Program-made: the position numbers and the translations under genes
Shown here: positions 1 to 48,268 of the stretch, one piece after another
How positions within the stretch are numbered: the first letter of the stretch is position 1
Layout of the letters: each line of letters starts with the position of its first letter
Assembly (NCBI GenBank): GCA_020354625.1
Contig: CP070651.1
Coordinates: 574,175 to 622,442 of the forward strand
Direction: 5' to 3'
DNA from: Trueperaceae bacterium
GTDB lineage: Bacteria; Deinococcota; Deinococci; Deinococcales; Trueperaceae
Length of the DNA stretch: 48,268 nucleotides
Notes under the pieces: generated by a model
What the model was told of the DNA's origin: nothing
Seen by the model: the letters and a program-made list of their open reading frames with translations, nothing else
Database searches by the model: none

Positions 1-164
1 CGTTCCCAGTGTACCCACTCCCAAGGTATTCACCGTATAGATACCGAAGGGGATCAGAAAATCACGTGAAAGTCGTGGGTTCATGTGGCTTCCTCTCTCA
101 CTCGCCAGGAGGCGATTCAAAACGTTCCCAGTGTACCCACTCCCAAGGTATTCACCGTATAGAT
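1..164. repeat. 42-bp direct repeat, two copies
   Basis: Positions 1-42 and 123-164 are identical. The copies are separated by 80 bases of unrelated sequence. The first copy sits at the window edge, so the repeat may extend or recur to the left. The first copy carries an inner inverted pair (GGTAT then ATACC); the second diverges right after the repeat. No ORF across it looks real. The spacing and length do not fit CRISPR. Identity unknown. Confidence 0.85.
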
Positions 165-353
165 GAGGACACCAGCGGGCTCCAACCCCTGGTGCCCGGT
201 GTTACCAGGTGCTTTCTGCCGTCTCGCGCTTCCCCCTGTGCCAATTTCGTACTATCCTGGACGGTAACGAGTCAAGGAGTGAACACCGTGAGGGCACCGA
301 AATCGAAACTCGCCCATAGCGCCACCGATCTTTCCCACACCCGGGAGGCAGAG

Positions 354-1190
354 ATGGACATCCTTCACCCTACTGATTTTTCCAAAGCTGCGGAGAAAGC
401 ACGTCAGCTCGCTCTCGACCTATGTACGCGACTTTCGGCCAAACTCCATGTCGTTCACGTCCAACAGCGTTTCGAAGAAGCGCGAGAGCTGGAGTTTTTA
501 CGCTCTTCCGTCGAGGGGATCAACCCCGAACTACTAAGACGCATCGAAGAGCTCCACCAGGCCGAAACGCAGAGGCTGCTCGCACGGCTCAAACAACTCG
601 CCCCAGCCGACGGCAACTACGACCTGTTGTGGGGCCCCCCCTTACAAGAGCTGCTCGGACTCGTCGGCGCCTACCAACTCGTCGTGATGGGCGCCCACGG
701 CGCCAACCCACTCGATAACGCGTTCTTGGGCGGCATCGCCGGCCGGCTGGTGCGACGCAGTCCGATACCCGTTCTCACCGTACGCGAAGAAGCCACGAGC
801 CACGTACTAGGACGTATCTTGGTGGCAACAGACTTCGGCGAGGCCTCACGGCGCGCCTGGAGCTTCTGCAGACGCCTTCACGAAGCCGGCATCAAACTGG
901 TCGCCGCCCACGTCATCGACGAACGCCGCCACCACGGCGACCCGGCCTACACCCGCCAGGTCGACGAAGGGCTGGAAGCCTTCAGCAACGATCTGGCGGA
1001 ACGCCTTGTGATCCGCGAAGGAAACCCGGTCTCGTTGCTGCCGGCCATCGCCGAGGAGGTCGGAGCCGACGCCATCGCCATCGGCCTCCACCGGCACGCC
1101 ACCGCCACCGGGTTGCTCCTAGGAAGCCGGGCGGATGCACTTTTGCGCTCGAGCCCGGTGCCGATCTTGAGCGTCCCTCTCCGTCGATAG
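354..1190 (+). CDS. Universal stress protein, two tandem UspA domains
   Basis: A 278-residue cytoplasmic protein made of two UspA domains (about 1-142 and 146-278), a family that binds ATP and is linked to stress survival. Domain 1 opens with MDILHPTDFS and carries the nucleotide motif G-x2-G-x9-G (GAHGANPLDNAFLGG). Domain 2 opens with ILVATDFGEAS and ends with GLLLGSRADALL, but the second motif glycine is Arg (GLHR), so only domain 1 may bind nucleotide normally. The ATG at 354 has GGGAGG at 343-348 and matches the usual family start. An in-frame GTG at 288 with AAGGAG before it would add 22 residues and is the alternative. It is a single gene, with the next start 225 bases away. Confidence 0.9.
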   Translation: MDILHPTDFSKAAEKARQLALDLCTRLSAKLHVVHVQQRFEEARELEFLRSSVEGINPELLRRIEELHQAETQRLLARLKQLAPADGNYDLLWGPPLQELLGLVGAYQLVVMGAHGANPLDNAFLGGIAGRLVRRSPIPVLTVREEATSHVLGRILVATDFGEASRRAWSFCRRLHEAGIKLVAAHVIDERRHHGDPAYTRQVDEGLEAFSNDLAERLVIREGNPVSLLPAIAEEVGADAIAIGLHRHATATGLLLGSRADALLRSSPVPILSVPLRR

Positions 1191-1414
1191 TCGCTTTGCT
1201 GCCAACACCAGGTCCGCAGAAATGTCACGCCGCTTACCAAGGGGTGGACCGGCACTGGGCAAAGATGGTGAAAATCTAGTAGAACCCATGGGAAGCCGTC
1301 ACGAGGAGAGCCGTGTCGAAAGGGGGTCGGTTCCGTCGAGGAAAACCCGGTAGGAAACATTCGTCATCGAGCAGATCGTCAGGCAATAGAGGATCGAGGA
1401 GGTACGACCAAAGC

Positions 1415-3202
1415 ATGAAAAAGCGTTCAAAAGATCTCACCAAGGACGAATTGAAGCGCATCGAACAAGAGCTCGATGACGCCTATGATTTCGATCCCAA
1501 AGACCCCCTATTCGGCCTCAGCCAAGCCGAGTTGAGCGGGCCCAAGCTGAGCCGCCGCAGCGTGCTCAGGCTGATGGCAGCCGCCGGGATGCTCTCGGCC
1601 AGCCAGTTCATTCCCGGGTTGGGAGGCCGTCGCGCCTTCGCCCAAGGGGCGAGCGGCGGCGAGCTGACGGCCGGCTGGAACGCTAACGAGATCCTAACCC
1701 TAGACCCGGCACAGATCAACCAGGTCCTCCAGTTTCAGGTTGCGTCGAATATTTTGAGCGGTCTCACCCACATCAACCCCGACCTGGTGGCCGAGGGCGA
1801 CCTCGCTCGTGACTGGAGCGTCTCGGCCGACGGGCTGGAGTGGACTTTCAACCTGCGCGAAGGGGTGCTGTTCCACAACGGTGACGTCTTCACCGCCGAC
1901 GACGTGCTCTTCACCTACAACCGCTCCCTCGATCCAGAGCAGTCGATCAACTCGGGGCTTTTGGCCAACATCGACAGCGTCGAGAAGATCGACGACCTGA
2001 CGGTCCGCTTCAAGCTGAACGGCCCGCAGGCCTCGTTTTTGGTCAAGACCCTGGAGCGCGCCAGCGGGCGCGCCATGACCATCGTCAACCGCCGTGCGCT
2101 CGAAGAGATGGGACCGGCGCAGTACGGCCTCACCCCGGTGGGGACCGGCCCCTTCAGGATCACCTCTCACCAGCTCGGCCAGGGCGTGGTGTTGGAACGC
2201 TTCGAGAACTACTTCGACCCCGAGCGGCCCAAGCTCGACAAGGTGACGATCATCCCCATCAGCGAGCCCGAGCCGCTGGCGGCCGCCCTCGAGGCGGGTG
2301 ACGTCCAACTCCTCGGTGGGAATGCCGTCCCATCGGAGCTTGTCGATCGGTTTTTAGCCAATCCGGATCTCGTCGTCGATGAAAAGCCCGACCCAGGTTT
2401 TCAAAGTCTCTTCATCAACCCCTGGCGCGACCCCTTCAAGGTCACAGACTTCGACAAGCCCTTCGACGAGCTGGCGCAAGAGGACGGCTTCAAGGTCAGG
2501 TTGGCCATCGCCAAGGCCATCGACCGCGACGACTGGGTCAAACGCGCGCTCTTCGGTAGAGGTCTCCCGGCCTTCGGCACCATCAACCCCGCCATGGGCT
2601 TTTTCTTCGACACCGGCATCAACGAGACCAGTCAGCAGCGATTCGACGTTCCCGAGGCTCAGAGGCTCCTGGCCGAGGCCGGCTTCCCCAACGGCGAGGG
2701 CTTCCCGACGCTTTCGCTCATGGTCACCCCCGCAGAAAGGCGGGGGGGGCAGATTCTGGCCGATATCCTGAAACGCAATCTGAACATCGACGTCGAACTC
2801 GACGTCCAGGACTTTACCGTCCTGGTTGAAAACTTCCAAACGATGAACTACGACCTCCTGCGTATCGGCAGCGGCGGTGACTTCGACCCGGACGACGGCC
2901 TGGTCGACTGGATGCAGACCGGCTCGCGGCTCAACGGCCCCAACCGGAACGTCGACGAGATGCCGTTCGGTTTCTTCTCCGCTGCAGAAGTCGACGAGCT
3001 CGTCGATCGCCAGCGTGTCGAAGCCGACCTGGACGCACGCAAGGCCCTGGTGCAGCAGGCCAATGCCATCACCTCGGACAAGGTGGCGTCGGCATTCCTC
3101 CATCACGGCACTGAAATTCTCGTCTATCGCAAAGAGGTGAACTATCCCGCCGAAAGCCGTATCACCGGGCTCAGAGATCTCGACCGGGTCACCGTATCGT
3201 AG
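1415..3202 (+). CDS. Oligopeptide-type ABC transporter substrate-binding protein, Tat-exported
   Basis: A 595-residue periplasmic binding protein of the SBP_bac_5 family (DppA/OppA type), which captures peptides or similar solutes for the permeases encoded next. The ATG at 1415 follows GAGGAGGT at 1396-1403; the reading frame is open further upstream to 1313. An unusual acidic head of about 45 residues precedes a Tat signal (SRRSVLRLM, twin Arg 47-48), with likely cleavage after AFA near residue 80. The mature part has the family hallmarks NEILTLDPAQ, ARDWSVSADGLEWTFNLREG and GTGPFRI. Tat export suggests folding or cofactor loading before export. It heads a four-gene unit with two permeases and a DUF1028 protein; no ATPase gene is nearby. 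The ligand cannot be told from sequence. Confidence 0.9.
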   Translation: MKKRSKDLTKDELKRIEQELDDAYDFDPKDPLFGLSQAELSGPKLSRRSVLRLMAAAGMLSASQFIPGLGGRRAFAQGASGGELTAGWNANEILTLDPAQINQVLQFQVASNILSGLTHINPDLVAEGDLARDWSVSADGLEWTFNLREGVLFHNGDVFTADDVLFTYNRSLDPEQSINSGLLANIDSVEKIDDLTVRFKLNGPQASFLVKTLERASGRAMTIVNRRALEEMGPAQYGLTPVGTGPFRITSHQLGQGVVLERFENYFDPERPKLDKVTIIPISEPEPLAAALEAGDVQLLGGNAVPSELVDRFLANPDLVVDEKPDPGFQSLFINPWRDPFKVTDFDKPFDELAQEDGFKVRLAIAKAIDRDDWVKRALFGRGLPAFGTINPAMGFFFDTGINETSQQRFDVPEAQRLLAEAGFPNGEGFPTLSLMVTPAERRGGQILADILKRNLNIDVELDVQDFTVLVENFQTMNYDLLRIGSGGDFDPDDGLVDWMQTGSRLNGPNRNVDEMPFGFFSAAEVDELVDRQRVEADLDARKALVQQANAITSDKVASAFLHHGTEILVYRKEVNYPAESRITGLRDLDRVTVS

Positions 3203-3212
3203 ACCCTCTCGA

Positions 3213-3247
3213 ACACCACCCCTGAAGGAAAGCTTCAGGGGTGGTGT
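3213..3247 (+). terminator. Strong intra-operon hairpin after the binding-protein gene
   Basis: A perfect 15-bp inverted repeat (3213-3227 with 3233-3247) around the loop GAAAG lies 10 bases after the binding-protein stop codon and 43 bases before the permease start. There is no T tract, so it probably works as a partial terminator or as a 3'-end stabiliser that leaves more binding-protein mRNA than permease mRNA. Confidence 0.8.
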
Positions 3248-3290
3248 CGCCTCAGCGTTGCCTCATCGCTGACGGCCTATGATGGACTGA

Positions 3291-4241
3291 ATGACCGTCT
3301 ATCTCATCAAGCGCAGCTTCTACGCCCTCGTCGTCATGTGGGCGGTGGCCACGCTGGTCTTTTTCATGCTGCGGGCTGTCCCGGGCGACCCCATCCAAGC
3401 GATGCTCTTCGATATCGGGGATCCGGCGGCCGCGGAAGAGCTCAACCGCAAGTTCGGCCTCGACCGGCCCATCTACGTACAGTATTTCTTGTGGTTCAAA
3501 GAGGTCCTCAGAGGCAACCTCGGCAACTCCCTTTACGGCAGCCACGTCGCGGTGAGCCGCATCATCGCCGAGGCCTTTCCCCGCACCATGTCGCTGGCGG
3601 TCCTCTCCTTTATCGTCGCGCTCCTGTTGGCGGTCCCCGCCGGCATCGTCTCCGCCATCAAACGAAACAGCGCCCTCGACCACACCCTCACCTTCGCGGC
3701 TTTTGTGGGTCTCAGCATGCCCGACTTCTGGGTGGCCATCTTGCTGATCATCCTCTTCGCCGTCAACCTGAACTGGCTACCCGCCATCGGCTACAGCCCA
3801 CTTTCGGAGGGCTTCTGGCCCTGGCTGTCGCACCTGATCATGCCCGCCATCGCGGTCGGCACGGCCTTCTCGGCCATCATGGCCCGTATGATCCGCTCGG
3901 CCATGCTCGAGGTCCTCAAGACCGACTACATCCAGGTGGCGCGCTCCAAGGGGTTGGCAGAGCGCAAGATCGTCCTCAAGCACGCCTTTCGCAACGCCCT
4001 CATCCCGGTGGTGACCGTCATCGGCATCGCCTTCGCGCTCCTTATGGCAGGGGCGGTGATCGTAGAAAACGTCTTCGCCATCAAGGGCCTCGGCCGGGTA
4101 CTCATCCAAGGCATCTTGAACCGCGACTACACCGTGGTGCAGGGAGCGATCTTAGTGGTGTCGGCCATCTTCGTCTTCTCGAACCTGATCGTGGACGCGC
4201 TCTACACCGTGATCGACCCGCGCATCCGCGTCGGCAGGTAA
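3291..4241 (+). CDS. Oligopeptide-type ABC transporter permease, DppB-like
   Basis: A 316-residue inner-membrane permease of the DppB/OppB class with about six membrane segments. It begins with the typical head MTVYLIKRSFYALVVMWAVA followed by RAVPGDP. The EAA loop that docks the ATPase is visible as YIQVARSKGLAERKIVLKHA, and the end (DALYTVIDPRIR) is the standard C-terminus. The ATG at 3291 has no strong ribosome site, so translation may depend on readthrough past the preceding hairpin. It is followed after one base by the partner permease. The substrate is set by the binding protein encoded upstream. Confidence 0.92.
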   Translation: MTVYLIKRSFYALVVMWAVATLVFFMLRAVPGDPIQAMLFDIGDPAAAEELNRKFGLDRPIYVQYFLWFKEVLRGNLGNSLYGSHVAVSRIIAEAFPRTMSLAVLSFIVALLLAVPAGIVSAIKRNSALDHTLTFAAFVGLSMPDFWVAILLIILFAVNLNWLPAIGYSPLSEGFWPWLSHLIMPAIAVGTAFSAIMARMIRSAMLEVLKTDYIQVARSKGLAERKIVLKHAFRNALIPVVTVIGIAFALLMAGAVIVENVFAIKGLGRVLIQGILNRDYTVVQGAILVVSAIFVFSNLIVDALYTVIDPRIRVGR

Positions 4242-4242
4242 C

Positions 4243-5154
4243 GTGGCGCGTCCGCTCGACACCATTACAGCCGCTCGCGAACTCGGCGCCCAGAGCCTGC
4301 GAAGTTCACCCCGATCCCGCTGGCTTCGCTTTTTGCTGGCCGACAAGAAGGCGACCGCCGGCCTGGTCGTTCTGACGATCATCACCTTCGCAGCGGTGTT
4401 CGCGCCCCTCGTCGCCCCCCACGACCCCACCGCCATGGCGTTCGAGTTTCTGGAAAAGCCCTCGCTCACCCACCCCTTGGGCACTGACGACCTGAACCGG
4501 GACCTCTTTAGCCGCATCGTCCACGGCGCCAGGATCTCACTCTTCGTAGGCCTCTCGACGGTGTTCATCTCGCTGGTGATCGGGGTGACGCTGGGGCTTT
4601 TGGCCGGCTACTACGGCGGCTTACTCGACAACATCATCATGCGCTATATCGACCTCTTGTGGGCTTTCCCCAACTTCATCATCGCGGTCTACCTGGTGGC
4701 GATCTTCGGCACCGGCCTCTCGAACGTCATCGTGGCCGTCTCGCTCGCCTTCATCGACGACTTCGCCCGCATCGCCCGCGGTATGGTGCTGTCGCTCAAA
4801 GAGAAAGAGTACGTGGAGGGGGCCCGCTCGCTGGGTGCCTCCGACGCCCGCATCATCCTCCGGCACATCCTGCCGAACTCGCTGCCGCCCCTCATCGTGC
4901 AAGCGACGGTGAGCATCTCCTACGCCATCTTGGCCGAGGCCGGCCTCTCCTTTTTGGGCCTGGGCGTAAAGTCCAGCACCCCCACGTGGGGGTTGATCCT
5001 GAGCGACGCGCGGAGCTTCATCTCCCGTGCCTGGTGGCTCGGGGTCTTTCCGGGCCTGGCCATCATGCTCACGGTACTGAGCATCAACTTTCTCGGTGAT
5101 TGGCTCCGGGATGTTCTCGATGTCAGAGAGCAAGCAGAGGAGCCACAACACTGA
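4243..5154 (+). CDS. Oligopeptide-type ABC transporter permease, DppC-like
   Basis: A 303-residue inner-membrane permease of the DppC/OppC class, partner of the DppB-like protein before it. It has the class features: a cytoplasmic N-terminal stretch, one membrane segment, then HPLGTDDLNRDLFSRIVHGA, which is diagnostic of DppC, and an EAA loop (YVEGARSLGASDARIILRHI). It starts with GTG at 4243, one base after the upstream stop, with GGCAGG just before. Its stop codon shares one base with the start of the DUF1028 gene, so the two are translationally coupled. Confidence 0.92.
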   Translation: MARPLDTITAARELGAQSLRSSPRSRWLRFLLADKKATAGLVVLTIITFAAVFAPLVAPHDPTAMAFEFLEKPSLTHPLGTDDLNRDLFSRIVHGARISLFVGLSTVFISLVIGVTLGLLAGYYGGLLDNIIMRYIDLLWAFPNFIIAVYLVAIFGTGLSNVIVAVSLAFIDDFARIARGMVLSLKEKEYVEGARSLGASDARIILRHILPNSLPPLIVQATVSISYAILAEAGLSFLGLGVKSSTPTWGLILSDARSFISRAWWLGVFPGLAIMLTVLSINFLGDWLRDVLDVREQAEEPQH

Positions 5155-5825
5155 TGAACCTCCACACGTTCTCCATCGCGGGGCGTTCGGCCGACGGCAA
5201 GAGTTTCGGGGTAGCCGTCTCGACGGCCAGGCCCAACGTGGGCAGCTTGGTCCCTTTTGTGGGTTTGCAGGGTGCCGTGGCCACCCAGGCACGAGTCAAC
5301 ACCGAGCTGGGCCGCAAAGGGCTCGCCCTGCTCGAGGCCGGCGTCGGCGTGAAGATGGCGCTTTCGTCCCTGCTCGAGGAAGACCCCGACAAGCACATCC
5401 GACAACTGCACGGGGTCGACACCGGAGAGGCCTTCGCCTTTACCGGAGAGAACTGTGTCGACTGGGCCGGACACCAGCTAGGATCAGATTGCAGCGTCGC
5501 GGGCAACATGCTCGCCGGGCCCCAGGTGATCTCCGCCATGGCCAAAGCCTTCGAAGGGAGCGTTGAGCTGGAGCTGAGCGAGCGCCTCTTGAGAGCGCTC
5601 GAGGCCGGCCAGGCCGCGGGTGGAGACAAGCGCGGCAAACAGTCCGCCGCGCTTTTGGTGGCGAGCCCGTCGCCACGGCTCTACCACAACCTGCGGGTGG
5701 ACGACCATGGGGAGCCCATCCGAGAATTGTGCCGCATCTACCGGGTGGTCGTCGACCAATCCGAGCAGATCCGGCGCGAGTATGGGGAAAAGGGGCTCGA
5801 GCTCTTCAGCAAGATCAAAATCTGA
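5154..5825 (+). CDS. DUF1028 family protein, Ntn-hydrolase-like
   Basis: A 223-residue protein of the DUF1028 family, whose members resemble N-terminal nucleophile hydrolases but mostly lack a proven reaction. Family marks are the opening FSIAGRSADG, the stretch LVPFVGLQGAVATQA, then the segments AFTGENCVDWAGH and AGNMLAGPQVISAMA. The length fits a complete protein. The ATG at 5154 overlaps the stop of the upstream permease (TGATG), and GAGGAG precedes it. Being the last gene of a peptide-type import operon, it may process the imported compound; that role is inference. No signal peptide is seen, so it should act in the cytoplasm. Confidence 0.85.
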   Translation: MNLHTFSIAGRSADGKSFGVAVSTARPNVGSLVPFVGLQGAVATQARVNTELGRKGLALLEAGVGVKMALSSLLEEDPDKHIRQLHGVDTGEAFAFTGENCVDWAGHQLGSDCSVAGNMLAGPQVISAMAKAFEGSVELELSERLLRALEAGQAAGGDKRGKQSAALLVASPSPRLYHNLRVDDHGEPIRELCRIYRVVVDQSEQIRREYGEKGLELFSKIKI

Positions 5826-5863
5826 CGCGAGCGATCTGGTCCAGCGACAGGTCATACGATTTT

Positions 5864-5900
5864 CTGTTGATTGGACCGGCGGCGCCGGTCCAATCAACAG
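5864..5900. terminator. Bidirectional hairpin between convergent genes
   Basis: A perfect 17-bp inverted repeat (5864-5880 with 5884-5900) with a 3-base loop lies between the end of the DUF1028 gene and the end of the minus-strand DUF2330 gene. It can fold in transcripts from either side. No long T tract follows on either strand. The outer bases are CTGTTG and CAACAG, like the hairpin near 36071-36108. Confidence 0.8.
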
Positions 5901-5916
5901 GTCTTATCATCACCAT

Positions 5917-7252
5917 TTACCTGAAGCTATCGAACACCCGCTCCCACCACGGCCGGACGCTCACCAGCGGATCGTAGATGCCCATGCGGCTCCGTACGGT
6001 GTCGATGTCCCACCCCGTGAGGTTGGCCAGCACCTGCGCCTCGTGCTCCTGGCGCTCGCGCACCGACTCGACGTACTCCCGACCTGCCTCGCAGTCGAGT
6101 TCGCCTGCGAAGGGGCGCTGCATGATGTAGCGTCCTTGGAAGTTCTCGCGCTCGTCGGTGACGGTAAACATGAGGTCTTCGGGGAACTTCTCGGGCGTGT
6201 AGCGTACATGGAGCCGGGTCAAAAAGACGTTGGGCGCCCACACGTCCTCATCGTGAAGCCAGAAGACCCCGGCCTGGCGCAGCTCTTCCAGCGATAGCGG
6301 CTCGGCAGCGCAGGGGTCACACCAACTCATATCCCAGGCATACTCGAGAAAGATGACGTTCTCTCCTTCTCGCTGGTAGCTGCGGCGAAAAAGAGCCCTA
6401 TAGACATCGGCAAAGTCATCGGCCACGAACTCCGGAACGTTCACATTCGAAGGGATCTTCACCGTGCGGTAGTTCGACACGTCGATCCGCCCGTGGGGCG
6501 AGAGAAGGTAGGCGACCAGATCTTGTGGGCCTGCGGCGTTGACCATGCCGAGCTGGATCGGTAGCATGAAATGATCGCTTTCGAAGGCCATCATCAGAGG
6601 CCGGAGCTTCTGAACGCCCGAAGCTTCGAAGGCCTGCAGATTCACCTTGGCGACAAAAAACTTCATGCCTTTCGCCAGATAGGGCGCGAGCGCTTCGCTG
6701 GCGCCTTCGGGTATCCGGTAGTCGTTTTCGGTAAGCCAGGTCTCGAGCCCGGCGGACTCCTCGGCACTGAGGATCAAAATGTCGTACTCGCCAACCGTAA
6801 AGGCGTCCTCGATGGTGACACCGAGCGCCTGCGCCCTGGCTCTGGCCGACTCCCTGGACTCATCGGCAGCCCCAGCTGCCGATGGCGCTTGCTCAAGGCG
6901 GTACACTCTCGCCTGGCACGGGTTTGTATCGAAGTATTCAACCAGTCTGGGAGCGCTGTAGGCATCGATCCGTTCAAAGATATTGGGGTCTCCGACCTGG
7001 ATCTGCTCTTCTCGCAAGACGGTGGGGACCGGTACGACCATGGCAAAATCCTTCACCTCACCCCCGGTAGTCGTTGGCCATGGTGAGGATGGTGCGGGTC
7101 CCGTCGCGGGCGATGATCACCTTGGAGCTCTCGTTGAAAAGCGTGGTATCCGCCTTGGCAACATAAAAGCCACAGAAGGCCAGCGCTGCACTACCGACCA
7201 CCCCCAAGAGGAGGGCGATCCAGACGGTCTTTTTGCTCGGGGTTCGGTTCAT
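5917..7252 (-). pseudogene. DUF2330 family protein, interrupted by a single-base frameshift
   Basis: Two reading frames together make one DUF2330 protein of about 444 residues. The first (7252 down to 7058) encodes a signal-peptide-like head (WIALLLGVVGSAALAF) and the conserved TLFNESSKVIIARDG and ILTMANDYRG. It stops at TGA right after CGG GGG. The second frame carries on with EVKDFAMVVPVPTVL and then the family core (YDILILSAEESAGLETWL, MKFFVAKVNL). In this family the two halves are contiguous. Removing one G from the G5 run (plus-strand C5 at 7061-7065) restores the frame as RGEVKDFAMV. GAAAGGAA lies before the ATG at 7252. It could be a true pseudogene, a slippage-expressed gene or a sequencing error. 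Function is unknown; the protein is probably exported. Confidence 0.88.
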
Positions 7253-7420
7253 AGCGGTTTCCTTTCGACAAGATCTTGCGCCATCTACGCCGACGACGGG
7301 CGTAAGCGGTCACGGTATGCCACGAGTCTCGGATCGACCGCAAGTGGCGTCCGTCGTCTTTTCAACGATAGAAGCACCGACCGCGGTGGGACAAAAAAAC
7401 GCGCCATATATCGACTTTTC

Positions 7421-7450
7421 TAGACAAGGGCGTCGAGTGGTCTCTACAAT
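7421..7450 (+). promoter_or_regulatory. Candidate promoter of the padR operon
   Basis: TAGACA (7421-7426) and TACAAT (7445-7450) are separated by 18 bases, giving a start near 7457 and a leader of about 24 bases before the PadR ATG. An AT-rich stretch lies just upstream. PadR proteins often repress their own operon, so an operator may overlap this site, but no clean palindrome was seen. Confidence 0.5.
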
Positions 7451-7480
7451 GACCTGATTAAGACGAGGGTACCTGCTGCG

Positions 7481-7810
7481 ATGCGCCTTGTACGCCGCAC
7501 AAAAAGAACCCGCATTCCCTCCCGGCAGCAGCTCTTGGTGCTGAGGGTATTTCTGGCCCAGGTAGAAAACAGCAGATATGGATACGACATCATGAAGTCG
7601 ACAGAGCTAGGGCCCGGCACCCTCTACGGTGTCCTAAAACGTCTCTTCGACGAGGGGTATCTGCACAAGACCACCGAACTCATCAACGGGCGTTGCCGCA
7701 TCAGTTACCGGCTTACCGAGGCCGGGGTCCACTACGCCGAGCGCTCACTGATCGAAGACGAATACGAGCAGGCCGTCAAAAACCCCACCATTCTAGAGAT
7801 GGAATCATGA
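7481..7810 (+). CDS. PadR family transcriptional regulator
   Basis: A 109-residue winged-helix DNA-binding protein of the PadR family. The family core is plain: YGYDIMKSTELGPGTLYGVLKRLFDEGYL (residues about 34-62), then RISYRLTEAG for the wing. It is the short PadR form with only the DNA-binding domain and a short C-terminal helix. Its last four bases (ATGA) overlap the start of the next gene, a membrane protein. Such PadR and membrane-protein pairs are commonly co-regulated, so the regulator may control its partner's level. The inducer is unknown. The start at 7481 lacks a clear Shine-Dalgarno site; an upstream GAGGG is weak. Confidence 0.88.
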   Translation: MRLVRRTKRTRIPSRQQLLVLRVFLAQVENSRYGYDIMKSTELGPGTLYGVLKRLFDEGYLHKTTELINGRCRISYRLTEAGVHYAERSLIEDEYEQAVKNPTILEMES

Positions 7811-8808
7811 CGCCACGAAACGAGCACCACCAGGACGAAAGACCCCCCGGCATCATCGGGCTCCTTTTCAGTATCGCTTCGCGGCTTGCACCGAACGAGG
7901 ACAGCGCGTGGGTCGAAGAGATGGAGTTTGAAGTGTCGTTCATCCCCGGCAGGCTCCGTCGGTATGGCTGGGCGATCGGCACACTCCGGTTCGCCTCGAT
8001 GCGCCGCATCGCCACCCTCCGCTGGCGATCCACCCCGGGCCGGACAGCACTGGCGACCTCGTTGGCCATCGCCGCCGTGGTCGGGTTCTCGGTCTTTTTC
8101 CCTCAAGCTTTTCGAAGTCCTTTTACTCCTGGCACCGGCATCGTCGTCGAACAACAGAGCCTACCCGAAACCGAAGAGTCTGTAGATGCAGCCCGCTTTC
8201 GCCGCCAAGAGCTCGCTGCGACGCCCCCGCCGAGTGCCGACACCCTAGCCGATGACATCGTCCCTGACGTGGTAGCCGAGGCAGCCAAGGAGGTGATCCC
8301 TGCAAGCCCTGCTGCAGGTAATGCCGACTCGGTAGATCCTGTATCCGAGCACGAGCGGTCGCTGGCACAAGCGGCTGCACCGCTCGAGCCAGCAGGGGAA
8401 GCTGTGGTCGCGCGAGGGAACGAGTCCTCAGAATCATCGCGGGCTGACGCGTCTTCATCGAGACCTTCGGTGCCTCAGGACCTCGCTGATAGCGTCAGCA
8501 ATGAAATCGGTGGCGCCAAAGTAGACGAGTTGGTGTTCGATGCGGATCAGGTAGAAGTAGTCGTCGTTTCGGCAACGCATCTCAAAGTCATCCGTAACAC
8601 CACCGACCCAACGGGTCAAGTCCTGCTCGAGCGGAAGGTCATGCCCGGAGAAACGTTCGTCTTCGCATTGCCGGTTCGACTATCGAGCGACGATGCAGGA
8701 GCGCTCACAATCGTGGTCGATGGGGTGGAGCTCGGCAGCTTGGGGAACAGCGGTGCAACCGTGGAGCTCCTGTTCACCAGAGCGAACGAATCCGACCCCA
8801 CCCCTTGA
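7807..8808 (+). CDS. Membrane protein with RodZ-like C-terminal domain, PadR partner
   Basis: A 333-residue protein translationally coupled to padR by ATGA overlap. Residues about 1-77 are cytoplasmic and contain FSIASRLAPNEDSAWVEEME, a pattern like membrane partners of PadR proteins. One membrane segment follows (about 79-98). A long, low-complexity Ala/Pro/Glu/Ser linker (about 105-240) leads to a small beta domain (about 255-330). This end resembles the RodZ C-terminal DUF4115 domain (LERKVMPGETF, then TIVVDGVELGSLGNSGATVE). No helix-turn-helix of RodZ is present; the DNA-binding part is instead the separate PadR protein. A role in envelope sensing is inference. Confidence 0.7.
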   Translation: MTPRNEHHQDERPPGIIGLLFSIASRLAPNEDSAWVEEMEFEVSFIPGRLRRYGWAIGTLRFASMRRIATLRWRSTPGRTALATSLAIAAVVGFSVFFPQAFRSPFTPGTGIVVEQQSLPETEESVDAARFRRQELAATPPPSADTLADDIVPDVVAEAAKEVIPASPAAGNADSVDPVSEHERSLAQAAAPLEPAGEAVVARGNESSESSRADASSSRPSVPQDLADSVSNEIGGAKVDELVFDADQVEVVVVSATHLKVIRNTTDPTGQVLLERKVMPGETFVFALPVRLSSDDAGALTIVVDGVELGSLGNSGATVELLFTRANESDPTP

Positions 8809-8964
8809 GTTCTTTGCGAACACCTGCTAGCTTGGGGTGTGCGAGAAAGCTACGTCTGGAAAGCGCGTTGCTTCCGTTAAGCAGGATACCCCCCTCAGGT
8901 ATTCGATTGTACAGCTCGGCCGGGTGCCCGATGCTAGCATGAAGACAGTTTTAGGAGGACCTCC

Positions 8965-9963
<999 letters not shown>

Positions 9964-9986
9964 GGCAACCGGCACACCTTCACCGC

Positions 9987-10781
9987 TCAACGCATGACAA
10001 AGTCATAAAGCAACAACGCTTCATCGGTGAGTGACAGTAGAAACTGACCGTCACTCCAAAGAGGCGTTCCCACGGTGGCACGCCAGAAACGATCGGTTTC
10101 GCGCAGCGTCATCCGTCCGAAGGAGCCATCAGCCACCACCTGCCACTCAACTCCACCCACCGCCTCTGGCAACCCGGAAACTGAAGCGGGAAAGACAAAG
10201 AGCGGCGGCTCCAGAGATAGGGCACCCCGTTCAAACAAGGGGGCGTTCGTAACCTCACCTCCTTCAACGAGCAGATATGTAACTCCGGCCGAACCCCCCA
10301 TCCACTCGTGCTTGATAGCGATGGAGTCCTTCCACCGAAGCAGATGTAACTCCAGAGATCTGTTGTCGAAGGTGGCGATGAGACGAGGTTCGAGCGGCAT
10401 CACCCCTAATGGGACCGCTTCGGCCAAAGCGGGCACGGACTCCCCGCCGCCAAACTCCGGCATAGCGGCAGCATACTCGGCTGCGGCGGCGCGGTTGGCA
10501 AAAGCACCGACCCGCACCCGGTAAAAAATTCCCTGGACCGCCTCGGACCGGATTACGTAACCTGGATACCCCTCGAGAACGAGTTCTCGCTGCAATGCGA
10601 GCGCCGAATCACGGTCCGATACCGCAGCCACCTGTACGGTAAACGAGAGATCCTGGCTATAAACAGAGCCCAAAAAAACCGTGACGACTACGATCCGGCC
10701 GGACCGAAAAAGCCGTCTCAACCATTTAAAACGAGAAGAACCGTCCTTCTCGCCACCCATACGCAGTTTGGAACGAAACAC
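9987..10781 (-). CDS. SPOR domain protein
   Basis: A 264-residue protein with a basic head, one membrane or signal segment (about 29-42, VVVTVFLGSVYS), and a SPOR domain at about 45-115 (FTVQVAAVSDRDSALALQ, then YRVRVGAFANRAAAAEYA). SPOR domains bind septal peptidoglycan lacking stem peptides. The rest (about 130-264) is a beta-rich region I do not recognise, ending with LWSDGQFLLSLTDEALLLYD. It should face the periplasm. The GTG at 10781 has no Shine-Dalgarno site, but TATGAT (10791-10796 on the minus strand) lies 9 bases before it, so the leader would be very short. An ATG 21 bases further in is the alternative. It is 51 bases downstream of the ABC permease gene. Confidence 0.78.
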   Translation of the reverse strand: MFRSKLRMGGEKDGSSRFKWLRRLFRSGRIVVVTVFLGSVYSQDLSFTVQVAAVSDRDSALALQRELVLEGYPGYVIRSEAVQGIFYRVRVGAFANRAAAAEYAAAMPEFGGGESVPALAEAVPLGVMPLEPRLIATFDNRSLELHLLRWKDSIAIKHEWMGGSAGVTYLLVEGGEVTNAPLFERGALSLEPPLFVFPASVSGLPEAVGGVEWQVVADGSFGRMTLRETDRFWRATVGTPLWSDGQFLLSLTDEALLLYDFVMR

Positions 10782-10832
10782 CTCACGATCATCATACCCA
10801 CATATGAGGAGAGATTTTCCGTGGCGATGAGC

Positions 10833-11606
10833 TCAGAAATCCTTCCGCTCGAAAAGTACGACCGAGACAGCGGCGAAGGCGGTGCAATAGAGCGCCACCA
10901 GGGTCACGACCCACCCCATGCGAGCATCCGGCGTAATGTAAGCACTCAGTTGCGTGGTGAGTAGATAAGGTTCAAGCCAAGGAAAAACTACCAGGAGCTG
11001 CATCACGACGAGCACCGACATAGTCGCCAGGGCACCCCCAGCCGAACTCTTTAGCACGACTGTGAACAGAATCGCGAGCAGACTCACCGGCACCAGGCTA
11101 AAAGCCGCCATCCCATACGCCCTCAGCAGCTCCCGGAAGGCGCCTCCTGGTGCCAAAAGCCCATCACCCAAAAGCCCGGTAGCTCCCAAGCCGGTTCCGC
11201 CCACAAACGCCTCATAGCCATAAGGCAATCCGGCTACCATCGACACAGCCAAAAAAAAGAGGAGGATCAGAAACGGGAATAGGGCTACGATCAAAACCTT
11301 TGCCAGCAACCACTGCGAGCGACCGACAGGCCTCAGCAAGATGGTGGGCAACGTGCCGTGGGTAAACTCCATACCGAGGAGTTCACTACTGACGATGGCA
11401 ACGAGGAGCGGCAACAGAAACTCCATACTGGAAAGCAGACTCAGGGCCGGAACTTGAAACCCCGACACAAGGTAGAAACCGTAAACCTTGAAGATTCCTG
11501 GGGCATAGGACCAAAGGAGCGGAAACACCACCAAAATCAACAGGCCGAAGCGCACGCTGTTGAGGCGAAGTACCTTGGAAATTTCCATGGTAAGAAGCTG
11601 GACCAC
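10833..11606 (-). CDS. ABC-2 type transporter permease
   Basis: A 257-residue inner-membrane protein with six predicted membrane segments, of the ABC2_membrane class that forms exporters. The family pattern is seen as ELLGMEFTHGTLPTILLRPVGR after the second segment, a common gating-helix sequence, and VVLFERKDF at the end. It starts with GTG at 11606, two bases after the stop of the ATPase gene, with TAGGA in between; an in-frame ATG at 11588 is possible. It works with the ATPase encoded just upstream. The exported substrate is unknown. Confidence 0.88.
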   Translation of the reverse strand: MVQLLTMEISKVLRLNSVRFGLLILVVFPLLWSYAPGIFKVYGFYLVSGFQVPALSLLSSMEFLLPLLVAIVSSELLGMEFTHGTLPTILLRPVGRSQWLLAKVLIVALFPFLILLFFLAVSMVAGLPYGYEAFVGGTGLGATGLLGDGLLAPGGAFRELLRAYGMAAFSLVPVSLLAILFTVVLKSSAGGALATMSVLVVMQLLVVFPWLEPYLLTTQLSAYITPDARMGWVVTLVALYCTAFAAVSVVLFERKDF

Positions 11607-11608
11607 TC

Positions 11609-12553
11609 CTACCCCACCCCAACTGCTTGCAAAGCGGCGTCGACGTTCTCGGCACGTTGAGCGGCTACTCTCTCCAGGTAGTAAGCACGTAGGTCGAAGG
11701 TATCACGGGCGAGTTCGTATAGCTCCACGCCCACTTCGGAGAGCACGCCCGCAACCCGACCGAGCGCCTCTGGCTCAGCAAGGATGAATACGACCTCATC
11801 AGCCCGGATGGTGACATGCTTGATCCAGGGATAGATATCGAGTTCTGCCCGGGCGCTGTGCGGATCCGATACCCGGGCGCGGTAGCGCTCGCGCCTGTCG
11901 AGAAGGTTCACCTCGTCGATCAGTGCACCGTCTTCCATGATCGCCACACGGGTACAATACGCCACCACTTCATCCAGATGGTGGGTGGAGAGGAGCACCG
12001 CGGTGCCTTCCATAGCTGCACGCTTGAGAACGTGATGCACCAGATGGAGGCTTAGCGGATCCATCCCACTCGCCGGCTCATCGAGGATAAGCAGCTCCGG
12101 ACGCGTAAGCAAAGCAGCCGCTACACCGAGCCGCTGCCGCATGCCGAGGCTGTAAACCCCCACCCGGCGATCCGAGGCGTGGCCGAGCTCCATCAGGACC
12201 AACACCTCATCGATGCGCTTTTCTGGTACAGAACCCGCCAGGCGGGCGTGCAACTCCAGGTTGGCCCGGCCGGTGAGATAGGGATAGAAGGCCGCCGGGG
12301 CTTCGACGACCGCACCGAGTCGCGCCCGAACCTCGGGCTTCTCAAACGGATCACATCCAAACATCCGTACCGAGCCGGAGCTAGGAAAAGCGAGCCCTGC
12401 CACCAAGCGAATCACGGTGGTCTTACCGGCACCATTGGGGCCGACTAGAGCATAGACCTCTCCTGGGTTGACCCGGAAGCTCAAATCCCGCACAATCGGC
12501 TTCGACCGAATCAGTTTGCTCAGGTTCTCTGTTTCGATAGCTGGCGTTGACAT
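11609..12553 (-). CDS. ABC exporter ATP-binding protein
   Basis: A 314-residue ATPase of the CcmA/DrrA type that powers the adjacent ABC-2 permease. Motifs in order: Walker A GPNGAGKTT (about 38-46), signature YSLGMRQRLGVAAALL, Walker B LLILDEPASGMDP, and the switch His in LLSTHHLDE. A C-terminal extension of about 90 residues (ALGRVAGVLSEVGVELYE) is typical of this class. The ATG at 12553 follows AGGAAGAGG. The organisation ATPase, permease, then a SPOR protein suggests one minus-strand unit. The substrate is unknown. Confidence 0.92.
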   Translation of the reverse strand: MSTPAIETENLSKLIRSKPIVRDLSFRVNPGEVYALVGPNGAGKTTVIRLVAGLAFPSSGSVRMFGCDPFEKPEVRARLGAVVEAPAAFYPYLTGRANLELHARLAGSVPEKRIDEVLVLMELGHASDRRVGVYSLGMRQRLGVAAALLTRPELLILDEPASGMDPLSLHLVHHVLKRAAMEGTAVLLSTHHLDEVVAYCTRVAIMEDGALIDEVNLLDRRERYRARVSDPHSARAELDIYPWIKHVTIRADEVVFILAEPEALGRVAGVLSEVGVELYELARDTFDLRAYYLERVAAQRAENVDAALQAVGVG

Positions 12554-12576
12554 CCTCTTCCTCCGCTCCAGCTACC

Positions 12577-12603
12577 AGTCTATGGTCTTGGTTATCGGTA
12601 CAA
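12577..12603 (-). promoter_or_regulatory. Candidate promoter of the ABC exporter operon
   Basis: On the minus strand TTGTAC (12603-12598) and TAGACT (12582-12577) lie upstream of the ATPase gene in the 171-base gap. The spacing is 15 bases, shorter than ideal, so this is a weak call. The rest of the gap shows nothing else. Confidence 0.3.
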
Positions 12604-12724
12604 AATGGCATTCTTCATGAGGCGGCAGCCAGACGGACCATTCCGGCTATCCAGATGACACGACCTCAGCCAAAACATATACGACACACCGACTGTAACA
12701 GGTAGGCTGAAGCGGCGCGCGCAT

Positions 12725-14185
12725 CTAATCGCTTACGACCCGGTTCGGCACCATATCGTGCCTCGGCTGCTCGTTAAGCAAGGCATTCAACACGTGATCG
12801 ACCACTCTGTCGACGGCTCGATCGACATCGGCCGACTCGATCACCGGTACGCCCTCTTGCTCTGCTCTTGAATTGATAAACGTCTGCAGGGTACGGATCT
12901 CGCCAAAGTGCTCGAGGTAGACATCGCGCCTCCGATATTTGGTCTGCCCTTCCCGGAGCGAGAAGTGTGTCTTGTGAGCCGCCTCATCTTTGACCACCAG
13001 AACGGCTTCGAAAACGGTAGCATTCTCGAACTCCGTGTCCGGCACGATCCCTGGAACGAGGTGAACGCCTTCCATCACCAAAGACGTGGCCTCCTCGATA
13101 CTCCGAGAGATGATCGCCATCAATGCGGTGCCAAGTTGCTGAACCTGCGACTGAAACCCCCGGATTACTCGCTTGCGCTTCGGCTTCGCCAACTGACGCT
13201 CCCCGGGGAGCAGTTCAGCCAACCAGGCCGCATAGCTCGAGCTGTGCAAAACGGGGCTCAATTCCGGGCTGATCAGCGAACGCAACGCTTGCCGTACGGC
13301 ATCGGACGAGACGATTCTCTGGATCCCCAACCGGTAAGCCAACTCGGTGGCAACAGTCGATTTGCCAACGCCTGGTGCACCTCCGAGAAGAACGATGAGC
13401 GGACGCTCCGGATGCCGAGCGCTACGCAGAAGTTCATAGCGGCGCGCAAAATCCTCTCCGACTTCCGCCCTGAGCATACGGGCGACCTCACGCCGTAGTT
13501 GGAGATGGTCGACACGGAACAGTTCCGAACGCCACAACGCATCTTCCAGACTCTTTGAAAGAGTATAGGAGTGCTCGAGGCCCAAACCGATCGTCATCAG
13601 AGATCGCGCCAAAATCCCTCGCGAGAAGGGTGCGGCCAGACCACCAGCATCGGCGACGATGATTTCCGTGGCTTGGGTGAGAGACGCCTCGTACCTGTTG
13701 CGGACCTCGCGCCCAAAGTTGGCTTCGAGCTCCTGGGCAACCGAGTGCGTCAGCTCTTGCATCGATACATCCTGCTGACCCTTGGTCCGTAACCCCTGTG
13801 CCACCGCCCGAGCAACCGTGTTCGCCTCCTTGAACGAAAGACCGAACTTTTCCAAAGATGTTGCGAGGGTCGTTCGCGAAAACAGCTCACGGCAACCCCC
13901 TTCGATAGAGACCGTAAGCGGTACAAAGGGTGGTCGCTGCTGAAGGAAGCGAGTCGCCAACTCAGAGCCGAACCGCTTCTGGAGGGCACCGGCGAGAAAG
14001 TCGACCAGGGCATGTAGCTCAACGACCTTTTTCGCCTTTGCAGAATAGTGTTTTTCAGTCTCACGGGCGAGCCGTATCGCCTCATCGGTCGGCACACCCG
14101 CTCCCTGTAACGCCTCGACGACCTCTCCTGTAGAAAAGGAGTACTGCGCTTTCCCTTCAACGATACGGAAATGACGGCGTTTCAA
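12725..14185 (-). CDS. 2-phosphoglycerate kinase with three ATP-cone-like repeats
   Basis: A 486-residue protein. The C-terminal half is a P-loop kinase with GGAPGVGKST at 268-277 and VSSDAVRQALR, matching the 2-phosphoglycerate kinase family, which in methanogens makes 2,3-bisphosphoglycerate on the way to the cyclic form. Further in, SSYAAWLAELLPGER and VMEGVHLVPG are also family features. The N-terminal half holds three related units of about 75 residues (about 15-80, 100-166, 186-251), each with an F-S/T-x-x-x-L/V start and an F-G/F-A-x-R-Y/F end, as in ATP-cone domains. Start is TTG at 14185, 46 bases after the Nudix gene, with GAGGGG 13 bases before. It is last in a nucleotide house-cleaning operon. 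No cyclic diphosphoglycerate synthetase gene is in the window. Confidence 0.8.
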   Translation of the reverse strand: MKRRHFRIVEGKAQYSFSTGEVVEALQGAGVPTDEAIRLARETEKHYSAKAKKVVELHALVDFLAGALQKRFGSELATRFLQQRPPFVPLTVSIEGGCRELFSRTTLATSLEKFGLSFKEANTVARAVAQGLRTKGQQDVSMQELTHSVAQELEANFGREVRNRYEASLTQATEIIVADAGGLAAPFSRGILARSLMTIGLGLEHSYTLSKSLEDALWRSELFRVDHLQLRREVARMLRAEVGEDFARRYELLRSARHPERPLIVLLGGAPGVGKSTVATELAYRLGIQRIVSSDAVRQALRSLISPELSPVLHSSSYAAWLAELLPGERQLAKPKRKRVIRGFQSQVQQLGTALMAIISRSIEEATSLVMEGVHLVPGIVPDTEFENATVFEAVLVVKDEAAHKTHFSLREGQTKYRRRDVYLEHFGEIRTLQTFINSRAEQEGVPVIESADVDRAVDRVVDHVLNALLNEQPRHDMVPNRVVSD

Positions 14186-14231
14186 AGCTAATCAACAACC
14201 CCTCGAGTTCGAACGGTGCACGAGTAGGATA

Positions 14232-14816
14232 TCACGAGGTCCGGCTGCAGTCCGTGAGTGAGACCTCGAGCACCTCCAAAAGATTTCTGAGGATGTTCCC
14301 CGTAAACCCCCAAATGAGACGCTCTCGCCAAGGATAGAAATAGATACGGCGCCGTATACCCATGTGTTCTCGGACTTCGCTGCGAGGCTGTAACTCCCAC
14401 AGCTCTCTCAAAGGAACGGTAAACGCTTCTTCCACTTCGACCGGATTCAGACACAACGATTTCGGCCACCCGAGCGCTGCCACCACCGGGGTAGCCACAT
14501 ACCGTGCCGGGGAGAAAAGATCGTTCAGACACCCCAAAAGAGCGGTCTCGGGCACATCGAGACCGATCTCTTCGAAAGTCTCACGACGAGCCGCCTCACC
14601 CACACTCTCACCATCCTCAAGAGCACCGCCGGGGAAGGCGATCTGCCCCGCGTGATTGGTGAGTGTTTGCGAACGTACGGTAAAGAGCAACTCGAGACCG
14701 TGAGCTCCGACAAGGAGCGGCACCAACACCGCTGCCTTGCGGTATCCCGCGACTTCGGCAGCTTCCCGGGATTCTGAGAGACCGTCCTTGAGCGCTTCGA
14801 GGATCGCTTGGGACAC
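14232..14816 (-). CDS. Nudix hydrolase, CoA pyrophosphatase type
   Basis: A 194-residue Nudix enzyme. The Nudix box is GGALEDGESVGEAARRETFE followed by EIGL; just before it is the CoA-specific motif LLFTVRSQTLTNHAGQIAFP, which marks enzymes that split CoA and related compounds into phosphopantetheine and 3',5'-ADP. I placed the start at the GTG at 14816. It lies one base after the MazG stop and has AGGGAGGG seven bases upstream. A longer reading from a TTG at 14837 would run into that ribosome site. It is coupled to mazG and followed by the kinase gene. Confidence 0.9.
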   Translation of the reverse strand: MSQAILEALKDGLSESREAAEVAGYRKAAVLVPLLVGAHGLELLFTVRSQTLTNHAGQIAFPGGALEDGESVGEAARRETFEEIGLDVPETALLGCLNDLFSPARYVATPVVAALGWPKSLCLNPVEVEEAFTVPLRELWELQPRSEVREHMGIRRRIYFYPWRERLIWGFTGNILRNLLEVLEVSLTDCSRTS

Positions 14817-14817
14817 C

Positions 14818-15429
14818 TCAGTACCCTCCCTCGGCAAGACGATCGTTCACAGCATCACGCAGGGCCATCTCCGGATTGAGGTTGTGGCTCCGGGCGATCT
14901 GCACGGCCGCCAACAAAAACCTGCCAACCAACGCCGGATCGGAAACGAGATCACGCAAGCTGGCATCGAGTTCTTCGTCGACCAGAGCCCAATCCAATCT
15001 CTTGGTGTACTCAAAGGCGCGCAGCAACGCCGGCAAACCGCGGGGCACACTCGGCACCGGATCAGAACCACTCTTTTCCTCCGCCTTGATCCTCTGCCAG
15101 TTCCGTACGACTTCTTCTGCGCCGGCTACTTCGACCTCGCCGAACACATGAGGGTGGCGGCGAACAAGTTTGTCGACGATACCCTGCTCCACATCGTGAT
15201 AGGTAAAACTCCCCTCTTCTTCAGCGATCACGGCGTGAAACGCGACTTGCAACAGAACATCTCCGAGCTCCTCGGCTATCGCTTCCGGATGCCCCGTCTC
15301 GATCGCTTCGACCGCTTCAGCCGACTCTTCCAACAGATAGGGTCTGAGCGTTTCGTGCGTCTGCTCCTGATCCCAGGGGCAACCCCCGGGAGCGCGCAAG
15401 CGTCGCATGATGTCAAGAAGGCGTTTCAT
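14818..15429 (-). CDS. mazG: Nucleoside triphosphate pyrophosphohydrolase MazG
   Basis: A 203-residue all-alpha enzyme that hydrolyses nucleoside triphosphates, including damaged ones, to the monophosphate and pyrophosphate. The N-terminal MazG domain is complete: GGCPWDQEQTHETLRPYLLE, then EESAEAVEAI and EELGDVLLQVAFHA supplying the metal-binding acidic residues. The second domain is shortened compared with the roughly 260-residue E. coli protein, ending LNPEMALRDAVNDRL. It starts with ATG at 15429, inside the last 17 bases of the YfiH gene, and its stop nearly touches the Nudix start, so the three are coupled. Confidence 0.92.
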   Translation of the reverse strand: MKRLLDIMRRLRAPGGCPWDQEQTHETLRPYLLEESAEAVEAIETGHPEAIAEELGDVLLQVAFHAVIAEEEGSFTYHDVEQGIVDKLVRRHPHVFGEVEVAGAEEVVRNWQRIKAEEKSGSDPVPSVPRGLPALLRAFEYTKRLDWALVDEELDASLRDLVSDPALVGRFLLAAVQIARSHNLNPEMALRDAVNDRLAEGGY

Positions 15430-16201
15430 ACGAATTTCGCTCAGAGCGAGGAGGCTGTGGTTTGAGGCTCACTACCGCCCAGTGCCGCCCGGTACGACCA
15501 GCATCCCGACGGTGCGAATAGAACTGCTGCTCATCACAATGTGTGCACCCGCCGACGGTTTGGATATGGTTTTCAAGGACACCAGCGCGGCTCAGCACGT
15601 AGCGATTGGCCACTTCGAGATCGAGGAGAAAACGTCCCTCCCGATCAGGACGGCTCACAGAGGGGAAACCTGCACTCTTGAAGGCCGCTTCGACCTCGGC
15701 ACCTACCTGATAACAATCCCCGCCGATCCCAGGGCCGATAGCCACGCGGATATCTTCCGGCTCGCTCCCGTAAAGCCTCTGCATGGTGTGTACGGCCTCA
15801 GCCGCGATGCACTGAACGGTCCCACGCCACCCGGCATGTACAGCCCCTACTACCCCCTTTATCGGGTCGTGATAGAGCAGTGGGAAACAATCGGCTGTGG
15901 TAATCACCAGGAGCAACGCCGGGTCATCGGTGACAACGCCATCCGCCTCGAGCTCAAACCAACTCGGTCTCCCCTCGATCACATCGGCACCATGAACCTG
16001 ATGGAGGGCACAGACCTGATGGAAAGAGATACCGAGCGAAGCCAGCAACCGCTCCCTATTGATCTTGACGACCTCTGGATCATCACCAGTACTGAGGCCC
16101 AAATTGAGTCCGGAGAAGGGTGCCCTACTCTCCCCACCGGCACGAGTGGTAAACCCATGAACGACACCTAAATGATCAGCGGTCAACAGTGGTGGATCCA
16201 T
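15413..16201 (-). CDS. YfiH/LACC1 family purine nucleoside phosphorylase (polyphenol oxidase family)
   Basis: A 262-residue cytoplasmic protein of the YfiH (DUF152) family, whose tested members act on purine nucleosides through a zinc site. The three zinc ligands are present: His70 (LHQVHGADV), Cys105 (TTADCFPLL) and His122 (AVHAGWRGT). The frame is open upstream to 16315, but family length and ligand numbering favour a start at MDPPLL (ATG 16201). A -10 box TACACT ends seven bases before this ATG and there is no Shine-Dalgarno site, so the mRNA is probably leaderless. It is the first gene of an operon with mazG, a CoA Nudix and a kinase, fitting nucleotide clean-up. Confidence 0.9.
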   Translation of the reverse strand: MDPPLLTADHLGVVHGFTTRAGGESRAPFSGLNLGLSTGDDPEVVKINRERLLASLGISFHQVCALHQVHGADVIEGRPSWFELEADGVVTDDPALLLVITTADCFPLLYHDPIKGVVGAVHAGWRGTVQCIAAEAVHTMQRLYGSEPEDIRVAIGPGIGGDCYQVGAEVEAAFKSAGFPSVSRPDREGRFLLDLEVANRYVLSRAGVLENHIQTVGGCTHCDEQQFYSHRRDAGRTGRHWAVVSLKPQPPRSERNSYETPS

Positions 16202-16208
16202 ACACATC

Positions 16209-16214
16209 AGTGTA
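16209..16214 (-). promoter_or_regulatory. -10 box of a leaderless promoter for the yfiH operon
   Basis: TACACT on the minus strand ends seven bases before the ATG at 16201, placing transcription start at or beside the start codon. A weak TTTGGA sits 16 bases upstream of it. Confidence 0.55.
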
Positions 16215-16354
16215 CGCTGCCAATCCAAATTCCAAAAACTTCCCAGGTACGAACCCCACATCGAGCGACCATCCGGAGAGACGGTATAAGGCTTGAGCCT
16301 ATCTCGAGAAGCCACTTTTCAGGCTCGCTGCTTCTGACCTGACTCGCTCCACTC

Positions 16355-16372
16355 GCCCGATCGGTTTCGGGC
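16355..16372 (-). terminator. Weak hairpin after trmB
   Basis: A 6-bp inverted repeat (GCCCGA and TCGGGC) with a 6-base loop lies 32 bases past the trmB stop on the minus strand. No T tract follows. It may mark the 3' end of the trmB mRNA. Confidence 0.35.
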
Positions 16373-16403
16373 TTCTACCCAGACCCGATTCTTTGAGGTG
16401 GCT

Positions 16404-17369
16404 CTAGTAATTTCGTTCCGTTACCACTAACGTCGAGACGGTCTTGGCAAGCCACTCGGTGACTACGTGAACTGCACCACGCACGCTCGGCGTAACGATA
16501 GGATCACCAAACGGTTCTAGCCGAACGATTACCTCATCGTCTTTGCGGTGGTTCGCGACAACCAATAGATGCTGCTTGAGCTCCGGCTCATCGATCGTCA
16601 CCCGAAACAGCCAACGTTCGCCTGGAATCTCCTCGGAAGAGAAGCTCCGCAACACCTCGTGGACGATCACATATCCGTCCGCATAGGCACAGACCAATTT
16701 CTCGAAGCCGACTTCGTTCGACAATCTCCCCTTGAGTAAGGCGTGAGGCATGGTTGATGGCCTTTCGAGATGGGGAAACTCGGGAGTCTGCCCACCTACA
16801 TTCTCAAACACTTGATAATAGAGCGACCTACCTTGAATTTTCCACTTGAGCGCATACTTGGTCTCGAACACACCTGGAGGGGGCAGGCGCTCCACGAGCC
16901 GGAACACCCCCGAGGCGAGCGCCTCACGTTTCGCAAACTCGAGATAGTCCAGGTGATCAGTGGCGAGTAGAAGTTCACCACCCAACCGCAAGCGGGTCGC
17001 ACAAAGCGTGAAGAAGTCACGTTGTAAAAGGCGATTCTTGGCGTGCCGCTCTTTTGGCCACGGATCGGGAAAGTTAACGGTCACGCTCGAAAGAGCGTAT
17101 GGGGCAAAAAACTGCTGCACCGCAAACCCGGCCCCCACCTTGGCAACCCTCACGTTGGAAATCTTCTCCCGAACGAGCCGCCGCAGCGCCCGTTGTACGC
17201 TGCCACTCGAGATCTCCAAGCCCACGAAACGCGCATCAGGCAGCTCTATCGCTCGAGCAACTGTATAACGGCCGTCGCCAAAGCCGATCTCTAGGTGCAG
17301 ATCACCAGAGCTGCCGAACTCCTCGTACCAGTCGATAGGAAAGGTTCTCGAACGCCAAGACAACAACAT
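16404..17369 (-). CDS. trmB: tRNA (guanine-N7)-methyltransferase with long C-terminal extension
   Basis: A 321-residue SAM-dependent enzyme that makes m7G46 in the variable loop of tRNA. The SAM site is LEIGFGDGRY (26-35); NFPDPWPKERH (99-109) is the family signature; DHLDYLEFA follows. Residues from about 205 on are an extension absent from the short E. coli form, as seen in thermophile and Deinococcota TrmB proteins. Two ATGs are close: GAGGAG touches the first (17375) and lies six bases before the second (17369), so I chose the second. It is alone between a 140-base and a 200-base gap. Confidence 0.92.
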   Translation of the reverse strand: MLLSWRSRTFPIDWYEEFGSSGDLHLEIGFGDGRYTVARAIELPDARFVGLEISSGSVQRALRRLVREKISNVRVAKVGAGFAVQQFFAPYALSSVTVNFPDPWPKERHAKNRLLQRDFFTLCATRLRLGGELLLATDHLDYLEFAKREALASGVFRLVERLPPPGVFETKYALKWKIQGRSLYYQVFENVGGQTPEFPHLERPSTMPHALLKGRLSNEVGFEKLVCAYADGYVIVHEVLRSFSSEEIPGERWLFRVTIDEPELKQHLLVVANHRKDDEVIVRLEPFGDPIVTPSVRGAVHVVTEWLAKTVSTLVVTERNY

Positions 17370-17515
17370 CCCCATCTCCTCTCACAACACGTCTACCGAA
17401 TCGACGACATAGGCTGGCCAGATGCCTCCGCCTTTTCGACCGACTAGCGCCGCGCAAGAAAGCAGAAGCTCTCTCCCTAAGCAGCAAAGCACATTGATGA
17501 GCTAGGATCCAGGAC

Positions 17516-18337
17516 CTACTCCGCCTGTGAACGTGGTACCGGTTGGACGAGAAGCGCGATGTTGACAGCCAGACCCGTTCTCATGAGGGTATCATGGGAC
17601 ACGTGGATGTAAGGTCCAGCCCCCTCCAAGGGATCGACTTCGTAGACATCGACCTCACCACTAGGGCGCTTACAAGCCACGTGATCGGCGGGGTATCCGG
17701 TGGTGCGCTCCCACTGGTTCAAGATGTTCTGATCGATACCGACCACTCCTGAAGGCAAGCGCCCTTTCGCAAGCCGGGTCACCAGTCGAGCGATACGCGG
17801 TTTTCTGGAGCGCATGCGGAGCGAACCGACCTTCACCATGCGGTCGATGATCCGCCGCACCTCCCCGATATCGAGGTCGGCTGCCGCAGCGATCTGGGGA
17901 ATGCTCTTCTTGCCATCGACCAACCTGAGCACCTTCACTTCGTGTCCGTGCAAGGTCACTTTGCCCGTATCCCCCAACCCTTCGGTCAGCATCGGAATCT
18001 CTTCGTCGCTGATGGTGACGTGAATGCTCCCGCGGCGCCCTTCATCGAGACGACGAATGGCCTCGAGCATCAGGTTTTCGGTACTGAGCTCGATGGTGAG
18101 GTCTAGCGGCGTCAAGCCGACGGTAAACTCGAAGTTACCACGCTCGTCTGCGAATAGCGCGAAGACGGCTTCCTCACCCTTGAGCCCACCGAACTCGGCA
18201 TGCCTTACCGAACCCTTATCGAAGTAGACACGCGCGCTCCCTTTCGGATGCTCTATCAAAAGACGTCCGGTACGTGACGCAGAGGATAACAACTGAAACA
18301 GATCGACCAACGAGAAAAGGCCTAGCGTGCCAGTCAC
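17516..18337 (-). CDS. DUF4388 domain protein
   Basis: A 273-residue cytoplasmic protein. It begins directly with a DUF4388 (PATAN-like) domain: MTGTLGLFSLVDLFQLLSSA, then TGRLLIEHPKGSARVYFDKG and HAEFGGLKGEEAVFALF, about 1-90. These domains occur in gliding, pili or phosphorelay output proteins. Residues about 145-185 look like a winged helix (IPQIAAAADLDIGEVRRIID). The C-terminal quarter is not recognised. The GTG at 18337 has no Shine-Dalgarno site but a -10 box TACAAT six bases before it, so a leaderless mRNA is likely. It follows the nitrilase gene after 51 bases on the same strand. Confidence 0.8.
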   Translation of the reverse strand: MTGTLGLFSLVDLFQLLSSASRTGRLLIEHPKGSARVYFDKGSVRHAEFGGLKGEEAVFALFADERGNFEFTVGLTPLDLTIELSTENLMLEAIRRLDEGRRGSIHVTISDEEIPMLTEGLGDTGKVTLHGHEVKVLRLVDGKKSIPQIAAAADLDIGEVRRIIDRMVKVGSLRMRSRKPRIARLVTRLAKGRLPSGVVGIDQNILNQWERTTGYPADHVACKRPSGEVDVYEVDPLEGAGPYIHVSHDTLMRTGLAVNIALLVQPVPRSQAE

Positions 18338-18343
18338 ATCTCT

Positions 18344-18349
18344 ATTGTA
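18344..18349 (-). promoter_or_regulatory. -10 box of a leaderless promoter for the DUF4388 gene
   Basis: TACAAT on the minus strand lies exactly six bases before the GTG at 18337. It is within the short gap after the nitrilase gene. No good -35 is seen. Confidence 0.55.
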
Positions 18350-18388
18350 TAGGGTCTTGCCATACTTCCGCCTGTTAGCTTTTGCACC

Positions 18389-19378
18389 TCAAGCGAGGTG
18401 GATAACGGCCCGCACGATCTCCTCACTATCGCTCGTCTGCGCTAGCGCTAAGACGCCGTCGACACCCTCGACCGAAGCGGGTAAGAAGCGCTGGTTCACC
18501 AAGATGCTCGAGCGCCCCCTCGGCTTCAACTCGAACACCTCTCCAACGAGCATGGGGTTGACAGCGTAGCGAATATGGAGTCGACCCTGAATGAGCTTCC
18601 GTAAGCCGAATCGCAGCCAGGCCTCCCCCTCGAGAAGGCTCGGATCTCGTGGCCAGGGGCGCATCCAGGGCGCATGATTTGCGCTCGGCTGTACGATGAT
18701 ATCGGCTCTTTGCCCGTCGAAGTGATCCACCACAGAGGTGTGAAAACCGTCGAGACAGATCGCTACTCCCACGCGGCCAACCGGGGTAGAAATCGTCTTT
18801 ACGTCCGAGAGGTTTCCCGATGACAATCCGATGCTGGATTCCGTTCCAGGATTGAGATAGACTTTGCGCGCCACCCCCAAAACGGACCCCGTCGGCCCGA
18901 AAGTATAGGCTGTGTTATACACGCGTTTGCCCGTTATATATACGCCGCGAACAGGCTCCTCATCGATTGGAGGGAGCATACAGGACCCAGCCACGATCGT
19001 AACCCCGTAGCATCTGGCAGCCTCGGCAAACGCCTGCTGGTAGGCACGATAAACCGGTAGAGCGCGAGAGAGTACAAGCCCCGGCAGACCGAGAACACCG
19101 TGGCGCAAGGAGGCTGTAAACACCTCCTGCCAGTGAGTTCGAAGGAGCTCCCAGATCACCCTTGTGGAATTCGTCTTGCCACGGATCCGGTCGAAGTCTC
19201 CGATCGTAAAGAGTAGCGGGAGACCGATCGCTTCGGGAAAGGCGACCAGCTTCGGTGCCTCGTCCAAGCCGGCGACCGACGCTTTGGTGAGAGACAGCAC
19301 CTTCTGCTTGAAGACCTCGGCACTCCGGTAGTGCTCCAACTCCATGCGTGGCTGAACCGCGATCAAGTGAAACCGCAC
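18389..19378 (-). CDS. Carbon-nitrogen hydrolase (nitrilase superfamily)
   Basis: A 329-residue amidase or nitrilase of the CN_hydrolase family. The catalytic triad is visible as Glu49 (LVAFPEAIGLPL), Lys172 (GVARKVYLNPG) and Cys208 (GVAICLDGFH). The stretch between Glu and Lys is longer than in most members, about 120 residues, which suggests a distinct subfamily. No membrane segments are present, so it is not the lipoprotein acyltransferase Lnt, although it is divergent from the LptFG operon. The GTG at 19378 follows a TACAAT box by five bases and lacks a ribosome site. The substrate is unknown. Confidence 0.85.
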   Translation of the reverse strand: MRFHLIAVQPRMELEHYRSAEVFKQKVLSLTKASVAGLDEAPKLVAFPEAIGLPLLFTIGDFDRIRGKTNSTRVIWELLRTHWQEVFTASLRHGVLGLPGLVLSRALPVYRAYQQAFAEAARCYGVTIVAGSCMLPPIDEEPVRGVYITGKRVYNTAYTFGPTGSVLGVARKVYLNPGTESSIGLSSGNLSDVKTISTPVGRVGVAICLDGFHTSVVDHFDGQRADIIVQPSANHAPWMRPWPRDPSLLEGEAWLRFGLRKLIQGRLHIRYAVNPMLVGEVFELKPRGRSSILVNQRFLPASVEGVDGVLALAQTSDSEEIVRAVIHLA

Positions 19379-19383
19379 ACGGA

Positions 19384-19389
19384 ATTGTA
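19384..19389 (-). promoter_or_regulatory. -10 box of a leaderless promoter for the nitrilase gene
   Basis: TACAAT on the minus strand, five bases before the GTG at 19378. It shares an 85-base divergent region with the lptF promoter. Confidence 0.55.
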
Positions 19390-19451
19390 CCTTCTTCGGC
19401 GCTCAAAGCCTCTTGAGCAGATCGCCCCAACACCTTAGGTCCGATTCCAGC

Positions 19452-19457
19452 TATACT
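19452..19457 (+). promoter_or_regulatory. -10 box of a leaderless promoter for the lptF operon
   Basis: TATACT, one base off the consensus, ends six bases before the GTG at 19464. There is no ribosome site before that GTG. A -35 element is not obvious at the usual distance. Confidence 0.6.
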
Positions 19458-19463
19458 GCCTTG

Positions 19464-20525
19464 GTGCTTCAGCGGCTCGCACGGTACCTTCTCAAAGAGA
19501 CTTCCTCCCTGTACCTGCTCGGCGTGGCAGCGCTCTGTTTATTGTTGTCGATCGACTTCCTCACCGTCTGGGCACGGTTCCTGATCGAACAGAACGCCTC
19601 ACCCGTTACCGTCGGGAGGCTTATGCTTTTCAAACTACCCTGGTTTTTACACCTCTCCTTGCCGGTAGCTGTGGTCTTTGCTGTGCTCCTATCCACAGGC
19701 CGTTTGGCCAAGGACTCGGAGCTCAAGGCTGCCTATGCACTCGGCACCACCCCACTCACCATGCTGGTTCCGCTCTTGGTCTTCGGAATCGGTATCAGCC
19801 TGTTGACCCTTATCAACAACGGCTTTGTCGAACCGAGAGCCGAGGAGGCCTACGACTCACTGGTCGACAGCTTCTTCTACGCGCGCCCCCCCAACGAAGT
19901 TCAAATGAACGTCTCTTATCAGATCGAAGAGGCAGGCGTATACTTCGCCGCCCGAGTCCGGGCGAACGAAGAGAACCGCGAACTCGCCCAGCTTTCCGGC
20001 ATCTTGGTAATCGCAGAAGATGGTGCGACCTTTAGCGCCACACACGGTGAGTGGAACAGCGAGACGCGCACCTGGACGCTCGAAGACACCGAAGTTACAA
20101 GACCCGGAGAGGACCCGGCGAATGAGGGGAGCGTCATCTTGCCCTTCGACCTCGAGGCCGACGCTTCCGAAACACTCGTACGAAGTGAGACGCTGACGCT
20201 CAACGCCCTCCGAACCCGCCTTAGAACCGTAATGCTGGCTGGTGGAGAGACGCGTAACCTGCTGTTCCAGTTCCACAGGCGCATCGCTGATGCCCTCAGT
20301 GCCGCCATCTTCGTGCTCATCGCAGGCACGCTCGGGTTGCGTGTACGGGGAAGGGCGAGTGGGTTCGCCTGGACCATCGTGCTGCTGGTTTCGTTCTGGG
20401 GTGTATGGACACTGGCCGGCAACTTATTCGATACGCGCGTACTCGGCCCCATCACCGCCGCCTGGTTCACGCCGGGACTCGTCGGCATCATCGGGGTCAC
20501 GCTGGCGATTGGTAGGCTGCGCTAG
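19464..20525 (+). CDS. lptF: LptF/LptG family permease, first copy
   Basis: A 353-residue inner-membrane protein of the YjgP/YjgQ family, the membrane part of the Lpt lipid exporter. It has about six membrane segments, three on each side of a large periplasmic domain (about 125-265). Typical pieces are VLQRLARYLLKETSSLYLLG at the start and TGRLAKDSELKAAYALGTTP, the coupling region. The frame is open to 19413, but TATACT six bases before the GTG at 19464 points to a leaderless start there. It is followed two bases later by the second permease. Which of the two equals E. coli LptF is judged by order only. Confidence 0.82.
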   Translation: MLQRLARYLLKETSSLYLLGVAALCLLLSIDFLTVWARFLIEQNASPVTVGRLMLFKLPWFLHLSLPVAVVFAVLLSTGRLAKDSELKAAYALGTTPLTMLVPLLVFGIGISLLTLINNGFVEPRAEEAYDSLVDSFFYARPPNEVQMNVSYQIEEAGVYFAARVRANEENRELAQLSGILVIAEDGATFSATHGEWNSETRTWTLEDTEVTRPGEDPANEGSVILPFDLEADASETLVRSETLTLNALRTRLRTVMLAGGETRNLLFQFHRRIADALSAAIFVLIAGTLGLRVRGRASGFAWTIVLLVSFWGVWTLAGNLFDTRVLGPITAAWFTPGLVGIIGVTLAIGRLR

Positions 20526-20527
20526 CC

Positions 20528-21598
20528 GTGAACCGCTTCAGCCTCTACCTCTTTCGCGAAATCCTACCGCTCTACGGAGCCGGACTCGCTGTTCTACTGC
20601 TGCTATTGCTCGGCAGTTTCTTACTCGGGGTGCTGGCCGAAGTGATCGCCCGTGGCGTTCCCTTACCGCTTGTAGGTCAGTTCCTGCTCTACAAACTGCC
20701 GGCGGCTGCAGGGGCCGGCATCCCCTTAGCGCTCCTCTTCGCCTCGCTTTTGGGGCTCACCCGGCTAAGTCAAGATAGTGAGATCAAAGCGGCACTCTTG
20801 CTCGGGGTCAGCCCAAAACAGTTCGCCAGCCCGATGTTGATGCTCGGCCTAGGGGTGAGTGCCATCAGCTTCATCAACAACGAAGCCTTCGTCCCCTGGA
20901 GCGAGAGGCGAGCGCTCGAGGTCCAAAAAGATATCTTGCTGCAAAGCCCCGATACGCTCTTGCAGGAAGGGAACTTCTTCACCGACGCGTTGGGGCGGAG
21001 CATCTTCATCGAAAATCTCAATCCGGACGGAACCTTTCAGGGAGTAACCGTCATCCAACCGGCAGGCTCCCAAGGCCCAAGAGAGGTCATCATGGCAGAA
21101 GCCGGCACGCTCGACGAAGAGGCCGGGGTCTGGCTCCTTCGCGATCTGCGCTTTATGATCTTTCGCACCAGTCAGTTGGTACTCGACTTCCGAGCCGAAT
21201 CGGCCACTCTTCCCGTACGCGGGCTTTCCGCCGGGATAGTGGGCACCCCCGATCTCACCTACCTCCCCCTCAGGGAGCTCCTCGCCCGCCTCCGTGACGA
21301 TCTTAGACAAGCGAAGCCTGCCGAGTGGACGGCGCTTCACCGCAAAGCCGCAGAACCCCTCGCTGCGACCGCCTTCGCCCTGTTCGCATTAGCAGTAAGC
21401 CTCTACACCTTTCGTCGCGCAGCGCCGCTCGGCATCGTCTCGGTCCTGTTTCTCACCTTTGTCTACTATGCTACCTGGAGCGTGTCGAAGCTGCTTGGCG
21501 CACAAGGAACCCTCCCCGCTTGGGTCGCCGGTTGGACACCTTTCTTGCTCTATATGGTGGTCGGTGGCAGCCTCCTCCTGGTGAGCTGGAAACGCTAA
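20528..21598 (+). CDS. lptG: LptF/LptG family permease, second copy
   Basis: A 356-residue inner-membrane protein of the same YjgP/YjgQ family, expected to pair with the preceding one and with an LptB ATPase encoded elsewhere. It shows the same plan: LYLFREILPLYGAGLAVLLL, the coupling stretch LTRLSQDSEIKAALLLGVSP, a periplasmic beta domain (about 125-250), and three final membrane segments. It starts with GTG at 20528, two bases after the lptF stop. One base separates its stop from the next start. Assignment as LptG rather than LptF is by position. Confidence 0.82.
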   Translation: MNRFSLYLFREILPLYGAGLAVLLLLLLGSFLLGVLAEVIARGVPLPLVGQFLLYKLPAAAGAGIPLALLFASLLGLTRLSQDSEIKAALLLGVSPKQFASPMLMLGLGVSAISFINNEAFVPWSERRALEVQKDILLQSPDTLLQEGNFFTDALGRSIFIENLNPDGTFQGVTVIQPAGSQGPREVIMAEAGTLDEEAGVWLLRDLRFMIFRTSQLVLDFRAESATLPVRGLSAGIVGTPDLTYLPLRELLARLRDDLRQAKPAEWTALHRKAAEPLAATAFALFALAVSLYTFRRAAPLGIVSVLFLTFVYYATWSVSKLLGAQGTLPAWVAGWTPFLLYMVVGGSLLLVSWKR

Positions 21599-21599
21599 C

Positions 21600-24566
21600 G
21601 TGAAGGGACTAAGCCTCATCACGCTGGCAGTAGGGTTTACGCTCTTGCTCACCGGACATGCTGCTCGCATCGAAATCGATACCCAGGGCGATCCCAACAG
21701 CCGTCTGGAGATCCGAAATGTCACGCTCCCAGATGGGACCGAAGTAGAACTCTACATCATCCGGGCGAGACCGGTGATCGTCACCGTCGACGAACAGGAG
21801 CTTGTGGCCGAACACATCGAGTTCGATCTCACCAACCGCCTGATTCGCATCGTCGGCTTCGGAACGTTCACCACCGAATCGGAAACAGTACAGGGCAACG
21901 ACTTGGTCATCGAACTCGAGGAAGAGACCTTCAGGGGAACCGACGTCCTCATCGTCACCGAAGCCATCGACGTCTTCGGTGTCGAAGCGAGCCGCGTACC
22001 GGGGCAGATCAGCGTTGCGTCTGGCGCCTTCAGCCCCTGTAGCCGTTGCAACCAGCGTGTGCACGACTTCGGTTTTTCTGCCAAACGGCTGGAACTCTTC
22101 CCCGGCGACCGCCTGGTCGCCTTCGATGTCACTCTACTCATCAGGGGGGTCGAAATCCTCCCCATCCCGGTCCTGGTTTTGCCCTTGGGTCCCCCCGACA
22201 GACGCCCACGTCTGAGCATCAGCCAAGGGACCGAAAGCGAACGGGCCGAGGTGGAGCTCGACTGGCCCTACGTAGCCGGCTCAAACGCCCTCGGCACCTT
22301 TTCGGTACGCTACTTCGCCGACGTGAATCCGGGCAGCGGCGGGACGATCTTCGACCGGCTTCTAGGAGGACAGATCGACACCAGCTATGTGGGAGGAGCG
22401 GTGGCGCACCGCTTTTTCACCCCTCGAGGGAGTGGAACCTTCGACCTCGAATTCTTGCCGGGTTTTCTCGATGCGAGCGGTGAACGTACAGACGAGGAGT
22501 TCACCACCCGCTTCAACTTCACCACCGAGCCGAGCCTCGACATCCCACAGATCGACCTGCTCGTTGAACGAGACGATGGTGTCCGCCAGGAACTGGTCGA
22601 ATACAACCTGTCGTTGGAAAACACAGCCAATGGGATTCGAGCCCGCTACCAGACGCAAGGTTTCATCGATCTGAACCCCAAAGACGACGTCACGGACCCC
22701 TCCTTCCAGAGCGCCGCCAACCCACGTCGAACCCTGAGCCTCCTCGAGTTCCAGCCCACCGGAGAGACCCCTCTCAGCGCCGGACCGTTTACCGTGCGCG
22801 ACCTGCGGCTCGAGCTCGGCATCTTCGAGGATGCCAGCAACCCCACCAACCGCAGCGCTGCCATTTCTCCACTCGCCACCGAAGGACGGCTCCTCGAACA
22901 GCACACCCTGCAGCTTACTCCCACACCACTCTGGTCGGGGTTCAACCTTAGCGGTGAGACGGCCTTTACGGGGCACTACTACACCACAGCAGAGCGGCTG
23001 ATCGACTGGGACACAAACCTCAGGGCGGTCCAAGACTTCGGTTCGGCCGCATCCTTCAGCGTTACCTTCAGGCGCGATACCAACGAGGGTGAAACACCCT
23101 TCCGCTTCGATCAGATCCCACTGAGCAAGCGAACCGATCTCACCTCGACGTTGCGGGTGACCCCGGCCCCCTGGCTCTCGTTCAGCGCTAGCGAATCGTT
23201 CGTCTTCCTCGACTCCAGGCGGCCTCAATTCGAAGGACTACAGCCCCTGGAGAGCCGTCTCGACCTGTTCCAGAATCTCGACTTTCTCGACATCTCGCTC
23301 AGCAACCGTTACGACTTTCCGGAAGACGACCCCGGTACCTTAGACGCTGAAGTCCGGCTCAGATCCTCAAGCGAGACGGTTCGCACGACGTTCGAGCTTA
23401 CCCACGTCCAGGACCTCAATGCCACCGCAGACCGCATCACCGGACAGATCGCGGATGACACCGAGACCGCCGCCGAGCTCAACCTCAGTCTCGGCCGGTA
23501 TCTATCTGCTAGTGCCAGTAGTGGCTATCGCTTCGCCCCTCCACTCGAAGAGGCACCAGAAATCCCCCGAGAGTTCTGGCGACCTCTCGAGCTCGATCTC
23601 ACCGTGGGCACCACCGACCAAAGCGACCGGCTACCGAGTCTCAATGTCGGCTTCGAGCGGGATCTCAACCTGGGTAGACTCGAGGAGCTCAGCCTGGAAG
23701 CGACCGGCCGTCTCGGCCCGGTCGAGCTCAGCGCCTCACAGGGCTTCGACTTCGTCGAGGAGGAAGGCGCGACCGCCAGCCGTCCCGGTAACAGCCGCAT
23801 CCGCGCCTCCTGGCCCGGTGTGGTCGGCCTCGAGGCCGATGGCTTGACCTTGATCCGCTCTGAGTGGCTCGGCCTTACAGCGGCTGAACAGGTGCCCAAA
23901 ACGTTCACGATCTCACTCCGCGACACGCCGCGTGAACGCGACGAGGCCTGGCGGCTGCGCTACCGAACGACGCGGAACCCTATCGAGAACGAAGCGGGAG
24001 AGATCATAGACTTCACAAACAGCAACACCTCGATCGAAGCCCAAGTGCAACTCCAAGACGTGGTGCTATCGAACGCCCGCTTCACCGTCAACCTCTTTGC
24101 CGACATCAGGCTCCCCGACGAAGACACAGAAGCCGACGGCGCTCTCGAGGCCTGGTTCGTGCGCCGGAGCGACCTCGAAATCCTGGCCGACCTCTACGGC
24201 CGCGTCGGCATCCAGGGGAACCTGCGCTACCAGGAAACCGTCGTGGCGGAGCCGTTCGAGATCACCCGCGCTGCACTGACCATCGACGATTTCACTGTCA
24301 CCGTCAGACCCGTCGGCGACCTGTTCGTAGGTGCCACGTTCGATGACATCTGGGACTTCACCGGCAATACACCCTCTGCAACACCCTACAACTTCCAACC
24401 CACCCTCTTCGTGGCCTGGGACCGCTGCTGCTGGGCCTTAATCGGTTCTTGGGACACCGAGACCGGCCAGCTCAAAATCGCACTAACTACCCCTGGTGGC
24501 ACCGAGGGGTTTGAGCAGGCCTTCGACACCGGGATCGCTTTGCCAGGTCGCATGAGTGATGAGTGA
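21600..24566 (+). CDS. LptD/OstA-like outer-membrane assembly protein
   Basis: A 988-residue exported protein. The signal peptide is MKGLSLITLAVGFTLLLTGH with likely cleavage after GHA. Residues about 25-165 look like an OstA (LptA-like) beta domain. A Cys pair follows in SGAFSPCSRCNQRVHDFGFS, and then LLIRGVEILPIPVLVLPLGP, the stretch at the OstA-to-barrel transition in LptD. The remaining 780 residues alternate polar and aromatic residues as in a beta barrel. It ends without a terminal Phe. It starts with GTG one base after lptG. LptD inserts lipids into the outer leaflet; Deinococcota are not known to make typical LPS, so the cargo here is open. Confidence 0.75.
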   Translation: MKGLSLITLAVGFTLLLTGHAARIEIDTQGDPNSRLEIRNVTLPDGTEVELYIIRARPVIVTVDEQELVAEHIEFDLTNRLIRIVGFGTFTTESETVQGNDLVIELEEETFRGTDVLIVTEAIDVFGVEASRVPGQISVASGAFSPCSRCNQRVHDFGFSAKRLELFPGDRLVAFDVTLLIRGVEILPIPVLVLPLGPPDRRPRLSISQGTESERAEVELDWPYVAGSNALGTFSVRYFADVNPGSGGTIFDRLLGGQIDTSYVGGAVAHRFFTPRGSGTFDLEFLPGFLDASGERTDEEFTTRFNFTTEPSLDIPQIDLLVERDDGVRQELVEYNLSLENTANGIRARYQTQGFIDLNPKDDVTDPSFQSAANPRRTLSLLEFQPTGETPLSAGPFTVRDLRLELGIFEDASNPTNRSAAISPLATEGRLLEQHTLQLTPTPLWSGFNLSGETAFTGHYYTTAERLIDWDTNLRAVQDFGSAASFSVTFRRDTNEGETPFRFDQIPLSKRTDLTSTLRVTPAPWLSFSASESFVFLDSRRPQFEGLQPLESRLDLFQNLDFLDISLSNRYDFPEDDPGTLDAEVRLRSSSETVRTTFELTHVQDLNATADRITGQIADDTETAAELNLSLGRYLSASASSGYRFAPPLEEAPEIPREFWRPLELDLTVGTTDQSDRLPSLNVGFERDLNLGRLEELSLEATGRLGPVELSASQGFDFVEEEGATASRPGNSRIRASWPGVVGLEADGLTLIRSEWLGLTAAEQVPKTFTISLRDTPRERDEAWRLRYRTTRNPIENEAGEIIDFTNSNTSIEAQVQLQDVVLSNARFTVNLFADIRLPDEDTEADGALEAWFVRRSDLEILADLYGRVGIQGNLRYQETVVAEPFEITRAALTIDDFTVTVRPVGDLFVGATFDDIWDFTGNTPSATPYNFQPTLFVAWDRCCWALIGSWDTETGQLKIALTTPGGTEGFEQAFDTGIALPGRMSDE

Positions 24567-24579
24567 TGGGTGATGAGCA
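24552..24579 (+). repeat. 7-bp tandem repeat across the end of the LptD-like gene
   Basis: Four near-identical 7-bp units (ATGAGTG, ATGAGTG, ATGGGTG, ATGAGCA) cover the last codons and stop of the LptD-like gene. They create several overlapping stop and start codons. A change in copy number would alter the C-terminus. Confidence 0.8.
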
Positions 24580-24664
24580 GTGAGAATCGTTGGCCAACCC
24601 CCATTCCGACAAGCACCTCTCCCGTGCCAAAACACCTGAGCTCCGCAGCGAAAGGAACACCACG

Positions 24665-25882
24665 GTGATAAGACCTCCATTCTTAGGCATTTTTCTTTCG
24701 ACCACGCTGCTGATCCCGGCCCTTCTGAGTTGTACCGGTACCGTCGAACCGGGTACGGGAACCTCGACGCTGCTGGTCGTCACCTTCGACGCGGGTAACA
24801 CGATCGCGCTGGTAGAGGACACTTTCGGAACCGAAGGGGCCAGTCTAGAGAGGCTCCGATTCGTCGAGAATAGCGAGCGTACACTCCCTGACCCGGCGGT
24901 GGCAATCGACGTGGTGGACCGGGCCTTCTCCCGCAGCGAACTGTTCGTGCTCAGCCGCGGCCCCAGCCCCAGCTTTACCGCCCAGCTCAGCCGCTACGAC
25001 CTCGAACGGATCGACCCAGGCGATCCATCGGCGTTTGCCCTTACTGATGAGGGGGTTGTTGACTTAAGCCTCCTCTTGGAGAGCGACCCCAATGAGGATA
25101 TCGTCAACCCCTGTCTCACCGACCTGCAAGCATCTCGCTCCGGTCGCTTCGTGGCCCTGCTCGAGCGACAACCCTGTACCGGAGATGATGGCATCATCCA
25201 CCTCGTCGACCTCGAAGAGGAGGAGTTGATTCGGAGCGTCGGTCCTTTTTTACCAGGAAGTAATGCGATCCTGCCCGACCCGGGTTTCTACCTCGACCAA
25301 GACAGCGACACCCTCTTTTTCCTCGTCGCTGAGTTCGGCAACGCCTCGCTGGTCCGACTTTCAATACCCGACGGCAGCCCAGAGATCGTCCCCACTGAGC
25401 AGGAGCAGCGCTTCGAGGGGACGGAGCAGGTCGATTTGGGGCCGGTAGGGAGCTCGCTGGTGGCTTTGAGCCGCGATGAGTTCCAGGCCCTCGACCCAGA
25501 CGACCCGCAGCTTAGTCCGGTGATCGAAACCGGCTCTGGTTCGACCGAGCTCGTCAGCGACCCCTTCCTGGGCACCTCCGAAGTTCTGATCATCGGCTCT
25601 AGAAGCTTAACCGCCCACGACGACATAGCAGATGACACGCCCGATACCGAAGACTCGATCTCTCCCAACATCGTCGGCGGCACTCTCGAGCCGACCCAGG
25701 GCTTCGTCTACCTGCTCGCCAACGGTGGCATCCACATCTTCGACCTCTTGAGCTACCAAAACCGGAGCGCAGCCCAAGAAATCTCCGACCCTAGATTTCT
25801 AGGATTCTTTGGCGTCGATGAACTCGTCAACCCTGGATTCATCACCTGGACGCTGGCGGCAACTTCGGTTGAGACACCTTGA
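24665..25882 (+). CDS. Lipoprotein with possible beta-propeller repeats
   Basis: A 405-residue lipoprotein. The signal peptide runs VIRPPFLGIFLSTTLLIPAL and ends in the lipobox LLSC, giving a mature start at CTGTVEPGTG. The rest is acidic and Ser/Thr-rich and shows repeated units with strands such as STLLVVTFDAGNTIALVEDT, LFVLSRGPS and FVYLLANGGIHIFDLLSYQN, which suggest a beta-propeller, though no known family is recognised. The GTG at 24665 follows GAAAGGAA; the open frame upstream to 24590 lacks these features. It is last in the lpt unit, 98 bases behind the LptD-like gene, so a role at the outer membrane is plausible. Confidence 0.72.
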   Translation: MIRPPFLGIFLSTTLLIPALLSCTGTVEPGTGTSTLLVVTFDAGNTIALVEDTFGTEGASLERLRFVENSERTLPDPAVAIDVVDRAFSRSELFVLSRGPSPSFTAQLSRYDLERIDPGDPSAFALTDEGVVDLSLLLESDPNEDIVNPCLTDLQASRSGRFVALLERQPCTGDDGIIHLVDLEEEELIRSVGPFLPGSNAILPDPGFYLDQDSDTLFFLVAEFGNASLVRLSIPDGSPEIVPTEQEQRFEGTEQVDLGPVGSSLVALSRDEFQALDPDDPQLSPVIETGSGSTELVSDPFLGTSEVLIIGSRSLTAHDDIADDTPDTEDSISPNIVGGTLEPTQGFVYLLANGGIHIFDLLSYQNRSAAQEISDPRFLGFFGVDELVNPGFITWTLAATSVETP

Positions 25883-25900
25883 GAGCAAAACTGCTACGCC

Positions 25901-26902
25901 TCAGCTCGCGCTCACCCGCTCGCCGAGCAGACCCAGGCCGCCGCGTATTTTCCCTAAAAGCTCCGCCTCCACCGCTCGGCGCGCCGTTCTGATCGCGCTC
26001 TGCACCGACCTCCCATCCGAACGTCCATGCCCGATCAAGACGTAACCGTCCACTCCGAGCAACGGCTGTGCCCCGTACTCGGCGGGGTCGAAACGGTCGC
26101 GGATCTTCCTAAGAGCCGGGCGCACCACCAGAGCTGCCAAGCGCACGGGCAAGCTGCTCGAGAGGGCAGTACGAATCATACCGAAGAGCACCCGGGCTTC
26201 CCCTTCGGCGAGCTTGAGCATGACGTTGCCGGTAAAGCCGTCTGTGACTACCACGTCGGTGGTACCCATGAAGAGGTCCCGCCCCTCGACGTTTCCAAAG
26301 AAGTTGATGCCCGGCGTTCCCTTCAGGAGCTCATGGGCCTCCCGGGTGAGGTCGGTCCCCTTCTGGGGCTCCTCGCCGATCGACATCAGCCCCACGGTCG
26401 GCGCCTCTTTTTGATAAAACGCCTCGGCGTAGAGGCTCCCCATCACGGCGAACTGCTGCAGGTGGATGGCACGGTTCTCTGCGTTGGCGCCGACATCGAT
26501 CAAGGCTGCATAGCCACCGACGATCGGGATGTTTGCCAAAATCGCTGGGCGCTCTACCCCACGCAGACGGCCGAGCACCAACAGGGCTGCCGCCATGGTC
26601 GCGCCCGAGTGCCCCATCGAAATACAGGCGCTCGCCTCCCCTTCCTTGACCAGCCGCATCGCCACCATCACGCTGCTCTGTCTACGCCGGCGCACGTCTA
26701 CCGCGCTATCTTCCATGGCGATCACGTCTTCTGCCGGGTGAATCGGCAACTTCTCACCGTGCTTAGCCAGTTCGGCCTCGAGCACGTCCTCGTCACCGAC
26801 GAGGACGACCGGGATCCCCTCCCGAGCCGCGGCCACGGCCCCCTCGACTGCCGCCGCCGGCATGTGGTCGCCCCCCATCGCATCGAGTGCAATCGGCTTC
26901 AT
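25901..26902 (-). CDS. plsX: Phosphate acyltransferase PlsX
   Basis: A 333-residue enzyme that makes acyl-phosphate from acyl-ACP for phospholipid synthesis. The family signature is complete: PIALDAMGGDHMP at the start, then ACISMGHSGATMAAALLVLG, RPAILANIP and VVVTDGFTGNVMLKLAEG. Normal length. The ATG at 26902 has a TATACT box seven bases upstream and no ribosome site, so a leaderless mRNA is likely; an in-frame GTG three bases earlier is possible. It is a single gene rather than part of the usual fabH/fabD cluster, and divergent from a pseudouridine synthase gene. Confidence 0.95.
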   Translation of the reverse strand: MKPIALDAMGGDHMPAAAVEGAVAAAREGIPVVLVGDEDVLEAELAKHGEKLPIHPAEDVIAMEDSAVDVRRRRQSSVMVAMRLVKEGEASACISMGHSGATMAAALLVLGRLRGVERPAILANIPIVGGYAALIDVGANAENRAIHLQQFAVMGSLYAEAFYQKEAPTVGLMSIGEEPQKGTDLTREAHELLKGTPGINFFGNVEGRDLFMGTTDVVVTDGFTGNVMLKLAEGEARVLFGMIRTALSSSLPVRLAALVVRPALRKIRDRFDPAEYGAQPLLGVDGYVLIGHGRSDGRSVQSAIRTARRAVEAELLGKIRGGLGLLGERVSAS

Positions 26903-26909
26903 CACATCA

Positions 26910-26915
26910 AGTATA
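26910..26915 (-). promoter_or_regulatory. -10 box of a leaderless promoter for plsX
   Basis: TATACT on the minus strand ends seven bases before the plsX ATG at 26902. It is one of two leaderless promoters back to back in this 67-base region. Confidence 0.6.
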
Positions 26916-26957
26916 GCGCCTGAAACGAGGCTGACGCTCCACCTTCAAACGAGCGGG

Positions 26958-26963
26958 TAGACT
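26958..26963 (+). promoter_or_regulatory. -10 box of a leaderless promoter for the pseudouridine synthase gene
   Basis: TAGACT is followed by six bases and the GTG at 26970. The intervening GAGGTG is too close to serve as a ribosome site. Confidence 0.5.
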
Positions 26964-26969
26964 GAGGTG

Positions 26970-27908
26970 GTGGAGTTTCGTACCTTTGAAGCGCCCGCGG
27001 GTGAGCGGCTCGACGTCGCCATTGCGGTAGCGCTCGAGCTATCGCGCACCTATGCCAAAGAACTCGTGACCGAGGGCTACGTTCAGATCGACGGCAGACC
27101 GGTTGGCAAAGCGGCGATCAAGTTAGCTGGCAGCGAGATCGTCTCGGTCACCGTGCCCCCCCCGAGACCCCTCCGGGTCGAACCGGAAGACATCGAGCTA
27201 CGCATCCTCTACCAGGACGACGATCTGGCCGCCATCGACAAACCGCCAAACCTCACCGCCCATCCCACGGCTACGATTCGGAGTAGCACCGTGGTCAATG
27301 CGCTGCTCGGCCAGATGCAGCTATCGAAAGAGAAGCAGTTCGATCCGAACGCGGAAGACTACCGTCCCGGCATCGTGCATCGGCTCGACAGAGATACTTC
27401 AGGGGTCATGGTGATCGCCAAACACGACAGCGCTCACCGCCACCTCGCCAACTCCTTCAAACGCCATCTGACCGAAAAAGAGTACTTGGCGATCGCCGCC
27501 GGCACCCTCACGAGCGATACCGTCGTCGAAGCCCCCATCGGACGACATCCCGTCAACCGCAAGACCATGACCATCGGCGGCACCAAACCCAAATCTGCCT
27601 CTACGACATTCCGGATCATCGACCGGCTCCGCGGCTTCACACTCGTCAAAGCCCGACCCCTCACCGGACGCACCCATCAGATTCGGGTCCACCTAGCCCA
27701 CCTCGGTGCTCCTATCCTCGGAGATACCGTATACGGTCGCTCGTCGAGTGCGATCGGCCGCCAAGCTCTTCACGCCTACCGCCTTACCCTGCCCCATCCA
27801 CGCGACAACCTTGCGGTCAGCTTTCTGGCCGAGGTACCCGAGGACATCATCGAAGCCTGGATCAAACTCGGCGGCGTCTGGCCACCGAAAGGAGACCAGA
27901 CGCTGTAA
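26970..27908 (+). CDS. RluA-family pseudouridine synthase
   Basis: A 312-residue enzyme that converts uridine to pseudouridine in rRNA or tRNA. An S4 RNA-binding domain at about 12-60 (RTYAKELVTEGYVQIDGRPV) precedes the catalytic domain. The catalytic Asp lies in HRLDRDTSG, and GRTHQIRVHLAHLGAPILGD is the second family motif. It resembles RluD by layout, but the target uridines cannot be read from sequence. Two GTG codons lie in tandem (26967 and 26970); I use the second because the -10 box TAGACT ends six bases before it. Confidence 0.92.
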   Translation: MEFRTFEAPAGERLDVAIAVALELSRTYAKELVTEGYVQIDGRPVGKAAIKLAGSEIVSVTVPPPRPLRVEPEDIELRILYQDDDLAAIDKPPNLTAHPTATIRSSTVVNALLGQMQLSKEKQFDPNAEDYRPGIVHRLDRDTSGVMVIAKHDSAHRHLANSFKRHLTEKEYLAIAAGTLTSDTVVEAPIGRHPVNRKTMTIGGTKPKSASTTFRIIDRLRGFTLVKARPLTGRTHQIRVHLAHLGAPILGDTVYGRSSSAIGRQALHAYRLTLPHPRDNLAVSFLAEVPEDIIEAWIKLGGVWPPKGDQTL

Positions 27909-28060
27909 AAGCACAGGATGGGGGGGGACGGAGAGGAGTTGGTGGCACACCCAGGTCACGCCTGCGGTACGCCGTGGTCACACTCCATCACCTAGACTGC
28001 TTGCTATGTAGTAGAACCATGAGCAACATCGGCTACAGAGCCAGCAAACGGAGGAATGTG

Positions 28061-28198
28061 ATGAGCGATACGAACACCTCTCGAAGAGACCTTGAACACC
28101 CGAACTCACCAGCTGAACACGCCTCGCAAGAGAGAGCCCAACACTTCGATGACATGCTACGGGTCGTGGAAGAAGCGCTACGAGAGGACCGGCAGTGA
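28061..28198 (+). CDS. Small protein, 45 residues
   Basis: A short ORF with an ideal ribosome site (GGAGG at 28050-28054, six bases before the ATG at 28061). The product is charged and helical at its end (HFDDMLRVVEEALREDRQ), with a polar head MSDTNTSRRDLEHPN. No family is recognised. An in-frame ATG at 28019 would add 14 residues. It lies alone in the 490-base gap between the pseudouridine synthase and SDR genes. The ribosome site is the main support. Confidence 0.45.
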   Translation: MSDTNTSRRDLEHPNSPAEHASQERAQHFDDMLRVVEEALREDRQ

Positions 28199-28246
28199 TC
28201 GCGCGCGGCACGAATCCAAAAGGTGCAATAACAGCTCCAATTGCCT

Positions 28247-28266
28247 TATACTCATTCCGGCCGGAA
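28247..28266 (+). promoter_or_regulatory. Candidate promoter with palindromic operator before the SDR operon
   Basis: TATACT (28247-28252) is followed at once by the 12-bp palindrome TTCCGGCCGGAA (28255-28266), which would cover the transcription start. The -35 candidate is the weak TGCAAT at 28224-28229. The SDR start is 133 bases downstream. A repressor site is plausible. Confidence 0.4.
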
Positions 28267-28398
28267 CCCTCACCCAGGTCTAGCGCAAAGAACTGGGTAC
28301 CGAGAGCGCTACCGCTTACTCCACTCGTTCTTTAGCCCGGAGCAAACGTCCCCCAAAACCCTGCAGCCGGAGCGGTTCCGCCCCCAAGGAGCAACCGC

Positions 28399-29178
28399 AT
28401 GGACTACCTGAAGCTGTTCGACCTATCAGGGAAGCAAGCGCTCGTCATCGGTGCTGGCTCAGGAATCGGCCAAGCCGCGGCCCAGGGCTTAGCCGCCTTC
28501 GGAGCCCAACTCGCCTGCGCCGACTTGGAAGCCGATGCAGCCATGCACAGCGCAGAACTCATCAACGAACAGGGCGGCCGTGCCAGCAGCCACACGGTCG
28601 ACCTCACCCAACAAGGCCAAGTGGAGGCAACCATCGATGGGCTAGAGCAGCTCGACGTTCTCGTCTGCACGCCCTCGATCAACGTGCGCAAACCGCTGCT
28701 CGACATCAGTGCACAAGAGTTCGACAGGGTTATCTCGCTCAACCTCAAAGGGAGCTTCTTTGCCATGAAAGCGGCGGGGCGCCGTATGGCAGAACAGGGC
28801 GGAGGGAGCATCATCTTATTCTCCTCGATACGCTCACAAGTCGTCGAGCCGGGTCAGGGTGTTTACGCTGCCACGAAGGCCGGCACCCTCCAGATGATCC
28901 GCGCCCTCGCAGCAGAACTGGGACCGAAGGGTGTACGAGCGAACGCCATCGCGCCCGGCGTGGTGGAAACCCCCCTAACCGCACAGATCAAGAACGTACC
29001 GGACTGGTACCGGGCCTATGCCGAGAAGGGGGCACTGGGTCGCTGGGCCACACCCGATGAGATGGTCGGGGCCGTGATCTTCCTGGCCAGCCAGGCCTCC
29101 TCGTACGTAACGGGTTCTCTACTCCTCGTCGACGGAGGTTGGACCGCTGTCGACGGTCGCTTTACCCCACCCTTGTAA
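28399..29178 (+). CDS. Short-chain dehydrogenase/reductase
   Basis: A 259-residue classical SDR oxidoreductase using NAD(P). The cofactor site is VIGAGSGIGQAAA (about 15-27), with Asp in ACADLEADA hinting at NAD preference. The catalytic residues are Ser in ILFSSIRSQ and Tyr/Lys in YAATKAG; the end shows LLVDGGWTAVDGR as in the FabG-like group. The ATG at 28399 follows AAGGAG by seven bases. One base separates it from the peptidase gene, which is followed by an ABC importer, so it probably oxidises or reduces a hydroxy compound that this unit imports or releases. Confidence 0.9.
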   Translation: MDYLKLFDLSGKQALVIGAGSGIGQAAAQGLAAFGAQLACADLEADAAMHSAELINEQGGRASSHTVDLTQQGQVEATIDGLEQLDVLVCTPSINVRKPLLDISAQEFDRVISLNLKGSFFAMKAAGRRMAEQGGGSIILFSSIRSQVVEPGQGVYAATKAGTLQMIRALAAELGPKGVRANAIAPGVVETPLTAQIKNVPDWYRAYAEKGALGRWATPDEMVGAVIFLASQASSYVTGSLLLVDGGWTAVDGRFTPPL

Positions 29179-29179
29179 G

Positions 29180-30430
29180 ATGGATGGCGACCTACTACCA
29201 CTCGCTCAGCGCGCAGCCGAAGCCGTCGATACCGAACAGGTCGTCAAGCTGACGTGCGACCTGGTAAAGATCCGCAGCGTCTATGAGCCCGACAAGGGGG
29301 GTACCGAGGCCGAGGCCGCCCATCATATCGCCGCGCTCCTTGGCGATCTCGGACTCGAGCCCATCGTCGAAGAGACCGCACCTGGAAGGCCCAACGTCAT
29401 CTGTGACTGGCAAGGCCGGGGGTTCGATCCCGCGCATCACAAGACCCTCATGTTCGAAGGGCATACCGACGTGGTCACCGAGGGGGATCCACAGCGCTGG
29501 CAATATCCCCCCTTCGCCGCCACCATCGAAGGAGATCGGCTCTATGGGCGCGGCAGCGCCGATATGAAGGGCGGGATCGCCGCCGCCATCGCTGCGCTCT
29601 GTGCCATCAAGGAGGTGGCACCAGACTTGCCGGGGCGCATCCGCCTCGGCATCGTCGCCGATGAAGAGGGGATGATGACGGGCATCAAGCACTTCATCGC
29701 CCAAGGTTGGGCCGAGGAAGTCGACGGCGCAATCATCTGCGAACCCGAAGAGAACGAAATTTGCCTGTGGCAAAAAGGGGCGATGCGCCTCAACGTAGAC
29801 TTTCACGGCGTGATGGCGCACGGGGCCATGCCGTACGCCGGCAAAAACCCTATTACTGCTCTGGCAACCTTTACAGGGCGTATTCAAGAGCTCGAGCGCG
29901 CTGAACAAGCGCGGCTCGGGGAGCACCCCTACCTGGGTCTGCCCTGGATTACCCCCACCATCGTAAAGGCGCCTCCTAGCGGAGAAGCACAACACAACGT
30001 CATGCCTGAAAGCGCCTACCTGGCACTCGATATCCGCACCGTTCCCGGCCAGAACCACGAGACACTCCTTGCTGCGCTGCGAACCGTCGCCGACGAGGTG
30101 GAACGGCAGCACGACCTCACCATCGAGCTCGACTGCTTCGAATCGCGTCCCTGGACCGAAACGTCCAGAGACGACATCGTGGTACGCGCGGTCGAAGACG
30201 CTTACCCTCTGGTTCTGGGAACTCCCCCGCGCTACGGAGGTGTGCCGGGGGCCACCGACGGGACGTTCCTCTTTGCAAGCGCCGGCATCCCCATCGTAAC
30301 GATCGGTCCTGGAGACAGAACCATCCCCCACCAACTCGACGAATTCGTGCGCATCTCCGAACTGATCGAGTCAGCCAGGCTCTACGCCGCCAGCGCCGTC
30401 CTCTACCTCGGAGCTGGTCAGAAATCGTGA
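29180..30430 (+). CDS. M20 family metallopeptidase (ArgE/DapE-like)
   Basis: A 416-residue zinc amidohydrolase of the ArgE/DapE/CPG2 group, which removes acyl or aminoacyl groups from amino acids or small peptides. Metal ligands appear in order: His in MFEGHTDVVTEG, the bridging Asp in GRGSADMKGGIA, the catalytic and metal-binding Glu pair in GIVADEEGM, and a later His near PHQLDEFVRISE. The lid dimerisation domain lies at about 195-310 (VDFHGVMAHGAMPYAGKNP). The ATG at 29180 is one base after the SDR stop. With a peptide-type importer behind it, the enzyme most likely cleaves the imported substrate; that link is inference. Confidence 0.9.
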   Translation: MDGDLLPLAQRAAEAVDTEQVVKLTCDLVKIRSVYEPDKGGTEAEAAHHIAALLGDLGLEPIVEETAPGRPNVICDWQGRGFDPAHHKTLMFEGHTDVVTEGDPQRWQYPPFAATIEGDRLYGRGSADMKGGIAAAIAALCAIKEVAPDLPGRIRLGIVADEEGMMTGIKHFIAQGWAEEVDGAIICEPEENEICLWQKGAMRLNVDFHGVMAHGAMPYAGKNPITALATFTGRIQELERAEQARLGEHPYLGLPWITPTIVKAPPSGEAQHNVMPESAYLALDIRTVPGQNHETLLAALRTVADEVERQHDLTIELDCFESRPWTETSRDDIVVRAVEDAYPLVLGTPPRYGGVPGATDGTFLFASAGIPIVTIGPGDRTIPHQLDEFVRISELIESARLYAASAVLYLGAGQKS

Positions 30431-30477
30431 GAAGAATACTGCGCGCACGCACACATACCGTCTGTTTCGCTTCCACG

Positions 30478-30506
30478 TTTACTACAGTCGACTCATAACC
30501 TAGTAA
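30478..30506 (+). promoter_or_regulatory. Candidate promoter of the second peptide importer
   Basis: TTTACT (30478-30483) and TAGTAA (30501-30506) have a 17-base spacer, 39 bases before the binding-protein ATG. The match is moderate, so readthrough from the peptidase gene is also possible. Confidence 0.35.
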
Positions 30507-30544
30507 ACTTGAAGACAACCACTTCGGTAGGAAAGGGGAAAAGC

Positions 30545-32041
30545 ATGAACCGATTTTTCTGGCTGGCACTTACTCTGATCTTGGCACTCGGTAACGCCGT
30601 CGCTCAAGACGCACCAGCGCCCCAATACGGCGGCGAGGTCGTGGTGTCGATCACCGCCGACCCGCCCGGTTGGGATCCGTCCGCCTCGACCTCCCAGGAG
30701 ATCCCTAGGGTGGTGTATCACAACGTCTTCGAAGGACTGGTCCGTTTCGACCGCGACGGCAATATCGTACCGGCTCTGGCAGAAAGCTGGACCGTATCAG
30801 ACGACGGCCTCGAGTGGACCTTCACGATTCGTGAAGGGGTGATGTTCCACGATGGCACCCCCCTCACCATCGACGACATCATCGCCAAGTTCGAGCGCGC
30901 CCGCGACCCTGACTCAGGACACACGCACACCGCCTACTACGCCCCCATCGCCGAGATCTCCGGTTCGGGCAACACCGTTACCTTCAGTCTGGCCCAAGCG
31001 AGCTCCAGCCTGCTCTACAACCTCGCCCGGCCCGACTCGGTGATCTATCCGGCGGCCAAAGCCGACACGCAGCGCAGCCAACCGATCGGCACCGGACCCT
31101 TCCGCTTCGTCGAGTACATAGAAGGCAGTGAAGTCCGCCTCGAACGCTTCGAGGACTACTACCTCGACGGCGTACCCTACCTCGACAGCGCGGTGTTCCG
31201 CATCATCGGCGACCCCAACACCCGTTTCGCCGCCTTGCAAGCAGGCGATATCGATCTGATCGGTGTGGCCCTGAGCCCCGAACAGTTCCTGCAAGTTCAG
31301 AGTGATCCAAACCTCAAGGGTTCCGAAGGGACCGCGACTACCGAGATCACCCTGGCCATGAACAACTCGCGCGGGCCGCTCGCCAACAAACTCGTGCGCC
31401 AAGCGATCACCCACGCCATCGACAAAGAAGCCATCGTCAACGGCGCCATGTTCGGTCTCGGCACCGTCATCGGCACCCACATGAGCCCCGCCGAATCCTA
31501 CTACATCGACCTGAGCAACACCTACCCCTACGATCCGGAGCGTGCCCGTGCACTGCTCGCGGAGGCAGGTTACTCGGATGGGTTCACCATCAACTTCGAA
31601 CTTCCCGAACCATACAATATCGAAAGGCGTTCCGGCCAAGTCATCGCCCAACAGCTCTCCGAAGTCGGGATCGACGTCGAGCTCTCGGTGGTCGAGTGGG
31701 GCACCTGGATCCAACGCATCTTCCTCGGTGGCGACTACGATATGACTATCATCGGCCACTCCGAACCACGCGACATCAACATCTACGCTAACCCCAACTA
31801 CTACTACAAATACGACAACCCCGTCATTGGCGAATTGCTGAACCAAGCCGAAAGTGCACAGTCTGCTCAAGTCCAACTCGCGAACTATCAACAGATCGCC
31901 AAAATTATCGCGGAGGACGCCGTTAATGTCTGGGTTTTCAGCCCCCCGTACCTCGTAGCTTCTCAAAACGACGTCTACGGCTTCTGGACCAACCAACCCA
32001 CCCCGTCGATCAACCTCACCGAGGTGTACCGCGCCCAGTAA
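30545..32041 (+). CDS. Oligopeptide-type ABC transporter substrate-binding protein, Sec-exported
   Basis: A 498-residue periplasmic binding protein of the SBP_bac_5 family. A Sec signal peptide (FFWLALTLILALGNAVA, cut likely after AVA at residue 20) replaces the Tat signal of the first binding protein in this window. The mature part has LAESWTVSDDGLEWTFTIRE, then GTGPFRFVEY and LAEAGYSDGFTINFELPEPY. The ATG at 30545 follows GGAAAGGGG. It precedes two permease genes and follows an M20 peptidase gene and an SDR gene. The ligand is not deducible; an N-acyl amino acid or short peptide would fit the peptidase. Confidence 0.9.
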   Translation: MNRFFWLALTLILALGNAVAQDAPAPQYGGEVVVSITADPPGWDPSASTSQEIPRVVYHNVFEGLVRFDRDGNIVPALAESWTVSDDGLEWTFTIREGVMFHDGTPLTIDDIIAKFERARDPDSGHTHTAYYAPIAEISGSGNTVTFSLAQASSSLLYNLARPDSVIYPAAKADTQRSQPIGTGPFRFVEYIEGSEVRLERFEDYYLDGVPYLDSAVFRIIGDPNTRFAALQAGDIDLIGVALSPEQFLQVQSDPNLKGSEGTATTEITLAMNNSRGPLANKLVRQAITHAIDKEAIVNGAMFGLGTVIGTHMSPAESYYIDLSNTYPYDPERARALLAEAGYSDGFTINFELPEPYNIERRSGQVIAQQLSEVGIDVELSVVEWGTWIQRIFLGGDYDMTIIGHSEPRDINIYANPNYYYKYDNPVIGELLNQAESAQSAQVQLANYQQIAKIIAEDAVNVWVFSPPYLVASQNDVYGFWTNQPTPSINLTEVYRAQ

Positions 32042-32049
32042 GCTCGCTT

Positions 32050-32075
32050 GGTGGGCGGCCCAAAGGCCGCCCACC
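32050..32075 (+). terminator. Strong intra-operon hairpin after the second binding-protein gene
   Basis: A perfect 11-bp GC-rich inverted repeat (32050-32060 with 32065-32075) around loop CAAA. It starts 9 bases after the stop and ends 8 bases before the permease ATG, so it also crowds the ribosome-binding region. There is no T tract. Confidence 0.8.
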
Positions 32076-32083
32076 GCAGTGCT

Positions 32084-33028
32084 ATGTTCACCTTCATCGT
32101 CCGCCGGTTCTTTTCTGCTCTCATCAGCATCGTCCTCGCGTCGATGCTGGTTTTCTCTGCCCTGCTCGCCGTACCGGGAGACCCAGCCGAGATCATCCTG
32201 GGCTTGAACGCAAGCCCCGAAGCGCTGGCTGCACTCAGAGAGAAACTCGGTCTCACCGTGCCGGCACCACAGCGCTATCTCAACTGGCTCACCGGGATCG
32301 TTCGCGGCGACTTGGGAGAGTCCCTCAACTACCAAAAAGACGTCTCTGAGCTCATTATCGACCGGCTGGCCGTCTCTGTTCCACTCGCCCTCGGCGCCGC
32401 CCTCATCGCCTGTTTTATTGCGCTGCCGCTCGGTATCCTTGCCGCACTCAAACGAAACACCTTCCTCGACCCGCTCGTCACCGCGATCTCGCAGGTGGGG
32501 GCCGCCATCCCGTCGTTCTGGCTCGGGCTCATGCTGATCCTCTTCTTCGCGGTCGAACTCCGCTGGCTGCCGGCCGGTGGCTACGTGCCGTGGGAGCGCG
32601 ATCCACTGGGAACCCTCCGCAGCCTGCTCCTTCCCATCATCGCCCTCGGACTCGGCCAGGCAGCGGTGATGACGCGCATGACACGAGCCTCGATGATCGA
32701 AGTCCTCAACCAGGATTACATCCGCACGGCGAAGGCGAAAGGCCTTTCGGGCCGCCGGGTCGTGATGATCCACGGACTCAGAAACGCCCTCGTCACGCTG
32801 ATCACCATCCTCGGGCTCAGTCTCACCAACGTCTTTATCGGCTCCATCATCATCGAGCAGGTCTTCGCCCTCCCCGGTCTCGGCCGCCTGGCGCTCATCG
32901 CCATCGGCACGCGCGACTTCCCGCTCCTTCAAGGGGAGATCCTTGTCTATGCCGGCACCATCGTATTCTTGAGCTTCCTGGTCGACATCTCCTACGGCTT
33001 TCTCGATCCGACCATCCGGTACGCGTAA
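32084..33028 (+). CDS. Oligopeptide-type ABC transporter permease, DppB-like
   Basis: A 314-residue inner-membrane permease of the DppB class with six membrane segments. It begins MFTFIVRRFFSALISIVLAS and has LLAVPGDPAEIILG, the EAA loop YIRTAKAKGLSGRRVVMIHG, and the end ISYGFLDPTIRYA. The open frame reaches 32048, but that part would be the hairpin sequence, so I start at the ATG at 32084. Its stop overlaps the next ATG by one base. No clear ribosome site lies outside the hairpin. Confidence 0.92.
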   Translation: MFTFIVRRFFSALISIVLASMLVFSALLAVPGDPAEIILGLNASPEALAALREKLGLTVPAPQRYLNWLTGIVRGDLGESLNYQKDVSELIIDRLAVSVPLALGAALIACFIALPLGILAALKRNTFLDPLVTAISQVGAAIPSFWLGLMLILFFAVELRWLPAGGYVPWERDPLGTLRSLLLPIIALGLGQAAVMTRMTRASMIEVLNQDYIRTAKAKGLSGRRVVMIHGLRNALVTLITILGLSLTNVFIGSIIIEQVFALPGLGRLALIAIGTRDFPLLQGEILVYAGTIVFLSFLVDISYGFLDPTIRYA

Positions 33029-33846
33029 TGGCACTGCGCCAACGTTTCAACCTCATGGCAGGAACACTCATGATCGGCCTGGTCGCTTTCGGAGCGATCC
33101 TGAGCTTCGTCTGGCTCCCCCATGATCCGAACGCACTCGACTTCTCCTCGCAACTGAGCGGCCCGAGCCGGAGTTACTGGCTCGGCACCGACCACTTCGG
33201 GCGCGATCTGTTCAGCCGTCTGCTGGTCGGCGCTCGCGGCACCCTATACGTCGGCTTCATCGCCGTCGGAATCGCGCTCGGTATAGGCGGGGCTATCGGT
33301 GCCGTCGCCGGCTTTCTCGGTAGCATCGCCGACGAGGTCCTCATGCGCATCATCGACGTCCTTTACGCTTTCCCCGCCATCTTGATGGCGCTGTTGCTAG
33401 CAGCCATCTTTCAGCCCGGTACCCTGACCGCCATGTCGGCTATCGGGCTTGCAACCGTGCCGATCTTTGCCCGCCTCACACGTTCTTCGGTTCTGACGAT
33501 CAAAGCCCGTGACTACGTGGAAGCGGGACGCGCCCTCGGAGCAGGCCACGCGCGCCTTCTCACGCGGCATATCCTCCCAGGTGCCCTCTCCCCTCTCATC
33601 GTCCAGTCGAGCCTGAGTTTGGCGGTCGCGGTGCTGGCAGAGGCAGCCTTAAGCTTTTTGGGTCTCGGTACACCTCCAGACGTACCGAGTTGGGGCAACA
33701 TGTTGCGGGAGGCGCAGGGGTTTCTCATCATGAGCCCCTACCCCGCCCTTGTCCCCGGCTTCGCCATCATGCTGACCGTGCTCGGTTGGAGCCTTTTGGG
33801 AGATGGCCTTAGAGACGCCCTCGATCCCCGGACCCGCCGTAGTTAG
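33028..33846 (+). CDS. Oligopeptide-type ABC transporter permease, DppC-like
   Basis: A 272-residue inner-membrane permease of the DppC class. It contains YWLGTDHFGRDLFSRLLVGA, diagnostic of the class, the EAA loop YVEAGRALGAGHARLLTRHI and ALSFLGLGTPPDVPSWGNML. It is shorter at the N-terminus than the first DppC-like protein of the window. The ATG at 33028 overlaps the stop of the DppB-like gene (TAATG). It ends the operon; no DppD/DppF ATPase gene follows, and the next 272 bases hold no gene. Confidence 0.92.
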   Translation: MALRQRFNLMAGTLMIGLVAFGAILSFVWLPHDPNALDFSSQLSGPSRSYWLGTDHFGRDLFSRLLVGARGTLYVGFIAVGIALGIGGAIGAVAGFLGSIADEVLMRIIDVLYAFPAILMALLLAAIFQPGTLTAMSAIGLATVPIFARLTRSSVLTIKARDYVEAGRALGAGHARLLTRHILPGALSPLIVQSSLSLAVAVLAEAALSFLGLGTPPDVPSWGNMLREAQGFLIMSPYPALVPGFAIMLTVLGWSLLGDGLRDALDPRTRRS

Positions 33847-34024
33847 CTGCCGTTGCTGCCCCGACCACCTGAGCGACCGCATCATTTGCCTCAATCCAGA
33901 GCCAACAGATTATAGACTGCCAGCCCTAAGCTCATCTGCCGTGCATTTCTGCTGAGTGGTGAGGCTATCTGGCCCTCGTCTTTTGCTTGTTCCAAAAAGA
34001 GAGCCGACAAAAAAGGCAACCTTT

Positions 34025-34053
34025 TTGCAACCCTCGGTAGGCCACAATACCTA
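34025..34053 (+). promoter_or_regulatory. Candidate promoter of the LuxR-type gene
   Basis: TTGCAA (34025-34030) and TACCTA (34048-34053) are 17 bases apart, about 65 bases before the ATG at 34119. A small A/T inverted repeat (AAAAAGG, CCTTTTT; 34010-34026) touches the -35 from upstream. Confidence 0.4.
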
Positions 34054-34118
34054 TCTATGCTCTGGTCATAAGCGATTCGAGGCTTCAGACCCAGAGACCG
34101 TAAGAGAGGGGCCTAGTT

Positions 34119-34658
34119 ATGAACAGACGCGCCGTCGGTATCCAGATGCTCTACCATCACCCTACCTATACATCGTTCATGAAACCGGTTCTCGAACGTT
34201 CCGACATCCAGCTCGCGGACACGTTCGATCACGGTGTCGCCCAGATCGTGCTCGATTACCCGCTTACCTGGGCCATCACACAGCTGGAAAAGATGGACAG
34301 CATCGCCAGAGCCAGGACTCTGGTGGCCACGCAGACCTCCCAACCGATCTACCAAGACTGCCTGGCGAGCTTTCACTTGAGCGGCGTGGTCAACTCCACC
34401 AACGAGAACGCACTGCTCAGCGCCATCTACGCTGCCGCATCCGCCCAAAAGACCTACCAGTGGCAGTCGAGACTTACCTATATGGAGCTACGGGTCACCC
34501 GTCTACTCTTACAGGGGCTCGACACAAAGAGGCTGGCCAAACAACTGCAGATCTCGTACAAGACCGTCAACGCCCACATCTCTAATATTCTCGGCAAACT
34601 CGATCTCGAAAGCCGTGCCCAGTATCTCGCTGCACTCCTCAACCCTCTGACTTCGTGA
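34119..34658 (+). CDS. LuxR/NarL-type transcriptional regulator with degenerate receiver
   Basis: A 179-residue DNA-binding protein. Residues about 118-175 are a LuxR helix-turn-helix (LTYMELRVTRLLLQGLDTKR, then YKTVNAHISNILGKLDLESR). The first 110 residues keep the outline of a response-regulator receiver: VLERSDIQLADTFDHGVAQI and SGVVNSTNENALLSAIYAAA, where family members read GYLLKDASPEELLEAI. The acidic pocket and phosphorylated Asp are not evident, so it is probably not controlled by a histidine kinase. The ATG at 34119 follows GAGAGGGG. It is monocistronic; no kinase gene is nearby. Confidence 0.78.
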   Translation: MNRRAVGIQMLYHHPTYTSFMKPVLERSDIQLADTFDHGVAQIVLDYPLTWAITQLEKMDSIARARTLVATQTSQPIYQDCLASFHLSGVVNSTNENALLSAIYAAASAQKTYQWQSRLTYMELRVTRLLLQGLDTKRLAKQLQISYKTVNAHISNILGKLDLESRAQYLAALLNPLTS

Positions 34659-34723
34659 TCCGGAGCAGTCTTCCGGTGATGAAGAACAGGGATGAGTCGT
34701 GCGTGGGTTCCACAAGACTCACC

Positions 34724-35923
34724 TTAAGGTACCGTCCCGCAAACGAGCACGACCTCCAAGCCTCCGTTACGAAAGGGGAAGGTCGCACTCGGCCGCAACC
34801 CTACTTCTCGCATGGCGCTCGGGTGCCTGGTGATCAGCGCGTAATCCCAACCCCGGCCACTCCTCACGAAGCGATGACAAAACTCGGTGACGAGGCTCCG
34901 CGCTTCCGAATCGCTACCCAGCCGATCCCCATAGGGCAGATTGCTCAAGAGGAGAGGGCGACGGGCATGCTCACGGAGGTCTTGGTAGCGAACTTCTCGG
35001 GCATCTGCAACATCGAAGACGATGCGATCTAGCAACCCGGCCGCAGCACCATTATGCTCCGCTGCACGTAACGCTTCTGCCGATAGGTCGAAACCGATCA
35101 GCCTCGCCGGATCAGAATTTCGCACCTTACTCGACGCCTCGCGCTTGAACCGATCCCACTTACTCCCCTGGAAGTAAGGTGCATACATAAAAGCGAATTC
35201 TCTCTCCAAGCCCGGTGGACGACCGACTCGATAAAGAGCGCTTTCAATCAGCAAGGTCCCACTGCCACAAAAAGGATCGACGATGAGATCATACGCCCCC
35301 ACATCGCTGGCGATCGCCACACCGGCGGCCAAGGTCTCCCGCAACGGGGCCTCGGCGACATGGGTCCGATATCCACGCCTGTGAAGGTGGGCTCCACTGG
35401 TATTGAAACTGAGCATACACCTGTCTTGAAAGAAACGCACTTGAAATGGGAGTGCCGCCTCACGCGCTATCACCGGAGAAAGACCGAGCGGCATAAGGGC
35501 GCTTGACACCGCATCTCCAACAGTCTTCTCGATCTTTCTGTGATGTCGTAAGCGGGATACCTTGGCGCTCACCGAGAGGCTGAAGCTCGGTTCGAAACCG
35601 ATATAGAGCTCCCACGGGACTCTCTTGGCACGGTCATAGAGCATCGGATAGCTCTGTGCCAAGAATTCAGCTACACGCAAGAGGACACGGTGAGCGGTGC
35701 GCAGCTCGAGGTTGGCGTGATAGAGAACGTCGAGCACACCTTCGAACGCAACACCTCCACGTATCAGCTCAGCAGACCCTACGCCCGGCAACCTCTCGAC
35801 CTCTGCCAGAAGCAACCGCTCGAATCCGGGACTGCAAACAGCCAGGAAGCGATGCTGCTTCTTGAACAGGTGCCGCTTCAACCGTCGGAGAAGCGCGCGA
35901 TCGGATAACGGACCCCTGTCCAC
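34724..35923 (-). CDS. Class I SAM-dependent RNA methyltransferase with THUMP-like head
   Basis: A 399-residue enzyme of the RlmL/Trm14 group that methylates guanine N2 in rRNA or tRNA. The N-terminal part (about 25-180) is a ferredoxin-like and THUMP region. SAM binding is at VDPFCGSGTLLIESA, and the target-base motif is SNLPYGDRLG in place of NPPYG. THUMP enzymes of this size include TrmN (m2G6 in tRNA) and the N-terminal half of RlmL (m2G2445 in 23S rRNA); I cannot decide between them. The GTG at 35923 has a TACCAT box five bases upstream and no ribosome site, so it is probably leaderless. It is convergent with the LuxR-type gene. Confidence 0.87.
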   Translation of the reverse strand: MDRGPLSDRALLRRLKRHLFKKQHRFLAVCSPGFERLLLAEVERLPGVGSAELIRGGVAFEGVLDVLYHANLELRTAHRVLLRVAEFLAQSYPMLYDRAKRVPWELYIGFEPSFSLSVSAKVSRLRHHRKIEKTVGDAVSSALMPLGLSPVIAREAALPFQVRFFQDRCMLSFNTSGAHLHRRGYRTHVAEAPLRETLAAGVAIASDVGAYDLIVDPFCGSGTLLIESALYRVGRPPGLEREFAFMYAPYFQGSKWDRFKREASSKVRNSDPARLIGFDLSAEALRAAEHNGAAAGLLDRIVFDVADAREVRYQDLREHARRPLLLSNLPYGDRLGSDSEARSLVTEFCHRFVRSGRGWDYALITRHPSAMREVGLRPSATFPFRNGGLEVVLVCGTVP

Positions 35924-35928
35924 GCAGC

Positions 35929-35934
35929 ATGGTA
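35929..35934 (-). promoter_or_regulatory. -10 box of a leaderless promoter for the RNA methyltransferase gene
   Basis: TACCAT on the minus strand, five bases before the GTG at 35923. No Shine-Dalgarno sequence is possible in the gap. Confidence 0.45.
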
Positions 35935-36070
35935 CCCGACAACCGGGATAAATGCCTAGTTGTATCGAATCGAAACCTAAGGCCCCGTGATAGACTTTCG
36001 CTTACAGGTATTGATGTGAAATCCCGTCGATCGATCGGGTTGCCGACGTTTGTTTCTTTTGTATGCCACA

Positions 36071-36108
36071 CTGTTTGTTCGACCCTGCGTGGCAGGGTCG
36101 AACAACAG
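36071..36108 (+). promoter_or_regulatory. Hairpin next to a ribosome site upstream of the first TPR/winged-helix regulator
   Basis: An 11-bp perfect stem (36077-36087 with 36093-36103, loop CGTGG) extends to 16 pairs with one bulged base (CTGTT with AACAG). Its 3' edge overlaps AGGAG (36107-36111), which serves a four-codon ORF (ATG at 36117, stop TAG at 36129-36131). A regulatory leader is possible; it may also be the terminator of an unseen upstream transcript. Confidence 0.6.
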
Positions 36109-36128
36109 GAGTTCATATGATACGGGGA

Positions 36129-36134
36129 TAGGCT
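36129..36134 (+). promoter_or_regulatory. -10-like box directly before the first TPR/winged-helix regulator
   Basis: TAGGCT lies six bases before the ATG at 36141, the leaderless spacing seen elsewhere in this window. It overlaps the stop of the four-codon ORF. The match is weaker than at other genes. Confidence 0.35.
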
Positions 36135-36140
36135 TGAGAG

Positions 36141-38612
36141 ATGTGGCTCGAGGCCAGGTTGAAAATCGTCAAGGAGGCACCAGGGGTCGTCATCTTCGAA
36201 GCAGATGACGTCTGGGGCGTACCCGACATCATCACATCACTCGACAGTGAACAGAACCCTTTGATCTGGCTCCAGTTCACACCAGACCATTTCGGGGATC
36301 CCATTGCTCAAGGCAATGTGCTTGCCGACGCAGTCAAAAAAACCCTCGGTTCGCCCTTGTTCGGCTACGGCTTACCGTTTCACTTCGGGCTATCGGTTCT
36401 GGTGCGCCACCTCGAACTATTGGGGCCCTTTACCTTGGCCGTCTCGGGTGGTGAATACGGCTTGGAGGTGATCGACGAACTGCTGCGGAAAGAGTTTTCC
36501 GCTTGTCGTCGGATCGTGGCGTTCAGTAGGATTCCGTCCGACTTCGGGTTGCCAACACCCTGTTTCACCCTCGGTCCGGAAGATCTCAAGATGACGCTCG
36601 ATGAGGCAGTCTGGATGGCAGACAGCGCCCTATCCCAAGAAGAGATCCGGCGCGTTTGGCAGGAGAGTGGCGGCGCTTATGAAAGCGTAAAGCGTCAATA
36701 TCGCGCCGGTCTAGACTTTCCCTCTCTTTACAAGCCGGCTCCCATAGGTAACAGCTCCTCAGCTTCACAAACGTTCGAGATTCCTCCAGACGATTTTTTC
36801 CACGCCCTCGCCAATAGAAAACTGTGGATTGAAGCGTTCGAGATCGCAGTAGAACATCACATCGAGGGCGTAAAAGACTTCATAGAGCCGATCGGCGCCG
36901 CCTATTTCGAACGAGGTCTCTTTCAGAGGTTCTGGGAGTTGCTCTGCTGCCTTCCAACGAAATTACGCCGACACGAAGCCGTGTTGTTCTGGATGTATTC
37001 GGCAGCAATCGCCGTCAACCAACATCGGACTCTGGCCACAGAGGTGCGAGCTTATCTCGAGCACCACGACGCTCCTGAACTCAGGGCTCTTTATGCCAGT
37101 GCGACACCCAACGCATCGAGCAAAGCACTCGCCAAGCAGGCCGTAGAAGCGAAAGAGACACCCGTGACCCTCCGTCTCTACGGGTTCTTACTCAGCGTGT
37201 TCGAAGGTACGGAAGATGCCACCGAGGTGCTCTTGAAAGCGCTCAACCTCAGTGAGATGAGCGGACAAGACCACGAGGTTGTCACCATCGGCAACTTGCT
37301 GAGCAGTCACCTGTGCCGAATCGGCCGCTTCCGAGCTGCAGCTCACTGGGCCGAGTGGACGTTGGAGCAGTTCTACCGACGGGGTTCCAGAGAGGAGCTG
37401 AGGCGACTTGAGGCCATCGGCAATCTCGCCTTCTCCCGACTGTTGATCGGAAGGCTCGCCGGCCTCGAAGATATCGTTCAAGATTTCGTGTTGACGCCGA
37501 GCCTCTACGGCATACCCTCGATGGAAGGCATTATTTCGACCATGGGCGACTATATGCTGGTGACCGGGAAGCCGAGCAAAGCCCTCCGTTTCTACCAGAT
37601 CAATTTCAAGCATCTCCCTCTGCAACAAGCCCCCTTTGCAGCGCTCGATCTGGTACGCGGCTTGGTATGCCTCAAGCAGTACGAATCCGCTCTCGAGATT
37701 GCGGAAAGGATGCTCTCGCTCCTACCGGCCACCATGGAGCCGCTCCAAGCATACGGGTATCTCGCCTACGGAATCGCCACGACCTACCCTCAACCGACCG
37801 AGGCAAAACCCTACTTCCTCCGAGCAATCGAGCTGAGCAAAAAGATCTGCAATGCGGTAACGCTCACTCAGGCAAGCCTACACTTGGCCAGGATCTACCT
37901 CCTCGAAGATAGGTTTGAAGAAGCGCAACGGAGTCTCAGTAATGCCGAACCCGGGATCGGAGAATTGGGAGAGTCCGGGTGGCTCCTGCTCGGAGGCTCA
38001 AACGACGACTTCCGTGACGTGCGGATGTTGTGGAATGGCACATCTGTCCCCATGCAGCTTATCTTCCTCGGCGACCAGCAGGTTCGGATCGACTTCGAAA
38101 GCTCTGATCTGCGTCTCCGCCTCTGCGAGCTCTTGACCATCTTGGCCTTGCATCCCGAAGGGCTCGATGGCGAGGAGTTGGCTCTCCACCTCTATGGGGA
38201 TGGCGCCAATCCCAGCACCGTCAAGGCGACCATCTCAAAATTACGTGGCCGGGTAGCGATCGACTCACGCCCTTATAGACTCGCCGTACCTTTCGAAGCA
38301 GACTTCATCGAGGTCGAAAGACATCTTGGGCGTGGAAACGTGCGCGAAGCCCTTGAGCTCTACAGAGGTCCCCTGCTGCCGAAGTCCCAAGCGCCATTTA
38401 TCGTCGAGTACCGAGAACAGCTTGAGGAAAATCTACGCCAATCTGCTCTCCTTTCCGGCGATGCCAAAGTACTGATTCAACTTGCACAGCGGCTTGAAGA
38501 CGACCTGGTGTTGTGGGAGGCGACCAAGAAGACGCTCTCGCACTACGATCCTCAGTATTCTCTGGTGAACGCCAGGGTCAACCAATTGCGGCGGGCGTAT
38601 AACATCAATTAG
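36141..38612 (+). CDS. Large TPR/winged-helix (BTAD-type) regulator lacking a P-loop
   Basis: An 823-residue cytoplasmic protein. Residues about 1-200 have the outline of a STAND-type ATPase domain (VVIFEADDVWG, LDSEQNPLIWLQFTPDHFG), but no Walker A motif is present. Residues about 220-610 are helical TPR-like repeats (SKALRFYQINFKHLPLQQAP, ARIYLLEDRFEEAQRSLSNA). The C-terminus has a winged-helix domain (LRLRLCELLTILALHPEGLD, GANPSTVKATISKLRGRVAI) and the start of a BTAD-like helical part (REALELYRGPLLP). This resembles the SARP/MalT style with the effector domain at the end. The start at 36141 is supported by a -10-like box. The next gene encodes a similar but shorter protein. Confidence 0.75.
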   Translation: MWLEARLKIVKEAPGVVIFEADDVWGVPDIITSLDSEQNPLIWLQFTPDHFGDPIAQGNVLADAVKKTLGSPLFGYGLPFHFGLSVLVRHLELLGPFTLAVSGGEYGLEVIDELLRKEFSACRRIVAFSRIPSDFGLPTPCFTLGPEDLKMTLDEAVWMADSALSQEEIRRVWQESGGAYESVKRQYRAGLDFPSLYKPAPIGNSSSASQTFEIPPDDFFHALANRKLWIEAFEIAVEHHIEGVKDFIEPIGAAYFERGLFQRFWELLCCLPTKLRRHEAVLFWMYSAAIAVNQHRTLATEVRAYLEHHDAPELRALYASATPNASSKALAKQAVEAKETPVTLRLYGFLLSVFEGTEDATEVLLKALNLSEMSGQDHEVVTIGNLLSSHLCRIGRFRAAAHWAEWTLEQFYRRGSREELRRLEAIGNLAFSRLLIGRLAGLEDIVQDFVLTPSLYGIPSMEGIISTMGDYMLVTGKPSKALRFYQINFKHLPLQQAPFAALDLVRGLVCLKQYESALEIAERMLSLLPATMEPLQAYGYLAYGIATTYPQPTEAKPYFLRAIELSKKICNAVTLTQASLHLARIYLLEDRFEEAQRSLSNAEPGIGELGESGWLLLGGSNDDFRDVRMLWNGTSVPMQLIFLGDQQVRIDFESSDLRLRLCELLTILALHPEGLDGEELALHLYGDGANPSTVKATISKLRGRVAIDSRPYRLAVPFEADFIEVERHLGRGNVREALELYRGPLLPKSQAPFIVEYREQLEENLRQSALLSGDAKVLIQLAQRLEDDLVLWEATKKTLSHYDPQYSLVNARVNQLRRAYNIN

Positions 38613-38721
38613 CTCGGGCAAAGACAACGTCTCGCCCTCCATGATCGTGTCAGAATGTCGGATACGCCAACGCCCAGCCGTCGAGTAGCGTGACCAGAAC
38701 CGTTTTACGCTGTTTTTCGAG

Positions 38722-40398
38722 GTGGTCGCACCTGTGTTTAAAGCAATTCGAATGAAAGTGGAAAAAAGCTATCCCGGAGTAGCGCTCTCGAGCCCGGTTC
38801 AAGGTTGGGCCTATCTGGATCAGCACGAACGTGGCATCGCAACCTTCCGGCATCTCGCCTCCCCATCAGCGGCGGATGACCGCTGGCTGGGTGTATGTCA
38901 CCGGGAGTGTTTTGCAGAGCTGCCTGCCCGGGAAGCGTTTTACAGAGCGATCGCACGCGGTGAAGGAGCAGCCCGACTCGATCTCGCCCTCCTGTTGATC
39001 GCGGTCGGCCGCAGCACCGAGGCGAGGAGCGAACTCGAACAGGTCGAACGGTCAAGGCTCCTTCCTTGCGACGAAGTACTGTTGCTGACAATCAGAGGCA
39101 TGCTGGAGGAAGGCCAGGGAGAGTTACAGGCAGCTCTTAGGAACACCGAGGAGGCCTGGCGGAAAGTTCAGGGCCTACCCGAATTCGCCATCTTGGCACC
39201 TTCAATGCTTACCCAGCTCAGCTTTCTGCATAGCTGCCTCGGCGAAGCGGAGAAAGCGCACTGGTGCGTCGAACGAGCCGGTCAGATCGCTACCGGTCTA
39301 AACTCGTTGAAGGTTCGGTTGCGTTGCACGGATGCCTTGATCGCCTCGGGCCTCTTTACCGAGGCTCGAGATGAACTGGTAGCGCTGGACCTCAGCGAGG
39401 CGCCGCGTGGGTTGGCGATCGAGAAGTCCATACGGCTTGGAGAGGTTCTCTGGTCGTTGGGTCACCGTCAGGAAACGGTGGAGTGCTTCCTAGAAGCGAT
39501 CCGATCTGGACTCGACTCACCCGCCATTTTCGCAGCATTCCGGTGCCACCTCTCGCTGGCCACCCTACTCGGGTTCGATGGTCAAATGAAAGCCGCTCGT
39601 GAACATCTCGCTCGAACACAATCACTAATGACAGAAGAAGCACATCGGTTGCAATTTCGTTTTCGGGAGGCCCTACTGGAGCTCTGGCAAGGTGAACGAT
39701 CTCCACAAGAGGTGTTGCCCACTCTGAAGCGCGTTGCGAGCGAGTTCGTTCGGATGGGATTACAAAAGGAGAGCGGGCAGGTCCGCCTACACGTCGCGGA
39801 GCTACTGCGAAGGCTAGGCGATGAGAGGTTCGAGTTTGAACTAGACGCCGTAAGCGACTTGTGTAGCCTACACGGTTGTAGCTTTTTAGCTCGTGAGTGG
39901 GTCTTGCTACCGGAGCTCCGAGTAGCAACTCGGTCGACCCATCCGCACATCGTGGGTCCAGCACGGTCCGTGCTGCATGTCTATTCTCTGGGTCAAGAGC
40001 GGCTCGAGCTCAATGGAGAACCCGTAGAACTCCCTATCTGGAGGGCTCTGGAGACCTTGGTCTATTTTCTCGAACAACGGAGCGCTCGGCTTGAAAGCGT
40101 CTTGGCGGATCTATTTCCCGACAAGACGTGGGAAGAGGCCAGATCGTACTTTCACCACATCCGCCTCTCGCTCAACGAAACCGTTCCCGGCGTCGAGATC
40201 GCGTACGATCCGAGGATGCGCCTCTACCGCTTGTCGAGCGACCTCGACATCCTCTGGGATGTGGAATCGCTGCGCTCGGGACACGAAGTCGAGAATGTCG
40301 GCCTATTTTTGCCCAGCTCTGCAAACGAGTGGGTACATCTCCTACAAGAGAGCTTGGAGACGCTCCGTAGAGGTAGTACGTCCACAGAGCTCAACTAA
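38722..40398 (+). CDS. TPR/winged-helix (BTAD-type) regulator, second of a pair
   Basis: A 558-residue cytoplasmic protein with no STAND domain. Residues about 25-400 are TPR-like helical repeats (ARLDLALLLIAVGRSTEARS, LTQLSFLHSCLGEAEKAHWC). Residues about 415-520 form a winged helix of the BTAD regulator type (YSLGQERLELNGEPVELPIW, RSYFHHIRLSLNETVPGVEI). It follows the 823-residue regulator on the same strand after 109 bases. The GTG at 38722 lies ten bases after TACGCT; an ATG at 38752 is the alternative. It may bind DNA directly or pair with its neighbour. Targets and signals are unknown. Confidence 0.72.
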   Translation: MVAPVFKAIRMKVEKSYPGVALSSPVQGWAYLDQHERGIATFRHLASPSAADDRWLGVCHRECFAELPAREAFYRAIARGEGAARLDLALLLIAVGRSTEARSELEQVERSRLLPCDEVLLLTIRGMLEEGQGELQAALRNTEEAWRKVQGLPEFAILAPSMLTQLSFLHSCLGEAEKAHWCVERAGQIATGLNSLKVRLRCTDALIASGLFTEARDELVALDLSEAPRGLAIEKSIRLGEVLWSLGHRQETVECFLEAIRSGLDSPAIFAAFRCHLSLATLLGFDGQMKAAREHLARTQSLMTEEAHRLQFRFREALLELWQGERSPQEVLPTLKRVASEFVRMGLQKESGQVRLHVAELLRRLGDERFEFELDAVSDLCSLHGCSFLAREWVLLPELRVATRSTHPHIVGPARSVLHVYSLGQERLELNGEPVELPIWRALETLVYFLEQRSARLESVLADLFPDKTWEEARSYFHHIRLSLNETVPGVEIAYDPRMRLYRLSSDLDILWDVESLRSGHEVENVGLFLPSSANEWVHLLQESLETLRRGSTSTELN

Positions 40399-40416
40399 GA
40401 ACCTGAGTTTGGCAGG

Positions 40417-41418
40417 TCACAGTTGTGGCTCCGCGGTTTGTGCCCGCAACATCGCCTCCGCCACCTCCACGCCAGATCGATAGGCAGATTCGATGCGGGC
40501 ACCCCCACACCAGTCACCGCAGAAAAACAGGCTGTTGCGATGAGAATAATACGGCTTCTGTGCGGGGTGATCAGCCAGGGCGTAGCGCCAGCGCTGGCGG
40601 TCGGTCCAGAGTGGACGCGTCACAAAATCTCCTAAGATGGACGCAGCCTCGAGTAGCCGCTCCTCTACCTGATCTGGGGGATCGAAGAAGTGCTTTTGGG
40701 CGAAAGCCGGCGTGCTGTGCAACACGAAAACAGTCTGGCTGGGAGAAGCGCGTTTGCTGCTGTCATGGGCAATCCAAGCCAGATCCAGATGCCCTTCAAC
40801 GTTCACCCCCTTCCACTCAGGGGCTAGATCCGAGGGATACCCTGCTAAAACAGCAAAACAGGGCTGGAACTTCACCGCGCTCAACGCTGTTTCGATCTCA
40901 GCGTTCAACTCGACACGCTTACAGAGCTCAAGCGCTTGTGTAGCCGGCGTGTTGATGAGAACGGTTTTTGCCACAAGAACTTCTTCGTCGCCGAACTCGA
41001 GTTGCCAGCGATCACCCACGGCCTTAACCTGCCGCACATGCGCCTGTCTCCTCACTTCGAGCCCCTCAGCCAGCAACTTGCCAAGAATGTTCATACCTGC
41101 CGGACAGGCGTACCGGATGTGTCCCTTACCTGGCGGGCGCAAGGCTCCTGTTTGGTCGAGCGTGTGAAAACCACGGCTCCACTCTATAACGTGCCCAAGC
41201 TCGAGCCAGCGCTCGACATCAAGCCGAAAAACAGGCTCTCGAACGGTAAAGTGCTGGGCGCCGTGGTCGACACGGTTCCCGTGTACGCTTCGGGTGGCCG
41301 CGCGACCACCGAGGCCACGACTTTTCTCTAAGACGACAACGCTTTTCCCATTACGCGTTAGGTCTTGCGCCGCTTTGAGGCCAGCGATTCCGGCACCGAC
41401 AACACATACATCGACCAC
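40417..41418 (-). CDS. Renalase-like FAD/NAD(P)-dependent oxidoreductase
   Basis: A 333-residue flavoprotein of the amine-oxidase-like fold. The FAD site is VVGAGIAGLKAAQDL at the start, followed by VLEKSRGLGGRAATR, the GG doublet motif of the renalase group. The end carries LFFCGDWCGGARIESAYRSG, which closes the FAD site. Bacterial renalase relatives oxidise off-isomer dihydronicotinamides, but the reaction here is untested. It starts with GTG at 41418, three bases after the DUF4174 gene, with AGGGG upstream. It ends the three-gene minus-strand unit and is convergent with the TPR regulator gene. Confidence 0.82.
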   Translation of the reverse strand: MVDVCVVGAGIAGLKAAQDLTRNGKSVVVLEKSRGLGGRAATRSVHGNRVDHGAQHFTVREPVFRLDVERWLELGHVIEWSRGFHTLDQTGALRPPGKGHIRYACPAGMNILGKLLAEGLEVRRQAHVRQVKAVGDRWQLEFGDEEVLVAKTVLINTPATQALELCKRVELNAEIETALSAVKFQPCFAVLAGYPSDLAPEWKGVNVEGHLDLAWIAHDSSKRASPSQTVFVLHSTPAFAQKHFFDPPDQVEERLLEAASILGDFVTRPLWTDRQRWRYALADHPAQKPYYSHRNSLFFCGDWCGGARIESAYRSGVEVAEAMLRAQTAEPQL

Positions 41419-41421
41419 ATC

Positions 41422-41808
41422 TTACCCCTGCTCGATTTCACGCTGCCGCATCGGCATGGCGTCGATCAGAGTGTACAGTTCCGCCGGCGAGCACGCCTCG
41501 TTCCTACGAAGCTTGACGGTGCCGTCCTTCCCGATAAGAAGCAAAACGAAATCGTCATCGGGGTCGACGTACCGCTTTCTCAGATTGCTGATAGCCTGAG
41601 GGGAAAGTGCCTGCGGTCCGACCCGACCCGCGACCTGAAAGAGATCGAATATAAGTAGATCACGCTCCTCGAACGCAGCAGCCTCGGACTCCAAAAGGGT
41701 CTTCTGAGTTACGTAGCTCTCGTGGTCGGGGTCGGGCGCAAAGAGCAGGAGCAATCGATAGCTCCACTGGTACCGGCCGAGAACATCCGATTCGTTCACA
41801 CCCACCAT
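41422..41808 (-). CDS. DUF4174 family protein
   Basis: A 128-residue protein with the DUF4174 pattern: YQWSYRLLLLFAPDPDHESY at about 13-32, RDLLIFDLFQ, then LLLIGKDGTVKLRRNE and YTLIDAMPMRQRE at the end. The fold is thioredoxin-like by family knowledge, but no CxxC pair is present, so it is not a dithiol redox protein. Other members are often exported; here I see no signal peptide. ATG at 41808 is seven bases after the TspO-like gene. With a flavoprotein downstream it may belong to an oxidative-stress or photoprotective unit; that is inference. Confidence 0.78.
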   Translation of the reverse strand: MVGVNESDVLGRYQWSYRLLLLFAPDPDHESYVTQKTLLESEAAAFEERDLLIFDLFQVAGRVGPQALSPQAISNLRKRYVDPDDDFVLLLIGKDGTVKLRRNEACSPAELYTLIDAMPMRQREIEQG

Positions 41809-41815
41809 ATAACCG

Positions 41816-42613
41816 TCATGTCATCGTCCCCATACGTCGTCTGAAGCGAACGGTGGGGATGATCGCTATCAGAAGGCTGACAGCACCGAGAAGGGCTCCC
41901 GCAACCACCAGCGGCTCAGCGCCCCACTGCTTGACCGCAATCCCAGCAAAGGCCCAGACGAGAACGAGCGCGAAGGCGACATCAGCTCGCCTCAGTAGAA
42001 CCAGATAACCGATACCGGTAGCGACCGCAAGCACAAGCACGGTCAAAGGAGCTGCAAGCCGACCGCCGGAGAAGCCTAGCTCGAGCAACAAGATGGCCGT
42101 GTTTGCCACGGTGGCAACCGTAATCCAACCCAAGTAGATACGAAACGGGAGTTGAAGCGCAACCGCTTCAGTGCGCTTGAGGCGACTCTTACCGATCTCC
42201 AAGCGCTCGTAGCAGAAGATCAGGGTCACGAGCATGCCGAGCATCAACAACCAACTGAGTGAGATCTGCTGGTAGTGCCATGCGAAGATCCAGCCGCAAT
42301 TCAGGAGACAGCTCCATACGAAAATGAGGCCGAGGCGTTCGAGTCGAACGTTGTTCCACTGGGCCGGTAACGCCTGGTAGATCACGAAGATGATGAGCAG
42401 GGAGTAGATGAGGCCCCAAATGCTAAATACATAGCCTGCCGGCGTGAAGAGGCTCGGGTAGGCGTCAGATAGCTCACCCGTATCGGTACCACCGATTCTT
42501 CCGGACGTGGCGAGGCTGTTGATCACCAGTACGGCAGCGAAGGCAACCAAGTTCAGGCCGATCCGTAAGGTAGAGCCGAGGCGAGCAGGATTGGATAGGT
42601 GGTTTGTGGTCAC
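41816..42613 (-). CDS. TspO/MBR-like multi-pass membrane protein
   Basis: A 265-residue protein with about seven or eight membrane segments. It resembles the TspO/MBR-related tryptophan-rich group: SLFTPAGYVFSIWGLIYSLL is the hallmark first loop, and FVWSCLLNCGWIFAWHY holds the aromatic cluster. It is longer than plain TspO (about 160), as in the larger bacterial relatives. TspO proteins bind tetrapyrroles; in this subgroup that is unproven. The open frame reaches 42739, but the GTG at 42613 with AAGGGGG and GGAGG upstream is the better start. First gene of a unit with DUF4174 and a renalase-like enzyme. Confidence 0.78.
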   Translation of the reverse strand: MTTNHLSNPARLGSTLRIGLNLVAFAAVLVINSLATSGRIGGTDTGELSDAYPSLFTPAGYVFSIWGLIYSLLIIFVIYQALPAQWNNVRLERLGLIFVWSCLLNCGWIFAWHYQQISLSWLLMLGMLVTLIFCYERLEIGKSRLKRTEAVALQLPFRIYLGWITVATVANTAILLLELGFSGGRLAAPLTVLVLAVATGIGYLVLLRRADVAFALVLVWAFAGIAVKQWGAEPLVVAGALLGAVSLLIAIIPTVRFRRRMGTMT

Positions 42614-43146
42614 GATTCCCCCTTTACCTCCGTAATGATTGCAGGTCTGCTGACACGTCGATGATTCATGTCTACTGAGGGTAGTGCCCCACGCTCCATA
42701 CCGTCTGAAGCCTGGCTCACAAAATCCCAGACACACCACTCGGTATGGAATGCCGCTGAGCCACCAGGATTCCGATTGTCATTTATTTTGTGACGCACCC
42801 TCTTCTGTTGTTCGACTCTTATTCCCCCCCTTGGCCGAATGCTGCAAAACTTTGTTGCACCCACACGTGAGGCACCGATCTCAGCACATCACTCTCTCAA
42901 CTATTGTTGCCTGGCCTTCTTTTCACACAACATCATATGGTATGAGTAGAGGTAGAAAGCGCTGGTCGCTCTCGTCTTTCTGTCCGAGCATCGGACAGAG
43001 CGTTAGGTAAGATCTTCGAACTTTCGTGATAAGGCTGGTAGTAGCGGCTGGGGTTAGCAACTAACCTCAATGTGTTGGCGTGTCGGCACAAGCGCTCTAC
43101 TCACTCAACACCGGATATCGACCGGTGAGGGAAGGCGGTTTTAACC
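42614..43146. other. Structured non-coding region upstream of proX
   Basis: About 530 bases without a credible gene. It holds a spaced inverted repeat (CCATACCG and CGGTATGG, about 42697-42749), a perfect 8-bp hairpin (42980-42987 with 42991-42998, loop GCA), GGTTAG/CTAACC (43052-43057 with 43061-43066), CACCGG/CCGGTG close to 43109-43127, and GGTTTTAACC just before the proX GTG. A CTGTTGTTCGAC at 42805-42816 matches one arm of the hairpin at 36071-36108. No known riboswitch class was recognised. Confidence 0.55.
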
Positions 43147-44154
43147 GTGAAAAAACCTATTTGGCAACTATGCATCGTCCTCAGTCTGTTTATCGCACTG
43201 GGCTCGGTTTACGCTCAAACAGATTGCAATGGGATCGATCGTCCGATCGTCTTCGCAGGACTCGACTGGGACAGCGCGCAGGCCAACAACGCTATCGCGG
43301 GGCACATCTTAGAGGCCGGCTTCGGCTGCACGACCGAAGATATTCCCGGATCCACGGTCCCGCTGGTCCAAGGCCTGGTGCGCGGTGACATCGACATCAA
43401 CATGGAGATCTGGTTCAACACTGCCCCCGACACCTGGCACGAGGCTGTGGAAACGGGAGAGGTCCTCGACCTAGGATTGAATATGGCAGCACAGGAGCTC
43501 TCCTTTCTGGTACCCCGATACCTGGTCGAAGGGGACGCAGAGCGCGGCATCGAAGCGTTGGCACCGGGCCTGCGTTCGATCGAAGACCTACCCGAACACG
43601 CAGCTCTTTTCAAAGACCCCGAAGAGCCTGACAAAGGCCGCTACTACAACTGCATTATCGGTTGGCAGTGTGAACTCGTCAATAACAACAAATTCAAGGC
43701 GTACGATTTGGAAGGTGTGTTCACCAACTTCCGTCCGGGAACCGCTGCCGCCTTGGCGAGCTCGCTCGCTGCAGCCTATGAGAAAGGCGAGCCCTGGTTG
43801 GGGTACTACTGGGGTCCCACCTGGGTGCTGGGCGAGTATGACATGATCGCACTCGAAGAACCGGCTTATAGTGATGAGTGCTGGGCAGGCGACCAAGGCT
43901 GTGCCTTCCCCACCTCGATCGTCAACGTCTCGGTGAGCAGGGAGTTCGCAGACAACGCTTCCCAAGAGATGCTCGACTTTCTCGAAGCATTCGAACTCGA
44001 TAGCGTGATGGTCAGCCGCCTGCTCGCCTTTATGCGCACTAACGACGCCGAAGCCTCCGATGCCGCGCTCGAGTTTCTCAAGAATGAGTCAGACGTCTGG
44101 ACCTCATGGGTGTCTGAAGAGGTTGCCGAGCGCGTCCTGGCCTCGCTCAACTAA
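43147..44154 (+). CDS. proX: Glycine betaine/proline ABC transporter substrate-binding protein
   Basis: A 335-residue periplasmic binding protein of the OpuAC/ProX family, which captures quaternary-ammonium osmolytes. The signal peptide is KKPIWQLCIVLSLFIALGSV with likely cleavage after VYA. Family pieces are IVFAGLDWDSAQANNAIAGH, DINMEIWFNTAPDTW and PWLGYYWGPTWVLGEYDM, where the aromatic residues form the betaine cage. Paired cysteines (CNG, CTT; CIIGWQC; CWAGDQGC) suggest disulfides in the periplasm. It starts with GTG at 43147; GAGGGAAGG lies upstream. It is followed by a hairpin and the permease and ATPase genes. Confidence 0.92.
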   Translation: MKKPIWQLCIVLSLFIALGSVYAQTDCNGIDRPIVFAGLDWDSAQANNAIAGHILEAGFGCTTEDIPGSTVPLVQGLVRGDIDINMEIWFNTAPDTWHEAVETGEVLDLGLNMAAQELSFLVPRYLVEGDAERGIEALAPGLRSIEDLPEHAALFKDPEEPDKGRYYNCIIGWQCELVNNNKFKAYDLEGVFTNFRPGTAAALASSLAAAYEKGEPWLGYYWGPTWVLGEYDMIALEEPAYSDECWAGDQGCAFPTSIVNVSVSREFADNASQEMLDFLEAFELDSVMVSRLLAFMRTNDAEASDAALEFLKNESDVWTSWVSEEVAERVLASLN

Positions 44155-44169
44155 ACACGCTTTCAAAGT

Positions 44170-44198
44170 GGGGGTGGGGTACTAAAGACCCCGCTCCC
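44170..44198 (+). terminator. Hairpin between proX and proW
   Basis: An 11-bp G-rich stem with two wobble pairs (44170-44180 with 44188-44198, loop ACTAAAG) starts 15 bases after the proX stop. It is the third such hairpin between a binding-protein gene and its permease gene in this window. No T tract follows. Confidence 0.65.
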
Positions 44199-44268
44199 TT
44201 GCGCGATAGAGCGGAGCGGTAAGGTACTCTTGTTCAACACCTAACCAGAAGGCGCAAGGAGATCTGTC

Positions 44269-45192
44269 ATGGACGTAGTCACCTCCCTCAGTACTTGGCT
44301 CCGGGGTTGCCTGAGTGGTTTCGGTATCATCACTCGCGAGTTCCCCGAGGCGTGCCAGATTCCGCTCAAAGAATGGACGAACAGTGGCCTAAAGAGCTTG
44401 GTACGGAACTACGGCGACATCTTCGACGTCGTGAACGACCAGATACTGTTTCTGCTGCGGAAGATCGAAGGTTCGCTCTTGGCTTTACCGTGGTGGCTCG
44501 TCATCTTGTTGATCGTGATGGTAGCGTGGCACGCCTCTCGCAGCCGCTGGCTCGCCGTCGGCTTGGCCCTCTCTCTCATCATCATCGGCATGTTTGAGCT
44601 CTGGGACGATACCATGAGAACGTTGGCGATCATGCTCATCGCCACCACCATCACCGTGCTGATCGGCATCCCCATCGGCATCCTGATGGCGAGTAGCAAA
44701 TACATACAAGCGGCCATCAATCCGATCTTGGACGGAATGCAGACCATGCCCTCGTTTGTCTACCTCATCCCGGTAGTTTTTTTCTTCGGTCTCGGGAACG
44801 TCGCGGCGATCTTCGCTATCTTCATCTACGCCGTGCCACCGATGATTCGCCTGACCAATCTGGGGATTCGGCTGGTCGATGCGCAGGTGGTCGAAGCCGC
44901 CGAGGCGTTCGGCGCCACGTCGAGCCAGATCCTTTGGGGTGTAAGGCTCCCATTGGCAATGCCTACACTGCTTGCCGGCGTCAATCAGGCGATCATGATG
45001 GCGTTGGCGATGGCTGTCATCGCCTCGATGATCGGGGCTCGGGGTCTCGGCGCACAGGTGTTACGTGGTCTCAACAACGGCAACGTCGGTATGGGCCTTG
45101 AAGCCGGGCTGGCCATCGTTGTTTTAGCCGTCATCTTGGACCGCATTACAGCGAGCTACGGTCGGCGGCTCGACTATTCTCAAACAGCCTAG
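44269..45192 (+). CDS. proW: Glycine betaine/proline ABC transporter permease
   Basis: A 307-residue inner-membrane permease of the ProW/OpuAB class. An N-terminal amphipathic part (PLKEWTNSGLKSLVRNYGDI) precedes about seven membrane segments. The class signature is DGMQTMPSFVYLIPVVFFFG, and the EAA loop is VVEAAEAFGATSSQILWGVR. The ATG at 44269 follows AAGGAG by seven bases. Twelve bases separate it from the ATPase gene, so proW and proV are one unit. It completes an osmolyte importer with proX. Confidence 0.95.
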   Translation: MDVVTSLSTWLRGCLSGFGIITREFPEACQIPLKEWTNSGLKSLVRNYGDIFDVVNDQILFLLRKIEGSLLALPWWLVILLIVMVAWHASRSRWLAVGLALSLIIIGMFELWDDTMRTLAIMLIATTITVLIGIPIGILMASSKYIQAAINPILDGMQTMPSFVYLIPVVFFFGLGNVAAIFAIFIYAVPPMIRLTNLGIRLVDAQVVEAAEAFGATSSQILWGVRLPLAMPTLLAGVNQAIMMALAMAVIASMIGARGLGAQVLRGLNNGNVGMGLEAGLAIVVLAVILDRITASYGRRLDYSQTA

Positions 45193-45204
45193 GAGCCACG
45201 AATC

Positions 45205-46458
45205 ATGGCGAAGATCGACGTCAAAAATCTCTATAAGATCTTTGGGCCTAGACCCCATGAGGTTCTGAAACATGCCAAAAAGGGGGCTCCAAAAGACGAG
45301 ATCCTGACCAAGACGGGTCACACCGTCGGGCTCACCGATATCAGCCTGAGCATAGAAGCACAGGAAACCTTTGTGGTGATGGGGCTTTCAGGGTGTGGAA
45401 AATCGACCTTCATTCGCTGCATCAACCGTTTGATCGAACCGACAGCCGGCGAGATCTCGATCGACGGTCGAGATGTGTTGGCGCTCAACAAGAGTGCTGT
45501 CAAAGCGCTGCGGCGGGAGAAGATGGGAATGGTCTTCCAGCGTTTTGCCCTCTTCCCACACAAAACTGTCCTTCAGAACGTGGCCTATGGACTCAACGTA
45601 CAGGGAGTTGCCAAGGACGAACGTCAGGAACGCGCCCTGCACTGGATCAATGCGGTTGGGCTCGATGGGTACGAGCACGCCCGACCGAACCAGTTGAGCG
45701 GAGGGATGCAACAACGCGTCGGTCTGGCTCGCGCGCTCTGCACCGATCCAGAAATCTTATTGATGGATGAGGCCTTTAGCGCCCTCGATCCGCTCATCCG
45801 CCGCGAGATGCAAGACGAGTTGATCCGCTTACAGAAGGAACTTCACAAGACGATTATCTTCATTACGCACGATCTCGACGAGGCGCTCCGCTTGGGAGAC
45901 CGGGTGGCGATCTTGAAAGACGGGCGTCTCATACAGGTAGGCACCCCGATCGAGATCGTGACCAATCCAGCAGATGACTACGTACGGGCGTTTGTTCGAG
46001 ATGTCAACCGGGCCCGGGTGCTAACCGCCAAGTCCATCATGGAAAAGACAGAAACCCTGCCAATCCACACCTCACCGCGGGAAGCCGCGAAGATCATGAC
46101 TTTGCAGCACCGAGCATTAGGTGTGGTCGTTGACAACGATCATCGCTACCGAGGGATCGTGAGCATGGCAGAGGCTTCGGCCGCGATCAAGCGTGGAGAG
46201 AACGACTTGCAAGGGGTAGTAAAGGAACGAGCGCCGACCATCGGTCCAGATACATACCTTACAGATCTTTTGAGCTTGTCCGCCGACAGTGCAGAGCCGA
46301 TCGTGGTACTCGATGACAGCGACCTGTATCTCGGTACGCTTTCGAGAAGCGCTGTGCTGACGGCTTTGGCGGGCAAGAGTGACATCGACGATAACCATAT
46401 CGGCTCTGACTCGAAAGGGCTAGTCGAAACCCCAGAGGACACCGGCGCCGCCGGGTGA
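45205..46458 (+). CDS. proV: Glycine betaine/proline ABC transporter ATP-binding protein with CBS domains
   Basis: A 417-residue ATPase of the ProV/OpuAA class. It begins with the class-specific IFGPRPHEVL segment, then Walker A GLSGCGKST, signature LSGGMQQRVGLARAL and Walker B ILLMDEAFSALDPLIRREMQ. Two CBS domains make up about residues 275-395 (RALGVVVDNDHRYRGIVSMA, EPIVVLDDSDLYLGTLSRSA); in this family they sense ionic strength or nucleotides. Full length for the class. The ATG at 45205 has AGGAGCC upstream. It ends the proXWV unit, 150 bases before a strong terminator. Confidence 0.95.
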   Translation: MAKIDVKNLYKIFGPRPHEVLKHAKKGAPKDEILTKTGHTVGLTDISLSIEAQETFVVMGLSGCGKSTFIRCINRLIEPTAGEISIDGRDVLALNKSAVKALRREKMGMVFQRFALFPHKTVLQNVAYGLNVQGVAKDERQERALHWINAVGLDGYEHARPNQLSGGMQQRVGLARALCTDPEILLMDEAFSALDPLIRREMQDELIRLQKELHKTIIFITHDLDEALRLGDRVAILKDGRLIQVGTPIEIVTNPADDYVRAFVRDVNRARVLTAKSIMEKTETLPIHTSPREAAKIMTLQHRALGVVVDNDHRYRGIVSMAEASAAIKRGENDLQGVVKERAPTIGPDTYLTDLLSLSADSAEPIVVLDDSDLYLGTLSRSAVLTALAGKSDIDDNHIGSDSKGLVETPEDTGAAG

Positions 46459-46511
46459 ATCCGGGGAATGGAGTTTCACCTAGAGCACGCCCGGCTTCAC
46501 ATGTGACGGTT

Positions 46512-46543
46512 GTAAGATTTTCGTAAGAGAATGGCTCTATACT
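46512..46543 (+). promoter_or_regulatory. Promoter with an 11-bp-spaced direct repeat box
   Basis: GTAAGA occurs at 46512-46517 and 46523-46528, exactly 11 bases apart, within TTGTAAGATTT and TCGTAAGAGAA. This spacing is typical of sites bound by OmpR/PhoB-type regulators. A -10 box TATACT follows at 46538-46543, and the second half-site covers the place of a -35. No gene starts at the usual distance downstream. Confidence 0.6.
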
Positions 46544-46549
46544 TCATGT

Positions 46550-46635
46550 GTGGACTTGAGGTAATTCTCCCATCTCCTCATTCCCATTCTCTTCCGAAAG
46601 GGTTTCGTGACTCCCACACGAAACCCACTTTTTTT
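46550..46635 (+). ncRNA. Candidate small RNA, about 86 nt
   Basis: Between the promoter at 46512-46543 and the terminator ending at 46635 lies a stretch of about 86 bases without a credible ORF: the GTG at 46550 stops after four codons, and the ATG at 46546 is too close to the -10 box and would read through the terminator. The body is pyrimidine-rich (CTCCCATCTCCTCATTCCC), which could pair with purine-rich ribosome sites. It lies between proV and a convergent gene. Expression is not proven. Confidence 0.5.
46600..46635 (+). terminator. Rho-independent terminator
   Basis: A perfect 10-bp stem (46600-46609 with 46617-46626), loop ACTCCCA, is followed by AC and a run of seven T. It is the clearest intrinsic terminator of the window, and can serve both the small-RNA candidate and readthrough from proV. 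Confidence 0.92.
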
Positions 46636-46642
46636 GGTCGCT

Positions 46643-47701
46643 TCACCCGTTGATGGACACGTCGACGATCACGTTTCCACACGCTTCACCCGATTCGATG
46701 AGACGGTGCCCTTCAGCAGTATCCTCTAGGGGCAACGTCCCGTGAACGACCGGTTTCAACTCTCCTCGATCGAGCAGGTCGAGCACTTCCCGGAAGTCCT
46801 CACGGTTTCCCATGGGAACACCGAGAATTTGCCGGTATGACTGGTAGAGATCTCGAATGCTGATGTTTGGCGAATCCCCCATCGATGCCCCACACACCAC
46901 CATACGCCCCCCGATCGTTAGACTTCTCAGTGCGGGTAGCCAGGTCGATCCGCCGAGGGGATTGACGATCACATCGACCCCGTAACCGTCCGTCTCCTTT
47001 CGGACGACCGCCTCGAAGTTCTCACGATCGAGATCGATGACCCTATTGGCACCGAGCTTTTTCAAAGCCTGAGTATTCGTGAGGCCTCTTGCAGCGGCAT
47101 AGACAAACGAACCAAAACGGCGGGTGAGCGACAGAACAGCACTCCCCAGGGCATCGGTGGCACCGAGCACCAAAACCCGATCAGACGATTTCAGTCGCGC
47201 AGTTTTGATCACGCGCCAAGCAGTCGTATACGCGAGCGGTATAGCCGCTGCCTCCCACAAAGATACATGGTCTCCGAGTGGTTCGAGACTACTCGCCGGC
47301 ACACAACAGTAATCAGCTAGTCCACCACAAGAATCTTCGATAAAGATACGGGCGTCGTGACACATGGTGTCTTCTCCGCGCAAACAGGTCGGGCAGTATC
47401 CACAGCTTCTCGAAGGATAGACGATCACCCGGTCACCCTCACGCCAGCCGCTGACCCAGTCACCGACTTCGACGATCTCGCCAACCACATTCACCCCGGA
47501 AATAAAGGGGGGCTCGAGCGGCTTCAGACCCCAACCCGAAATACCTTGTCGAGAGAGCAGATCGATATCGCTGAGACCACACGCCAACACCCGCAAGATT
47601 ACATCTTTGGGTGTTTTGAGACTTGGTTGCGCTGCCTCCTCGATTACGATCCTATCGTAGCCACCATACTCGCGTACGACAGCAGCACGCATCATCGTCA
47701 T
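46643..47701 (-). CDS. Zinc-type alcohol dehydrogenase-like protein lacking a catalytic zinc ligand
   Basis: A 352-residue medium-chain dehydrogenase/reductase. The structural zinc site is intact (CGYCPTCLRGEDTMC). The nucleotide-binding domain has VLVLGATDALGSAVLSL and VDVIVNPLGG. At the catalytic zinc site, Cys is kept in LACGLSDID, but the conserved His of the GHE motif is replaced in GVNVVGEIVEVG, so zinc catalysis is doubtful; a quinone-reductase-like action is possible. I start at the ATG at 47701, which has GGGGAG upstream; two further ATGs follow within four codons, and the frame stays open to 47749. It is convergent with the pro operon. Confidence 0.83.
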   Translation of the reverse strand: MTMMRAAVVREYGGYDRIVIEEAAQPSLKTPKDVILRVLACGLSDIDLLSRQGISGWGLKPLEPPFISGVNVVGEIVEVGDWVSGWREGDRVIVYPSRSCGYCPTCLRGEDTMCHDARIFIEDSCGGLADYCCVPASSLEPLGDHVSLWEAAAIPLAYTTAWRVIKTARLKSSDRVLVLGATDALGSAVLSLTRRFGSFVYAAARGLTNTQALKKLGANRVIDLDRENFEAVVRKETDGYGVDVIVNPLGGSTWLPALRSLTIGGRMVVCGASMGDSPNISIRDLYQSYRQILGVPMGNREDFREVLDLLDRGELKPVVHGTLPLEDTAEGHRLIESGEACGNVIVDVSING

Positions 47702-48229
47702 AATCAGTATTCTCCCCACCCCAACACAGGGGACTAAATAATCCCACAACGTACGATCTACTCACCCGAATCACAATTAGCGGGTTCTCTGACCGAGAAC
47801 CACGTTCCAAATGGAACTAACCTTATACCAGGTCAAAAGACTTTCAAGATGTAATCTCGTTGCAAAGAATATCGACAGGATAGGCTGGCAAAGTCTAGTA
47901 ACAGATATTGTACCCCAAAGCGCCACCCCGTCGCCAAACTCCGTTACCCTTCCTCTCTCGGGGAGTAAGAATGACCGGCCTTCACCGTTCATAAAATGTC
48001 ACCCCGTCACAGGCCAGGGAACTAACCGATCGGCTCTGTGGGGTGCCAGACGTCAAAGTAAAACGCGCTACACTTGTGACCGGGAATCGTGAAAGAACTC
48101 CCGTCTCACTCTGGGGGCCGAGAAACGAGTGAGAACTCCTGGTGGGCGTGACCAACTCGCCTCTTCGACCGACGGAACTGCTTAGGGCTTGGATACAGAC
48201 GCTCTATTGCTGTGAAGTAAAGGTGTAGC
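47702..48229. other. Non-coding region before a partial gene
   Basis: About 530 bases with no credible gene. Short ORFs on both strands here lack ribosome sites and family features. Small inverted repeats are present: GGTTCTC/GAGAACC (47783-47789 with 47795-47801), GTTCC/GGAAC directly after it, and TCTCACTC/GAGTGAGA (48104-48111 with 48127-48134). No clear promoter was identified. Confidence 0.6.
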
Positions 48230-48268
48230 ATGAGTGAATCGAAATGGCTCAGCTGGGTCAAAGCGCTA
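48230..48268 (+). CDS. Start of an unidentified gene, cut by the window end
   Basis: ATG at 48230 is preceded by AAAGGTG with a short spacer, and the frame is open to the end of the window (MSESKWLSWVKAL). Only 13 residues are visible, too few to name a family. Confidence 0.5.
   Translation, partial: MSESKWLSWVKAL

Follow-up and report, generated by a model that had tools for sequence, protein, structure and literature searches.

Small RNAs with repeated C-rich loops can repress through pairing with ribosome sites, as illustrated by NfeR1 (alpha-r14) and B11/6C (PMC10746234, PMC10470900). In B11, either loop alone represses a target that has a G tract in its 5' UTR (PMC10470900). Alpha-r14, or the 'cuckoo' RNA, of the alphaproteobacteria carries the motif CCUCCUCCC in unpaired regions of several hairpins and is preceded by an RpoD -35/-10 pair, and 6C RNA/B11 of the mycobacteria forms two stem-loops with C-rich loops. 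The loops of 6C RNA hold runs of about six C. Within the Deinococcota, the small RNAs PprS and DsrO of Deinococcus radiodurans pair with mRNA, and the studies of them describe target stabilisation (pprM coding region, msrA) (PMC8217566, PMC9195949). In tandem boxes of the WalR/PhoB/CpxR type, about one helical turn separates two direct half-sites; the motif of Staphylococcus aureus WalR is TGTHH-N6-WGTNDD (PMC10746227).

The element described here lies in a window of 48,268 nucleotides (the whole stretch of DNA that was analysed) from a 4.29-Mb, single-contig genome of the Trueperaceae (Deinococcota). Rfam returned no match for the window at the gathering cut-off and none for the small-RNA family at E up to 1. 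Unlike alpha-r14, which comes from a different phylum, the Trueperaceae RNA has CUCCC(A) in place of CCUCCUCCC, carried as CUCCC/CCUCCC on two hairpins, and an 11-bp tandem activator box instead of a -35/-10 pair. It shares with 6C RNA the two stem-loops with C-rich loops, but has only three C in a row and is regulated by the tandem-repeat box. By these membership tests, the RNA belongs to neither alpha-r14 nor 6C. PprS and DsrO belong to the same phylum; for them the studies describe stabilised targets, and the Trueperaceae RNA is proposed to repress. The box resembles WalR/PhoB/CpxR-type boxes in its two direct half-sites and shares the 11-bp register of the WalR motif, which is similar to TGTAAG-N5-TGTAAG; its half-site GTAAGA and a putative regulon of pili, c-di-GMP and small RNAs set it apart. 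A search of the open-access literature on Truepera and small RNA found no paper on such RNAs, and the Deinococcota small-RNA studies that were found all concern Deinococcus.

Layout and conservation of the element

The preliminary description of this locus had placed an 11-bp-spaced GTAAGA repeat, a TATACT -10 box and the window's strongest intrinsic terminator around a stretch free of ORFs, and each of these parts is there. Direct reading locates the two head-to-tail half-sites at 46512-46517 and 46523-46528 of the forward strand (box, 46512-46528) and TATACT at 46538-46543, 9 nt past the second half-site and 12 nt ahead of GTGGA. A sigma-70 scan of the window did not list this promoter because a -35 hexamer is absent, the second GTAAGA repeat occupying its place. 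The small-RNA gene detected by the two models described below extends from 46550, its putative start, to 46635 on the forward strand and would give a transcript of about 85 nt; the predicted transcript 46550-46636 is more stable than dinucleotide shuffles (z = -4.2). One ORF of 40 aa spans this stretch, but it starts at 46531, upstream of the -10 box, so that the predicted transcript cannot carry it. Hairpin 1 (GAGG...CCUC, 46558-46579), recognised from the fold and from covariation over copies, has CUCCC in its loop (46567-46571) and an optional basal helix that pairs 46550-46553 with 46584-46587. It is followed by a single-stranded pyrimidine linker (46580-46599), in which the alignment of copies reveals a conserved CUCUUCCGAA. 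Hairpin 2 is the 10-bp terminator stem (GGGTTTCGTG-ACTCCCA-CACGAAACCC, 46600-46626), likewise marked by covariation, with the loop ACUCCCA (CUCCC at 46611-46615). Seven T at 46629-46635, read directly and recovered by the terminator scan, complete an intrinsic terminator (46600-46635) that an independent two-strand scan of the whole window ranked strongest (-14.8 kcal/mol and the best T-tract). Two genes flank the element: upstream, on the forward strand, the ATP-binding subunit of a betaine/proline/choline importer (45205-46458; NCBIfam TIGR01186 above cut-off) and downstream, convergent on the reverse strand, a zinc alcohol dehydrogenase-like protein (46643-47703).

An orphan small-RNA gene had been proposed, and comparison with relatives upholds that proposal. 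Searching with the DNA recovered a second copy 3.6 Mb away in this genome (75% identity) as well as three related loci from other genera. Two models, R1 (sequence only, based on five copies) and R2 (structured), each detect the element in 27 of the 39 Trueperaceae genomes; about a third of the family genomes lack it. R1 found no match across other families of the order, and two R2 matches in another family (E about 1e-3) were too weak to be accepted as homologues. Records matching the diagnostic pattern are, where named, Trueperaceae or otherwise labelled Deinococcota bacteria, and the family is, judged by these searches, not convincingly detected beyond the Trueperaceae. The conserved unit comprises the box, a TANNNT box whose distance is fixed (in most copies, at -12 from GTGGA), the GUGGA start, hairpin 1, the linker and hairpin 2, with weak T-tracts in homologues from GC-rich genomes. 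An unconserved element between conserved flanks had been named as evidence against a small RNA, and the opposite was found: box, -10, hairpins and CUCCC loops are kept while the neighbours vary. The element is thus very probably a genuine small-RNA gene, kept in most Trueperaceae genomes.

The second copy follows a gene whose protein we take, from reading it by eye, to be a GGDEF-type diguanylate cyclase. In four genera (g8, g16, g13 and g6), rpsA, the gene of ribosomal protein S1, follows the element on the same strand at a distance of 150-300 nt; in other genera a nearby gene encodes a 2-hydroxyacid dehydrogenase, a replication initiator or a solute-binding protein. The rpsA-upstream copies are at L068:1541-1828, L067/L101:374-450, L076:720-795 and L083:1508-1577, and the corresponding region of one genome holds two tandem RNA copies. 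Since the neighbours differ among genomes and the betaine importer is not conserved, the importer is incidental. A stress-related or osmotic role, which had been read from the importer, is consequently not supported by the sequence: the second copy and the homologues adjoin other genes, and the genes under the box belong to pilus, c-di-GMP and envelope functions.

Sequence comparison establishes the structure of the conserved RNA alongside its gene and promoter. In a structure-blind alignment of ten copies, 96% of the cells form standard pairs against 88% in shuffles, and seven pairs changed on both sides. When the alignment of 26 distinct copies was fitted to the structured model, the paired share of the cells was 96%; shuffles gave 81%, and sliding the partners by 1-3 columns left no more than 52%. 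In this model-fitted alignment, both-side changes occur in 13 of 17 pairs and in nine of the ten pairs of hairpin 2, where 97.7% of the cells are paired. The covariation seen after fitting agrees with that of the unfitted ten-copy alignment. Among the 23 core copies, which exclude three weak copies from a low-completeness genome (L092), CUCCC is present in loop 1 of all 23 and in loop 2 of 22, on stems that vary. The complement of CUCCC, GGGAG, forms the core of G-rich Shine-Dalgarno sites, and the loops may target such sites. The suggestion that a pyrimidine-rich RNA is suited to pairing with ribosome sites gains from this retention of the loops. At the expected start, (A/G)UGGA is found in 24 of 27 listed copies. 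In positions 46550-46564 and in the homologues, most copies can also be read as a leaderless ORF of two to eight codons (VDLR*, VDR*, MD*), a pattern that may reflect only the helices.

The GTAAGA box as a probable genome-wide switch

The suggested genome search for further GTAAGA-N5-GTAAGA sites returned 12 exact sites in the own genome, compared with none for a reversed control, and 34 compared with 4 when up to one mismatch was allowed. Summed across the 39 family genomes, the exact box occurs 63 times against 0 in the control. For the longer pattern GTAAGA-N5-GTAAGA-N10-TANNNT, a tolerance of up to two mismatches gave 30 matches against 1. Of 23 own-genome sites picked by the box alone (the window site included as one count here and in the terminator figures), 16 have TANNNT at a distance of 9-10 nt from the box (P about 6e-26); the frequency at random positions, taken from the same regions and uncorrected for intergenic composition, is 1.2%. 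Nine of the 23 are closely followed by an intrinsic terminator, against 3% at equally uncorrected random positions; none has one upstream on the same strand, and one has one on the opposite strand. The box shared by these sites is thereby established, and its sequence pattern marks it as the probable switch for a regulon.

At some sites up to six half-sites follow one another in 11-bp register, the layout to be expected if OmpR/PhoB-type regulators bind head to tail. The box sites also show a trait of OmpR/PhoB-type regulons, direct repeats in a 10-11-bp register upstream of the -10 that replace the -35, and the comparative evidence upholds a tandem direct-repeat activator box. Within positions 183000-190000 of the own genome (L039:2402-2462), six GTAAGA-like half-sites in 11-bp register precede a phosphotriesterase-family gene. 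The label 'PhoB/OmpR-like' given to the box stands as far as its geometry goes; beyond the geometry, no one of the nine OmpR-family regulators encoded in the genome is singled out. None of their genes has a box within 1.5 kb, and the seven of these proteins that were scanned scored below the NCBIfam cut-offs among the matches listed, so no regulator is named. One own-genome protein presumably resembles DrRRA. DrRRA was rejected as the regulator, its reported msrA site (CTCCCGGCGCCTGTCCCCTC, PMC9195949) being unlike GTAAGA.

Protein genes downstream of the box encode two prepilin-like proteins, a PilT-type ATPase, a PilB-type ATPase (in a PilB operon), a lytic transglycosylase, an RpoD-like sigma factor, a DsbH-type thioredoxin protein, two GGDEF-EAL proteins, an HD-domain protein and a receiver-domain protein. 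Sites ahead of the prepilin-like, PilB/PilT, GGDEF-EAL and HD-domain genes are at 3108649, 3109261, 2010813, 3645570, 200383, 4228162 and 1798650 (pilus and c-di-GMP loci L045, L043, L049, L158, L167 and L161), and in other genera the box precedes pilin-like leader sequences and a receiver protein. The regulon listed in this way, from sequence pattern only and so with some false sites among its members, looks like one of surface motility and c-di-GMP rather than of osmotic stress. The scanned genes downstream of the box include none for phosphate uptake, and a phosphate (Pho) regulon was rejected on this content. The box-driven sigma factor at 441555 (L041) has regions 1.2-4 and may give the box regulator a further way to act. 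A pilin-like gene that follows the box in G009 (L174:432-545) has a 5' UTR that is long and rich in C (CCACCCCCCACCCCCTCC), small-RNA-like in style.

Besides the two copies of this RNA, at least eight further sites lead predicted short transcripts bounded by a terminator: 187552 (minus strand), 385122, 1778006, 2218083 (minus strand), 2513443, 2916588, 2980912 and 3655286 (L039, L040, L042, L047, L052, L053, L044 and L050, respectively). Less certain candidates in the own genome are at 949004, 1087212 (minus strand), 2491604 (minus strand) and 3010741. Several of the box-driven short RNAs hold CCUCCC runs such as CCUCCCUCCCC, and the transcript at 2916588 is predicted to fold as a hairpin with such a C-rich run in its loop. 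The transcripts at 1778006 and 2980912 resemble each other. Eleven other box-driven loci had no Rfam match at E up to 0.5.

Candidate mode of action and competing explanations

The locus combines a promoter, a short non-coding predicted transcript, a terminator and conservation independent of its neighbours, as is characteristic of trans-acting small RNAs. The preferred reading, to which we assign a probability of about 0.75, is that of a stand-alone, trans-acting small RNA of the Trueperaceae of about 85 nt, made from a promoter activated by a response regulator, whose loops repress translation. The kind of regulator, activation over repression, transcription itself, the targets and the mode of action are what we infer, along the following lines. 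An OmpR/PhoB-type response regulator would bind the two GTAAGA half-sites overlapping the -35 position and recruit RNA polymerase to the TANNNT box. Transcription would begin about 7 nt past the -10 and terminate at hairpin 2. The two CUCCC loops and the open CUCUUCC stretch could then base-pair with target mRNAs at their G-rich Shine-Dalgarno regions, which would block translation. Duplex energies of the small RNA against the ribosome sites of the window were no better than those of the shuffled RNA, and the ribosome site of the alcohol dehydrogenase has an 8-base match to loop 1 that is not significant. The same box would control not only genes for type IV pili, c-di-GMP and the envelope but also more short RNAs that end at a terminator and are often rich in C; the box-driven RNAs are probably the repressing arm of a surface and motility regulon.

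The placement ahead of rpsA in four genera allows the RNA to be seen instead as a cis-acting leader or attenuator, a 5' leader (of rpsA in some genera) working through termination or through binding of S1, for which a pyrimidine-rich RNA could serve. Such a role is unlikely: in the window the gene that comes next runs in the opposite direction, so the RNA cannot be its leader; rpsA does not follow the second own copy or copies in other genera; and CUCCC persists in the loops whatever the context. The frequent proximity of rpsA, together with the conserved pyrimidine linker and the repeated motifs, would also suit an RNA that titrates a protein (S1 or another RNA-binding protein) and does not pair with mRNA; yet exact CUCCC in loops whose stems vary resembles an antisense seed, which makes titration rather improbable. 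It is very doubtful that the locus yields a small coding transcript whose leaderless 5' mini-ORF (GUG GAC UUG AGG UAA) is a product or a regulatory feature: the (A/G)UGGA start recurs and most copies reach an in-frame stop within the two to eight codons by differing routes, but several copies have none, and the conserved helices explain much of the pattern (GUGG can pair with CCAY, and GAGGUAA is stem). A mere bidirectional terminator beside a chance promoter-like sequence, as convergent flanking genes and a strong hairpin might suggest, is scarcely credible, since box, -10, 5' half and hairpin are kept as a unit in other gene contexts, and a chance promoter-terminator pair was rejected on this conservation.

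The small-RNA reading can be extended, tentatively and with somewhat less than even odds, to a two-handed switch in which one response regulator controls pilus and c-di-GMP genes along with at least nine small RNAs, of which several have an anti-Shine-Dalgarno design. The regulator would turn surface-motility genes on, while its RNAs would lower the translation of other genes; the RNA family would have arisen or moved independently of its neighbours, including to the region upstream of rpsA. The preliminary interpretation as a whole is partly supported, and the RNA family to which a reading of raw sequence has led is new and covaries strongly. Its promoter code, GTAAGA-N5-GTAAGA-N9/10-TANNNT, can be searched for in any member genome. 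If genes that share the box are also controlled together, one regulator would govern surface motility, c-di-GMP turnover and about ten short RNAs, several of anti-Shine-Dalgarno design.
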